Below are positions 1 through 48,834 of a DNA stretch of 48,834 bases, piece by piece (the stretch's first letter is position 1; every line of letters starts with the position of its first letter). The stretch spans positions 1 to 48,834 of the forward strand of contig JACDOE010000015.1 in the NCBI GenBank assembly GCA_017656255.1. The letters are read 5' to 3'. The notes under the pieces were generated by a model. It worked only from the letters and a program-made list of their open reading frames with translations. It was not told where the DNA came from and did not search any database. Made by a program: the position numbers and the translations under genes. The DNA comes from Bacillaceae bacterium (GTDB lineage Bacteria; Bacillota; Bacilli; JACDOE01).

Positions 1-113
1 AAAATGGCTCCCTTTTTTATAGATTTCTTTTTACACAATTATATGGACTTAACTCCATGCAAATGACACATGAGTTATAAGTTGAACAATTGCCACGTTC
101 AAATGTTCTCTTT

Positions 114-236
114 TTAAATGAAATATCTTCCTTCATTAGTATTGACAAGCACCGCAGTGCCTTCATCCATCATTTGTACGATAAGGTACGAAGGAAATTT
201 AGCTTCATCAAGCAACTTCGGTTGGTTACCGAGTAA
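114..236 (-). pseudogene. C-terminal remnant of an unidentified protein
   Basis: Read on the minus strand, this stretch gives about 40 residues ending in ...LVNTNEGRYFI before a TAA at 114-116. The residue mix (acidic, hydrophobic, few rare residues) looks like genuine coding sequence. The frame stays open upstream but runs antisense through the start of the lipoprotein gene, with no plausible start or ribosome binding site. I read it as the 3' end of a gene whose front was lost. The family is not recognised. The rest of 1-265 shows nothing else that I can support. Confidence 0.35.
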
Positions 237-265
237 TAAAGTTGAGAAAAGGAATGAGGTGGGAA

Positions 266-1075
266 ATGGTGCAAAAGATCAAGTTAGGACTGCTCTTGCT
301 TATAGTCACCTTAATTTTTACTGGTTGCGGTCTAAGTAGTGATAAGAAAGATCCATCAACAGAAAATGCGCAATACCACAATAGCTTTCCTGAAGTCGTC
401 AAGCTGACTTACGAGAACGTTGAATTTGAACCATTGGATGATCATGTCAGCATAATGAATTGGGAAAAGCAAAAAAGCATTCCTTTCGGAGAAATTTCTG
501 GTGAATCTATTGATATTGATTTATATTCAAATAAAGATGACTCGAGTAACTTCATTGGATTACTGCATTTTAATAATCAATCTTATTTGATAAGACCCAT
601 CGGATATAGTCATGATATCGAGTCCATTAAAACTTATATTATCAATACTAAATATACAGATTTTGAAAAGGGTTTGCATGTGATAGGAGCAATTGGTTCT
701 CCAGCATTGGGTTATCAATATGTATTTTATGATGATACAAATGAGGAATGGCTAGTGTACCATAATTGGGGTATTCCAACCGTGATTGATGTGAACAAGG
801 ATGGGAATGATGAATTGCTATTACAATTCCAGGGAATGGGCAATCATTTTCCGGATATTAGTGTTTTGAGTCGGAACAATGTAAACAGTTTCCAGGTAAC
901 GACGATAAACGATAATTTTATTGATTTGATGGAGATAGATCCATCTTTAAATAGAATTTCTTCAACATTAAATTCAGATGCGGAAACGTTGGAAGTAGAA
1001 CTGATGGGGGAAGAACATGAATCAAAAAAGTATAAATTTGATACGTTAGAAACATTAATATTAGTTAGTGATTAG
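266..1075 (+). CDS. secreted lipoprotein with FG-GAP/EF-loop-like motif
   Basis: A 269-residue exported lipoprotein of unknown function. The N-terminus has a lysine-containing n-region, a leucine-rich core and the lipobox LIFTGC, so the mature protein should start at this Cys and sit on the outer face of the membrane. Near the middle, the motif DVNKDGNDEL resembles the calcium-binding loops of FG-GAP/VCBS repeats. I chose the ATG at 266, which has GAGGTGG just upstream; in-frame starts at 242 (TTG) and 254 (ATG) would only lengthen the n-region. The gene stands alone on the plus strand and has a hairpin directly after it. Base composition is AT-richer than the sugar-acid genes that follow, which hints at different ancestry. 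Confidence 0.75.
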   Translation: MVQKIKLGLLLLIVTLIFTGCGLSSDKKDPSTENAQYHNSFPEVVKLTYENVEFEPLDDHVSIMNWEKQKSIPFGEISGESIDIDLYSNKDDSSNFIGLLHFNNQSYLIRPIGYSHDIESIKTYIINTKYTDFEKGLHVIGAIGSPALGYQYVFYDDTNEEWLVYHNWGIPTVIDVNKDGNDELLLQFQGMGNHFPDISVLSRNNVNSFQVTTINDNFIDLMEIDPSLNRISSTLNSDAETLEVELMGEEHESKKYKFDTLETLILVSD

Positions 1076-1088
1076 AATCCACTCTTTG

Positions 1089-1112
1089 AACTAACGGAGA
1101 ACGTTAGTTTAA
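1089..1112 (+). terminator. hairpin after the lipoprotein gene
   Basis: Perfect 8-bp arms AACTAACG and CGTTAGTT enclose the loop GAGAA, 14 bases past the lipoprotein stop. The following T-run is poor, so this may be a weak terminator or a 3' end stabiliser. Confidence 0.45.
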
Positions 1113-1201
1113 CAACCAATTATGATGATGAAAGGCATGAAGAACTGTGTTGTAAATGCCTTATGGCGAAACAATCCCGATTTATCTCATGTTGTAACAG
1201 G

Positions 1202-1232
1202 AAAACGGTTAACCCCATAACCGTTTTTCTTT
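1202..1232 (+). terminator. intrinsic terminator
   Basis: Arms AAAACGGTTA and TAACCGTTTT with loop ACCCCA, followed by TCTTTT. This is a standard rho-independent terminator. It lies upstream of alaX and probably ends read-through from the lipoprotein gene. Confidence 0.75.
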
Positions 1233-1293
1233 TAAAACTTTTAATAGTCGTTATACTTATAACCACTATTCATAGAAGAGGAGGAAACGATGT

Positions 1294-2004
1294 ATGACAC
1301 AGCGTCTTTATCTGGCAGACAGTTATTTAACGGAGTTTGAAGGGACGATCGAAGCGATTTCCGGGGAGAAAGTCGTTTTGAACCAGACCGCGTTTTACCC
1401 GACAGGCGGCGGTCAGCAACATGATGAAGGCACACTACAACAAAATGGCAGGTCCTTCCACGTGTATGATGTCCGGCAGGAAAAAGGGAAAGTGGTCCAT
1501 TATGTCAAAAATGCTGAAGAACTGGAAAGAGGGCCTGTCACCGGCCGTATAGACTGGGACAGACGCTACGGGTTAATGCGTCATCATACCCTGTTACATG
1601 TCATCGGCTCCGTGATTTATGACCTGTATGGCGGCTTATGTACCGGAAACAAAATTTACCCGGATCGGGCACGGATCGATTTTAACCATATTGACGACCC
1701 GTCTGAATCCGAAATTGAAAGCATCATGCAGGAAACAAACCGCCGCATTCAGCAGAACCATCCCGTCCGTTACGAAGAAGTGTCCAGAGAAGAAGCCGAA
1801 ACTCAGTCCGACTACATCAAAACCGCGATCAACCTTCTTCCTCCTTCTGTAAAAAAGGTGAGACTGGTGGTAATCGGATCGATTGATACCCAGGCATGCG
1901 GCGGCACCCATGTCAGACAGACGAGTGAAATCGGCACAGCCGAATGCGTGAAGTTTGTCAGCAAAGGCAAAAACAATAAGCGTTTTGAATTAAAAACATT
2001 GTAG
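1294..2004 (+). CDS. alanyl-tRNA editing protein (AlaX type)
   Basis: A 236-residue freestanding homologue of the editing domain of alanyl-tRNA synthetase, which removes Ser or Gly wrongly attached to tRNA-Ala. The start of the domain shows the TAFYPTGGGQ signature. The zinc-binding HxxxH motif appears as HHTLLH, and the second zinc site as CGGTHV near the C-terminus, so all expected metal ligands are present. The ATG at 1294 follows an AGGAGG with 10-base spacing. The catalytic domain of AlaRS is absent and the length fits the longer AlaX forms. It is a single gene, convergent with the sugar-acid operon, and 136 bases without a clear terminator separate the two. Confidence 0.9.
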   Translation: MTQRLYLADSYLTEFEGTIEAISGEKVVLNQTAFYPTGGGQQHDEGTLQQNGRSFHVYDVRQEKGKVVHYVKNAEELERGPVTGRIDWDRRYGLMRHHTLLHVIGSVIYDLYGGLCTGNKIYPDRARIDFNHIDDPSESEIESIMQETNRRIQQNHPVRYEEVSREEAETQSDYIKTAINLLPPSVKKVRLVVIGSIDTQACGGTHVRQTSEIGTAECVKFVSKGKNNKRFELKTL

Positions 2005-2140
2005 AGGAAGAAGAGGCATGAAAACCCTACGCTGGAAGCCCATCAACAACAACTTGCATTTAAGACAGAACTGCTGGATGGGGTCCGGGCCGCAATGCTT
2101 CTCAGGAAAATGCCTGCCAACCCGGGAGTCCAGCAAATTA

Positions 2141-2791
2141 CTAGGAGAATTCATTATTAACCTGATGAAAAACCTCCATAAACTGCCGGGCCTTTTGTTC
2201 GAGTTCAACAAACGAATTAGAATCGATAAGCTTTCTAGTGTTCACTAACGCACTTCCAATCCCGACCGCCACCGAACCGGCTTTCAAATAGTCTTCAAGA
2301 TTTTGCAAATTGACGCCTCCTGTTGGCATCAACGGGATATGAGGCATGGGCCCGTGGATATGTTTAATATAATCCGGTCCAAATACACTGGCAGGAAAAA
2401 CCTTGAGGATGTCCGCTCCGTGCTCATAGGCTGTTAGAATCTCAGTGGGTGTCAACGCACCGGGAATGCTTACCAGACCGTACCGTTTGGTCAATCGAAT
2501 TGTATCAACATCCACGGTGGGAGAAAAAATGAATTGAGCACCGGACATAATGGCGGATCTGGCCGTTTCAGCATCAAGGATCGTGCCTGCTCCAATGATG
2601 AGCTCATCCCCAAACTCATCAGAGACCCGTTCAATTAACTTGCACACTTTTGGTGTTTCTGCCGTAATTTCAAGCGTTTTCACACCTCCGTTCTTTAATG
2701 CTTCAGCGATGGGAATGATCTGGTCTTCATCAGCCCCTCGAATCACGGCCACAATCCCGTTTTTTACCATTTTATTTAAAATGTAATTCAT
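2141..2791 (-). CDS. 2-dehydro-3-deoxy-6-phosphogluconate (KDPG) aldolase
   Basis: A 216-residue class I aldolase that splits 2-keto-3-deoxy-6-phospho sugar acids into pyruvate and glyceraldehyde 3-phosphate in the cytosol. The family landmarks are present: the catalytic Glu in LEITAETP, GAGTIL, and the Schiff-base Lys in ADILKVFPAS. The ATG at 2791 has GGAGG nine bases upstream, so I prefer it over the longer frame from 2809. It is the last gene of the long minus-strand sugar-acid run, 24 bases after the first kinase gene, which should supply its substrate. The sequence cannot tell KDPG from KDPGal as substrate. No clear terminator follows before alaX. Confidence 0.9.
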   Translation of the reverse strand: MNYILNKMVKNGIVAVIRGADEDQIIPIAEALKNGGVKTLEITAETPKVCKLIERVSDEFGDELIIGAGTILDAETARSAIMSGAQFIFSPTVDVDTIRLTKRYGLVSIPGALTPTEILTAYEHGADILKVFPASVFGPDYIKHIHGPMPHIPLMPTGGVNLQNLEDYLKAGSVAVGIGSALVNTRKLIDSNSFVELEQKARQFMEVFHQVNNEFS

Positions 2792-2815
2792 CCCTGCGCC
2801 TCCTTCCATGGCATT

Positions 2816-3775
2816 TTATCTCATCACATCATCCTGTTTTTCTTTTGAAAATTGTTCCAAATCCTCCTGATCCGGAAGACCTTCAACATCACCTGATACC
2901 TGCGTAACCATGGCTCCAACCGTGTTCCCTTTCTGAACAGCCTGATATAATGGCAAGTCGTTTAGTAAACCGGACAGAAAGCCAGCAGCAAATCCATCAC
3001 CAGCGCCAATGGGATCGACCACATGCGACACTCTGGTACCCGGTACTAACTGCCTTTCTCCATCTTTTACAGAATAAAAAGCCCCCTCTTTTCCCAGTTT
3101 GATTACAACCAGGGGAACCCCCCATTCATGAAAATGCTCAGCCAGCTTGCCCGGATCCGCTTCTTGAAATAGAAACCTTCCTTCTGCCAACCCGGGCAAC
3201 ACGATATCCGCCTGTGCCATCAGGTCTTTCATAACATTATGGACCTGTTTGTCTCCCCAGAGTTTCATACGCAGGTTCGGGTCAAACACCACTTTGATGT
3301 TATTTCTTCTCGCTAATTCGATCGCATACTTAACGACTTCATGACAGGAGGCACTTAAAGCCGGAGTAATACCTGTCAGATGGAGGTATCTGGCTCCAGT
3401 AACAGCCCGTTCATCAATATCTTCAATGGTGAGATGACTGGCTGCGGAATCTTTTCGATAATAATAAACGCGTACATCATCAGGCCTTCTTAACTCTTTA
3501 AAGAAGACACCGGTTGGAAAAAGGGAATCTCGTTTAACAAAATCCACATCGACGCCTTCCCCTCGGATAAAAGAAACCATGGCCTCCCCAAATTCATCCG
3601 TGCCCACCCGACTGATCCAGCGCGTCCGATGACCCAGACGGGATAATCCGATAGCAACATTGGACTCTGCTCCGGCAAACGTCATGGAAAAAGTCCTGGC
3701 ATGACGCAGCATCCCATTTTGTTCGGGTGTAAAAACCGCCATCGTTTCTCCTATTGTTACAACATCCACTTTCAT
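2816..3775 (-). CDS. PfkB-family sugar kinase, probably 2-keto-3-deoxygluconate kinase
   Basis: A 319-residue ribokinase-fold enzyme expected to phosphorylate 2-keto-3-deoxy-gluconate or -galactonate at O6. The N-terminal FAGAESNVAIGLSRLG and the C-terminal PIGAGDGFAAG (anion hole and catalytic Asp) are clear PfkB signatures. The ATG at 3775 has AGGAG eight bases upstream. It sits between a second kinase of the same family and the aldolase, as expected for kdgK-kdgA. The two kinases are clearly diverged, so they are not a recent duplication and may serve different 2-keto-3-deoxy acids. Confidence 0.85.
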   Translation of the reverse strand: MKVDVVTIGETMAVFTPEQNGMLRHARTFSMTFAGAESNVAIGLSRLGHRTRWISRVGTDEFGEAMVSFIRGEGVDVDFVKRDSLFPTGVFFKELRRPDDVRVYYYRKDSAASHLTIEDIDERAVTGARYLHLTGITPALSASCHEVVKYAIELARRNNIKVVFDPNLRMKLWGDKQVHNVMKDLMAQADIVLPGLAEGRFLFQEADPGKLAEHFHEWGVPLVVIKLGKEGAFYSVKDGERQLVPGTRVSHVVDPIGAGDGFAAGFLSGLLNDLPLYQAVQKGNTVGAMVTQVSGDVEGLPDQEDLEQFSKEKQDDVMR

Positions 3776-3797
3776 CTCAATCACTCCTCTGAAGCCT

Positions 3798-4751
3798 TCA
3801 CCTCTCGATCCGCTCTTTTTCACCCAGTCGCATCATGACTTCATCCAATAACGGAAGCCCCTCGTTGTCACCCGATACACTCACCACCATCGAACCGATG
3901 GTATTGGCAAACGAGAGTATCCTTTCGATATCCCAATCCTGGAGAACACCATAAATGAATCCCGCACTGAAACCGTCTCCTGCACCCACCGTGTCTACAA
4001 CCTTAGCCGGCTTGACGGGTCGTCCAACATATTTTTCACCTTTGTAGTAACAGGTGGCCCCTCTATCTCCCTGTGTGATCGTTATCCACTCAATCGAATA
4101 GTTTTTTAATTTCTCATATAATTCATCTGTATTCCCGGTATCAAACAAGAGCTTTCCTTCCTCTTCTCCCATTAATAAAATATCTGTGTAGGACAGGAGT
4201 CGTTTTAACTTCTCTTTCATCTCATCTCTAGAACGCCATAATTTTAATCTGATATTGGGATCAAACGATACGATCTTCCCCTGTTCCCTGGCATACTGAA
4301 CGGCTTTCAAAATAATATTGTAATTCTCACCCCCTATAGCGGGAAAAACTCCAGAGACATGAAGTACATTTGTCGTATCAAGATATTCGAACGGAAAATT
4401 TTCCACATTCATGGTTAAAGTTGGGGAGTTATCCCGATAATAAAAACTTCTTCCGCTGCCATCTTCCATGATTTCTTTAAAATAAAGAGAAGTCGGATAT
4501 CCGTTAACAAGCTTGACCTGTGAGGTATCAATCCCTTCTCCGCGTACAAAATGTAAAATATGTCGCCCGAATTCATCGTTTCCCAGTCTACTGATCCACC
4601 CAGTCTGAAGCCCTAACCTTGCGCATCCAATTGCTACGTTTAATTCAGCTCCTCCGACTTTACGCTGAAAGGATGATACAAATCGCATCGGACCTTTCGT
4701 ATCAGGATTGAATGTAATCATGGCATCGCCTATCGTTACCACATCTTTCAT
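3798..4751 (-). CDS. second PfkB-family 2-keto-3-deoxy sugar-acid kinase
   Basis: A 317-residue PfkB kinase. It shares the layout of its neighbour (VGGAELNVAIGCARLG near the N-terminus, DTVGAGDGFSAG near the C-terminus) but differs in many positions throughout. The start ATG at 4751 follows GGGGAAGAG. The gene lies 22 bases before the other kinase gene, so both are probably on one mRNA. Carrying two kinases is useful if the cluster makes stereoisomeric 2-keto-3-deoxy acids (for example gluco and galacto forms). Exact substrate unknown. Confidence 0.85.
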   Translation of the reverse strand: MKDVVTIGDAMITFNPDTKGPMRFVSSFQRKVGGAELNVAIGCARLGLQTGWISRLGNDEFGRHILHFVRGEGIDTSQVKLVNGYPTSLYFKEIMEDGSGRSFYYRDNSPTLTMNVENFPFEYLDTTNVLHVSGVFPAIGGENYNIILKAVQYAREQGKIVSFDPNIRLKLWRSRDEMKEKLKRLLSYTDILLMGEEEGKLLFDTGNTDELYEKLKNYSIEWITITQGDRGATCYYKGEKYVGRPVKPAKVVDTVGAGDGFSAGFIYGVLQDWDIERILSFANTIGSMVVSVSGDNEGLPLLDEVMMRLGEKERIER

Positions 4752-4821
4752 ACTCTTCCCCCTAACTGGTGAACAACGAATGAACCATTATTTTAACCTG
4801 AGCATCCAAACAACATTTTTC

Positions 4822-5784
4822 TTAATTAACGGGATATGATGGGTCTAAACCTTTTAAAACCTCGACGATATTTCGAGCTGCTTTTGTACGTAACTCTTCC
4901 ATCGCTTCCTCAGAATACCAGGCACTATGTGGGGTCAATATCACCTGATCCATTTTTAATAATGGACTGTCCGAAGGCATGGGCTCTTCTTCAGCAACAT
5001 CCAGGGCCGCACCGGCTATTTCACCCTGTTTAATCGCTTCCACAAGTGCTTTCTCGTCAATAATCGGTCCACGGGCCGTGTTAATAATAACGGCGTTATT
5101 TTTCATCAATTGAAACATGTCCCTGTCCAAAAGGTGGTATGTGTCTTCCGTAAGCGGGACATGAATCGATAAGAAATCAGACTGCTGAATCACTTCTTCC
5201 AGGGCTGCTTTTTCAACCCCTGATTCCGCCATCTCTTCCTCTGAAACAAATGGGTCATAAGCGATAATTTTATAAAATCCGAGCGGGTGTGCTTTTTCAA
5301 CAAACCGTCTGGGAATTCGGCCAAAACCAAGCACTCCAAGGATTTTCTTGTCAAAACGAAAAATGGGTATCGCTTGTTTAAAATCCCAGCGGCCTGATTT
5401 GACCTGGTTGTTTAACAGTGGTACTTTTCGTGCCCACGACAATAATAACGCCAGTGTATGGTTGGAAACTTCTTCGACACCATAATCCGGGACATTGGTT
5501 ACAATGATATTTTTGTTGCGGGCTGCCTCGATATCAATCGTATTAACTCCCACTCCATAACGGGAAATCACTTTACACTTTTCAAGTGATTCAATAACGT
5601 TTCTCGTAATCGGGGCATATTGATTCAGAATCGCATCAGCATCTCTGGCTTCTTTTATGACTTCTGCTTCTGTTTTACACTGGGATTTGACAAAGTCGAT
5701 ATCTAAACCGGATTCACGAAAGACGTTTTCTTCAAAAGCCAAATTGTCAAATTCATAATCTGTTAATAAAACCTTGAAGGGCAT
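4822..5784 (-). CDS. D-isomer-specific 2-hydroxyacid dehydrogenase
   Basis: A 320-residue NAD-dependent dehydrogenase of the phosphoglycerate/C-terminal-binding-protein group. The dinucleotide loop reads GVLGFGRIPRR, where Pro replaces the usual Gly after the Ile. The active-site Arg lies in NTARGPIID, the Glu in EEEP and the His in TPHSAW, so the catalytic triad is complete. It likely interconverts a 2-keto acid and a D-2-hydroxy acid arising from sugar-acid breakdown; the substrate cannot be read from sequence. It precedes the kinase genes by about 70 bases. Confidence 0.85.
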   Translation of the reverse strand: MPFKVLLTDYEFDNLAFEENVFRESGLDIDFVKSQCKTEAEVIKEARDADAILNQYAPITRNVIESLEKCKVISRYGVGVNTIDIEAARNKNIIVTNVPDYGVEEVSNHTLALLLSWARKVPLLNNQVKSGRWDFKQAIPIFRFDKKILGVLGFGRIPRRFVEKAHPLGFYKIIAYDPFVSEEEMAESGVEKAALEEVIQQSDFLSIHVPLTEDTYHLLDRDMFQLMKNNAVIINTARGPIIDEKALVEAIKQGEIAGAALDVAEEEPMPSDSPLLKMDQVILTPHSAWYSEEAMEELRTKAARNIVEVLKGLDPSYPVN

Positions 5785-5835
5785 GTTGATTCACCTCAAA
5801 ATCTACTATTTAACACTTGTAATCTGAAGCCAATT

Positions 5836-6768
5836 TTAAACAACAACCGGAATCCCGAGATCCGGAGCACCGGGTTGAGACGTTTTGGCTTCCGGGTAAT
5901 ACCTTTCAATCATCTGGATCCCCAGAGCGGCTCGATGAACCCGTTCTTTGACAAGGTCAAGATTGGTTTTCTCCCACTGTTTTCCGGAAGGATAAACATC
6001 CGGATGATTTCTCAAACCAAACTTGATATAGACGGGTGAGAGAACACGTATCAGTTCCGGAATTTCATAATACCTTATGAATCCGCCAAAATTGTCAGGG
6101 ACTTCAACATACAGGTCGATCGGAATATCGATGGCCTGACGGATGGCTGCCAGTTTGGGAAGTGTCAGAGCCGTCGGTACATTATAGGTATTGGCGCCAA
6201 GTTCCTGCATCAAGCGCACGGATACCGGGTTGGAAGCGCCCATTTGTACTGATACCTTGACCACAAAATTTTCGGGTAGCTGACCGCTTTGCTTCATTGC
6301 TTTTGTTAATTGAAGGAGTCCCTCATCGGCTACCAGTGCACCGCGTAATCCCAGCTCGGCACCCCTTTTCAGATCTTCCATCGCATAAACCAGTTGATCG
6401 GCCCCTTCATGGCGCAGTCCAACTGCCTTCCCAGCCGAAGTAAAAGGCTGGGCACTAATGTCCCATGTCCCTCTTGGTCCTACAAAAAGACTTAATTCCA
6501 TCCCGCTTTGAGCAGCCATCTGACACATTTCCTTAATTTCCTCATCAGTCTGAAGCATAATGCCACTTCCCTGTGATACACGATGAATGGTTAAACCATA
6601 ACGATCAATTTCTTCCAGGGTTGTCTCAAGCGCACGCGGCCCTTCCACACTGGGAAGTTCAATCCGATACTGCGCCCCGTCTGGAAATCGCTTCGCAGAC
6701 GTCGGCAAATCATATAAATCACCGGACGGGAAACCTAATTTTTCCAGTAGCTTTCTGGATTCAATCAT
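5836..6768 (-). CDS. U32-peptidase-like TIM-barrel protein
   Basis: A 310-residue soluble protein that I associate, from memory, with the group annotated as U32 family peptidase that travels with sugar-acid genes. Visible blocks are LFVGPRGTWDIS, a KVSVQMGASNP block and YIKFGLRNHP. There is no signal peptide and the U32 collagenase domain extensions are missing, so a peptidase role is doubtful. A barrel enzyme or isomerase acting on a sugar acid is equally possible. Its ATG overlaps the stop of the DapA-like gene by four bases, implying translational coupling and a linked role. Function unknown. Confidence 0.55.
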   Translation of the reverse strand: MIESRKLLEKLGFPSGDLYDLPTSAKRFPDGAQYRIELPSVEGPRALETTLEEIDRYGLTIHRVSQGSGIMLQTDEEIKEMCQMAAQSGMELSLFVGPRGTWDISAQPFTSAGKAVGLRHEGADQLVYAMEDLKRGAELGLRGALVADEGLLQLTKAMKQSGQLPENFVVKVSVQMGASNPVSVRLMQELGANTYNVPTALTLPKLAAIRQAIDIPIDLYVEVPDNFGGFIRYYEIPELIRVLSPVYIKFGLRNHPDVYPSGKQWEKTNLDLVKERVHRAALGIQMIERYYPEAKTSQPGAPDLGIPVVV

Positions 6769-7691
6769 GCTGGGGACCCCCTGTCTATTTTTTCTAATCT
6801 GCTTAACAGGCTTTTGACTTTTTGGCTTAAGTCCTGGGAAAAGACATCAAAAGGCGCTCTATGTCCGGCAGGTTCGCTAAACCAGCGTTGATGTACCGCT
6901 TCTTTCAACGTGGTAAAAAAAGAAGGTCCGTAGGAATAAAGCTCCATGATTACGGATAATTGATTATGATAGGAGATGGCTTCCCTGTAATTTTCCTGCT
7001 GTAAAGCGCGGTATAAACCAACGGAGATCTCTGGTGCAAAGCCGGCGCTTCCATTGATGGAACCTGCAGCACCGATTGCCACAGCGGAAAACATATGCTC
7101 ATCATAAGCTGAGAACACCATAAAATCCGGCCTTATTTTCTTTAGAGCAAATATGATTTCTCTTATGTGGCTGATCTCGGCCACCGTTTCTTTTATTCCG
7201 CAAATATTGGGGTGTTCTTTAGCCAGATGAATGATGATATCAAGGGGTATCGACTGACCCGTCAATAAGGGAATGTTGTATAGCAATACCGGTAAAGCGG
7301 TATGTTCAGCAATCGTTGAATAATAGTGAAACAGCTGTTCTTCAGATAACTTCCAGTAGTAAGGGTTTACCACCAGAACCCCGTCGGCTCCACTTTCTTC
7401 AGCATGGGCGACCAGTTCCAAAACTTCCTTAAGAGCCGTACCGCCAGCTCCTATCAGCACGGGCACGCGTCCATCAATATGTTTAATCATGGCTTCAGCA
7501 AACTGTTTTCGTTCATTTAACGTTAACGACGTAAATTCACCGGAGCTACCCAGTAACAAAATGCCATGAACGCCTGCATCTATAATTCTGTCGAGATATT
7601 GCCTGTTCAGACTTTCATCAATTTCTCCCTGCTGATCGAACAGGGTGACAACGGGAGGGATAATGCCATGAAATCGAAATGATTGATTCAT
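6765..7691 (-). CDS. DapA-family aldolase/dehydratase for a keto sugar acid
   Basis: A 308-residue member of the dihydrodipicolinate synthase/N-acetylneuraminate lyase family. It has LGSSGEFTSL (the GTTGE block), the YNIP active-site Tyr and the Schiff-base Lys in CGIKETVAE. In sugar-acid loci these enzymes cleave or dehydrate 2-keto-3-deoxy acids rather than make lysine. The ATG at 7691 follows AGGAG with a rather long 11-base spacing. It is coupled to the downstream U32-like gene. A non-phosphorylated aldol cleavage giving pyruvate plus an aldehyde is my best guess. Confidence 0.8.
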   Translation of the reverse strand: MNQSFRFHGIIPPVVTLFDQQGEIDESLNRQYLDRIIDAGVHGILLLGSSGEFTSLTLNERKQFAEAMIKHIDGRVPVLIGAGGTALKEVLELVAHAEESGADGVLVVNPYYWKLSEEQLFHYYSTIAEHTALPVLLYNIPLLTGQSIPLDIIIHLAKEHPNICGIKETVAEISHIREIIFALKKIRPDFMVFSAYDEHMFSAVAIGAAGSINGSAGFAPEISVGLYRALQQENYREAISYHNQLSVIMELYSYGPSFFTTLKEAVHQRWFSEPAGHRAPFDVFSQDLSQKVKSLLSRLEKIDRGSPA

Positions 7692-7744
7692 TCTTCTTAT
7701 CGCTCCTATTTTTTATTTCTTGCGCTTTGACCAGTAAAACCAGA

Positions 7745-7795
7745 TCACATGAACCGGATTTGATAATGGCTTGCATTGACCGCTTCAATTTTCAT
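7745..7795 (-). pseudogene. vestige of a third enolase-superfamily gene start
   Basis: After the dgoD stop, GAGGTG is followed by an ATG and a 16-codon frame beginning MKIEAVNASHYQIRF, which then hits TGA. This resembles the N-terminus of mandelate racemase/muconate lactonizing enzymes, like the two intact genes upstream. It is probably what is left of a deleted paralogue. Arms GATCACATGAA (7743-7753) and TTCATGTGATC (7791-7801) flank it and could pair. Confidence 0.35.
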
Positions 7796-7804
7796 GTGAT
7801 CACC

Positions 7805-8953
7805 TCACCATTCCGCGACACTGCCATCTTCGTGTCTCCATATCGGGTTTTTCCAGTGATGACCTTCTTTAGCCGCTTCCTTTACTTTGTTTTCATCCAT
7901 TTCAATGCCAAGCCCCGGCTGATCCGGAATATCGACATACCCCTTTTCAAAACGGAAGACGTCCGGGTTTTTTAGATAATCAAGTACATCGTTTCCTTGA
8001 TTGTAGTGAATCCCTACACTTTGTTCCTGGATAATAAAGTTGGGTGTGGAAGCATCCAGATGAATTGAAGAAGCCAGCGTGATCGGCCCCAGCGGACAAT
8101 GCGGAGCAACGGCTACATCGTAGGCCTCTGCCATGGAAGCAATTTTCTTCCCTTCAAGAATACCGACAGTATGAGACAAATCCGGTTGAATGATATCGAC
8201 ATAACCATCGTGAAGTAAATGTTTAAAGTCCCAGCGGGTATACATCCTTTCTCCCGTCGCAATGGGACATGTTGTAAAGCGGGCAATTTCCCGCAATGCC
8301 TCATTGTTCTCGGGCAGGACCGGTTCTTCAATAAACATTGGATGATAGGGCTCCAGTTCTTTCGCTATAATTTTGGCCATCGCTTTATGAATGCGGCCGT
8401 GGAAGTCGATGCCGATTCCAAAATCTTTTCCAGTGGCTTCGCGAACACTGGCGACACGTTCTACAACAGCCTCAACTTTGGAAAAATCATCAATATAATT
8501 CATTTCTTCTGAGGCATTCATTTTAATGGCTGTAAAACCCTGTTCTTTCTTTTCTCTGGCTGCTCTTCCGACATCCTGGGGACGATCGCCGCCAATCCAG
8601 GAATAAACCTTTATTTTGTTACGGGCTTTGCCACCCAGCATTTCGAAGACAGGGATGTTGTAGAATTTACCTTTTATATCCCAGAGAGCCTGTTCAATAC
8701 CCGAAATGGCACTCATCAAGATCGGTCCCCCACGATAAAAGCCACCGCGATATAGTACTTGCCAGATATCTTCAATACACCGGGGATCCTTTCCGATCAA
8801 ATAATCGCTTAATTCCTCAACACAGGCTTTCACGGTATCAGCCCTGCCTTCAACAACTGGTTCTCCCCAGCCTGAAACCCCTTCACTCGTTTCAATTTTT
8901 AGAAAAAGCCAGCGGGGTTTTACCTTATATAGAATCATTTTTGTGATTTTCAT
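7805..8953 (-). CDS. dgoD: D-galactonate dehydratase
   Basis: A 382-residue enolase-superfamily dehydratase, the same length as E. coli DgoD and similar to it end to end, including the shared closing RHEDxSVAEW. It should convert D-galactonate to 2-keto-3-deoxy-galactonate. Visible parts are FYRGGPILMSAI, the metal ligands in IGIDFHGR, MFIEEPV and ATGERM, the QPDLSH dyad region and the family signature PHCPLGPIT. I start it at the ATG at 8953, which matches the DgoD N-terminus (MKITK); upstream in-frame codons overlap the previous gene. The kinases and KDPG aldolase in the same operon complete the De Ley-Doudoroff route. Confidence 0.92.
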   Translation of the reverse strand: MKITKMILYKVKPRWLFLKIETSEGVSGWGEPVVEGRADTVKACVEELSDYLIGKDPRCIEDIWQVLYRGGFYRGGPILMSAISGIEQALWDIKGKFYNIPVFEMLGGKARNKIKVYSWIGGDRPQDVGRAAREKKEQGFTAIKMNASEEMNYIDDFSKVEAVVERVASVREATGKDFGIGIDFHGRIHKAMAKIIAKELEPYHPMFIEEPVLPENNEALREIARFTTCPIATGERMYTRWDFKHLLHDGYVDIIQPDLSHTVGILEGKKIASMAEAYDVAVAPHCPLGPITLASSIHLDASTPNFIIQEQSVGIHYNQGNDVLDYLKNPDVFRFEKGYVDIPDQPGLGIEMDENKVKEAAKEGHHWKNPIWRHEDGSVAEW

Positions 8954-8969
8954 ACGTGCGTTACACCCC

Positions 8970-10154
8970 TTAGAATTGTTCTGATGAATCGTGTGTTTCG
9001 CCAACACCTGTTAACAAAAAGGAGTCCTTGCTATAAAGGCTGTAGACCGGCCTGTCTTTTGGCGGATGTTTTTTGATCACGTCTTCATTTAATTCAATCC
9101 CCAGTCCGGGACGATTTGAAAGTTGAATATAACCATCCTTCGGTACAGGCGGATGATCTACAATGTCCTTGATCCACGGGCATTTCTCATGGTCGAGCGG
9201 AAAGATCTCCTGCATCACGAAATTGACCATGTTCAGGTCCACATGAGCGGTTGCCACTGTATGTACGGGGCTACTGGCATTATGGGGACATACGCCGACA
9301 TACCAGGTTTCCGCCATTGCCGCTATTTTTTTCAGAGCAGTAATCCCGCCACAATGACTCAAATCAGGTTGAATAATGTGAACAGCCTGTTTTGACAGAA
9401 AATCTCGATAATGATAATAACTGTAGATACGTTCACCCGCGGCCAACGGAATATTGACCTGATCAGCCACTCGTTTAAGTGCATCAAAATTATCAGGAGG
9501 CAACGGTTCTTCAAAGAAAAAAGGATCGTAGGGTTCAAGAGCCCGGGAGATTCGTACTGCATTACGGGTATTGAATCGGCCATGCCCCTCGATCAACAGT
9601 TCTACTGAAGGGCCCACTTTTTCACGGATCTTGGCCACACACTCAATGGCATAATCGAAATCTTCTCTTGAAATTTCCCGTCCGGAGATGCGAAAGGGAT
9701 CCCATTTAAACGCCCGAAATCCTTTTTCTACCAACTGCCCAACTTTCTCTACATGTTGCTCAACTGTTGTCAGTCCAAAATACCAGCCATTGGCATAAAC
9801 CTTTAATTTTTCTCTCATTTTCCCGCCCAGTAATTGATAGACAGGCGTCTTTAACTTTTTACCGACAATATCCCATAAAGCCTGGTCAATAGCCGATATG
9901 GCCGTCATGGCAATCGGACCGGTTCCCCAGTAACCATCCCGGTACATCGTGTTCCATATTTTTTCGATTTGAAAGGGATCCTGTCCCAATACATACCGCT
10001 GCATATCCTGAATGGCTGCTTCCACCGCATGACGCCTTGTTTCCAGCGTACACTCGCCTACTCCGGTGATGCCTTCATCCGTGGTGATCTTGACAAAAAC
10101 CAGTTCCCGCCAGTTACCGTCAACGGCAAACGTCTCGATCTCTGTGACTTTCAA
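8970..10154 (-). CDS. mandelate racemase/enolase-superfamily sugar-acid dehydratase
   Basis: A 394-residue relative of DgoD with its own active-site set: the KWDPF lysine, LLIEGHGRFN, FFEEPLPP and AGERIYSYYHYRD as metal ligands, QPDLSHCGG, and the acid-base His in CPHNASSP. The DgoD hallmark PHCPLGP is absent, so a different aldonate or uronate-derived acid is likely. It starts with TTG at 10154, six bases after GGGAGGGA. The C-terminus carries about 25 extra residues beyond the usual end. It is followed after 16 bases by dgoD. Confidence 0.85.
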   Translation of the reverse strand: MKVTEIETFAVDGNWRELVFVKITTDEGITGVGECTLETRRHAVEAAIQDMQRYVLGQDPFQIEKIWNTMYRDGYWGTGPIAMTAISAIDQALWDIVGKKLKTPVYQLLGGKMREKLKVYANGWYFGLTTVEQHVEKVGQLVEKGFRAFKWDPFRISGREISREDFDYAIECVAKIREKVGPSVELLIEGHGRFNTRNAVRISRALEPYDPFFFEEPLPPDNFDALKRVADQVNIPLAAGERIYSYYHYRDFLSKQAVHIIQPDLSHCGGITALKKIAAMAETWYVGVCPHNASSPVHTVATAHVDLNMVNFVMQEIFPLDHEKCPWIKDIVDHPPVPKDGYIQLSNRPGLGIELNEDVIKKHPPKDRPVYSLYSKDSFLLTGVGETHDSSEQF

Positions 10155-10175
10155 CTATTTCCCTCCCATCTGTGA

Positions 10176-10934
10176 TTAATCCATGAGTTGACCACCATTT
10201 ACTTCAATGATCTCTCCCGTTATATAATTGGCATGCTCGGAAGCTAAAAAGAGGATTGCGCCAACTGTTTCCTCCGGTGTTCCTTCACGTCCCATCGGTA
10301 TTTGTTTCGCCATTTGAACGCGCAGTTCATCACTCGAAAAACGATCATGAAAGGGGGTCGAGATGACACCGGGTGCAACGCCGTTGACTGTTATGCCATC
10401 TTTTACAAGGTCTTTTGCCAGTCCGCGGGTTAATGTACTGACGGCTCCTTTAGCAGCGGCATAAGCCAAACTTCCCATCCCGCCACCATTACGGGCTGCA
10501 ATAGAAGTGATGTTGATGATGCGGCCCATTTGTTGTTTGCGCATGATAGACGCGACTTTTTTTGTCACAAGAAAAACCGATTTGGCATTGACCTCCATAA
10601 TGCGGTCCCAATCTGCCTCTTCGAGTTCGTGTAACCGGGCTCTTTTTATCATGGAGCCCGCATTATTCACCAGGACATCGATACGGGGGAATACATTTGT
10701 TATTTCATCTACCATCCGGGACACATCCTCCGATTGAGCGACATCCCCCTGAACAACCAGTGCTCGACTTCCCAGTTTCCGAACTTCCTGCTCAACCTCT
10801 CTGGCCTCTGCTTCGCTGCGTCGATAATGGATAATCACATCAGCACCGTGCCTGGCAAAAGCAATGGCGGCAGCTCGCCCGATACCGGTGCTGCTCCCGG
10901 TTACCCACACCGTTTTTCCTTTAAAATCGTACAC
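10176..10934 (-). CDS. short-chain dehydrogenase/reductase
   Basis: A 252-residue classical SDR. The cofactor loop is TGSSTGIGRA, followed by NNAG, and the catalytic Tyr-Lys pair is in YAAAKGAVS. Such enzymes oxidise sugars, aldonates or 2-keto-3-deoxy acids using NAD(P). Neighbouring dehydratases favour an aldose or keto-acid substrate over a fatty acid role. It starts with GTG at 10934 after GGAGGGAG. In the Campylobacter fucose locus an SDR (FucX) likewise sits with split UxaA, a DapA aldolase and an IclR regulator. Confidence 0.85.
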   Translation of the reverse strand: MYDFKGKTVWVTGSSTGIGRAAAIAFARHGADVIIHYRRSEAEAREVEQEVRKLGSRALVVQGDVAQSEDVSRMVDEITNVFPRIDVLVNNAGSMIKRARLHELEEADWDRIMEVNAKSVFLVTKKVASIMRKQQMGRIINITSIAARNGGGMGSLAYAAAKGAVSTLTRGLAKDLVKDGITVNGVAPGVISTPFHDRFSSDELRVQMAKQIPMGREGTPEETVGAILFLASEHANYITGEIIEVNGGQLMD

Positions 10935-11037
10935 TGGACTCCCTCCCTGTTTGATAATTTAGAACTCAGTTTTTACTATTAGTACGAGGCGTGCACCGTT
11001 GATTTGATAGCGGCGAAACACACATTGCCCGGTTGGG

Positions 11038-12213
11038 TCAGAAACTTGGGCCAATTCGCCATATTCCGAAATCATGTTGTTTAAGTATTTCTGCTTTCGT
11101 CAGTTTCCCATTCGCCACTGCCTGAATTTCTTTCATGATGAGCTCCCCGACCTGATCGACCGATTCTTTTCCTTCAATAATGGTACCTGCATTCAAATCC
11201 ATATTTTCGCTCATCCGTTCGTACATCGCCGTGTTGGTTGAAATCTTGATGACCGGGGCAATGGGGGATCCGGTTGGAGTACCACGCCCACTTGTGAACA
11301 GTACAATTTGAGCGCCTCCTGCGACCATGCCGGTTAACTGTTCGATATCGTGACCCGGTGTATCCATCCACACCAGCCCTTTTTTGGTTGGCCGCTTACC
11401 GTAATCAATAATTTCTTCAAGACGTGAAGTTCCTGATTTTGTCGCAGCACCCAGCGATTTTTCTTCAAGTGAGCTCAAGCCCCCTTCCACATTCCCGGGG
11501 CTTGGATTGCCGGTACGAATATCAACCCCCATCTGGATCGATCGATTTTCCATGGCCTCAATAACCTCATAGACACGTTTTCTTACCTGATCGTCTGCAG
11601 CTCGTTGAGCCAATAAATGCTCAGCACCGATAAGTTCCGTCGTTTCTGCGAGAATCGCTGTTCCTCCCTGCTCAACAATCTTATCACTGGCTTTCCCTAC
11701 TGCCGGGTTGGCAGACAAACCTGAACAGGCATCAGATCCCCCACATTCCGTCCCGACGATCAAGTCGCTGAAATCACATAACTCCCGTTGAACGGTCGAA
11801 GCATCCTGAACCATTTGAGCTGCCATTTTCGCTGTCTCAGCAATCGTCTGTAATGTCCCTCCGTTTTCCTGAATCGTCACGACTTCCACGGGTTTACCCG
11901 TTCTGGCTATTTCATCTGCCACGCTTTTGGCCTGGTGTGTCTCACAACCCAGTCCTAATACTATAACCCCATATACATTGGGATTGGCTCCCATTCCCAC
12001 ATAAGTCCTGAAAGTCTGATCATAATCGATTCCCACCTGTGCACACCCATGCTGGTGAATAAAGGTTACGGTTCCATGGACGAGTTCGGTCACTCTCTGA
12101 GCTGTCTGAGTGGCACATGTGATGGTGGGAAGAATAAGCACATGATTTCGAACACCCACGCTGCCATCCGGCCGACGATAACCGTAGAACGTCAACTTCT
12201 CATTTTCTTTCAA
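11038..12213 (-). CDS. UxaA-family dehydratase, large (C-terminal) subunit
   Basis: About 391 residues matching the catalytic part of altronate/galactarate dehydratases. The start region reads YGYRRPDGSVGVRNH, with later blocks GCAQVG, LGLGCE, GTECGGSD and FTSGRGTP, where the conserved Cys residues bind metal. It eliminates water from a sugar acid to give a 2-keto-3-deoxy product. I prefer the TTG at 12213, ten bases after GGAGG; a GTG at 12222 is possible. It overlaps the small SAF-domain gene by 14 bases, so the two halves are made together. In E. coli UxaA these are one polypeptide. Confidence 0.85.
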   Translation of the reverse strand: MKENEKLTFYGYRRPDGSVGVRNHVLILPTITCATQTAQRVTELVHGTVTFIHQHGCAQVGIDYDQTFRTYVGMGANPNVYGVIVLGLGCETHQAKSVADEIARTGKPVEVVTIQENGGTLQTIAETAKMAAQMVQDASTVQRELCDFSDLIVGTECGGSDACSGLSANPAVGKASDKIVEQGGTAILAETTELIGAEHLLAQRAADDQVRKRVYEVIEAMENRSIQMGVDIRTGNPSPGNVEGGLSSLEEKSLGAATKSGTSRLEEIIDYGKRPTKKGLVWMDTPGHDIEQLTGMVAGGAQIVLFTSGRGTPTGSPIAPVIKISTNTAMYERMSENMDLNAGTIIEGKESVDQVGELIMKEIQAVANGKLTKAEILKQHDFGIWRIGPSF

Positions 12214-12502
12214 TTTTGTCACCCCTCCCACGCGTCCCTTCCAGATTATGGACGTGTACATGTTCTCCGGCACGAATGTTCCGCGTCGCCTTCCCGATGA
12301 CTTCGCCATATTTGATAATAGGCTCCCCCTGACGGATCGTTTGGATCGCAAACTTGTGACCAAAAGCGATGTCCTGTTCCAGTTCAACGGAAATCATTTC
12401 AGCCTTTCGTTGTACTCGGACAACTGTATGCCCGGGGATATTTGAAAGGGCAACGGCGATATTATCCTTGTCATTCAAACAGAGCGTCTTGTAAGCTGCC
12501 AT
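12200..12502 (-). CDS. UxaA-family dehydratase, SAF-domain (N-terminal) subunit
   Basis: A 100-residue SAF-domain protein equal to the N-terminal domain of altronate dehydratase. Typical pieces are the DNIAVAL opening, the VELEQDIAFGHKFA block and the HVHNLEGTRGRG ending. It has no catalytic site of its own and should pair with the large subunit encoded by the overlapping downstream gene. The ATG at 12502 follows AAGGTGA. Split UxaA is known in other bacteria, including Campylobacter, and is not by itself a sign of decay. Confidence 0.85.
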   Translation of the reverse strand: MAAYKTLCLNDKDNIAVALSNIPGHTVVRVQRKAEMISVELEQDIAFGHKFAIQTIRQGEPIIKYGEVIGKATRNIRAGEHVHVHNLEGTRGRGDKIERK

Positions 12503-12515
12503 GAAACAGTCACCT

Positions 12516-13415
12516 TCATTTCGCTATATTTTCCTGGCTGATCAGCTGTTTAACCGAATTGCGCAATATACCGATTTCAGGTATTTCTATTTCAATGACA
12601 TCTTGATCGTTTAAGGTGAAATCATTGGGCGGAACAATACAGGTTCCTGTTAACAGAACCGTACCCGCGTAGACCTCATTGTCTCTTATAAGATATGACA
12701 CCAGTTCATCAAGAGACCGTTTCAATTGACTGACTCTGGCTTCCCCTTTAAATACCAGTTGCTCATTTCGATAGATTCGGCACATGATCATCAGATGATA
12801 CGGATTCTTTACGGCATCCGCCAACAATATGGCCGGTCCGATCGAACAGGAATTTTTCCATATCTTCGCCTGTGGTAAATATAACGGATTTTCACCCTCG
12901 ATATCCCGACAACTCATATCATTTCCAAGGGTATATCCCATAATTTGACCATCTGCATTGATAACCAGGCCCAGTTCCGGTTCTGGAATTTGCCAGTTTG
13001 AATCTGAACGCAGGCAGACTACATCATCCGGTCCCACAGTGCGTGCTGATGTAGATTTAAAAAAGATTTCCGGCCGTTCGGCATCATACACTTTGTCATA
13101 AAACGTTTGACTGTCCAATTTCCCCTGTGTTGCTTCAAAATTTCGTGCTTCACGACTTTTCTCATATGTAACACCACAGGCCCAGACTTCCGGAGCATCA
13201 ATCGGTGTTGTTAATTTAAAATCCGACAGTTCACCTTTATAATCTTGATCTTTAATAAGTTCTTTTACAAAATCCAATGGTGTTTGGTGATGTTTTTCAG
13301 CTTCACTCACAAGCGTTAAAAAATCGGCGAACGGAAGATCCATAACGTGGTTATGATCTGTTACCACAGCCAGCTGTTTGGTTAGATTGTTTTTGATATA
13401 GCGAATAACTCGCAT
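12516..13415 (-). CDS. fumarylacetoacetate-hydrolase-family enzyme, KdaD/XylX-like
   Basis: A 299-residue FAH-fold enzyme. The metal-binding region shows EPELGLVIN, and the block SCRDIEGENPLYLPQAK is typical, as I recall it, of the group containing 2-keto-3-deoxy-D-arabinonate/xylonate dehydratases. These make 2-oxoglutarate semialdehyde in the Weimberg-type route. Hydrolysis of a 2,4-diketo-3-deoxy acid is the main alternative. The ATG at 13415 follows GGGGTG, and a palindrome overlapping a candidate -10 element lies only about 22 bases upstream, so it is probably the first gene of a transcript running toward the KDPG aldolase. Confidence 0.75.
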   Translation of the reverse strand: MRVIRYIKNNLTKQLAVVTDHNHVMDLPFADFLTLVSEAEKHHQTPLDFVKELIKDQDYKGELSDFKLTTPIDAPEVWACGVTYEKSREARNFEATQGKLDSQTFYDKVYDAERPEIFFKSTSARTVGPDDVVCLRSDSNWQIPEPELGLVINADGQIMGYTLGNDMSCRDIEGENPLYLPQAKIWKNSCSIGPAILLADAVKNPYHLMIMCRIYRNEQLVFKGEARVSQLKRSLDELVSYLIRDNEVYAGTVLLTGTCIVPPNDFTLNDQDVIEIEIPEIGILRNSVKQLISQENIAK

Positions 13416-13436
13416 TATTAAACACCCCACACAAAA

Positions 13437-13453
13437 GTTTTATATTATAAAAT
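13437..13453. promoter_or_regulatory. candidate IclR operator before the FAH gene
   Basis: TTTTATA-T-TATAAAA forms a perfect 7-bp inverted repeat centred on 13445. On the minus strand it contains TATAAT, a good -10 box for the FAH gene start 22 bases downstream. The same arms occur at 20966-20982 before dctP. The adjacent iclR gene makes its product the obvious candidate ligand. Confidence 0.55.
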
Positions 13454-13507
13454 CGGGTTTTAAATTAAAAATAAAACAGGATGCCAGTAACATCACTGTA
13501 ACCAGCT

Positions 13508-14281
13508 TTAAATGATCTGGTAACCGTATCCTAAATCTTCAGAAATCGATTGTGTTGTATCCTGTAATAACCGAACGTATTCATCTACTTTTTCCTGACT
13601 CACTGTTGTTACCGGCATCGAGATACTGATCGCGGCAATGACTTTTCCGGAATGATCCTTGACGGGTACCGATATACAATAAATTCCCGGCTCGTTTTCC
13701 TCATTGTCCACGGCATAACCTCTCATACGTACCGTTTCAATCTCTTTCTCGAAAACTTCCCTGGATTGAATGCTGTTTTCGGTGCGTTTATGAAAGGTAT
13801 AACCCTTGAGCAATTGTTCAATTTCCTCGTCAGTTTTAAAAGCGACCAGCGATTTTCCGACCGCACTGGTATGAATCGGGACACGCCTTCCGATTTTTGA
13901 ATAGAGCACAGTTGAACCCGTACCTTCAACTTTATCAATATAGACGCCTTCTGATCCGTCCAGAATAACAAGATGAACGGTAAAACCCGTTAGATCAGAC
14001 AAATGCTCCAGGTGTCGTTTGGCAATCGCTCTTATATCCATCGTACTCATGACAAAGTTTCCACGTTCAAGCAACTTTAACCCGAGAGAATACTTCCCGT
14101 TTTCCTCATTCTGGACGATATATCTGTGTTTTTGTAATGTTTTCAATAATGAATGTACGGTACTTTTATGCAGCTGCATTCTTTTACTGATCTCAGTAAT
14201 GCTTAGTTCCCGATCCCTTTCGTCGAACAAATCGAGGATTTTTAACGCCCGGTCAACAGCTTGAATAATTGGCATAGACAC
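13508..14281 (-). CDS. IclR-family transcriptional regulator
   Basis: A 257-residue regulator. Residues about 6-65 form the winged helix-turn-helix (LSITEISKRMQLHKSTVHSLL), and the rest is the IclR effector domain with YSKIGRRVPIHTSAVGKS and the late GIYCISVPV block. It likely senses a 2-keto-3-deoxy acid or sugar acid and controls this cluster. It starts with GTG at 14281 after AAAGGA; an ATG two codons in is possible. It sits inside the run of catabolic genes, between two metabolic blocks, and has its own extended -10 promoter. KdgR of enterobacteria is a comparable IclR regulator. Confidence 0.88.
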   Translation of the reverse strand: MSMPIIQAVDRALKILDLFDERDRELSITEISKRMQLHKSTVHSLLKTLQKHRYIVQNEENGKYSLGLKLLERGNFVMSTMDIRAIAKRHLEHLSDLTGFTVHLVILDGSEGVYIDKVEGTGSTVLYSKIGRRVPIHTSAVGKSLVAFKTDEEIEQLLKGYTFHKRTENSIQSREVFEKEIETVRMRGYAVDNEENEPGIYCISVPVKDHSGKVIAAISISMPVTTVSQEKVDEYVRLLQDTTQSISEDLGYGYQII

Positions 14282-14315
14282 TTCATTCCTTTACTTGACA
14301 TTTCTGTTTTATTCC

Positions 14316-14324
14316 ATTATATCA
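14316..14324 (-). promoter_or_regulatory. extended -10 promoter of iclR
   Basis: On the minus strand TGATATAAT fits the extended -10 TGnTATAAT exactly, about 35 bases before the GTG start. No convincing -35 box is seen, as is usual for extended -10 promoters. Confidence 0.45.
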
Positions 14325-14358
14325 GTTAAAAGTAACAATTATATAACATTTGGATCTA

Positions 14359-16566
14359 TTAATTTGGCCGGATATTTGACTTAAACAGTACATCTTTTTC
14401 ATAATTCAGGACAGCATCTTCTGCCACCGCAATCGGGACGACTCCTTCCGAAGCATCTGTGTGTCCATACATACGGTTACTGGCAGCCACACGCTTTTGA
14501 CGTTTCTTCATACGAACTTTTCGATCGCGGACAAGTTCCTGGCGCTCCTGCTTGAGTGACTCCGGAAAATCGAACACCACATTTCCCTGCTTAAGTTCAT
14601 CGTTTTTGACGAATTCGATTCTTTTCTCACGTAATCCGAGGTATAACACATCTCCAGTTTGAAGGTAGCCAATTCCCCCATCCTGATAGGCTTCAGGCGT
14701 CATATGACCAATGGCTGCACCATAGGTTACTCCAGAATAACGTCCATCACTAATGACCGTTACCAATTTCTTCATTTTTCGATTCGCATTGATATGTTGC
14801 ATCGGGGTAAACATCTCGGGCATTCCAAAGGCAACAGGTCCCTGCCCGGCAATGACAACTGCCAGTTTTAATGTTCCTTTATCGACCATTTCATCAAACA
14901 GGGCTTCATAAGGCTCGTTTTTTAAATCCGATTCATCGTTCTCACTGTTAAAGCGATCCATTTCAAGGAGTAAATCATGTGCAAACACCTTCTGATCCCG
15001 CAATTCATCGATGAGATTGGCATCCAGAAGACTTCTGTTGGCATCATCTTCGTTTTCATAGTAAAGGACGAAAGCCAGCTTCCTGTCAAATTGATCAAGT
15101 TGCGGCGTTGGCATGCCACTTATTTTCACCACAGCACTGTCAAAGAAATTACCCTTTAACACATCGACACCACTGAATGGTCTCCTGGGCTCAGACAGAA
15201 TGACCGGGTTATCCTTCACATTTGTTGCACGCAGGTTATCCTTTTTTTCCAGCCGTTCTTTCCATGTTTTGGCGGCAACGGTAGGGGCATCCACATCCAT
15301 CGGAACCCCGTTCTCCAGAAGTTCAAAGAATAACGTTTCCATTCCGCGGATTTGACCGCTGCAGCACTGGGCGGCCAGTGAAAAAATATCTCTGTCTTCC
15401 GTAAGGCTGTAATCAAACAAATCGGGTACCGGATGTTCATGATGAATGTTATCCAGATCCCACAGACTGAATTTATAACCGGCGTATAGCATCCCGGCAA
15501 CCAGGTGCATCATCAGGTTCGTTGACCCCCCTGAAGCACTGTGAATACGGATGGCATTTTTAATATTAGTCGCAACAAGATTGGACACCCCGTATTCCGC
15601 TTTATTAATCATGTCTGAAAAACAGTCCAGCGCCGCATTAATCTGGCTCTGGGAAGGGGGTTCGGTCAATAATTCAACAGCCGGATGTACAAGTCCAAGT
15701 GCGGCAACGAGATGTCTTGAGCTGTTTCCAGTACCATTAAAGGCACAAACCCCGCCTTTTCCGTCACAGGTGGCAACGGCCAGCCGTTTTTCATAATATT
15801 TATGTTCTTCTTTTGTGATCAAACCTCTGGCACGGGCCCTCTCAAAAACCCCTTGAAAAGCGGTATTCGATGAACATTGTAAAATATAATCCATTGTGTC
15901 TCTCAGGTCGTGAGCAATATCTTCTGCCCCGCTTTTTTCAGCCCGATCAGCAAGGGCCTGCAATTCCTCAACTAAATCGTCCGGAATCGAGCCCCCTTTC
16001 AAAACATGAGCGGGCGCAAATGTGGCAAAAAAGGGAGCTTCTCCACGATCACGCCGTAAACGATCGACATGAGCCAGTGCACTCACAACCCCCAGCGGTT
16101 GTTTGTCACATCCCTGAATCACAAACGCACCATGATAGCTATGGGCTTCCAGTTGATTAACGACCATCTGGGCAACGGCGTTCCGGCTCTGCAATGAATA
16201 ACTCATTCCCTGGTTACTCTGTGCCGTTCCATCACACATTACCGGGGTTGAAAAATAAAATGGAACACCGCCATTCTGCCAGATTCTGATGGCCGCACGA
16301 GCCGATGTTTGATAATCCATGATATGGGCAGGATGATCTGAAGAACCTCCAATGATCGCGATGCGAGGTGCGTTTTTTTCCAGGCGATCATAAATTTCTT
16401 CGAGGGTCCAGTCCGGCGTCCCCCCTTCATAAGTTGAACCGAGTACGCGCCTGGCATGATCTAAAAGTCCCGCCACCGTAATAGGCTCATTCGCTTTTCC
16501 CTGTACATTGTCACGGTACGGATTGATATCACTTTCAATTAACGGATATCTTTGATTCATTGACAT
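14359..16566 (-). CDS. IlvD/Edd-family dehydratase, probably for a sugar acid
   Basis: A 735-residue Fe-S dehydratase, longer than typical IlvD or Edd (about 550-620). Candidate cluster ligands are Cys111 in VMCDGTAQ, Cys153 in QGCDKQPLG and Cys274 in DGKGGVCAFNG. Other family marks are HSASGGSTN, the AGQGPVAFGMPEM block and SDGRYSGVTYGAAIGH. Placement next to racemase, kinase and aldolase genes favours an aldonate such as xylonate, gluconate or galactonate over a branched-chain amino acid precursor. The C-terminus is unusually basic. The ATG at 16566 follows AAAGGG. It is the last gene of the transporter-led block, 77 bases before iclR. Confidence 0.8.
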   Translation of the reverse strand: MSMNQRYPLIESDINPYRDNVQGKANEPITVAGLLDHARRVLGSTYEGGTPDWTLEEIYDRLEKNAPRIAIIGGSSDHPAHIMDYQTSARAAIRIWQNGGVPFYFSTPVMCDGTAQSNQGMSYSLQSRNAVAQMVVNQLEAHSYHGAFVIQGCDKQPLGVVSALAHVDRLRRDRGEAPFFATFAPAHVLKGGSIPDDLVEELQALADRAEKSGAEDIAHDLRDTMDYILQCSSNTAFQGVFERARARGLITKEEHKYYEKRLAVATCDGKGGVCAFNGTGNSSRHLVAALGLVHPAVELLTEPPSQSQINAALDCFSDMINKAEYGVSNLVATNIKNAIRIHSASGGSTNLMMHLVAGMLYAGYKFSLWDLDNIHHEHPVPDLFDYSLTEDRDIFSLAAQCCSGQIRGMETLFFELLENGVPMDVDAPTVAAKTWKERLEKKDNLRATNVKDNPVILSEPRRPFSGVDVLKGNFFDSAVVKISGMPTPQLDQFDRKLAFVLYYENEDDANRSLLDANLIDELRDQKVFAHDLLLEMDRFNSENDESDLKNEPYEALFDEMVDKGTLKLAVVIAGQGPVAFGMPEMFTPMQHINANRKMKKLVTVISDGRYSGVTYGAAIGHMTPEAYQDGGIGYLQTGDVLYLGLREKRIEFVKNDELKQGNVVFDFPESLKQERQELVRDRKVRMKKRQKRVAASNRMYGHTDASEGVVPIAVAEDAVLNYEKDVLFKSNIRPN

Positions 16567-16607
16567 CAGCCCTTTCTATCAAAAAATAAAAACCGAAGAA
16601 TGCGCTT

Positions 16608-17855
16608 TTACAATACCATTTTGGCAGGCTTATTGATGATGGTGAAACGAGTGTCACCTTCCACCGTATGAAAAAGGCTTTCTGATATCTGTATTTGCTT
16701 TAAATCCAGCGTATTCTTAATTCGTACCATTTTGACCCTGGACAAATCATAAGCATTACAGGTTTTGATCGCAGCCTTGACGGCCAATTCCCGTGTCGGC
16801 ATGATCATGGGAATCTTGACCATACTGACCACAGTACTGGTCAACGCATTGGCATACCCGCTTTCAAAATCAATCTGATCAAACACTTCCTGTGTTGTCA
16901 CATCAGCCAGACCGATTCCATTCACATTCCCATGTGTTTTTTTTGTTAATCCCAGAACAACAATTCGTGTGACATCAGGACCTCCTGAAGCATAGGGGGT
17001 TCCATAACGTCCCGTTATGTTCGGGTCCATCCCGTCACCGGAGATATCCTTTCCGATTTCATCCACAACCAGGACATCAATATCATCAAAGAATATGCGC
17101 GGCATCAATGATTTAGCTTCTTTCAGCAGCTCGGGTTCCCGTTTTTCGATCCTGTCAGCCGGTATTGCTTCAATGATGGCCGGGCGATCATAGGCATTTT
17201 CAATAATTGCCAGACCGAACAACAGTGGTATTTTTTTTATTAACACTTGAGCAATTTCGGGTACAAATTCTGCCATATACTTAAACCCGAATTGATGGAC
17301 AGATTCGGCCCCTTTTTGCTTTCCAAGCCCGATTGTGATCATCTTCATCAATCCACTTTCAACCTTGCCTCTAAATGCGGTATGCGGTTTGATGCGATTA
17401 ACCACTACAATATGGTCAGCTTCTGATGCGATTTTATCTGAATAGATCGGCAGCCCGTTCGGCAATTCCCCGATCTTGATAACTTCCATACTCGCTTTTA
17501 TCGGGGCTTCAACAGCGGATTCCGTAATACCCAGTTGCTTTAAAACATTAATTTGACCTTCAGCCGTAGCTCCGCCGTGGCTACCCATAGCCGGTACGAT
17601 AAAAGCGATGCCCTTCGCTTCTTTGATGAGCCTGACGACTTCTCGCACGATAACGGGGAGATCTGCAATCCCACGACTGCCAACCGCTATTGCAACACGG
17701 TCTCCTTCACGAATTCGTGTAAGTACTTCTGACTGGTTCACAGTTTTTCGGACCGATTCGGGTATGTTCTCTATGTCAGGCGTATTAAAGTTTTGTTGTA
17801 CAGTGGCCATTTTGGGAATAGGTACAGGCTTTAATATCTGTTCAATAATTCTCAT
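16608..17855 (-). CDS. LarA-superfamily hydroxyacid racemase/epimerase homologue
   Basis: A 415-residue protein of the lactate racemase (LarA, DUF2088) superfamily. Blocks in LarA order are GSRGIADLP, PAMGSHGGATAEGQ, RIKPHTAFRGKVESG and LMKMITIGLGKQKGA. LarA itself uses a nickel-pincer nucleotide, and relatives act on other 2-hydroxyacids. Inside a sugar-acid operon a C2 epimerase of an aldonate is more likely than a lactate racemase. The LarB/C/E enzymes that make the cofactor are not in this window. The ATG at 17855 follows CAGGGAG. It directly follows dctM (25 bases). Confidence 0.7.
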   Translation of the reverse strand: MRIIEQILKPVPIPKMATVQQNFNTPDIENIPESVRKTVNQSEVLTRIREGDRVAIAVGSRGIADLPVIVREVVRLIKEAKGIAFIVPAMGSHGGATAEGQINVLKQLGITESAVEAPIKASMEVIKIGELPNGLPIYSDKIASEADHIVVVNRIKPHTAFRGKVESGLMKMITIGLGKQKGAESVHQFGFKYMAEFVPEIAQVLIKKIPLLFGLAIIENAYDRPAIIEAIPADRIEKREPELLKEAKSLMPRIFFDDIDVLVVDEIGKDISGDGMDPNITGRYGTPYASGGPDVTRIVVLGLTKKTHGNVNGIGLADVTTQEVFDQIDFESGYANALTSTVVSMVKIPMIMPTRELAVKAAIKTCNAYDLSRVKMVRIKNTLDLKQIQISESLFHTVEGDTRFTIINKPAKMVL

Positions 17856-17880
17856 AAAAAGACTCCCTGAAAAAACGTTT

Positions 17881-19149
17881 TTATTTAATAAAAATAAGTG
17901 AAAGCTGTGGAATGATGATAATGACAAACAAAGATATCACCATCGCCACAAAGAAGGGAACAACCGCCTTTGACAACGCCTCAATCGATAATCCTGAAAT
18001 ACCTGAACCAACAAATAAATTGACTCCTAAAGGAGGTGTAATAAATCCTATTGCCAAATTAACAACCATGATGATCCCGAAATGAATGGGATCGAGACCG
18101 ATTTGAACCGCAATTGGCAACAAAATAGGCGTTAAAATAATGATGGCTGCCAGCGTATCCATAAAACATCCGACAATAAGTAAAAGAATCGTGATTAATA
18201 AAATAATGACGAATTCATTGCTTGAAAAAGATAACATCCCGGTGGCAATTTTATTGGGAATTTGTTCGATTGTTAATAAACGGCCGAAAGCAGTCGCAGT
18301 CCCAACGATTATTAAAATAGTCGCAGTCGTTAATGCTGAATCCGCAAAGATTTTTGGAAGTTCTGACCACTTTAATTCCCGGTAAAGAATCATCCCTGCA
18401 AACAGTCCATATACAACAGCGATAACGGCAGCTTCAGTAGGAGTAAAGATACCGCCATAAATACCGCCAAGGATAATCACCGGTATCAGCAGCGCCCATT
18501 TGGCTTCCCAGATCGCCTTTATGATTCGCGTCAGAGAAGTTTTTTCATTGCTTCCAGAGTATCCTTTTTTCTTTGAATGCAAATAAGCATATACCATAAG
18601 CCCAATGCCAACAATAATTCCGGGCAGTATACCAGCTATAAACATGTCACCAATCGAAACACTTCCAGACACCCCATAAATGACCATCGGAATACTCGGT
18701 GGAATAATAACACCTATTGAACCAGCTGCAGCTACTACAGCTGTGGCAAACCTTTTATCGTAACCCTGTTGAACCATTGCTGGAATCATAATTCCCCCAA
18801 TAGCCGCTACAGTGGCTGGGCCCGATCCGGATATCGCAGCAAAAAACATACACGTAATAATGGTTGCAATGGCAAATCCACCTGTCTTGTTACCAACCAG
18901 AGAATCGGCTACAGCAAACAAACGCCTGGAAATCCCCCCCTGCCCCATAATTTCACCGGCAAGGATAAAGAACGGTACAGCTAACAAAGGGAAGGAATCC
19001 AACGATGTTGTTAATTCTTTCATTAAGAACTCCAGCGGTATGGAACCTGTTAACAAAATTGTCGTAAGTGTCGCCAGACCAATTGCAATCCCTATCGGTA
19101 CGCTGAGAAAAAGGAAAACAGCAAAGGAACCAAATAATATACCACCCAT
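17881..19149 (-). CDS. TRAP transporter large permease (DctM type)
   Basis: A 422-residue, very hydrophobic protein with about 11-12 membrane segments. It has ISGSGPATVAAIGGIMIPAM and the late FGIIMVVNLAIGFITPPLGV, both typical of DctM. It forms the Na+-driven channel of a tripartite ATP-independent transporter together with DctQ and the extracellular DctP. The ATG at 19149 lies just past the dctQ stop with AAGGG upstream; a TTG at 19158 would overlap dctQ. Substrate is presumably a sugar acid handled by the enzymes encoded downstream. Confidence 0.93.
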   Translation of the reverse strand: MGGILFGSFAVFLFLSVPIGIAIGLATLTTILLTGSIPLEFLMKELTTSLDSFPLLAVPFFILAGEIMGQGGISRRLFAVADSLVGNKTGGFAIATIITCMFFAAISGSGPATVAAIGGIMIPAMVQQGYDKRFATAVVAAAGSIGVIIPPSIPMVIYGVSGSVSIGDMFIAGILPGIIVGIGLMVYAYLHSKKKGYSGSNEKTSLTRIIKAIWEAKWALLIPVIILGGIYGGIFTPTEAAVIAVVYGLFAGMILYRELKWSELPKIFADSALTTATILIIVGTATAFGRLLTIEQIPNKIATGMLSFSSNEFVIILLITILLLIVGCFMDTLAAIIILTPILLPIAVQIGLDPIHFGIIMVVNLAIGFITPPLGVNLFVGSGISGLSIEALSKAVVPFFVAMVISLFVIIIIPQLSLIFIK

Positions 19150-19154
19150 TGAAA

Positions 19155-19703
19155 TCAACCCTTATCTAATAGAATATTGTCATTTTTGTTCATCTCAGCT
19201 TTGATGGCTGAATTCCCTTTACGATCTGAAATCATGTCTATAAAATCGATTGTGATATTCTGAATTAGGCGTATAGCTGTTAACCCCATTCCAACTGGTG
19301 CCGCCATATAAACAAAGCCAATAGGGAACTGTAAAGCCGGTGCCTTTTGACCATATTCAAGTAGCTGTAATGCGATACCTGAACCATACTTGACAACAAA
19401 CCCGCAAAATACGAGGAATAGAAGATTTGCCAGAATAGAGAAAAAAAGCTTTATTCTTTTTCCTTTAAACAGCAGTAACAGAACATCAACCTTGATATGT
19501 CTCCGTTTTCTGACACCGTAACTGATCCCGAGATATATCATCCAGATAAAACAATACCTTGCCAGTTCTTCGGACCAGGAAAGCGAATTTTCCATAACGT
19601 ATCTCATAAATACTTGAAAAAAGACCACAACGACCATGATTGAAAACAAGACAATTAATAATGATTTTTCAGCATTTTCATCCAGCCACTTTAAGAGTTT
19701 CAA
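19155..19703 (-). CDS. TRAP transporter small permease (DctQ type)
   Basis: A 182-residue membrane protein with four predicted helices and the DctQ signature region SWSEELARYCFIWMIYLGISYG. It partners the large permease gene that follows with almost no gap. It starts with TTG at 19703, seven bases after GGAGGGGG. The long hydrophilic C-terminal tail (about 30 residues) is a little unusual for the family. Confidence 0.9.
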   Translation of the reverse strand: MKLLKWLDENAEKSLLIVLFSIMVVVVFFQVFMRYVMENSLSWSEELARYCFIWMIYLGISYGVRKRRHIKVDVLLLLFKGKRIKLFFSILANLLFLVFCGFVVKYGSGIALQLLEYGQKAPALQFPIGFVYMAAPVGMGLTAIRLIQNITIDFIDMISDRKGNSAIKAEMNKNDNILLDKG

Positions 19704-19740
19704 CCAGTCCCCCTCCAGTCAATTTTTTCTTTTAAGACAT

Positions 19741-19774
19741 ATACAGGGATAAAACTGTTGTTTTATCCCTGTAT
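19741..19774 (-). promoter_or_regulatory. intercistronic stem-loop between dctP and dctQ
   Basis: Perfect 15-bp arms ATACAGGGATAAAAC and GTTTTATCCCTGTAT with loop TGTT. On the minus strand no U-run follows. It probably protects the 3' end of dctP mRNA or thins out transcription, so that the binding protein is made in excess over the permease. Confidence 0.65.
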
Positions 19775-19792
19775 GTTAATTGTGCAGGAGAA

Positions 19793-20872
19793 TTAGTTGG
19801 AATATTTCTCAATCTCAGCAAAGTATTCATCTACAATTTCAGCACCAATTTCATCTTTATACTTGTCTACAATAGGCGCTACCGTTTCCTGGAAACGCTT
19901 GTATTCCTCCGGCGATACTTCTGTAAATGTCATTTTTTCTTTTAACTCTTCCAGTGCTTCCTGTGCCACTTCACGGTTCCGCTGTCTATTGAATTTTCCG
20001 GCTTCGACAGCTGCTTCGCGAATAATTTCCTGTTGTTCAGGAGTAAGTTCATCCCAGATTTTCTGGCTAAACAGGAAGATAAAAGGTGTATAAACATGGT
20101 TCGTGTTTGACACATGATCCTGAACTTCATAGAAATTACTTAACAGAATGGTGGGGTAAGGATTTTCCTGCCCATCAACAGTTCCTTGCTGCATGGCGGT
20201 AAACAACTCGGTAAATGCCATGGGTGTCGGGTTCGCACCTAAAGCTTTCCAGGCATCCAGATGAATCTGGTTCTCCATCGTACGGATTTTCAACCCTTCA
20301 ACATCCTCAATTGATGCAACCGGTCTTTTACTATTGGTTAAATTACGGAACCCATTTTCCCACCAGGCCAGCCCTACAAGCCCCTGGTCTTCAACCAGTT
20401 TCAACATTTTATCTCCAAAAGGTCCATCCAGTACTTTGTCGGCTACCTCTTCATTCGGAATTGAGAAAGGCAGGTCAAAAACACCAAATTCCGGGATAAA
20501 GTTTACCATTGGTGACGTGGAGGGAATGGTGATAGCAAGGGTACCAAATTGCAACATTTCTACTGCTGAACGGTCATCAGCGATTTGTCCGGAGTGATAC
20601 ACTTCAATTTTCAAGTCATCCGTTTGGCTTTCAACCAATTCTTTAAACTTCATAGCACCTTCATATTCGGGATGTTTATCGTTAACCCCGATACTGATTC
20701 GCAGCGTACGAACTTCTTCACCGGCACTTTCACTTGAAGGTGCTTCACTGGAGCCACCGTTTGAAGACGATCCTTCATTACCCTGGCTCGAAGACGTTGA
20801 GGATCCACATCCTGCAAGGAACAATGCCACTACCATCATCATGCTGATCAAGAGTGTCAGTGATTTTTTCAT
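19793..20872 (-). CDS. TRAP transporter substrate-binding lipoprotein (DctP type)
   Basis: A 359-residue extracellular binding protein. A signal peptide ends at the lipobox LFLAGC, followed by a Ser/Gly-rich linker to about residue 55. The DctP family core includes GLKIRTMENQIHLDAWKALG, where the Arg typically salt-bridges the carboxylate of the ligand, and MAFTELFTAMQQGTVDGQEN. It captures an acidic solute, here most likely an aldonate, and hands it to DctQM. The ATG at 20872 follows CAGGGGG. It leads the operon and has candidate operators and a cre-like box upstream. Confidence 0.92.
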   Translation of the reverse strand: MKKSLTLLISMMMVVALFLAGCGSSTSSSQGNEGSSSNGGSSEAPSSESAGEEVRTLRISIGVNDKHPEYEGAMKFKELVESQTDDLKIEVYHSGQIADDRSAVEMLQFGTLAITIPSTSPMVNFIPEFGVFDLPFSIPNEEVADKVLDGPFGDKMLKLVEDQGLVGLAWWENGFRNLTNSKRPVASIEDVEGLKIRTMENQIHLDAWKALGANPTPMAFTELFTAMQQGTVDGQENPYPTILLSNFYEVQDHVSNTNHVYTPFIFLFSQKIWDELTPEQQEIIREAAVEAGKFNRQRNREVAQEALEELKEKMTFTEVSPEEYKRFQETVAPIVDKYKDEIGAEIVDEYFAEIEKYSN

Positions 20873-20947
20873 TTTACAGCCCCCTGTTAAAGATTTTTTT
20901 ATGTAAAGGAATATGGAGATTCCTTTATACTGAGTTCAATTCGATTA

Positions 20948-20961
20948 TTAAAACGCTTTCA
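20948..20961. promoter_or_regulatory. cre-like CcpA site before dctP
   Basis: TTAAAACGCTTTCA matches the cre consensus TGWAANCGNTNWCA at 13 of 14 positions. It lies just downstream of the predicted dctP promoter, a common place for carbon catabolite repression. Confidence 0.55.
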
Positions 20962-20965
20962 TTTG

Positions 20966-20995
20966 GTTTTATAATATAAAACTGAGTTTTGTTAA
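20966..20995 (-). promoter_or_regulatory. dctP promoter overlapping operator palindrome 1
   Basis: GTTTTATA-A-TATAAAAC (20966-20982) is a perfect 17-base palindrome. On the minus strand TTAACA (20990-20995), a 16-base spacer and TATAAA inside the palindrome form a plausible promoter. Binding here would block RNA polymerase. Confidence 0.5.
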
Positions 20996-21045
20996 TAGGG
21001 TTAAAAAATCAACTGGCAGAATGCCAATTTTGCATTATGTATTTT

Positions 21046-21062
21046 GTTTTACATTGTAAAAC
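21046..21062. promoter_or_regulatory. operator palindrome 2 before dctP
   Basis: GTTTTACA-T-TGTAAAAC is a perfect 17-base palindrome, differing from operator 1 only by a symmetric T-to-C change and in the centre base. It lies exactly 80 bases upstream of it, close to eight helical turns for looping. The remaining sequence in 20873-21280 is AT-rich and holds no gene I can support. Confidence 0.5.
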
Positions 21063-21288
21063 GCTGTTTATGATTATAATTTATTTATTTTATAATAGCG
21101 AATTTTAAAAATATTTTCAAGGATTTTTTGTTAGACAAAAACTGAGGGATGTCACATTAATGAGTTCCCTGGATTTGATTTTTTATGCTGTCCGTTCCAT
21201 GCCTGTTTTTTATCATTTTCAAACCCTATCAAAAAAGTTCTTTTAGGTCATTTTAAAAGCTTTCTCATCCAAGTGAAAGGTAACATCC

Positions 21289-21322
21289 TGTTACAAACAT
21301 ACCCTTCAGAATGTTTGTAACA
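21289..21322. repeat. palindromic repeat, copy 1
   Basis: TGTTACAAACAT and ATGTTTGTAACA form 12-bp perfect arms around a 10-base loop. The same arms recur at 24849-24882. The two copies bound the AT-rich islet. Confidence 0.7.
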
Positions 21323-21344
21323 AATTCTTTTTAGATTGGGCTTC

Positions 21345-21377
21345 AAAAAATATCCACCCCTGTAAACAAGGTGGATG
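21345..21377 (-). terminator. terminator of the 21464-22048 gene
   Basis: On the minus strand the arms ATCCACC and GGTGGAT are followed by ATTTTTTG. This is a good rho-independent terminator, about 90 bases past the stop. Confidence 0.7.
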
Positions 21378-21463
21378 GACTTATACTGGTATTGGTTCAC
21401 CCATATATAATATGCTTTTCTACTGCTTTTTTCCATTTCCAGTCCATACGTGTGCCGTTAAAT

Positions 21464-22048
21464 TTACCACTGTTCCCCTTTAATTTTTATTTTCTTATTG
21501 TCTCTTAGAATTATCAAACTACCTTCAACACTATGACTTAAACCCTTGATCTCTGTAACTTTATTTGTTGCCTGCTTGTCTGTTATTTTGATACCGGCAT
21601 ATGTCATATTATCTCTGGCAATATACTCTTCATAAATTTGATATTCATATCTACCATTTTCAAATGTTAAATAATTTAAATCCATCCCCTCATTTCCCTG
21701 TCCCCCACCACGCAAATAATATGAATAGGTAAATTTACTCCATGAATCCACTTTATTCTCAGGAAATTCAAGTTCAATTTTATCCTTTGTACCAAAACGA
21801 TATACGATATAATCCGGCTGTGTTTTTGATATACATACAGATAATGTTTTAGGTGTATCTGCCAACTTAAAGCTAAGTAATACTTTTTCATGATCAACAC
21901 ATAAATTCTCTCTGTATTCTTTTTTCGAGTTTGCATCTGCCGATGTCAATTCTTTTGAATTAACCAAATTATCTAATAAGACATTTGTAATATAAATCAC
22001 CACAATAGAGATAAAAGATAAAACTAAAGCAACCAGTAGTTTTTTCAT
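21464..22048 (-). CDS. hypothetical secreted or membrane-anchored protein
   Basis: A 194-residue protein with one N-terminal hydrophobic segment (about residues 5-26) that can serve as signal or anchor; the rest is soluble and probably outside. It contains two Cys (near 50 and 72) that could form a disulfide, a SYYLRGGGQGNEG motif and a YLTFENGRYEYQIYEEY stretch. I do not know the family; it looks like a compact beta-rich extracytoplasmic domain. I chose the ATG at 22048 over the TTG one codon upstream. The region upstream (22052-22188) holds a 17-codon coding-like tail ending GENVM, probably another remnant. Confidence 0.6.
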   Translation of the reverse strand: MKKLLVALVLSFISIVVIYITNVLLDNLVNSKELTSADANSKKEYRENLCVDHEKVLLSFKLADTPKTLSVCISKTQPDYIVYRFGTKDKIELEFPENKVDSWSKFTYSYYLRGGGQGNEGMDLNYLTFENGRYEYQIYEEYIARDNMTYAGIKITDKQATNKVTEIKGLSHSVEGSLIILRDNKKIKIKGEQW

Positions 22049-22188
22049 CAAAACAAACCTGCCTTACATAACATTTTCTCCGGTAAACGCATCCTCCACA
22101 TCGAGCACCTTTCCGTTCTAATTAAATGGCCAGTTTAAGCCGTAGGTTATTATAAAACCCATACCCAAAATTCTTGACTGTACCACTA

Positions 22189-22541
22189 CTATATTCCAAT
22201 CGGGAAAATCAGAACCCATATTATACAGATTACACACCATATCAACGTTAGTTTACCGGAGTGTCTTCTAACAGGTACACTGAAAAAAGTTGAAATAAAT
22301 AATAATAAGGACCCTAAAACCAATATTAGATTCTGTAAATGTGTTGACCCTGTTTCAATGACCAGCCAAGCATAATTCCTAATGTAGCCGAAGATATATA
22401 AGTGATATCAATAAATATCCGTCTATACATTCGAAATGTGGTAAAGGGGAAAAAGTATGTTAGTAATCCCGAAAAACCCCAGGCCATCGCACTTATTGAA
22501 ATAAATGTAATCGTAGTAGTAAGTATGTACGTTGTCATCAT
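22189..22541 (-). pseudogene. frameshifted small membrane protein
   Basis: The ATG at 22541 (with AAGGA upstream) opens a 71-codon frame ending at 22326. In a shifted frame, hydrophobic coding sequence continues from about 22360 (ETGSTHLQNLILV...) to a TAG at 22189-22191, adding two membrane segments. Joined, they give about 115 residues with four helices. The switch is at TCATTGAAAC and needs one lost base; no slippery heptamer is seen there, so decay or a sequence error is more likely than programmed shifting. Family unknown. It follows the 22552-23106 gene by ten bases. Confidence 0.55.
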
Positions 22542-22551
22542 AACTCATTCC

Positions 22552-23106
22552 TTATCTGTTAGCAATGATCAAAAACATGGAAACAGCAATTAGCAGATAA
22601 ACCCACCAATTACTCTGATTTACTATTATATTTAATCGAAAAAATTCTTGAATTCTGTTGTACTTAGGTGGATGATTAAAGTCATAAATAACTTGATCGA
22701 TGGCATCATTAATGAGATTGTTTAATTCGTTTTTATCATTTTGCATTGATAAATCAGCATAAATTTCAACTTCATTATTTCGGAAAATAATATCTGATTT
22801 ATATATTTTCTTATAATAAATTGGATTTGACTTTAGATATTTAACTACCTCTTCCTTATTCCATGTTTTAATGTCTATTTTTTTATCTTCAATCGTTAAC
22901 AGTGTGTCATATACTTTAACATCTTTGCTATCCTCTTTTAATATAACGATATAGTCTATATAAACTTGTTTTTTACTTTTATTCCAAGTAATATCTTTGA
23001 TTATTTTTCTCATTACAATATTATCATTACTAGCGATACAAACATTATTTGATATAAATGGAAATAAAATAAATAATATAAAAATAAAAATCGTCTTATT
23101 GCGCAT
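22552..23106 (-). CDS. hypothetical protein with signal peptide and C-terminal anchor
   Basis: A 184-residue protein of unknown function. A signal peptide (MRNKTIFIFILFILFPF) is followed by a lysine-rich, very AT-biased extracytoplasmic domain of about 130 residues. A C-terminal membrane helix (WWVYLLIAVSMFLIIA) ends in a short cytoplasmic NR. I chose the ATG at 23106 with AAAGG upstream over the one at 23139. It lies in a run of small membrane-protein genes, and its start follows the broken gene at 23111-23440 by four bases, so the set was once one operon. Confidence 0.6.
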   Translation of the reverse strand: MRNKTIFIFILFILFPFISNNVCIASNDNIVMRKIIKDITWNKSKKQVYIDYIVILKEDSKDVKVYDTLLTIEDKKIDIKTWNKEEVVKYLKSNPIYYKKIYKSDIIFRNNEVEIYADLSMQNDKNELNNLINDAIDQVIYDFNHPPKYNRIQEFFRLNIIVNQSNWWVYLLIAVSMFLIIANR

Positions 23107-23110
23107 TTTC

Positions 23111-23440
23111 TTAAGACCTTTCTTTAATGAGAATTTCATTTAGGTTGAGCTGGTCGAACATCATTTCATTATCCACAGAATCAACATTAGACATCCACTT
23201 CGTGTTGTCCAACCATATCCAATCAATGATAGAAGATCCGAAAAAGCGACCAGTCCTATTATTAAATTGACTTAAGGTTAACTAATCGAAATAAGCAAAG
23301 AGTTCTGGATTCCACATATGTGAAACAACATATGTAACTGATCTCTCGTTATTCTGTCTTCTGACAATACTTGTAAATTTAATTTTGTATAAAACCAACT
23401 TTCTTTATTTCAGAATGTTGTTCGTCAATTCCCAGTTCAT
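23111..23440 (-). pseudogene. small gene with two in-frame stop codons
   Basis: From an ATG at 23440 preceded by AAAGGA, one reading frame of 109 codons runs to TAA at 23111. It is interrupted by TAA at 23405-23407 and TAG at 23282-23284. The text between the stops (SIVRRQNNERSVTYVVS, MWNPELFAYFD, SSIIDWIWLDNTKWMSNVD) reads as real protein. It fits the gap between two intact operon genes exactly. The most likely reading is a gene killed by nonsense mutations. The family is not recognised. Confidence 0.55.
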
Positions 23441-23458
23441 CTATTTCGGAGTTCCTTT

Positions 23459-23812
23459 CTACAAAGACGAAATACTATTAATCGTCACATACAGGAGATA
23501 AAACAATGTATAGATAAAAAAAACAACCAGGTTAATCAGTATGTAATTCAGCTCTTTGTTAAATTTATCTAAAAGTTCGTTATTCACTTCTTTGCTTTCT
23601 TTATTACTTATATTAATCCTGTTTTTTAGATACTTATAATACAAGAAACCCGTTATTATAACGCTGAATATAGACAGATAGATAAAGAGCGCATCTATAT
23701 CCTCTATATTCTTTTCTAGTATAGGATATAGTATTGCATATAAACTAAGTAGAATAATAAGTACTTGAATATTTAACATTCTAAAAAAAGAGATGATATG
23801 ATTAAATCGCAA
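23459..23812 (-). CDS. hypothetical membrane protein
   Basis: A 117-residue protein with three likely membrane helices (about 12-28, 40-58, 90-110) and a charged loop between the second and third. It starts with TTG at 23812, eight bases after AGAGGTGG. The strong AT bias and lack of recognisable motifs match its neighbours. Gene order and spacing (18 bases after the upstream gene, 18 before the broken one) support one operon. Function unknown. Confidence 0.55.
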   Translation of the reverse strand: MRFNHIISFFRMLNIQVLIILLSLYAILYPILEKNIEDIDALFIYLSIFSVIITGFLYYKYLKNRINISNKESKEVNNELLDKFNKELNYILINLVVFFIYTLFYLLYVTINSISSL

Positions 23813-23830
23813 GATAATGCCACCTCTTCA

Positions 23831-24226
23831 CTATAGGGTTACATATATAAAAATATAAATGACCAATGTTGTAGAATAAAATAGTATTGCCAGGATATTG
23901 GTCTTGCTATATATCAAATATTTTTTTATCAATTTTTCATCTCTGGAAATACCTTTTTGATAGTGGCGTACTCCTAAATATAAATGAAAAAACTTATAGA
24001 TATAATTAATAAAAGCTCCTGCACTTAATGTTAATAAAGTAATGCTAACAGCATTATAAAATTCAGGATTATACAATTTAGCGTACATAGTATGACTCAA
24101 TAACAATCCTATTTTAAAAGCCAAATCTTCAGGCACTAACACTAAGGAATAAATTATAAATAGCAAAATTAATAATATTGTTATAACAGTTATTTTGATT
24201 TTAATTTTTGTCACTTTTTGGTCCAA
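23831..24226 (-). CDS. hypothetical membrane protein, first gene of the islet operon
   Basis: A 131-residue protein with about four membrane helices and a central basic loop (VRHYQKGISRDEKLIKKY). It begins with TTG at 24226 after AGAGGTGG, the same ribosome-site style as the next gene. No domain is recognised. It heads a minus-strand series of five genes that are all membrane-bound or exported, two of them now broken. Confidence 0.55.
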   Translation of the reverse strand: MDQKVTKIKIKITVITILLILLFIIYSLVLVPEDLAFKIGLLLSHTMYAKLYNPEFYNAVSITLLTLSAGAFINYIYKFFHLYLGVRHYQKGISRDEKLIKKYLIYSKTNILAILFYSTTLVIYIFIYVTL

Positions 24227-24367
24227 ACGAATCCACCTCTAATGATGCAAAACTGACTAATTTTTAATTACTTACTTATTACGTATTATCGGAGTTTCCC
24301 AAAGCAAAATAAAGCTGGTAAAACAATTTAACATTTGTCTTACATGTCTCAAAGAAAGGTTATTTTT

Positions 24368-24631
24368 ATGTATAAAAAAGGATTATACGGTTACCTTTTT
24401 TACTTGTTATTGATAATTTTTATATATTTTTTTCATGGTTATTTGCCTTTTAGTTTAATTTTTTACTTTACATTTATCGGAGGAATCATCCTGGCAATGT
24501 ACTTATCGCTCATATGGATCCACCAAAAAAGTAAACTTATTTTCTATATTATTTTGGTCATATATCTTATAATTTTTTTAATATTTCTTGAAACATTATA
24601 TTTTATAGTAGGGTATTTTGTAGATTATTAG
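24368..24631 (+). CDS. small hydrophobic membrane protein
   Basis: An 87-residue, almost wholly hydrophobic protein with three membrane helices and aromatic-rich segments (YFFHGYLPFSLIFYF). The ATG at 24368 has AAAGG nine bases upstream. It is divergent from the islet operon; its 3' end overlaps the end of the remnant at 24628. Function unknown; very AT-rich composition suggests it arrived with the islet. Confidence 0.5.
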   Translation: MYKKGLYGYLFYLLLIIFIYFFHGYLPFSLIFYFTFIGGIILAMYLSLIWIHQKSKLIFYIILVIYLIIFLIFLETLYFIVGYFVDY

Positions 24632-24846
24632 CCTATCATCCTACGTAATTGACCATACAAGGATTGTAATTGAGCACCGGTATTATATTCAGTCAACTTT
24701 TTGATTTGAAACATCGCTTCATACTCATACTGCGTTTTCGAATCAATTGTAAAATACGGCTTGTCAGCAAACCATTTTTATTATCTTGCTATGGCTACCG
24801 ACAGCATCTTTCACCCGTATAAGCTGATCCCATTTTAAAACATCGC
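24628..24846 (-). pseudogene. truncated and frameshifted gene remnant next to the palindrome
   Basis: Coding-like sequence on the minus strand begins right at the edge of palindrome copy 2 (GDVLKWDQLIRVKDAVGSHS...) and, after a one-base loss in an A-run near 24775, continues as WFADKPYFTIDSKTQYEYEAMF... to a TAA at 24628. Joined it would give about 74 residues, with the N-terminus missing. I do not recognise the family. The rest of 24632-24996 holds only the repeat and the yhbH terminator. Confidence 0.45.
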
Positions 24847-24847
24847 C

Positions 24848-24883
24848 CTGTTACAAACATACTCGTGGGTATGTTTGTAACAG
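24848..24883. repeat. palindromic repeat, copy 2
   Basis: Arms CTGTTACAAACATAC and GTATGTTTGTAACAG (15 bp, perfect) around TCGTGG. The inner 12 bp equal the arms of copy 1 at 21289-21322. Confidence 0.75.
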
Positions 24884-24943
24884 ATCTTCACTCAAATGAC
24901 CGTAATCGTAATGAAAAAATAACGTATGTCTCCTAACATAAAC

Positions 24944-24980
24944 CCAAAAAACCACCCTCACGCACTGCTGAGGGTGGTTC
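24944..24980 (-). terminator. terminator of the prkA-yhbH unit
   Basis: On the minus strand the arms ACCACCCTCA and TGAGGGTGGT enclose an 8-base loop and are followed by TTTTTTGGG. This is a strong terminator just after yhbH. Confidence 0.85.
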
Positions 24981-24996
24981 TCCACTTAACTTCCCA

Positions 24997-26148
24997 TCAA
25001 CCCGCCTTCTCCTCCCGCTTCCCAAAAAACGTCCTGAGCGCCTTATAAACCTCCCCCTTCTCGCGAATAATGCTGTAAATAAACTTCGGATCCTTGAGGT
25101 GCCGATAGGCCGACATCAACGTCGAATGCCGGTTATACTGGTTCACTTCCCCGTACCCGAACATATTGGACATCTTCATCAGCTCTTTCACCAGACGCAC
25201 ACAGCGTTCATTATCGGACGTCAGGTTATCCCCATCGGAAAAATGGAACGGGTAAATGTTATAGCGCGAAGGCGGATAACGATCCTTGATGATCTCCAGC
25301 GCCTTGCGGTAGGCGGACGAACAGATGGTCCCGCCGCTCTCTCCTTTGGAGAAAAACTGCTCTTCCGTCACTTCTTTCGCCTCCGTGTGGTGCGCGATAA
25401 ACACGATCTCCACCGTCTCATAGCGGGTGCGGAGAAAACGGGTCATCCAGAAGAAGAAACTGCGGGCGATATATTTCTCAAACACTCCCATCGAACCACT
25501 GGTATCCATCATCGCCAGCACAACCGCATTGGAGTGGGGAATGATCACATCCTCCCACGTCTTGAACCGCAGGTCATCATCGGTGATCACCAGATCCTCA
25601 TTGCCCTCAATCCGGTTGCGCCGCATCGCCTCCAGAATCGTCCGTTTCTTGTCGATGTTTCCCATCAACCCTTTTTTACGGACATCATTAAACCGGATAT
25701 CCTCAACCACCACATTTTCCGGTTCCTTCGACTTCAGGTTCGGCAGCTCCAGCTCTGAAAACAGCATCTCTTCCAGGTCATCCACGGAAATCTCCGCTTC
25801 ATAGTAATCCTCGCCCGGCTGGTCGCCGGCGCCCTGTCCCTGGCCGGGGCCCTGTGCCGGCTGTTTTTCACGTCCGATCACATCTCCCACTTTCGATTCG
25901 CCGTCTCCCTGTCCCCCGTGCTGTCCCTTGTTGAAGTTGTAGCGGAAACGGTACTCATCCAGTGAGCGAATCGGGATCTTCACCACGTCTTTCCCGTTGG
26001 ACATAATGATATTTTCTTCACTGATCAGATCCGACAGGTTCTTGCGGATCGCTTCCTTCACTTTCTCCTGATGGCGCAGTTGATCCTGATAACCTTTGCG
26101 GTGGAGGGACCAGTCTTCCTTCGAGACAACAAACGAATGATCCGTCAA
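24997..26148 (-). CDS. yhbH: sporulation protein YhbH (VWA-domain)
   Basis: A 383-residue protein closely matching B. subtilis YhbH along its length, including SLHRKG near the start, the [16 protein letters not shown] linker, and a VWA-like domain with the MIDAS motif [10 protein letters not shown]. subtilis yhbH is expressed in the mother cell and is linked to PrkA; the molecular role is unclear. I start it at the TTG at 26148 because GGAGGGG lies nine bases upstream; the longer frame from 26169 would contain that site. It follows prkA by 39 bases, the conserved order. Confidence 0.92.
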
Positions 26149-26187
26149 CTGAATTCCCCTCCTTTTCAATCGGCCCGAAAAAGGACC

Positions 26188-28086
26188 TTAGCGATTCAAC
26201 AGACTTCCCACATAACGAAGCAGCTCATTCGCACAGACAGGGCAATACTGATGCTCATCAATCAGGCGTTTGGTCACCTCATTAATCTTCTTCAACTGGT
26301 TCTCATCAGGCGTCTTGGTCGACGTCGTAATCTTCACAATATCCTTCAGATCGGCAAACAACTTCTTCTCAATCGCTTCACGCAGCCGCTCATGGCTGTT
26401 GTAATCAAATTTCTTCCCTTTGCGGGCGTAGGCTGAAATGCGGATCAGAATTTCTTCACGGAACGCTTTCTTCGCATTCTCCGAGATGCCGATCTGTTCT
26501 TCAATCGAACGCATCAGGCGTTCATCCGGATTCATCTCTTCCCCGGTGATCGGATCGCGGATTTTGTTGCGGTTGCAATAAGCCTCCACATTATCCAGAT
26601 AGTTATCCAGCAGCGTCTTGGCCGACTCTTCATACGAATACACAAACGCACGCTGCACTTCTTTTTTGGCCAGTTCATCATATTCCTTGCGGGCGATGGA
26701 AATAAAGTTGAGATAGCGCTCCCGTTCTTCTGCCGTGATCGACGGATGCTGATCCAGCCCTTCCTTGAGGGCGCGAAGCACATCCAGCGCATTGATACAT
26801 TCCGTATCGCGGCGGATCAGGGCGCTCGAGATCCGGTTGATCACATAACGCGGGTCGATTCCGGTCATGCCTTCATCCGTAAACTCGTTGCGCATCTCTT
26901 CCAGGTCATTCTGCTGGAACCCTTCCACTTCTTCGCCGTCGTACATTCTCATTTTCTTCAACAGATCCATTCCCTGCTTCTTGGATTCCTTCAGGCGGGT
27001 CAAAATGGAGAAAATCGCAGCAGCTTTCAAGGCGTGGGGTGCAATGTGAACGTGGCCAAGATCGCTCTGTTTCACCAGTTTCTCATAAATCTTCTCTTCG
27101 TCCGTCACCTTCAGATTATACGGAATCGGCATTACGATGATACGCGATTGCAACGCCTCATTCTTTTTGTTGCTGATAAAGGCGCGGTACTCTGCTTCAT
27201 TCGTATGAGCAATAATCAGTTCATCTGCTGAAATCAAAGCAAAGCGACCGGCTTTAAAATTACCTTCCTGCGTGAGCGAAAGCAGATTCCACAGAAACTT
27301 CTCATCACATTTCAAAATTTCCTGGAACTCCATAAGACCACGGTTGGCCTTATTCAGTTCCCCGTCAAAACGGTAAGCGCGCGGATCAGATTCGGAACCG
27401 TACTCCGTGATCGTGGAGAAATCAATGCTACCCGTCAGATCAGCGATATCCTGGGATTTGGGGTCCGATGGACTGAACGTTCCAATTCCCACCCGGTCCG
27501 GCTCAGAAAACAAAACGCGCTCGACCAGCACGTCTTCGACCCGGCCCCCGTATTCATTTTCCAGCCTCATTTTACAGGACGGGCACAGGTCGCCCTCTAT
27601 TTTCACGCCCAGCCTTTCTTCCACTTCAGGCCTCAATTCGTGTGGAACGAGATGGAGCGGTTCTTCATGCATGGGACATCCCTTGATGCCGTACAGGGCG
27701 CCTTCATCGGTGCGGGAGTATTGTTCCAGTCCCTTTTTCAACATAGTGACAATCGTCGATTTACCGCCACTGACCGGTCCCATCAACAACAGAATGCGTT
27801 TGCGGACATCCAGTCGCATTGCAGCCGAATGGAAATACTCTTCCACCAGTTTTTCGATGGCCCGGTCCAGACCGAATAACTCTCGACTGAAAAACTTGTA
27901 TTCTTTCGATCCATCATCCTTTTCTTCCACGCCGGCATGCCTGATCATATTGTAAATACGGGAGTGAGCCGTCTGGGCGACACGGGGTTGTTTTTCTACA
28001 ATATCCAGATATTCAGCAAATGTTCCTTCCCAGGCTAGATTTGCTTCACGGGTTCGGTGTTCCTGGATCCGCCTCAAAATGTCCAT
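26188..28086 (-). CDS. prkA: PrkA AAA+ protein (serine kinase/protease-like)
   Basis: A 632-residue AAA+ protein, the usual PrkA length. The Walker A is GPVSGGKST, followed by a Cys-rich insert with CPxC (DLCPSCKMRL) and a C-terminal PrkA domain. It was first described as a serine kinase and later reported to have protease-like activity, and it affects sporulation. The ATG at 28086 gives MDILRRIQEH, matching known PrkA starts, with GGAGAGGTGG upstream; the longer frame is not used. Its promoter must lie in 28087-28356, where I could not identify a convincing sporulation sigma site. Confidence 0.93.
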   Translation of the reverse strand: MDILRRIQEHRTREANLAWEGTFAEYLDIVEKQPRVAQTAHSRIYNMIRHAGVEEKDDGSKEYKFFSRELFGLDRAIEKLVEEYFHSAAMRLDVRKRILLLMGPVSGGKSTIVTMLKKGLEQYSRTDEGALYGIKGCPMHEEPLHLVPHELRPEVEERLGVKIEGDLCPSCKMRLENEYGGRVEDVLVERVLFSEPDRVGIGTFSPSDPKSQDIADLTGSIDFSTITEYGSESDPRAYRFDGELNKANRGLMEFQEILKCDEKFLWNLLSLTQEGNFKAGRFALISADELIIAHTNEAEYRAFISNKKNEALQSRIIVMPIPYNLKVTDEEKIYEKLVKQSDLGHVHIAPHALKAAAIFSILTRLKESKKQGMDLLKKMRMYDGEEVEGFQQNDLEEMRNEFTDEGMTGIDPRYVINRISSALIRRDTECINALDVLRALKEGLDQHPSITAEERERYLNFISIARKEYDELAKKEVQRAFVYSYEESAKTLLDNYLDNVEAYCNRNKIRDPITGEEMNPDERLMRSIEEQIGISENAKKAFREEILIRISAYARKGKKFDYNSHERLREAIEKKLFADLKDIVKITTSTKTPDENQLKKINEVTKRLIDEHQYCPVCANELLRYVGSLLNR

Positions 28087-28356
28087 GAATGCCACCTCTC
28101 CTTTTGTTTCTACCCATAAAACCTTACAAATGTCTCGCCATCCCTTTTTAAAACTATATTCACCATGTACAGCAGGCATGATAAAAAAACCGCTTCGAAA
28201 ACGAATGTTTGTAAGTTACCTGCTGATGTGAGGGTGTACCACATTATATGCGGGATGCGGGGACATGTTGACGACAGATACCTGATTTTCTGTATTTAAT
28301 TTCAGATTCGTGTGTTATTATGAGAACACAATCCACCCGCGAAAGGAGAGGAACCC

Positions 28357-29721
28357 ATGGAGGAAATCGTCGATCTGTTAAAAGAGGTTCTGGATGAACA
28401 GCGTGTCACGCAGAACCCGACACAACTGGAACACCACAGCCGGGACGAATCCTACCACACACCCCATCTACCTGATGTGGTCGTCTTTCCCCGTAATAAA
28501 CAGGAAGTCCGTGACATTCTGTCCCTGGCTTATAAATATGAAGTACCGGTTATTCCCTTCGGCATGGGATCGAGCCTGGAGGGACACGTCATCCCCTACC
28601 GGGGCGGTATTTCCGTTGATTTCTCCCTGATGAATCAAATCCTTGAAGTCTTGCCCGATGACTTTCTGGTCCGGGTACAACCCGGTGTAACGCGAACCCA
28701 GTTAAATAAAGAATTGAAAAAACACGGCCTGTTTTTCTCCGTCGATCCCGGTGCAGATGCGACACTGGGGGGCATGGCCGCCACCAATGCCAGCGGGACC
28801 ACATCCGTCCGATATGGTGTAATGCGGGACCAGGTGCGGGATCTGGAAGTGGTGCTGGCCGACGGACGCCTCATTCGGACCGGTACCCGCGCTGCCAAAT
28901 CCTCTTCCGGCTACCACCTGACCGGCCTGTTTGTCGGATCGGAAGGCACGCTGGGACTGTTTACGGAATTAACCCTTCGCGTTTACGGCATTCCGGAAGC
29001 GACGATGGCAGCCCGGGCCACGTTCCCCTCTGTTAAACAGGCTGTGGAGGCGGTCATCTCGATTCTGTCCGCCGGAATTGCCATCGCCCGCATCGAACTG
29101 ATCGATGCGCCATCCATCCAGAAAATGAATGAATACAAGCAATTGAATTACCCCGTCGCTCCCACCCTTTTTCTCGAATTGCACGGCAACGAACAGGGGT
29201 TGAAACAGGACGTCGATTTTATGCGGGAGCTGGTCGAGGCCGCCGATTGCCGCGATTTCCAATTTGAGAAAGAAAACAAGGCGCGGCAGGAACTGTGGGA
29301 GGCCCGCCACCACCTGGCCTATGCCTTTATCCACGGTTCCCCAGGAAAAAAGATGATGACCACCGATGTCTGTGTGCCCATCTCGGAACTGGCTGCATCC
29401 GTGGAAAATGCCCGCCGCTGGATTGATGAAACCCATCTGGAAGGGGCCATCGTCGGACATGTGGGTGACGGCAATTTTCACACCCTGCTGATGATCGATC
29501 CGAAAAATGCAGATGATATCAAACAGGCGGAAACGATTAATGAAAAAATCGTGCTGGACGCCCTCCAACGCGGGGGCACCTGTACCGGTGAACACGGTGT
29601 GGGCATCGGCAAGATGAAATACCAGCAGCAGGAACACGGGGAAGCATTCCTGTTGATGAAGCAATTGAAGAACACGCTCGATCCGAAAGGCATCCTGAAT
29701 CCGGGCAAAATCTTTCCCTGA
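28357..29721 (+). CDS. FAD-linked oxidase, GlcD/D-lactate dehydrogenase type
   Basis: A 454-residue flavoenzyme of the VAO fold. The N-terminal FAD-binding part includes PFGMGSSLEGH and GADATLGGMAATNASGT, and the C-terminal part GHVGDGNFH and CTGEHGVGIGKM. It oxidises a D-2-hydroxyacid such as glycolate or D-lactate to the keto acid. There is no GlcE/GlcF partner beside it, so it may act as a single-subunit dehydrogenase. The ATG at 28357 follows AAAGGAGAGG. A candidate promoter is TTGACG (28268) with TGTATT 17 bases later. It may share a transcript with the downstream rluA-type gene (37 bases). Confidence 0.88.
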   Translation: MEEIVDLLKEVLDEQRVTQNPTQLEHHSRDESYHTPHLPDVVVFPRNKQEVRDILSLAYKYEVPVIPFGMGSSLEGHVIPYRGGISVDFSLMNQILEVLPDDFLVRVQPGVTRTQLNKELKKHGLFFSVDPGADATLGGMAATNASGTTSVRYGVMRDQVRDLEVVLADGRLIRTGTRAAKSSSGYHLTGLFVGSEGTLGLFTELTLRVYGIPEATMAARATFPSVKQAVEAVISILSAGIAIARIELIDAPSIQKMNEYKQLNYPVAPTLFLELHGNEQGLKQDVDFMRELVEAADCRDFQFEKENKARQELWEARHHLAYAFIHGSPGKKMMTTDVCVPISELAASVENARRWIDETHLEGAIVGHVGDGNFHTLLMIDPKNADDIKQAETINEKIVLDALQRGGTCTGEHGVGIGKMKYQQQEHGEAFLLMKQLKNTLDPKGILNPGKIFP

Positions 29722-29758
29722 CACTTAACCGTTGTACAAGAAAGGAACCGATCCAAAT

Positions 29759-30694
29759 ATGAAACCATCCTTCCATAAACACGGCCAATGGCTGGAATAT
29801 GAGATCTCAGAATCCGAACACGGTCAAAAAGTTCAATCTGTTTTAAAGGAGAAGATGCAGATTTCAGGCAGGATGATTCAGCGGCTGACACGCCGAAAGG
29901 GGATTCAGTTAAACCGACGCAAAACCCATTTGAACGCACCGGTGAAAACAGGAGACAGGCTCCGGGCCGCCGTTTTTCCGAAAGAAGAATACGGCGTTGA
30001 GCCGGAACCGATTCCGCTGGATATTTTATGGGAAGATGATTTTACTCTCGTCCTGAACAAACCGGCCGGTATCGCCGTGCATCCCACCCGCCCCGAGCAG
30101 ACAGGAACACTGGCAGCCGGCGTGGCCAATCATTTTCAGTCCATCGGTTTGCGTTCCCGGGTCCGCTTCGTCCACCGCCTGGACCTCAATACGTCGGGTA
30201 CCATCCTGGTGGCGAAAGACGCTTTCTCCCATGGCGTTCTGGACCGGGAGCTCAGGGAAAACCGGATTAAGCGTCTGTACACAGCCGTCGTTCACGGGAA
30301 ACTGGAGCCGACGACCGGAACCATTGACCGCCCGATTGCCCGTGACCCCGATCACCCTTCACGCCGAACCGTATCAGTATCCGGTGAACCTGCGGTCACC
30401 CATTACCAAGTGCTTGAACAGAAGGATCCGTGGAGCCTCGTGCATCTCAAGCTGGACACCGGTCGCACCCATCAGATCCGGGTCCATATGAGCCATATCG
30501 GCCATCCGCTTCTTGGAGACCCGCTTTACGGCGGCAAAAAAGAGGGGATCGACCGGCAGGCCCTGCATGCACATCGCCTGGCCTATCGGCATCCCCTCAC
30601 AGGTGAACAAATTATCGTGGAAGCCCCGTATCCGCCTGATTTCAAGCCGTTTTTACCGGATACGGCGCGGCATCAACCTTCGGAACCTCAGTAA
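29759..30694 (+). CDS. RluA-family pseudouridine synthase
   Basis: A 311-residue enzyme that converts uridine to pseudouridine in RNA. The catalytic Asp is in VHRLDLNTSGTIL, and the RTHQIRVHMSHIGHPLLGDPLYGG block is also typical. An S4-like N-terminal region (about 20-90) precedes the catalytic domain. Whether the target is rRNA or tRNA cannot be read. The ATG at 29759 follows AAAGGA. An upstream TTG at 29732 has no ribosome site. Confidence 0.88.
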   Translation: MKPSFHKHGQWLEYEISESEHGQKVQSVLKEKMQISGRMIQRLTRRKGIQLNRRKTHLNAPVKTGDRLRAAVFPKEEYGVEPEPIPLDILWEDDFTLVLNKPAGIAVHPTRPEQTGTLAAGVANHFQSIGLRSRVRFVHRLDLNTSGTILVAKDAFSHGVLDRELRENRIKRLYTAVVHGKLEPTTGTIDRPIARDPDHPSRRTVSVSGEPAVTHYQVLEQKDPWSLVHLKLDTGRTHQIRVHMSHIGHPLLGDPLYGGKKEGIDRQALHAHRLAYRHPLTGEQIIVEAPYPPDFKPFLPDTARHQPSEPQ

Positions 30695-30700
30695 TCACGT

Positions 30701-31006
30701 TTACGAATCATGGGTACTGTGCACCACTTCATAAATCTCAATCTTAGAACCGGTGGCCGTTGAGCCGCTGGTTCTTCTTTCTTCATGGGCTCTCCGGAAG
30801 GCTTCACTTTCCGTCCACGCCTTGAACGCCTCCCGGCTTTCCCAGCGAGTGTAGACGATTTGCTTGTTTTCCTCCGGAGAATTGAGGAACTGGAACTCCA
30901 GGCATCCGGGAACCTTTTTCATATTTTCGGCACTGCTGGCAAACAGTTCGATCATTTTATCTTTTCCTTCCTGCGGTACTTCAAGTACATTCATCACCAC
31001 ATACAT
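30701..31006 (-). CDS. heme-degrading monooxygenase, IsdG/HmoA-like
   Basis: A 101-residue ABM-fold protein. Asn6, Trp64 and His74 match the Asn-Trp-His triad of IsdG-type enzymes in spacing, so heme binding and oxidative ring opening to release iron are likely. The ATG at 31006 has GAGGAGG eight bases upstream. It converges on the rluA-type gene with a 6-base gap. If the heme role is wrong, another ABM-domain monooxygenase is the alternative. Confidence 0.75.
   Translation of the reverse strand: MYVVMNVLEVPQEGKDKMIELFASSAENMKKVPGCLEFQFLNSPEENKQIVYTRWESREAFKAWTESEAFRRAHEERRTSGSTATGSKIEIYEVVHSTHDS
30746..30780 (+). terminator. terminator of the rluA-type gene inside the heme monooxygenase gene
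   Basis: AGAACC...GGC and GCC...GGTTCT pair (with two mismatches) and are followed by TCTTTCTT on the plus strand. The hairpin lies within the 3' coding end of the convergent gene. Confidence 0.45.
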
Positions 31007-31211
31007 GGGAACATCCTCCTCATCATCATTTTCCAATATGTACGACTCACCAGAGTGGAATTGGAATTATATTTTACCACGCCGCCACACTCTCATACAA
31101 AAATGAAGGCGCTCAATTCACAAAATTTCCTTTTATACAGGTTGTTCTCCGCCGGCATTTTTGGATATAATAAAAATCGGAAAGCTTCTGTATAAAAAGG
31201 GGAGAAGAAAC

Positions 31212-31313
31212 ATGCTACTCATCAAAACCTTGACCGTTATTTTCGTATTTGCCGCATTCCTGTGGGCTATTTTGACTGCCGGATACAATGAGGACAAAAC
31301 CTGGAATCTATAA
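31212..31313 (+). CDS. 33-residue single-span membrane protein
   Basis: An ATG at 31212, preceded by GGGGAGAAG, opens a 33-codon frame with one hydrophobic helix (about 7-24, VIFVFAAFLWAILTAG) and a polar tail ending DKTWNL. A strong terminator follows within 20 bases, so it is a self-contained transcription unit, which argues that it is real. Function unknown. It could be a regulatory micropeptide acting on a membrane complex. Confidence 0.6.
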   Translation: MLLIKTLTVIFVFAAFLWAILTAGYNEDKTWNL

Positions 31314-31328
31314 TCGCTTCAAAATGGC

Positions 31329-31371
31329 CGGGCCGTCTTCCGTATTTTTACGGAAGCGGCCTTTTTTCATG
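31329..31371 (+). terminator. intrinsic terminator
   Basis: GGCCG-T-CTTCCGT pairs with ACGGAAG-CGGCC (one bulged T) and is followed by TTTTTT. It ends the transcript of the 33-residue gene. Confidence 0.85.
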
Positions 31372-31451
31372 AGTGCAGCGGGATTTTTTTCTTCATATGT
31401 CCGCCGGGTTTGGACATCCTAAAAACAAACCATGTATCAGGAGGTACCAAC

Positions 31452-31880
31452 ATGTATCCTGTGGAGTCCAACATCGAAGGGAAACAGGCCCGCTATGGCG
31501 ATATTCGAAAGAAACTGGAAGAGGAAGGTTTTGTACTGGGGGAAAACTGGGACTACCAGGCCGGCTTTCTCGACGGCGTTCTGAAACAGGAATATGACAA
31601 TACCCTTTACCTGCGGATTCCGGTGGAAGTCGTTGAAGGCGAACTGGATTCCGATGATGCCCTGCTGAGGGCGGGAACACCGTTTTTGCTAAAGCACCGG
31701 GTCAACACCGGCTATAGCCAGGGGCATACGGAAAACCCGACCTATGATCCGCTCCAGGCCGGGTATCTCGTCAATCAGTTTCAGGAACCCCTCGACAGAG
31801 ATGAGGAGCTTGATAATGTCGACTACTGGGCGGAACAGGCCCGCCACCGCCTTTCCAGAATTGAATACCTGTTTGAATAG
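31452..31880 (+). CDS. YugN-like family protein
   Basis: A 142-residue cytosolic protein that resembles the YugN-like family of Bacillaceae, for which no biochemical function is known. Visible features are the MYPVESNIEG start, GENWDYQAGFLDG, LRIPVEVVEGELDS and an acidic C-terminus. There is no membrane segment. The ATG at 31452 has AGGAGG seven to eight bases upstream; the longer frame from 31410 lacks this. It converges on the HAD gene with 9 bases between stops. Confidence 0.75.
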   Translation: MYPVESNIEGKQARYGDIRKKLEEEGFVLGENWDYQAGFLDGVLKQEYDNTLYLRIPVEVVEGELDSDDALLRAGTPFLLKHRVNTGYSQGHTENPTYDPLQAGYLVNQFQEPLDRDEELDNVDYWAEQARHRLSRIEYLFE

Positions 31881-31889
31881 ACCGGGATG

Positions 31890-32627
31890 TTAAGCGAAAA
31901 TATGCTTGCGTTCCTTCAGGTCCCGGTAGAGATCTTCCAATGAACCCGTGGCGTCAACCGGATAGATCGGCTTGCCGCGGTCAATGGCAAAGTCGGTGAC
32001 CCAGAATGTTTTCATGCCGATTTCTTTGGCGATCATATCTTCCTGCATATCGTTTCCGATCATAATACAGTCTTCCGGCCGGGCCTCGATCCGTGCGCAG
32101 ATTTCTTCAAAATACGCGATGCTCGGCTTGCAAAAATGGCATGTTTCATATACGGTCACTTCTTTAAATGGCATATCACCCAGACCTGCCCAGCGTAAAC
32201 GTTCATGAATCGCCGCTTCAGGAAACAGGGGATTGGTTGCGATCACCAGCTCGTAACCCTGTTCCATAGCTTCCTCGGCAATCTGTCGTGCCAGCGGCGT
32301 CGTATCAACATACGAAGCCAGTTTGGGAAACTCTTCCGCATAAAAACGGTCGAACACCGGCCACACTTTCTCTTTTTCCAGTCCGGTGGCGCTGACAAAA
32401 TAGTCCACAAATACCTCCTGGTTGGTCTTGTGAGGGTCCGTGCTGCGAATCATTGCCTCCGTTCCTTTCCAGATCACGGCCTGCATCTGTTCCGGAGGCA
32501 GGATGTCTTTCGCATATTCCCCCACTTTTTTCATATATTGCTTGATGAACCGGTCGGTATCCACTGGCAGTAATGTGCCGTCCAGGTCAAACAGAAGCGT
32601 TCTCTTTTCATTATCCACGTTTATCAC
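31890..32627 (-). CDS. HAD-superfamily hydrolase
   Basis: A 245-residue phosphatase-like enzyme. Motif I is LLFDLDGTLLP (nucleophile and acid-base Asp), motif II the VIATNP block, motif III the Lys in HFCKPS, and motif IV GNDMQED. The helical cap lies between motifs I and II. The substrate is probably a small phosphorylated metabolite. The GTG start at 32627 directly abuts the stop of the MTAP-like gene, so the pair is coupled and may act on the same nucleoside or sugar phosphate. Confidence 0.85.
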   Translation of the reverse strand: MINVDNEKRTLLFDLDGTLLPVDTDRFIKQYMKKVGEYAKDILPPEQMQAVIWKGTEAMIRSTDPHKTNQEVFVDYFVSATGLEKEKVWPVFDRFYAEEFPKLASYVDTTPLARQIAEEAMEQGYELVIATNPLFPEAAIHERLRWAGLGDMPFKEVTVYETCHFCKPSIAYFEEICARIEARPEDCIMIGNDMQEDMIAKEIGMKTFWVTDFAIDRGKPIYPVDATGSLEDLYRDLKERKHIFA

Positions 32628-33503
32628 CTATTCCTCATGATCCTTGAGCAGTGTATTCTTGCGCAGGTCCAGGCAGTTGCACGAGTTCTGTCCGGCATCA
32701 ATCCCCGCCAGGGCATCCAGCAGAATATGCCCGATGCGATGGGCTTCCCCATAGAAAATATCTTTTAAGTCCTTGTGTTCCCAGTCTTTGATAATGCCTT
32801 CCGCATAGTTGACCACCATGTACACCCCGGCATAGCAAGCCCCGATTTCCCTGGCCAGATACACCTCCGGGCATATGCTCTGCCCCACGATATCGCCATG
32901 CCAGGAGCGAAACATCTGCACTTCAGCCGGGCTTTCAAAATGACGGCCGTCCGTGTTGACATAGATTCCTCTTTTAAATACATAACGTCCGAGGGGTTCC
33001 ACCCGTTCCTTAGCCGCACGATAAAGCGCATCAGCCTGCTGCGGGCAGATCGATTCCCGCATGGTCAGTAAATACGGGCCGCCCAGCCCGACGTCCTTTC
33101 GCATCGAGTTATCGATATAATCATTGGGAATCACCAGATCCCGGAGTTCCAGCAGGTGGTTGATGCTTCCCACACCGCCTTCAGCAAAAATCTTCTTCAC
33201 CCCGGCCTGCTGAAAGACCCAGAATACCTGCTGGCTGGCCGTCCCCCGCGTCACCACGTTAGGACGCCATCCATGCATCTTGCAGGTTAAAAACTGCTTA
33301 TCTCCGGCCTGTACCAGTTTAAACGCAGGACTTTCCCCAAACGGGGTGGCAAAAATGAGATTTCGTCTGAGCACTTTGACATCATCGCGCTCCAGATCTT
33401 CCGGAAACCGGATGGAAAACGTACTGGAACCGCCGATGATCGCATAATCCACTTTCGGTATCTGGTCTGCGGGCAACACATCCTGTTTCGCTTCATTCAT
33501 CAT
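32628..33503 (-). CDS. methylthioadenosine/purine nucleoside phosphorylase-like protein
   Basis: A 291-residue member of the MTAP/PNP family. The blocks TPFGESP, CKMHGWRPNVV, EGGVGSIN and YVNTDGRHFESPAEVQM occupy the places of the MTAP phosphate-, ribose- and base-binding motifs but differ in detail (RHG is replaced by MHG), so the substrate may be unusual. The ATG at 33503 follows GGGAGAGG. It is followed without a gap by the HAD phosphatase gene, which suggests sequential action on a ribose-1-phosphate product. Confidence 0.7.
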   Translation of the reverse strand: MMNEAKQDVLPADQIPKVDYAIIGGSSTFSIRFPEDLERDDVKVLRRNLIFATPFGESPAFKLVQAGDKQFLTCKMHGWRPNVVTRGTASQQVFWVFQQAGVKKIFAEGGVGSINHLLELRDLVIPNDYIDNSMRKDVGLGGPYLLTMRESICPQQADALYRAAKERVEPLGRYVFKRGIYVNTDGRHFESPAEVQMFRSWHGDIVGQSICPEVYLAREIGACYAGVYMVVNYAEGIIKDWEHKDLKDIFYGEAHRIGHILLDALAGIDAGQNSCNCLDLRKNTLLKDHEE

Positions 33504-33531
33504 CGATCCAACCTCTCCCTTTCTAATCCTG

Positions 33532-33996
33532 TCAGGTCATCTGCGGAAAGCCCAACTGGCGTAATCCTTCATAAAGCACGATCGCAGCCGAGTTGGATAA
33601 ATTCAATGAACGGGTCACGTCACTCATCGGCAGTTTCATCACCCGATCTTTATTTTCCTCTAATATGTATGACGGAATCCCTTTGGTTTCCTTGCCGAAA
33701 ACAAAAAAATCTTCGTCCTGAAACTCAAAGTCGGTGTAAAATTTTCGGCCGCTTGTCTCCACATAAAAAAAACGGCCGTCAGGATACCGAGCCCAGAGTT
33801 CTTCAATCGAATCATAATAACGGATATCTACGGCATACCAGTAATCCAGTCCGGCCCTTTTCAACACCCTGTCGTCGGTAGAAAACCCGAGTGGCCGAAT
33901 CAGATGCAACCGGGTTCCCGTGGCCGCACAGGTACGGGCAATATTACCGGTATTGGCCGGTATGAGCGGCTCATGAAGCACAATATTAAACGCCAC
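33532..33996 (-). CDS. trmL: tRNA (cytidine/uridine-34-2'-O)-methyltransferase
   Basis: A 154-residue SPOUT methyltransferase. The N-terminal HEPLIPANTGNIARTCAATG, the central FGKETKGIP and the C-terminal MSDVTRSLNLSNSAAI, which form the trefoil knot binding S-adenosylmethionine, identify TrmL (CspR). It methylates the wobble ribose of tRNA-Leu species. I take the GTG at 33996, with AAAGGGG upstream, as the start; the frame upstream of it is not TrmL-like. It lies next to the YhbB-like gene, as cspR does in B. subtilis. Confidence 0.92.
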   Translation of the reverse strand: MAFNIVLHEPLIPANTGNIARTCAATGTRLHLIRPLGFSTDDRVLKRAGLDYWYAVDIRYYDSIEELWARYPDGRFFYVETSGRKFYTDFEFQDEDFFVFGKETKGIPSYILEENKDRVMKLPMSDVTRSLNLSNSAAIVLYEGLRQLGFPQMT

Positions 33997-34075
33997 TCTT
34001 AAATCCCCTTTCTGTCTTGTACCATCTGCTTTCATATTTATTTTAGCACAAAACCGGAATGTAAATAAAATACGA

Positions 34076-35080
34076 CTAAGAAAGAATGTGAAAAAACTTA
34101 TAGCGGATACGGTCGGTCCAGGCATAGGAGTCGTGGTAATCCCAGTAACGATGCCGGGCATTCGCCGTATGGGCGTTGACCAGCGGCATCCCGTTCCCGT
34201 CTTTCGCCACGACAATCGTATTATGCTGCCAGTGTCCGTCACCGTCAAAATCATAACAGATGATATCCCCGGCCATCAACTGATCCGCCGATGCCACTTC
34301 TTCTGCGCGAATACCATTGGCCGGCTGGGAAGCCAGATACCAGCGCAAACTGTGGGCCACCGCCCAGCTGAAACTCCATAACGCCTTATCCTGTCCGGGG
34401 TAACGATACCACCAGCCGGTACTGCGGTTCCCTGTATCATGCATGGGAATCCCGCCGGCATACAGGCACTGGGATACATAATTGGTGCAGTCCACCTCAA
34501 AGGCGAGAAATTCAGGATTATGGGAATTCCACCATTTGTCCGCATACTGCACGGCTTTCGCCCGATTATAGTTCTGCCTGGTGTCAGACGAAAAATCCGG
34601 TGATGATGAAGCTCCTGAATCGGCAGACATTGCCGAAACCGGCTTTGTAAAAACAGAATCCAGGTTAACCGTTCGTTTGTCACGTGGATGAAAGGGACGT
34701 TCCTCGAGCACCTTCCACCCATCTTCTTTTTCAGCCAGAACGACGTCGCAGGGTAGCAGGTCCTGCTGACGGTAACATTGATGTTTGACCTCTACAATGC
34801 GGGTTTGCTCCAGCAGCAGGCGTATTCGCACGAATTCCCGGAATCTTGACAGAACTTTCAGCCGGACGATTCGGGTCCGGCAGCGGACAAGTCTGGCTTT
34901 GCGATCCCGGTTGGATTGCTGCATCCTACGGGCCATCTCATCTGTTTCATCAAGTAGATGAACCTCTGCATCCCGATCGGATGGCTCCCGGACTCCGGTA
35001 TCGAGCATCCGTTTGTCTTTCCACCTGTAATAACGGTTCAACAGCGCGGTCCAATCCTTTTTTTGCATGTGTGAAGCCAT
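34076..35080 (-). CDS. YhbB-like amidase-domain protein
   Basis: A 334-residue protein. The C-terminal half is an amidase domain of the Amidase_6 type with an NlpC/P60-like layout: the nucleophile region DCTNYVSQCLYAGG, the His in WQHNTIV and a further NAHT. The N-terminal half is charged and of unknown role. There is no clear signal peptide, so it may act in the cytosol or spore. I chose the ATG at 35080, with GGAGG five bases upstream. Location beside trmL matches yhbB-cspR of B. subtilis. Confidence 0.75.
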   Translation of the reverse strand: MASHMQKKDWTALLNRYYRWKDKRMLDTGVREPSDRDAEVHLLDETDEMARRMQQSNRDRKARLVRCRTRIVRLKVLSRFREFVRIRLLLEQTRIVEVKHQCYRQQDLLPCDVVLAEKEDGWKVLEERPFHPRDKRTVNLDSVFTKPVSAMSADSGASSSPDFSSDTRQNYNRAKAVQYADKWWNSHNPEFLAFEVDCTNYVSQCLYAGGIPMHDTGNRSTGWWYRYPGQDKALWSFSWAVAHSLRWYLASQPANGIRAEEVASADQLMAGDIICYDFDGDGHWQHNTIVVAKDGNGMPLVNAHTANARHRYWDYHDSYAWTDRIRYKFFHILS

Positions 35081-35141
35081 CATTTCCTCCATTCATCCAA
35101 AATGGTACTTCAGTCTATGCACACATGCCTGTCAAAAGAAA

Positions 35142-35798
35142 CTAGTACAATTCCAGCAGCTTGTTTTTCTTCGCATAATCAATCAGTTCATGCCGTTCGT
35201 GGATGCCCAGTTTGTTCATAATCTTGCTCTTGTGATTCTCCACCGTTTTGACACTGATGTTGAGTTGCTCGGCGATTTCTTTATTGCGGTAACCCTGAGC
35301 GGTCAGGATCACAATCTCCCGTTCCCGGTCGGTCAGAATTCGATACGCATCTTCCTCTTCCTGGTCCCTTTTTTTCAACATATCCTGAACGATGGATTGA
35401 TCAAGCGAAGTTTCATAGACCTGCTGACCTTCAATCACCCGTTCCATGACTTTAATCAGGGTGGAACCGGAGTCCTGTTTAAGTACATAGCCTTCGGCTC
35501 CCGCCTTGATTACCCGCCATAGATACACACTTTCATCGTACATGGTCAGAATCACAATTTTAATATCCGGATTGATTTTCTTGATTTCTCGGGTGGCCTG
35601 CAAACCGTCCAGCCCCTGCGGCATCGACAGATCCATCAACACCAGGTCCGGTTCCTGCTGGTACACTTTCTGAATCGCTTCTCTTCCGTCACGGGCTTCC
35701 CCGATCACTTGAAAACGGGGATGGGCCTGGACCAGCATGGAGAGTCCCGTCCGTACCACTTCATGATCATCCACAATCAAAATTTTATACGGTTCCAT
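35142..35798 (-). CDS. NarL/LuxR-family response regulator
   Basis: A 218-residue regulator. The receiver domain (1-120) has the acidic pair DD at 10-11 and phospho-acceptor Asp56 in VLMDLSMP; the C-terminal HTH reads LTDREREIVILTAQGYRNKEIAEQLNISVKTVENH. The ATG at 35798 follows AGGAGG and overlaps the kinase gene by 14 bases, so both are co-translated. The targets are unknown; the oxidase operon just upstream is a natural candidate. Confidence 0.9.
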   Translation of the reverse strand: MEPYKILIVDDHEVVRTGLSMLVQAHPRFQVIGEARDGREAIQKVYQQEPDLVLMDLSMPQGLDGLQATREIKKINPDIKIVILTMYDESVYLWRVIKAGAEGYVLKQDSGSTLIKVMERVIEGQQVYETSLDQSIVQDMLKKRDQEEEDAYRILTDREREIVILTAQGYRNKEIAEQLNISVKTVENHKSKIMNKLGIHERHELIDYAKKNKLLELY

Positions 35799-37047
35799 AA
35801 TCCAGATCCTCCTTTAAGGGCACACGGCAAATCACCTGAGTCCCTTCCAGAGCCGATGAATGAATCTGCAATTCACCTTCCAGAAGTTCAGCTCTTTCCC
35901 GCATATGTTTTAATCCCAGTCCCTTCTTATTTTCTTCAAGATCAAAGCCTTTTCCGTTATCCATAATTTTGAGTTCCAGGGTCCGGTCATATTCTCTGAT
36001 CCTGACGGTAATCTGGGTGGCCTCCGCATATTTAGCGGCATTATGCAACGCTTCCTGGACAATCCGATAGAGATGAAGTTCCATATGAGCCGGGTAACGC
36101 TTCTCTTCATCCACTTCCGTTATCAGCACAATCTCTTTTCCCGTCTGATCACGCAGGAATTGAATCAATGTCTGCAGTGAAGGGACCAGCCCCAGCATAT
36201 CCAGGGTGGCCGGACGCAGCTCATAGGAAAGGGTCTTCACTTCTTTCACAACATCCTGCAGGGTTTTCTCCAGCACGGAAAAATGGCGGCCGGTGGTATC
36301 ATCCTTTTTTATTCCCGATTCAATAGCTTTCAGCCCGATGTTAATGCTGTAAAGGGACTGACCGATCCCGTCATGCAGTTCTTGGGCGAGTCGTTTGCGT
36401 TCCGCTTCCTGGGCGGCCAGTGTTTCATGAATCAGGATCTGAGCCAGCTTGGCCCGCTCTTCATTGCGTTTTAATTCGTTGTCCCGCATCACCAGAATCA
36501 TCTGCCGTTTATTTTCTTCCACCTGATCTATAAACGCCGTACTCATCTCGAATGTGCGCTGTTTCTTGCCCCTGTACACGGGCATATCCGCCTCAAAATA
36601 GGCCAGTGCCTCCGGATTGGCCAAAAGACAACGCTCCTCACCCGGAAGGACATCCCGATCCTGACAGTACGAACAGTAAGGGACTTTTTCCCCGACCTTC
36701 CATCCGGTCATGTCTTCCGCCGCTTCATTCATAAATTCAATCGACCGGTCATCATTCATGATCAAAATCCCGTCCTTGACGGCTGCCACAATCGATTCAA
36801 AGCGTTCCTGCTCCTTTTTGACTCTGGAATCAATACGGTTAATGTTGTAGAAAAAGAACATCGCGAGCAGCACGGCACCGCTCAGAATGATCAGCACACG
36901 GAACAGCAGGTCCGCTTCCTTCGATATATTATGAAATTGACTGTAATAGACGTACCACGCGGATTGTACGATAAAAACCAGGATAATGGTTGAAAACATA
37001 ATGGCCCAGTACAGTTGTTGTTTCTTGAAACGTCCCATAATACCCAT
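35785..37047 (-). CDS. NreB-like sensor histidine kinase (PAS, HisKA_3)
   Basis: A 420-residue kinase with two N-terminal membrane helices (about 12-32 and 49-67), a PAS domain (about 80-190), the HisKA_3 phospho-site His225 in LAQELHDGIGQS and a C-terminal ATPase domain. Within the PAS, Cys125, Cys128 and Cys140 fit the C-x2-C-x11-C spacing of the oxygen-sensing [4Fe-4S] site of NreB, but the fourth position (143) is Ala. It may hold a labile or differently ligated cluster, or another redox switch. Located between the oxidase genes and its response regulator. Confidence 0.85.
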   Translation of the reverse strand: MGIMGRFKKQQLYWAIMFSTIILVFIVQSAWYVYYSQFHNISKEADLLFRVLIILSGAVLLAMFFFYNINRIDSRVKKEQERFESIVAAVKDGILIMNDDRSIEFMNEAAEDMTGWKVGEKVPYCSYCQDRDVLPGEERCLLANPEALAYFEADMPVYRGKKQRTFEMSTAFIDQVEENKRQMILVMRDNELKRNEERAKLAQILIHETLAAQEAERKRLAQELHDGIGQSLYSINIGLKAIESGIKKDDTTGRHFSVLEKTLQDVVKEVKTLSYELRPATLDMLGLVPSLQTLIQFLRDQTGKEIVLITEVDEEKRYPAHMELHLYRIVQEALHNAAKYAEATQITVRIREYDRTLELKIMDNGKGFDLEENKKGLGLKHMRERAELLEGELQIHSSALEGTQVICRVPLKEDLDYGTV

Positions 37048-37085
37048 TTCCTTTCCTTGACATTGGGATAACGGATCACGTGAAT

Positions 37086-37120
37086 AAAAACCCCCGGGTA
37101 CTAGTATACCCGGGGTTTTA
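37086..37120 (-). terminator. terminator after the oxidase operon
   Basis: AAAACCCCCGGGTA and TACCCGGGGTTTT form a long GC-rich stem with a short loop, with A- and T-runs on both sides. It ends the oxidase mRNA and separates it from the kinase gene. Confidence 0.85.
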
Positions 37121-37158
37121 CTCTAATCAGGATGAAGAAGGTGTCCTTTTTTTGAATT

Positions 37159-38199
37159 TTATTTCTCCAGCGCCTGTTCCGTCACTTGCTCATCGTGAAC
37201 AGCCTGATTCTCATAGGGGGCCAGATAGGAATCCCGCACCTCATGGCGAAGCCACCCCATCGTGCTCACAACCAGTACTATCAGAACCAGTGCAGAGCGG
37301 AGCCAGATACGGGAATCGCTCCGTTTATATTGATACAGCGAGAAGATGAGCAACAGGGCCAGGATAATACCCACGACCAGTAACCCGGTTTGTAAAGCTG
37401 AACCGCCCAAAAACAGCTGCATCACATCGCCTTTTAAACTGAACAGGAGAATCGGGCCGGCCGCCAGTTGCAAGAATGTAAACAGCAGCGCGACATTTTT
37501 TCCGAAAGAGACAAATAACTCACCGTCCTCCGGATTCTCCCGTTTCTGACGGTTGCCCAACACGATCAGATAAATCCCCATAATCGCCATGGTAGCAAAC
37601 AGAAAATGCAGATAACGTTCCCAGATAGTCGGATAATGGAAGAATGCCGTAAAGATGGACAAGCCTTCTTTCCAGAGTTCGGGTTGAAGCATCGACGCAA
37701 CGCTTGTCAGGAAAACCAGCGGTACATAGAGTAAAAGGAGCGCCCCACCCAGACCGAAGAACAGGTGCAAACCTTTTTTATTCTGCCAGCGTTCCCAGGT
37801 GAACTTGTAAACGTACAACATCAAGAAGGCCACAATGATAATTGCAATGAGCATCAACCATGCTTTTCCGATCAAAATGGTAGACGGATAATAAAAGCGT
37901 GTATAGATAACACTGATAATAAGCAGCGGTGCGACCCCGAGGACAACGGCCAGACTTTTATGGATCGATACCTGTACCGCCAGTTTTTCCGCCAGTCGAT
38001 CCCATCTGGGATTGTTTTTTATCCAGCCGCGCCATTCGTTAAATACGGCCAGTACACTGCCTGCCACGGTCAAGTTTACAAAGAAAATATGCAGGATAAA
38101 ACTGACGACGAGTAGCACCTTGAAGAACCCGATATTCCCCGGAATAGCCAGTTCAAAATCGTTGGGAATCATCGTCTGTGCTGCAAGCAGATTCATCAT
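37159..38199 (-). CDS. bd-superfamily oxidase second subunit (CydA-like paralogue)
   Basis: A 346-residue integral membrane protein with about nine helices. Its N-terminal segment with FILHIFFVNLTVAGSVLAVFNEWRG parallels that of the adjacent heme subunit, including the His and the following Glu, so both subunits derive from a CydA-like ancestor. No heme c motif is present. It overlaps the cytochrome c-bearing gene by four bases (ATGA), indicating stoichiometric synthesis. It should form the partner subunit of a terminal oxidase. Confidence 0.7.
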   Translation of the reverse strand: MMNLLAAQTMIPNDFELAIPGNIGFFKVLLVVSFILHIFFVNLTVAGSVLAVFNEWRGWIKNNPRWDRLAEKLAVQVSIHKSLAVVLGVAPLLIISVIYTRFYYPSTILIGKAWLMLIAIIIVAFLMLYVYKFTWERWQNKKGLHLFFGLGGALLLLYVPLVFLTSVASMLQPELWKEGLSIFTAFFHYPTIWERYLHFLFATMAIMGIYLIVLGNRQKRENPEDGELFVSFGKNVALLFTFLQLAAGPILLFSLKGDVMQLFLGGSALQTGLLVVGIILALLLIFSLYQYKRSDSRIWLRSALVLIVLVVSTMGWLRHEVRDSYLAPYENQAVHDEQVTEQALEK

Positions 38200-39542
38200 T
38201 TGCTTTCACCTGCCATTCCATCTAATTGTTCCGGTGAGTTAACCGCCTTCTCCAGGTAAAGCGCCAGTGCTCTCCGTTCCTCATCCGTTCCGGCAAATGG
38301 CGGCATAAAGTAGCGGGCGGTATGAAGATTCTTGATATAGTTATCCAGACCTTCCGCGGTCATGCCCTCGATTCTTTCACCCAGCGCCCGTTTGCTTCTC
38401 CAGCCATCCACGGTATGACAGGCCAGACACTGACCTTTAAAGATTTCCCTTCCGGCTTCAACCACATTGTCTTCGTTTACTTCATCAACGGCCATCCATT
38501 TGGAATTGGGCAGAAAACCTTCCTTGTTGAACTTCTCTACCTCATCGACGCGAATACCGTTAACATACATATAATCATAGATCACATAGGGCTTCCGAAT
38601 CGTTTCCCGAATCATTTCAAATTCCCCGATCAAGCCAATGGACAGAAATGCGACAAAAGCACTGAGTACGAGCGATACCCGTTTCGGGTTGGTAATCAGG
38701 CGGAATCCCAGGAAGAACATGATCAAAATAGCGAAGAAATGCAACAACCGGAATACCATTTCTTTACCCTGCAACCCGGAGGCCCAGACGATCAGTTCCA
38801 GGGCTTTTTCCGGCAGATTGCTGACGTACCACATACCAAACGCTAACATGAACGGAATGGAGACCATCATCCACTTTCCGAAGTCGCTCAGAATGGTGGC
38901 ACGTGTCTCTTCATTTTTAACAAACCAGCGGATGAACGGACTGAACACCGCCACAGCCAGTGCGATGGCCACAAACGTACGGAAGAACAGAGACGGCAAC
39001 CAGGTCGGGTTGGCTACAGCATCCCAGAAGGAGCGGGTTTCAATCCACTGACCCGGTGTCAGTTGTGCGGCCAGCACCGCCGTAATAATGGTCATGGTCA
39101 GCCAGGAAGCAAAACTGAGCGCCATCCCTGTGCGAATATGCCGCAGTTTTTTCTTCCCTGTCCATTTATCCCAGGTGAAAAAGTAAGTAAGAATTAAAAT
39201 AACTTCAGCGACAAACACAATCCACTCTGTAAACCAGGCCCAGAAAAACACACGCAACAATGATCCGATGGCATTCGGCTGAATCACCATGGTCGAAAAC
39301 CAGATGCCTACCCCGGTCAGCGCTCCGACGGTCGTGGTGATGATCAGAATCCATTTGCTCATTTTTCGGGCAACCTGATCCAGATCAGGCCTGTTCATTT
39401 TCCAGCCCCGATATTCCAACCCCACCATCAGAAGAGAACCCCCGATCGCCACCGCGTGATTGACCAGTACATGCGTGACGGCAATGATGGCAATGACGGT
39501 TCCCGAGCCCAGCCAGGGAAACTCAATAATCGGAAATTGCAT
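38196..39542 (-). CDS. bd-superfamily oxidase subunit I with fused cytochrome c
   Basis: A 448-residue protein. About nine membrane helices are followed by a C-terminal cytochrome c domain with the heme motif CLACH and a later Met ligand in YFMPPF. The His in AVTHVLVNHAVAIGG and the paired Glu in WFTEWIVFVAEV fit heme and proton-channel positions of CydA. The standard quinol loop is not evident. Cytochrome c-fused bd-type reductases (OR-C) have been described, and this looks like one; the electron donor could be quinol or cytochrome c. The ATG at 39542 follows GGGGG. It is the first gene of the operon. Confidence 0.75.
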   Translation of the reverse strand: MQFPIIEFPWLGSGTVIAIIAVTHVLVNHAVAIGGSLLMVGLEYRGWKMNRPDLDQVARKMSKWILIITTTVGALTGVGIWFSTMVIQPNAIGSLLRVFFWAWFTEWIVFVAEVILILTYFFTWDKWTGKKKLRHIRTGMALSFASWLTMTIITAVLAAQLTPGQWIETRSFWDAVANPTWLPSLFFRTFVAIALAVAVFSPFIRWFVKNEETRATILSDFGKWMMVSIPFMLAFGMWYVSNLPEKALELIVWASGLQGKEMVFRLLHFFAILIMFFLGFRLITNPKRVSLVLSAFVAFLSIGLIGEFEMIRETIRKPYVIYDYMYVNGIRVDEVEKFNKEGFLPNSKWMAVDEVNEDNVVEAGREIFKGQCLACHTVDGWRSKRALGERIEGMTAEGLDNYIKNLHTARYFMPPFAGTDEERRALALYLEKAVNSPEQLDGMAGESK

Positions 39543-39645
39543 CGCTATTCCCCCATTTCTTTGCTGTATTCCTTTCGTGTTGCTCCATGTAAACAGTATT
39601 ACAATTTAAAATAGGAAGGTATGGGGGTTTTCACCTATCTGGCTT

Positions 39646-39680
39646 GCCGGAGGTCAGAGGTCAGAAGCCGGAGGTCGGAT
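39646..39680. repeat. short direct repeats of CGGAGGTC/AGAGGTCAG
   Basis: GCCGGAGGTC occurs twice around two AGGTCAG copies in about 35 bases upstream of the oxidase genes. The cause and role are not clear. Confidence 0.4.
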
Positions 39681-39729
39681 TTAAGTTTTTATTCACAGTC
39701 ATCTCAAACCATAGCTTTCCCGGACAATA

Positions 39730-39756
39730 AAAAATGAGATCCGCTTCGGATCTCAC
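39730..39756 (-). terminator. terminator of ogt
   Basis: On the minus strand TGAGATCCG and CGGATCTCA with a 3-base loop are followed by TTTTTTATT, 28 bases past the ogt stop. Confidence 0.85.
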
Positions 39757-39783
39757 GTTGATCTCAAACAATTTTTATCAAGG

Positions 39784-40335
39784 TTATCGTGCCTGTTCAG
39801 CCAGAATTTGTTTTCTTTCCAGCTCCAGTAAAAACTCTTTGATGTGAATGCCGCCACCGTAACCGACCATGGCCCCATTGGAACCAACGACACGGTGACA
39901 GGGAATCAGGATCGGGAGAGGGTTTTTATTATTGGCTCCACCTATAGCCCGAACCGCTTTGGGAGCGCCCATATTCACAGCGATGTCTTTGTACGATCTC
40001 GTCTCTCCGTATGGGATCTGCAATAGTTCGGACCAGACCATTTTTTGAAATGAAGTACCACGGATATCCAGTGGAACGGTAAATTCCCAGCGTTCTCCCG
40101 CAAAATATGATTCAAGCTGCTCAACAACTTCCCGATGAGCATCATCATCTCTTTGCAGATGATCTGCCTGGAAATCAGAATTGATCCATTTCTGACACCA
40201 GCGCAACAGGGAGAACTTCTGTGAGTCACTGTTCCCGAATCGGATCTGACAGATGCCCCGTGGTGTTGAAGCTATTGTGATCGGACCGATAGGACTATCC
40301 ATCTCGCCATACTTCACGGTTAAATCACGTGACAT
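39784..40335 (-). CDS. ogt: methylated-DNA-protein cysteine methyltransferase
   Basis: A 183-residue DNA-repair protein that takes the alkyl group of O6-alkylguanine onto its own Cys. The acceptor is in PILIPCHRVVGSNG, preceded by the helix-turn-helix with IPYGETRSYKDIA and the Asn-containing NNKNP. The MGYGGG-type binding loop appears as MVGYGGGIHIKEFLL. There is no Ada N-domain, so it is the constitutive Ogt type. The ATG at 40335 follows GGGAGGGAG. Confidence 0.92.
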   Translation of the reverse strand: MSRDLTVKYGEMDSPIGPITIASTPRGICQIRFGNSDSQKFSLLRWCQKWINSDFQADHLQRDDDAHREVVEQLESYFAGERWEFTVPLDIRGTSFQKMVWSELLQIPYGETRSYKDIAVNMGAPKAVRAIGGANNKNPLPILIPCHRVVGSNGAMVGYGGGIHIKEFLLELERKQILAEQAR

Positions 40336-40398
40336 TTATGCTTGCTCCCTCCCATCTTACGTCTTATTCTCCATCATAGCCTTTTTCCCGGATAAATT

Positions 40399-41556
40399 CT
40401 AGGCAGATCCCCCTTCATCAATTAACATATTCAGGCCTTTATCTATCTCATCCACCACCTGAGAGCTTTTTTCTTTCATTTTCGCCTTTTTTAAAGCCTG
40501 TTCCGCCTGTTTTCCCCCGATTTTGCCGAGGGCCCATGCTGCGGTTCCCCGGATAGCTTCTCTCGGATCTTCTTCGAGCAACCGGATCAAATCCGGTACG
40601 GCAGAGCGGTCTTTAAAATGGGCGAGTGCGATGATGGCATTTCGCTGAATCGGTTTTTTGCCTCGCCAGGCGGCTGACGTAGGCCCAAATGTTTCGCGAA
40701 ATGCCTTTTTTCCTATCGAGAGGAGGGGTTTTAATAAAGGTTTGGCGATATCCGGATTCGGTTCAAATTCTTTCTGATGGTTAAAATGAACCTTCCGGTT
40801 TTTCGGACAGACCTGCTGACAGGTGTCACAACCGTACAGGCGGTTTCCGATCTTCTCACGAAATTCATCCGGAACAAAATTTTTCAACTGGGTCACATAG
40901 GCGATGCACCTCTGTGAATCCAGTTGTCCCCCCTGAACCAATGCGCCGGTTGGACAGGCCTCCACACAGATGTTGCAATCACCGCAGCCGTCCTCAACCG
41001 GTGTGTCCGGAGGGAAGGGAAGGTTGGTGATCATTTCACCCAGGTACACCCACGAACCGAATTCCGGCGTGATCAGAGAGCAGTTTTTACCGGTCCAGCC
41101 CAGTCCCGCTCTTTCAGCGACAGCACGATCGGATAGAACACCTGTATCCACCATCGATTCCGTTTTGACACCGGGGACCCTCTCTTTTAAAAAGTGTTCA
41201 AGCTGCTCCAGACGATCCCGGAGCACATCATGATAATCCTGGCCCCAGGCCGATCGGCAGAGTACCCCTCTATATTCTCCGGGTCGGGATTGAGGTGGAT
41301 TTTTCATCCGCGACGGATAGGCCACGGCAATGGCAATGATTGATTTGGCATCGTCCATGGTTAGTGACGGGTCCGTACGCCGGTCAAGGTCTTTTTCCTC
41401 AAAACCGGACTCATATCCCAGTTCCCGGTGTTTGATCAATCGTTCTTTGAGTTCTACAAACGGATCAGCACTGGCAAAGCCGATCTTGTCAATCCCGATT
41501 TGTTTCGCATACTGGATCAACGCTTCTTTGAGTGTTTCTAAATCACGACGGTTCAT
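40399..41556 (-). CDS. queG: epoxyqueuosine reductase
   Basis: A 385-residue enzyme that reduces epoxyqueuosine to queuosine in tRNA anticodons. It has two Fe-S clusters (CGDCNICVEACP and CDTCQQVCP) and an N-terminal cobalamin-binding region that includes GWTGKNCSLITPEFGSWVYLGE. The C-terminus has HEAT-like repeats (RSAVPDLIRLLEEDP). The ATG at 41556 has GGAGGG upstream; the first 36 residues of the longer frame are not conserved-looking. It corresponds to yhbA of B. subtilis, the gene that begins the yhb block there. Confidence 0.94.
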   Translation of the reverse strand: MNRRDLETLKEALIQYAKQIGIDKIGFASADPFVELKERLIKHRELGYESGFEEKDLDRRTDPSLTMDDAKSIIAIAVAYPSRMKNPPQSRPGEYRGVLCRSAWGQDYHDVLRDRLEQLEHFLKERVPGVKTESMVDTGVLSDRAVAERAGLGWTGKNCSLITPEFGSWVYLGEMITNLPFPPDTPVEDGCGDCNICVEACPTGALVQGGQLDSQRCIAYVTQLKNFVPDEFREKIGNRLYGCDTCQQVCPKNRKVHFNHQKEFEPNPDIAKPLLKPLLSIGKKAFRETFGPTSAAWRGKKPIQRNAIIALAHFKDRSAVPDLIRLLEEDPREAIRGTAAWALGKIGGKQAEQALKKAKMKEKSSQVVDEIDKGLNMLIDEGGSA

Positions 41557-41596
41557 GCCCCTTCCCTCCTTTCTTGTAAAAATATTTCGGTAGACG

Positions 41597-42034
41597 TTAC
41601 TGGTTCTCTTTGATGGCCGCAACCGCCAGCTCGTCACAGCGATTGTTCCACTTGTTGTCGGCATGCCCCTTTACTTTGGCGAAGGTGACATCGTGTTTTT
41701 CCATTAACTTCAGCAATTCTTTCCACAGATCCTGATTTTCCACCGGCTGTTTCTTGCTGTTCTTCCAGCCGTTTTTGATCCAGTTTTTATACCAGCCCTG
41801 TTGAAAACAGTTGACCAAGTAAGCACTGTCACTGTACAGCGTTACCTGGCAAGGTTCCTTCAACATTTTCAGAGCTTCGACAGCCGCTTTCAACTCCATC
41901 CGGTTGTTCGTTGTATTTTCCTCATACCCGGTGATTTCTTTGACATGATCGCCATACATCAAAACGGCTGCCCAGCCGCCGGGACCCGGATTACCTGAGC
42001 AAGCCCCATCTGTGTAAATCGTGACTTCTTTCAT
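41597..42034 (-). CDS. rnhA: ribonuclease HI
   Basis: A 145-residue RNase H that cuts RNA in RNA-DNA hybrids. The catalytic acidic residues are all visible: Asp in YTDGACSGNPG, Glu in RMELKAAVEAL, Asp in YSDSAYLVN and Asp in NNRCDELA, plus the His in KGHADNKWN. The length and the basic-handle segment (GWKNSKKQPVENQ) fit the E. coli type. Many Bacilli rely mainly on RNase HII/HIII, so this gene is a useful marker. Confidence 0.94.
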   Translation of the reverse strand: MKEVTIYTDGACSGNPGPGGWAAVLMYGDHVKEITGYEENTTNNRMELKAAVEALKMLKEPCQVTLYSDSAYLVNCFQQGWYKNWIKNGWKNSKKQPVENQDLWKELLKLMEKHDVTFAKVKGHADNKWNNRCDELAVAAIKENQ

Positions 42035-42056
42035 AACCTCTCTCCTCGATATAAAT

Positions 42057-43760
42057 TTATTTTACGATTAACGTTCTCATCCGGTTCACGGCGGCTGCCA
42101 GTTCCTGTCGGCGGGGAAGCGCCAGATCTCCCGGATGCTGCCCGTAAAAAGGGGAGATTAAATCCAGATCCTGTCTTGATTCAATTCGTTCATACAATTC
42201 TTCGATCGCTTCCTGCAACGTCTTTTTTCCGTCGAGAATGTTTCGGGACAGATATTTCATCATGGTGGCAATGGCCCGGGTCTGGCTGGGATCCACCAGT
42301 TGTTCCACAAAGGTCAGGTCAATGTCGGTTCTGCCATAGATAATCATATGAAGTCCCTTCGCATCTACTTTTTCTTTTTTACCACGGGACGCATCAAAAC
42401 TGCGGGGTTCCACCACACGGGGAGTGACCTCACCGAATGCGCCGCCCCCTTCTTTCTTTCTCCGGTTCTCAATACTGCCGGCAATCTGCTTTGCCTTCGC
42501 CGTCACTTCGTAGGGCCGGTACTCATCCATCATGATAACAGTGTCCGCCACATCAAAATAATCACCGGAACCCCCGATAACGAGAATCGTTGATACCCCA
42601 AAGTCATGATACAGCTGATTCACTTTATCGATAAACGGGGTAATCGGTTCTTTCCCCTTGGTAACCAACTCCTGCATCCGGGCATCCCGGATCATAAAAT
42701 TGGTGGCACTGGTATCTTCATCAATGAGTAAAAGCCTGCTGTCCATCTCCAGTGCTTCCATGATATTGGCCGATTGCGAGGTGCTTCCACTGGCATCATC
42801 CGTTGAAAACTGAACCGTATCCTGACCGAAGGGCAGATTGGATATAAAGGGTGAAATATTGACTTTCTCCACCCTTCGCCCATCTTCCGCTCTCACCTTG
42901 ACGGCACTGTTATCGGTAATCACATATTCCCTTCCGTCACCCGGAATATGATTGTACACGCCCCGTTCAATCCCCTTGAGCAGCGTACTTTTTCCGTGAT
43001 AACCGCCACCGACAATCAGGGTTACACCCTTCGGAATCCCCATCCCTTTGATCGGTTCCCGATGGGGAACGGGAATCTCAATCTCCAGTGAGGGCGGCGA
43101 TTGAAACGCGATCACATTTTTCCCTTTTAACGGGCGATTACTGACACCGCTCTCCCGGGGCAAAATGGACCCGTTCGCCACGAATGCCACATAGTCGTTT
43201 TCGTGTAAATACCTGCGAATCGCATCCTGCTGGTCCGACAACTGCAGGTGGCGGATCAGTTTCGGTTCGTTCCGTTCCAGAATCGCTTTCTGAATAATGG
43301 CCGGAATGGCATCAAAAAACATTTTCTCGGCCTGTTTGCCTAAAATTCTTCGCCCGGCAGCCGGAAGTCCCACTGACATCCGAACGTCCACCTTTTGATC
43401 CGTGACTTTGACGGATGTACGAGGGAGGATTTCCTGTCCCGGTGCATCGACGGCGATCATGCCACTTTTTCCGGACCCTCTGACACCGGCTTCATGATCT
43501 TTGATCGCCCGCGCCGTTTCCCGGGTCAAAAAGTCTTCTAGAGCGACGGTCCGGTGGTAAGACTGGTACCACTCTTTGTCACAGGTCGCTCTGGATTGCG
43601 GAATTTCCACCCGAATCCGGGAAGGGGCTGCAAAAGGATCCCCCTGGACATGATCAATATGCAGGGTAAAAAAGGGAAACGTATAAGATCCCTGTATATC
43701 TTTATAGGCTTTGTACCCTTTTCCATCGATCCGTTGCAAGATTTTTTTCAATCGTTCCAT
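42057..43760 (-). CDS. ABC-class ATPase (PF09818-like)
   Basis: A 567-residue cytosolic protein of the group described as predicted ATPase of the ABC class. The Walker A is GGGYHGKSTLL and the Walker B RLLLIDEDTSATNFM, with an ABC-like signature (TDDASGSTSQS). There is no membrane domain, so it is not a transporter; related ABC proteins act on nucleic acids or ribosomes. The ATG at 43760, preceded by GAGAGG, gives MERLKKIL; the frame upstream is not credible. Divergent from the B3/B4 gene. Precise function unknown. Confidence 0.8.
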   Translation of the reverse strand: MERLKKILQRIDGKGYKAYKDIQGSYTFPFFTLHIDHVQGDPFAAPSRIRVEIPQSRATCDKEWYQSYHRTVALEDFLTRETARAIKDHEAGVRGSGKSGMIAVDAPGQEILPRTSVKVTDQKVDVRMSVGLPAAGRRILGKQAEKMFFDAIPAIIQKAILERNEPKLIRHLQLSDQQDAIRRYLHENDYVAFVANGSILPRESGVSNRPLKGKNVIAFQSPPSLEIEIPVPHREPIKGMGIPKGVTLIVGGGYHGKSTLLKGIERGVYNHIPGDGREYVITDNSAVKVRAEDGRRVEKVNISPFISNLPFGQDTVQFSTDDASGSTSQSANIMEALEMDSRLLLIDEDTSATNFMIRDARMQELVTKGKEPITPFIDKVNQLYHDFGVSTILVIGGSGDYFDVADTVIMMDEYRPYEVTAKAKQIAGSIENRRKKEGGGAFGEVTPRVVEPRSFDASRGKKEKVDAKGLHMIIYGRTDIDLTFVEQLVDPSQTRAIATMMKYLSRNILDGKKTLQEAIEELYERIESRQDLDLISPFYGQHPGDLALPRRQELAAAVNRMRTLIVK

Positions 43761-43848
43761 GATCACACGCCTCTCTTTTTTAGTTTTTATTGAGAACTGT
43801 GATAGGATATTAAAAGAATCAAACGCTTGAGACAGGAGGTCGTCGAAC

Positions 43849-44529
43849 TTGTCCCACAACACATCTATTACTATAGATGATAACCTGAAAGAAAGGCTGG
43901 CAAGCTTGTCCCTCTGTGTGCTGGCTTATGATCAGGTCAGCGTCAGCGAAACGCCCGGATTTTTTAAAGGAAGAGTCAACCTGTTTGCCGAGAATTTACG
44001 GAATGAATATGAAAAGCCCGGCCGGGTCACCGACATTCCCGCGATTCAAAGCTGGCGAGACGCATTTAAAAAAATAGGGATGGACCCGTCCCGCTACCGT
44101 CCCTCTTCGGAAGCCCTGATTCGGCGGGTTCTGCAAAACAAACCGCTGTACTGGATTAATACCGCCGTGGATGTGAACAACTTCCTGTCCATGTATTATG
44201 GACTTCCCTTCGGAATCTATGACCGGGATCAAATCAGGGGAACCATCACCTGCCGGCCGGGTAAACCCGATGAATCCTTCGAAGGATTGAACGGGCGTAC
44301 CATTTCTTGTACGGATAAATTAATTCTGGCGGATGACCAGGGACCTTTCGGCAGTCCCGTGGTTGATTCCACCCGGACCCGGATCACCGATCAGTCTCAA
44401 AACCTGCTTCATGTCATTTATCTTCCCCCGGATTTCAGGCAGGATCCGGAGGTCCTGATCGGAAGTGTCGGCAAAATGTTCACACAGTTGAATGGCGGAC
44501 AGGTTTCATTCCACGCGGTTATTCGCTGA
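43849..44529 (+). CDS. B3/B4 tRNA-binding-domain protein
   Basis: A 226-residue protein like the B3/B4 domain of the phenylalanyl-tRNA synthetase beta subunit, in freestanding form. The central block reads DAFKKIGMDPSRYRPSSEAL, followed by NTAVDVNNFLSMYYGLPFGIYD. The role may be in aminoacyl-tRNA quality control, by analogy only. It starts with TTG at 43849, nine bases after AGGAGG. Its last 24 bases overlap the end of the convergent permease gene. Confidence 0.8.
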   Translation: MSHNTSITIDDNLKERLASLSLCVLAYDQVSVSETPGFFKGRVNLFAENLRNEYEKPGRVTDIPAIQSWRDAFKKIGMDPSRYRPSSEALIRRVLQNKPLYWINTAVDVNNFLSMYYGLPFGIYDRDQIRGTITCRPGKPDESFEGLNGRTISCTDKLILADDQGPFGSPVVDSTRTRITDQSQNLLHVIYLPPDFRQDPEVLIGSVGKMFTQLNGGQVSFHAVIR

Positions 44530-45849
44530 TCGCTGTTGACGAAACACAACCTGTTCCAGGAATATGCAGACCAGTACGCCCATCATCAAGCCATTTCCGA
44601 TTAGAAATCCGACCAGTTGCGGTAACTCCGTCAGTGCGGAAGACGGCACAAACATCAGGCCACTTCCCAGCATGATGGCACTCCCCGCAATCATAACCGA
44701 GGTTTTATTCCAGGCTACCGTCGACAGGTCCTTAAATCCGAACCCGAGCAACTGGGTAAAGCTGATGAATAAAACGGCGTACCCAACCGGTGCCGGCAAT
44801 CCGGACAAAAAGCCCCCGATCACCGGAAAGAATCCCATCGCGATCATCAGGATGGATGCCAGTATAAACGGGGCCCGTGAAGCAATCCGGGTCACCTCGA
44901 CAATCCCGGCCGCAATGGACAGCGGAACCAGCCCGACAATACCGCCCATCCCCGACAGCATATGAGCCACCCCGGTAAAGGTGCCGCCTCTGTTGTACAT
45001 GGATGTATCAGGAGTGATCCGGGCCGCTTTCCCCATGACCACAATACTGGCCACCAGATTCGTCAACAGGATAAACCCGGTCAATACCGATGTGATCGTC
45101 ACCCCCGGATCAAATTCAGGCATTCCCCAGAAAAACAGAACCGGCAGATCCATCACCGGTACCGATTCAGTTGCCGATTCGCCGGCCCATCCCAGAAGCC
45201 CGAATATGATCCACCCCAGTGTGATGCCGATGATCATGGCGTAACTCTGGGCCCATTTCCACGGAGTAAACACGAGTACCAGTGTAAAGGCAGCAAGAAA
45301 AAGTGAAACCAGTGCGATCCCGGGGTGAACCCCATCATGAAAATACCCGATTCCGAGCATGCCTTTTAAAAAGGAACCACTCAATGAAATGGCAAGTAAA
45401 ACAAGATAAGTGCCGGTTACGAGAGGCGTAAATATTTTCTTCAGGTGCTCTACCCATCCCAGGAGCCCAATCAATGCCAGCAAAATACCTGCGCTGATCA
45501 AACCGAACTCCAGATTACGGCCAATTTCTGCCGGTGTTTTCCCCAGTGAAATCCCCAATTGTCCCAGTATAATGAAAATACCCCACCACATGCCGGCAGG
45601 TCCTTCAATGATCGGGAGCCTGTGCCCGAACAAAACCTGAAGCAGGGAAGCAATCCCCACCCAGAAAAAGGTGAGCTGGACGAATTCTCCCGTCTGCTGT
45701 GCCGATAGTTGAAACGTTTCTGCGATCACCAGTGGTACCACCAGACTGCTTGAAAATGTGACGATGAACCACTGCAGTCCGGCAAGCCCCGTCACAGATA
45801 ACGGTGTTTTTTCCTGATAGCGATAAAGTAATGATTGCTCGTTATCCAT
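44506..45849 (-). CDS. NCS2-family purine/pyrimidine permease
   Basis: A 447-residue transporter with about 12-14 membrane helices, of the nucleobase:cation symporter-2 family and similar to YwdJ-like permeases. The start region GLAGLQWFIVTFSSSLVVPLVIAETF and a later FTGVAHMLSGMGGIVGLVPLSIA with the family Glu/Gly positions mark it. The substrate (uracil, xanthine or another base) cannot be fixed. I use the ATG at 45849 with GGGGGTGG upstream, not the one at 45873. Its stop region overlaps the B3/B4 gene. Confidence 0.88.
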   Translation of the reverse strand: MDNEQSLLYRYQEKTPLSVTGLAGLQWFIVTFSSSLVVPLVIAETFQLSAQQTGEFVQLTFFWVGIASLLQVLFGHRLPIIEGPAGMWWGIFIILGQLGISLGKTPAEIGRNLEFGLISAGILLALIGLLGWVEHLKKIFTPLVTGTYLVLLAISLSGSFLKGMLGIGYFHDGVHPGIALVSLFLAAFTLVLVFTPWKWAQSYAMIIGITLGWIIFGLLGWAGESATESVPVMDLPVLFFWGMPEFDPGVTITSVLTGFILLTNLVASIVVMGKAARITPDTSMYNRGGTFTGVAHMLSGMGGIVGLVPLSIAAGIVEVTRIASRAPFILASILMIAMGFFPVIGGFLSGLPAPVGYAVLFISFTQLLGFGFKDLSTVAWNKTSVMIAGSAIMLGSGLMFVPSSALTELPQLVGFLIGNGLMMGVLVCIFLEQVVFRQQRSANNRVE

Positions 45850-45919
45850 CTGCCACCCCCGGATGTTATGCATTCTATTTCAGTTTATCATACCGGAGAA
45901 TGTGATCTGAATCATAAAA

Positions 45920-45964
45920 TAAAAAACGCGACCCTTCGTCCCGAATGGAGCGAAAAACCGCGTT
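45920..45964 (-). terminator. terminator of the tRNA-Pro/tRNA-Gly transcript
   Basis: On the minus strand AACGCG...TTCG pairs with CGAA...CGCGTT and is followed by TTTTATTTTATG. The stem is imperfect, but position and U-run suit the end of the tRNA operon. Confidence 0.55.
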
Positions 45965-46073
45965 GCAAACGTTGATGTTATCCTATGCAATAGGATGTCA
46001 TTTGTGTTAATTAAATATCTAAGATGTTCTTTGAACAAAGAAGCAATTCGACGTAGAACTCAAAGCAAATCAA

Positions 46074-46147
46074 TGGAGCGGGTGAAGGGAATCGAACCCT
46101 CGCATTCGGCTTGGAAGGCCGATGTTCTACCACTGAACTACACCCGC
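46074..46147 (-). tRNA. tRNA-Gly (TCC)
   Basis: A full cloverleaf on the minus strand: acceptor GCGGGTG/CACCCGC, D-loop AGTTCAGTGGTAGAAC, anticodon loop CTTCCAA within CATCGGC/GCCGATG, T-loop GGTTCGATTCC, discriminator T and encoded CCA (46074-46076). It follows tRNA-Pro by four bases on the same transcript. Confidence 0.97.
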
Positions 46148-46151
46148 ATGA

Positions 46152-46228
46152 TGGTCGGGAAGACAGGATTCGAACCTGCGACCCCCTGGTCCCAAACCAG
46201 GTGCTCTACCAAGCTGAGCCACTTCCCG
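46152..46228 (-). tRNA. tRNA-Pro (TGG)
   Basis: Acceptor CGGGAAG/CTTCCCG, anticodon loop TTTGGGA between CCTGG and CCAGG, T-loop GGTTCGAATCC, discriminator A and encoded CCA (46152-46154). It is the first of two tRNA genes transcribed to the left. Confidence 0.97.
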
Positions 46229-46258
46229 TTTGACAACCACTTAACAGCGACAAGAAAC

Positions 46259-46287
46259 AGTATAGCAACTTTTTGACTTTCTTGCAA
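46259..46287 (-). promoter_or_regulatory. sigma-A promoter of the tRNA operon
   Basis: On the minus strand TTGCAA, a 17-base spacer and TATACT lie about 31 bases before tRNA-Pro. Spacing and boxes fit a strong stable-RNA promoter. A second TTGACA-like box lies further upstream. Nothing else is seen in 46288-46460. Confidence 0.75.
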
Positions 46288-46474
46288 ATGTTTTTTTAAG
46301 GATGTCAACGATCAGCAGGCCGATATTTTCAGGCGACAATTATTAATATAACAGGGATCAACTTAAATTTCAAATGTATTTTATGGAAAAATACCGGTGA
46401 ATGTCCCGTATAATTTACTGCTTTCCGAACACAACCTAAATACATCAATCAGATATAGATGCGGAGGGACATGA

Positions 46475-47155
46475 ATGCTACTTTATGCCGGCAAGGTGAT
46501 CTTATTATTTGTTCTGACGATTGTTTTAATTCGACTGATGGGAAAATCGGCCATATCCCAGCTAACCCCCCACGACCTGACAGCGATCGTGTTCGTCGTC
46601 ACCCTGGCGGTCACGCCCATCGTCACTGAACAGGTAGGACGAACGATTGCAGGTATTATGATTGTGGCTATCATTCATATCCTGATGTCCAAAATGACCC
46701 TTTTTCGTAAATTTAATCGTTATATCCTGGGGGAACCCACTATTTTGATTAAACACGGAAAAATCATCAAATCCAATCTGGAACGTTCCCGATTTTCACT
46801 GGTGGAATTGTTGTCTAATGTTCGGGCAGCCGGATATCCGGATATTGAGAAGATTGATTACGCCCTGTTAGAACCGACCGGGGAAATCAGTATCATTCCC
46901 AAAAAAGACCTTGCGCCTCTTACACCCCGCCATCTGAATCTGAATGTGGAATATCAGGGATTGCCTTTATCCGTTGTTGTCGAAGGTAAAATTCAAGAAA
47001 AAAATCTTGAGCTGATCCATAAAGATAAAACATGGTTAATGGAGCGACTGGCTGAACTGGGAGTTGAAGACCTGGAGCAAATTTTATACGCTTCTGTAAA
47101 TGATAAGGATCATTCTTTAACGGTTGATACCGGTAAAGGGGAAAAATACAATTAA
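46475..47155 (+). CDS. DUF421 (YetF-like) membrane protein
   Basis: A 226-residue protein with three N-terminal membrane helices (to about residue 75) and a cytosolic DUF421 domain. Typical text is RLMGKSAISQLTPHDL, GEPTILIKHGKI and RFSLVELLSNVRAAGYPDIEKIDYALLEPTGEISIIPK. Some YetF-like proteins are produced late in sporulation; the biochemical role is unknown. The ATG at 46475 has GGAGGG seven bases upstream. A short hairpin (AACTTGC/GCAAGTT, 47158-47180) follows the stop. Confidence 0.88.
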   Translation: MLLYAGKVILLFVLTIVLIRLMGKSAISQLTPHDLTAIVFVVTLAVTPIVTEQVGRTIAGIMIVAIIHILMSKMTLFRKFNRYILGEPTILIKHGKIIKSNLERSRFSLVELLSNVRAAGYPDIEKIDYALLEPTGEISIIPKKDLAPLTPRHLNLNVEYQGLPLSVVVEGKIQEKNLELIHKDKTWLMERLAELGVEDLEQILYASVNDKDHSLTVDTGKGEKYN

Positions 47156-47238
47156 AAAACTTGCCTGTACGTAGCAAGTTGATACTGAACCCTTAAACCG
47201 GGGTTTGTTTATGCCAGTTCTGAAAATATAAATCGAGC

Positions 47239-47635
47239 ACGTAACGGTCTACCTTGCACCATTATGGATGACTTTTTATCCGGCTATGATCTTTCGACCA
47301 TAACCGAACAGGTCATCACCCATAATGATGGTTCGTTCGACCGTACAGGATACCTGTACAGCCGTATGCAACCTCTCGGCTGCATACGACCATTAACTCA
47401 TGGTGTGAGCCTGCGGCACCCTGTACGATCTTCGCTCGACCCTGTACGATAGGTTGGGATCCCGTTATAATCATATTCTTAATTGAATCGACTATAACGG
47501 AACCTTTCCCAACCGTACAGGATCTTCCCTCCGACTGCATACAAGCCAGTGGGTTGACCTGTATGCAATCTTCGGCCGACCCATCTACACCCCTTTTTAT
47601 CGGAGCGTAGATGGATCTGGGCTCAACCGTTACGT
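47239..47635. repeat. array of nested and serial hairpins, possible structured RNA
   Basis: The gap between the DUF421 and haemolysin III genes is packed with inverted repeats. Outer arms ACGTAACGGT (47239-47248) and ACCGTTACGT (47626-47635) pair perfectly. Inside lie CATTATGGATGAC/GTCATCacCCATAATG (47260/47312), CGGcTATG/CATAaCCG (47281/47299), GTACAGG/CCTGTAC (47343/47353), CGTATGCA/TGCATACG (47363/47381), a three-part stem from CCTGTACG (47441) through GGTTGGGA and CCGTTATA to CGTACAGG (47514), TGCATACA/TGTATGCA (47536/47560) and CCATCTAC/GTAGATGG (47581/47607). Spacers resembling ATCTTCGNTCGACC recur at 47289, 47428, 47522 and 47568. No credible protein frame is present. The function is unknown. 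Confidence 0.7.
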
Positions 47636-47705
47636 ACCCGACATTTAATATGATGACCTGTCCGGAATAAAAATATACAACGGTTTTTTAATTTTTAAGT
47701 GTGAC

Positions 47706-47734
47706 TAAGTACGAAAGTGTACTTATGGTATAAT
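47706..47734 (+). promoter_or_regulatory. haemolysin III gene promoter with operator-like palindrome
   Basis: TGGTATAAT (47726-47734) is an extended -10 box about 31 bases before the ATG. Directly upstream, TAAGTAC-gaaagt-GTACTTA (47706-47725) is a perfect 7-bp inverted repeat filling the -35 to -10 space, a likely repressor or MerR-type activator site. Confidence 0.55.
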
Positions 47735-47764
47735 GAGGTAACTGACAAAAAAGGATTGTGAGAT

Positions 47765-48400
47765 ATGACAATAACTCATACGTTTTCCAAAAAAGAAGAG
47801 ATTGTCAATGCTATTACCCACGGTATCGGAGTTATCCTCAGTATTCCGGCGCTTGTGATTCTGGTTGTTTTTGCTGCGATGTACGGAACCGCCTCACATG
47901 TGGTCAGCTTCACTGTATTTGGAGCCTCCATGCTGTTGCTTTACATTTGTTCGACACTGCTACACAGTTTTCCAAACGGAAAAGTCAAAAATGTTTTTGA
48001 GATACTGGATCATTCCTCCATATATCTGTTTATCGCCGGCACATACACGCCGATCCTGTTAACGGTTGTAAAAGGAACCATTGGGTGGGTCCTGTTCGGT
48101 GTGGTTTGGGGAATGGCCGTTTTTGGTATTGTCTTTAAATCCTTTTTTGTTAAACGTTTTGTTATTGTCTCAACATTGATCTATATTTTGATGGGATGGC
48201 TGATTGTATTTGCTTTCGACAGGGTTGTTTCGGTTATGCCTACAGCTGCGATTACCTTTCTGGTAGCCGGAGGAATTTTTTATACGGTTGGCACCCTCTT
48301 TTATGTCAAAAGGTTATTTCGTTATCACCATGCGGTCTGGCACTCATTCGTACTGGCGGGAAGTGTGTTGCATTTTTTCGCCATCATGTTTACCCTGTAA
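47765..48400 (+). CDS. haemolysin III family (PAQR-like) membrane protein
   Basis: A 211-residue protein with seven membrane helices. The family marks are EEIVNAITHGIG at the start, EILDHSSIYLFIAGTYTPILL in the middle and RYHHAVWHSFVLAGSVLHFFAI at the end, whose Asp/His residues form the metal site of PAQR-like hydrolases. Despite its name, haemolytic activity is not established for most members; membrane lipid or zinc homeostasis is more likely. The ATG at 47765 follows AAGGATTGTGAG. Confidence 0.9.
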   Translation: MTITHTFSKKEEIVNAITHGIGVILSIPALVILVVFAAMYGTASHVVSFTVFGASMLLLYICSTLLHSFPNGKVKNVFEILDHSSIYLFIAGTYTPILLTVVKGTIGWVLFGVVWGMAVFGIVFKSFFVKRFVIVSTLIYILMGWLIVFAFDRVVSVMPTAAITFLVAGGIFYTVGTLFYVKRLFRYHHAVWHSFVLAGSVLHFFAIMFTL

Positions 48401-48469
48401 ATAAAGTATGGGTTAGAGTTCCGTGATGAAGCTGACCGGTGATCGAAGGTTATAAACCGGCTTCGGATT

Positions 48470-48660
48470 CGAAATAGCGGAACTTTTTTACGCTATCATC
48501 CGGTTTTTCACGATTTTTAAAATTTAACGGAACAATTTTCCGCTATGTGCCTCAATTAAAAATTATGCGAAGTATTCACCCCAATTAGCGGTAAGATTCT
48601 CCGCAATTATTTTGGATCTTCCACGTTTTTGAGAATTAGGGAAATATATTTCCGTTATAT
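48470..48660. repeat. degenerate tandem repeats with TAGCGGAA...TTCCGCTA palindromes
   Basis: Four related units centred near 48478, 48530, 48590 and 48640 each contain a GCGGAA-like word and its imperfect complement, spaced 50, 61 and 51 bases. GCGAAGTATTC (48567) and ACGAAGTATTC (48688) also repeat. No gene is seen in 48401-48734. Confidence 0.45.
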
Positions 48661-48734
48661 TTTGCGTCCTTAATAATCCTTGATATTACGAAGTATTCGA
48701 CGACACGTCTCAAACCATAGTTTCCTAACCAACA

Positions 48735-48767
48735 AAAAAAGCACTTATCCGGAAAGGTAAGTGCTGT
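48735..48767 (-). terminator. terminator of the tRNA-Met transcript
   Basis: AGCACTTA and TAAGTGCT pair around about ten bases. On the minus strand the stem is followed by TTTTTTTGTT. The plus side also has GTTTTGTTTG, so it may work both ways. Confidence 0.8.
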
Positions 48768-48779
48768 TTTGTTTGTAAT

Positions 48780-48834
48780 TGGTAGCGGCGGAGGGAATCG
48801 AACCCCCGACCTCACGGGTATGAACCGTACGCTC
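48780..48834 (-). tRNA. tRNA-Met (CAT), 3' part, cut by the window end
   Basis: On the minus strand the D-arm end, an anticodon stem-loop with TTCATAC, the variable loop, GGTTCGATTCC and GCCGCTACCA match the elongator tRNA-Met of B. subtilis. CCA is encoded at 48780-48782. The 5' acceptor half lies outside the window. Confidence 0.93.

Follow-up and report, generated by a model that had tools for sequence, protein, structure and literature searches.

The locus described here lies in a 48.8 kb stretch of a Bacillaceae genome, called the window below. Its genes are transcribed from the minus strand in the order CydA-like/cytochrome c gene, second membrane subunit, sensor kinase and response regulator, and the following features could be assigned:

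35142..35798, minus strand: response regulator, 218 aa, receiver plus LuxR/GerE DNA-binding domain (ORF, Pfam)
35785..37047, minus strand: sensor histidine kinase, 420 aa (ORF; Pfam PAS_8, HisKA_3, HATPase_c)
Kinase residues about 12-30 and 47-65: two N-terminal membrane segments (hydropathy)
Kinase residues about 80-195: three-Cys PAS domain, ahead of HisKA_3 and HATPase_c
36628..36675, minus strand: PAS motif C125-x2-C128-x11-C140 (position calculated from the ORF)
37092..37115, both strands: intrinsic-terminator-like hairpin between the oxidase operon and the kinase gene
37159..38199, minus strand: second CydA-like membrane subunit, 346 aa (PF01654 at 3.2e-5, under the cut-off)
38196..39542, minus strand: CydA-like oxidase subunit, 448 aa, with a C-terminal cytochrome c domain (Pfam PF13442, Cytochrome_CBB3, 5.5e-9)
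39621..39638, no strand assigned: candidate NreC-box-like operator ATGGGGGTTTTCACCTAT, 79 bp upstream of the oxidase ATG

A preliminary description had confined the system to 35785-39542, an interval that contains the kinase and oxidase genes but not the regulator, a LuxR/NarL-type protein whose ORF overlaps the end of the kinase gene. The same description had the kinase and regulator genes directly following the oxidase operon. They do adjoin it on the same strand; however, the intervening hairpin is strong, with T-runs after it on either strand, and this two-way terminator-like element makes it unlikely that the kinase and regulator genes merely form the tail of the oxidase operon.

The adjacent oxidase is indeed a cytochrome c-fused enzyme of the bd type, as had been proposed: besides the PF13442 domain, the profiles of the larger and of the second subunit matched 5doq_A (Geobacillus bd oxidase subunit I) at 2e-9 and 9.8e-6, respectively, and a canonical CydA query matched the larger subunit at 7e-7. 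By CydA homology, both subunits thus belong to the cytochrome bd superfamily. A CxxCH at residues 372-376 and Met413 are conserved in the larger subunit, and in nearly all relatives the gene for the second subunit adjoins that for the cytochrome c-fused one. Where CydA-like pairs have no quinol site, cytochrome c is the presumed electron donor (OR-N type; PMC10839748). Judging from what PMC10839748 cites of Murali et al. 2021, the window oxidase resembles the CydAA'/OR-N and OR-C branch in its CydA-like subunits and presumed cytochrome c donor, and differs in that its larger subunit carries a fused cytochrome c domain.

A three-cysteine form of the NreB PAS domain

The kinase ORF reads ...VPYCSYCQDRDVLPGEERCLLANP..., with Cys125, Cys128, Cys140 and Ala143, a CxxC of the form C125-S-Y-C128 and spacings of x2 and x11, exactly as previously noted. 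The protein had been taken for an NreB that lacks its fourth ligand. A profile search with the window PAS domain brought up relatives across many Bacillota: of the 399 genomes sampled from the class, 64 encode one or more three-Cys members, and 299 genomes in the order that contains Anoxybacillus supplied others. (A profile search of genome contigs favoured the kinase over the PAS motifs; it returned few three-Cys members and yielded controls.) Conservation was counted on an HMM alignment of 92 distinct PAS sequences, equivalent to 39 clusters at 70% identity. Cys125, Cys128 and Cys140 were all kept in 92/92, so the motif does not reflect chance. Arg131 was nearly as constant (91/92), and position 143 held I, A, M, L, T or V, but in 0/92 sequences a Cys.

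Both MAFFT and hhalign aligned Cys140 with the fourth Cys of four-Cys NreB, a Cys that precedes an aromatic or aliphatic residue. The canonical third Cys fell in or beside a three-residue gap of the window family with both programs, and opposite Glu137 in the hhalign alignment. These alignments suggest that, compared with Staphylococcus NreB, it is the third ligand that is missing, the apparent loss of the fourth probably arising from an ungapped comparison. Given how the cysteines align and how well they are conserved, the window kinase represents a separate three-Cys form and not an NreB in which one ligand has decayed. It shares with Staphylococcus carnosus NreB a CxxC-bearing PAS domain, a HisKA_3 kinase and a LuxR-type regulator. 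The S. carnosus protein, however, uses four Cys as ligands of an oxygen-sensing [4Fe-4S] cluster and has NreA as a partner, whereas the window kinase lacks the third of these Cys and has a loop shorter by three residues.

With C-x2-C-x11-C in its PAS domain and no fourth Cys, the window kinase is a member of the three-Cys NreB family, and over their whole length both kinase and regulator group there; the closest relatives of the regulator adjoin other three-Cys kinases (50.9% to those of L189/L190). Its two N-terminal membrane segments mark it as a variant, since hydropathy predicts such segments in just 3 or 4 of 62 family members. In an AlphaFold prediction (pLDDT 80), the window PAS domain was PAS-like; the Foldseek matches listed for it comprised general PAS folds only, and not 9wex. 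The conserved axial histidine of heme PAS sensors is missing from the family: no His column exceeded 45% in the 92 PAS sequences.

Sulfide genes, bd oxidases and the Bacillus licheniformis relative

The best solved relative of the window PAS domain is 9wex_A. The three-Cys PAS domain of Bacillus licheniformis NreB (locus L280, plasmid pBL141-1) is identical to 9wex in the readable stretches, and by this comparison 9wex appears to match it. The gene was read in two frames because it is broken in that record (L280:12133-13209), where frameshifts split it into two annotated ORFs. It adjoins TusA, TauE, SQR (sulfide:quinone reductase) and PDO (persulfide dioxygenase) genes, a layout equal to that of the cluster studied in PMC9918477. 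In that work, the sole functional paper found, B. licheniformis NreB was published as an H2S sensor: NreBC responds to sulfide, transcription responded to 5-20 uM sulfide and not to equally low elemental sulfur, and phosphorylated NreC bound the nreC-sqr region. The sensing mechanism was left open there, with heme as a suggestion, and the paper mentions neither the three cysteines nor a link to an oxidase.

The window system and B. licheniformis NreB/NreC have in common the three-Cys PAS domain (C-x2-C-x11-C), the HisKA_3 kinase, the NreC-type regulator and an operator family. They differ in that the B. licheniformis target is sqr-pdo, with no oxidase, and in the two N-terminal membrane segments of the window kinase.

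A sulfide-related setting is frequent in the family at large. A tblastn survey within 7 kb of 62 three-Cys kinase loci found SQR near 42, PDO near 37, rhodanese near 32, CydA near 19, CydB near 15 (a further type near 5) and TauE near 17; the corresponding figure for each gene was 0 or 1 among 61 control loci of other kinases, which came from many phyla and were unmatched by genome. The 62 loci include two that are double-listed under different names, count the window's own genome twice and comprise related genomes that are not independent. Counted per genus (n = 35), SQR occurred in 25, PDO in 23 and a bd-type oxidase in 18, with at least one of the three in 32/35. The sqr/pdo neighbourhood is frequent rather than strict, and neither gene was found within the window.

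The same genome encodes a second three-Cys kinase (L163) elsewhere. It faces canonical cydAB, behind which lies an SQR-like gene, and operator-like boxes of the kind described below occur at that place; the genome also holds a PDO (61% identity) and a second canonical cydA. Canonical cydAB adjoins three-Cys kinases in Anoxybacillus, Siminovitchia, Mesobacillus and Solibacillus as well. In all these loci the same kind of kinase stands beside a bd-type oxidase, but the enzyme is a quinol-type CydAB and not the cytochrome c-fused pair.

These neighbourhoods bear on the earlier proposal that the pair senses oxygen or redox state. In that case, the PAS domain would hold an oxygen-labile Fe-S cluster bound by the three Cys and, for instance, Glu137, and the oxidase would be induced at low oxygen. 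bd-type oxidases are frequently low-oxygen enzymes, the homology to four-Cys NreB PAS domains is clear (hhalign 99.3%), and Glu137, opposite the missing third Cys, is present in 80/92 family members. However, the other 12 members carry different residues there, the family neighbours are SQR, PDO, sulfurtransferases and TauE rather than nitrate respiration genes, and the sole tested member responds to sulfide (PMC9918477). Because that member senses sulfide, and because the genes around the family are those of sulfide oxidation and cytochrome bd, oxygen sensing by this kinase is less likely and not the best reading; we regard the Fe-S version of it as quite improbable.

The nature of the signal could also differ from sulfide itself. 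A sulfide-derived or thiol-reactive species (persulfide, polysulfide or nitric oxide) might modify the cysteines without any metal, with the oxidase still the target. Strict invariance is limited to the three Cys, no PAS histidine is conserved, and CstR and probably YrkD act through cysteine persulfide or polysulfide bridges (PMC9918477). On the other hand, the C-x2-C-x11-C spacing looks like that of a metal site, and B. licheniformis transcription, which responded to 5-20 uM sulfide, did not respond to elemental sulfur at these low concentrations. We consider this alternative rather unlikely.

A candidate operator and a proposed sulfide-responsive circuit

A blind dyad search of intergenic DNA found TAGGG-N6-CCCTA in 17/62 three-Cys kinase loci and in 0 controls, and related dyad words combine into a family operator, ATAGGGGN4CCCCTAT (a scan for the literal motif TAGGGN4CCCTA gave little above chance). 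From these a matrix was made that excluded both the window and L163. Its top score in the B. licheniformis locus (21.6 bits) lies between nreC and sqr, in the NreC-bound region. Operator sites near family kinases mostly precede SQR and, next, CydA, TauE and PDO.

In the whole window, the top match of the matrix is 39621-39638 (16.4 bits), in front of the oxidase gene, where control DNA leads one to expect 0.002 such sites per 240 bp. This predicted NreC-type operator at the target promoter is imperfect, deviating at 2 of 14 consensus positions. Judging from the candidate site, a regulatory link from the pair to the oxidase, which had been suggested before, is likely. The box is not a general trait of this oxidase, for within 300 bp of 16 other copies, all away from three-Cys kinases, no site scored more than 4.5 bits.

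The oxidase was found in 17/399 genomes, 14 of which also encode a three-Cys kinase (Fisher p 9e-10, kinship ignored). The two genes adjoin each other in the window genome only, so the pairing itself is without comparative support; accordingly, when kinases neighbouring this oxidase were sought for alignment, as the preliminary description had advised, no other three-Cys kinase was among them, the oxidase lying elsewhere or beside a PAS-less kinase. The two closest oxidase relatives stand beside a divergent pair of PAS-less kinase and LuxR-type regulator (L223:1817-3309 and L224:8862-10362), the kinase having two membrane segments. An origin of the window kinase as a chimera of such an oxidase-linked PAS-less kinase was rejected, since its kinase domain and regulator match the three-Cys family far better.

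If the adjacency were accidental, the sulfide sensor would govern sulfide genes elsewhere in the genome. This would fit with the oxidase adjoining no such kinase in any other genome, with the terminator-like hairpin and with a box that overlaps a distant PDO gene (G000:C2:128780), an exact box following 8 kb further. Yet the top box of the window sits at the oxidase promoter, and oxidase boxes are missing in genomes without the adjacency, which makes a fortuitous arrangement quite unlikely in our estimation.

We think it probable that the kinase, as an NreB-type sensor anchored in the membrane, detects sulfide and activates the neighbouring, presumably sulfide-tolerant oxidase. This reading builds on features taken from sequence, namely family membership, the invariant Cys, the neighbouring sulfide and bd-oxidase genes of the family and the place of the operator, and on the sulfide response and NreC binding published for B. 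licheniformis NreBC. The pair would be a sulfide-responsive two-component system of the three-cysteine NreB family. The effect of sulfide would be mediated by the three invariant Cys of the cytoplasmic PAS domain, which may form a metal or Fe-S site or react directly as thiols; the kinase would then phosphorylate the LuxR-type regulator, which is predicted to bind the ATAGGGGN4CCCCTAT-like box at 39621-39638 and to turn on the cytochrome c-fused CydA-like oxidase. The oxidase, in turn, would sustain respiration while sulfide poisons heme-copper oxidases. The bd oxidases of E. coli resist sulfide and keep cells respiring (PMC4815019), and by analogy the window oxidase presumably tolerates it too, although such resistance is known from quinol bd oxidases and not from cytochrome c-linked CydA-like pairs.

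Taken more broadly, and more tentatively, it is possible that the three-Cys PAS kinases, a large Bacillota family, are dedicated to sulfide sensing and couple sulfide detoxification to a terminal oxidase switch, which the window would extend to a cytochrome c-fused oxidase and a membrane sensor; the sulfide-responsive three-Cys (plus Glu) centre would then be new, and kin to oxygen-sensing Fe-S PAS domains. The three invariant Cys, together with the lack of a conserved histidine, indicate a testable sensing site in a domain for which a structure (9wex) exists and for which PMC9918477 suggested heme. From the conserved neighbourhood and the operator one would predict that in many Bacillota the choice of terminal oxidase is reprogrammed directly by sulfide, a connection absent from that paper.

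Some further boxes deserve mention. In the window's own genome, the overall box count is weak when taken alone (43, compared with 30 when the pattern is reversed). The sole exact operator there (G000:C2:138354-138371; L245:10355) is flanked by a 577-aa gene and a periplasmic-binding-protein-like gene, with no sulfide gene adjoining, and a 22.1-bit operator (G000:C1:952103; L246:6104) has a membrane protein gene on one side and a peroxiredoxin-like gene on the other. Finally, a second dyad, ATACC-N6-GGTAT (TATACCCN4GGGTATA), which resembles CstR/YrkD-type operators, was present in 14/62 loci and 0 controls, the loci being the intergenic regions of L163-L222 and the named loci.
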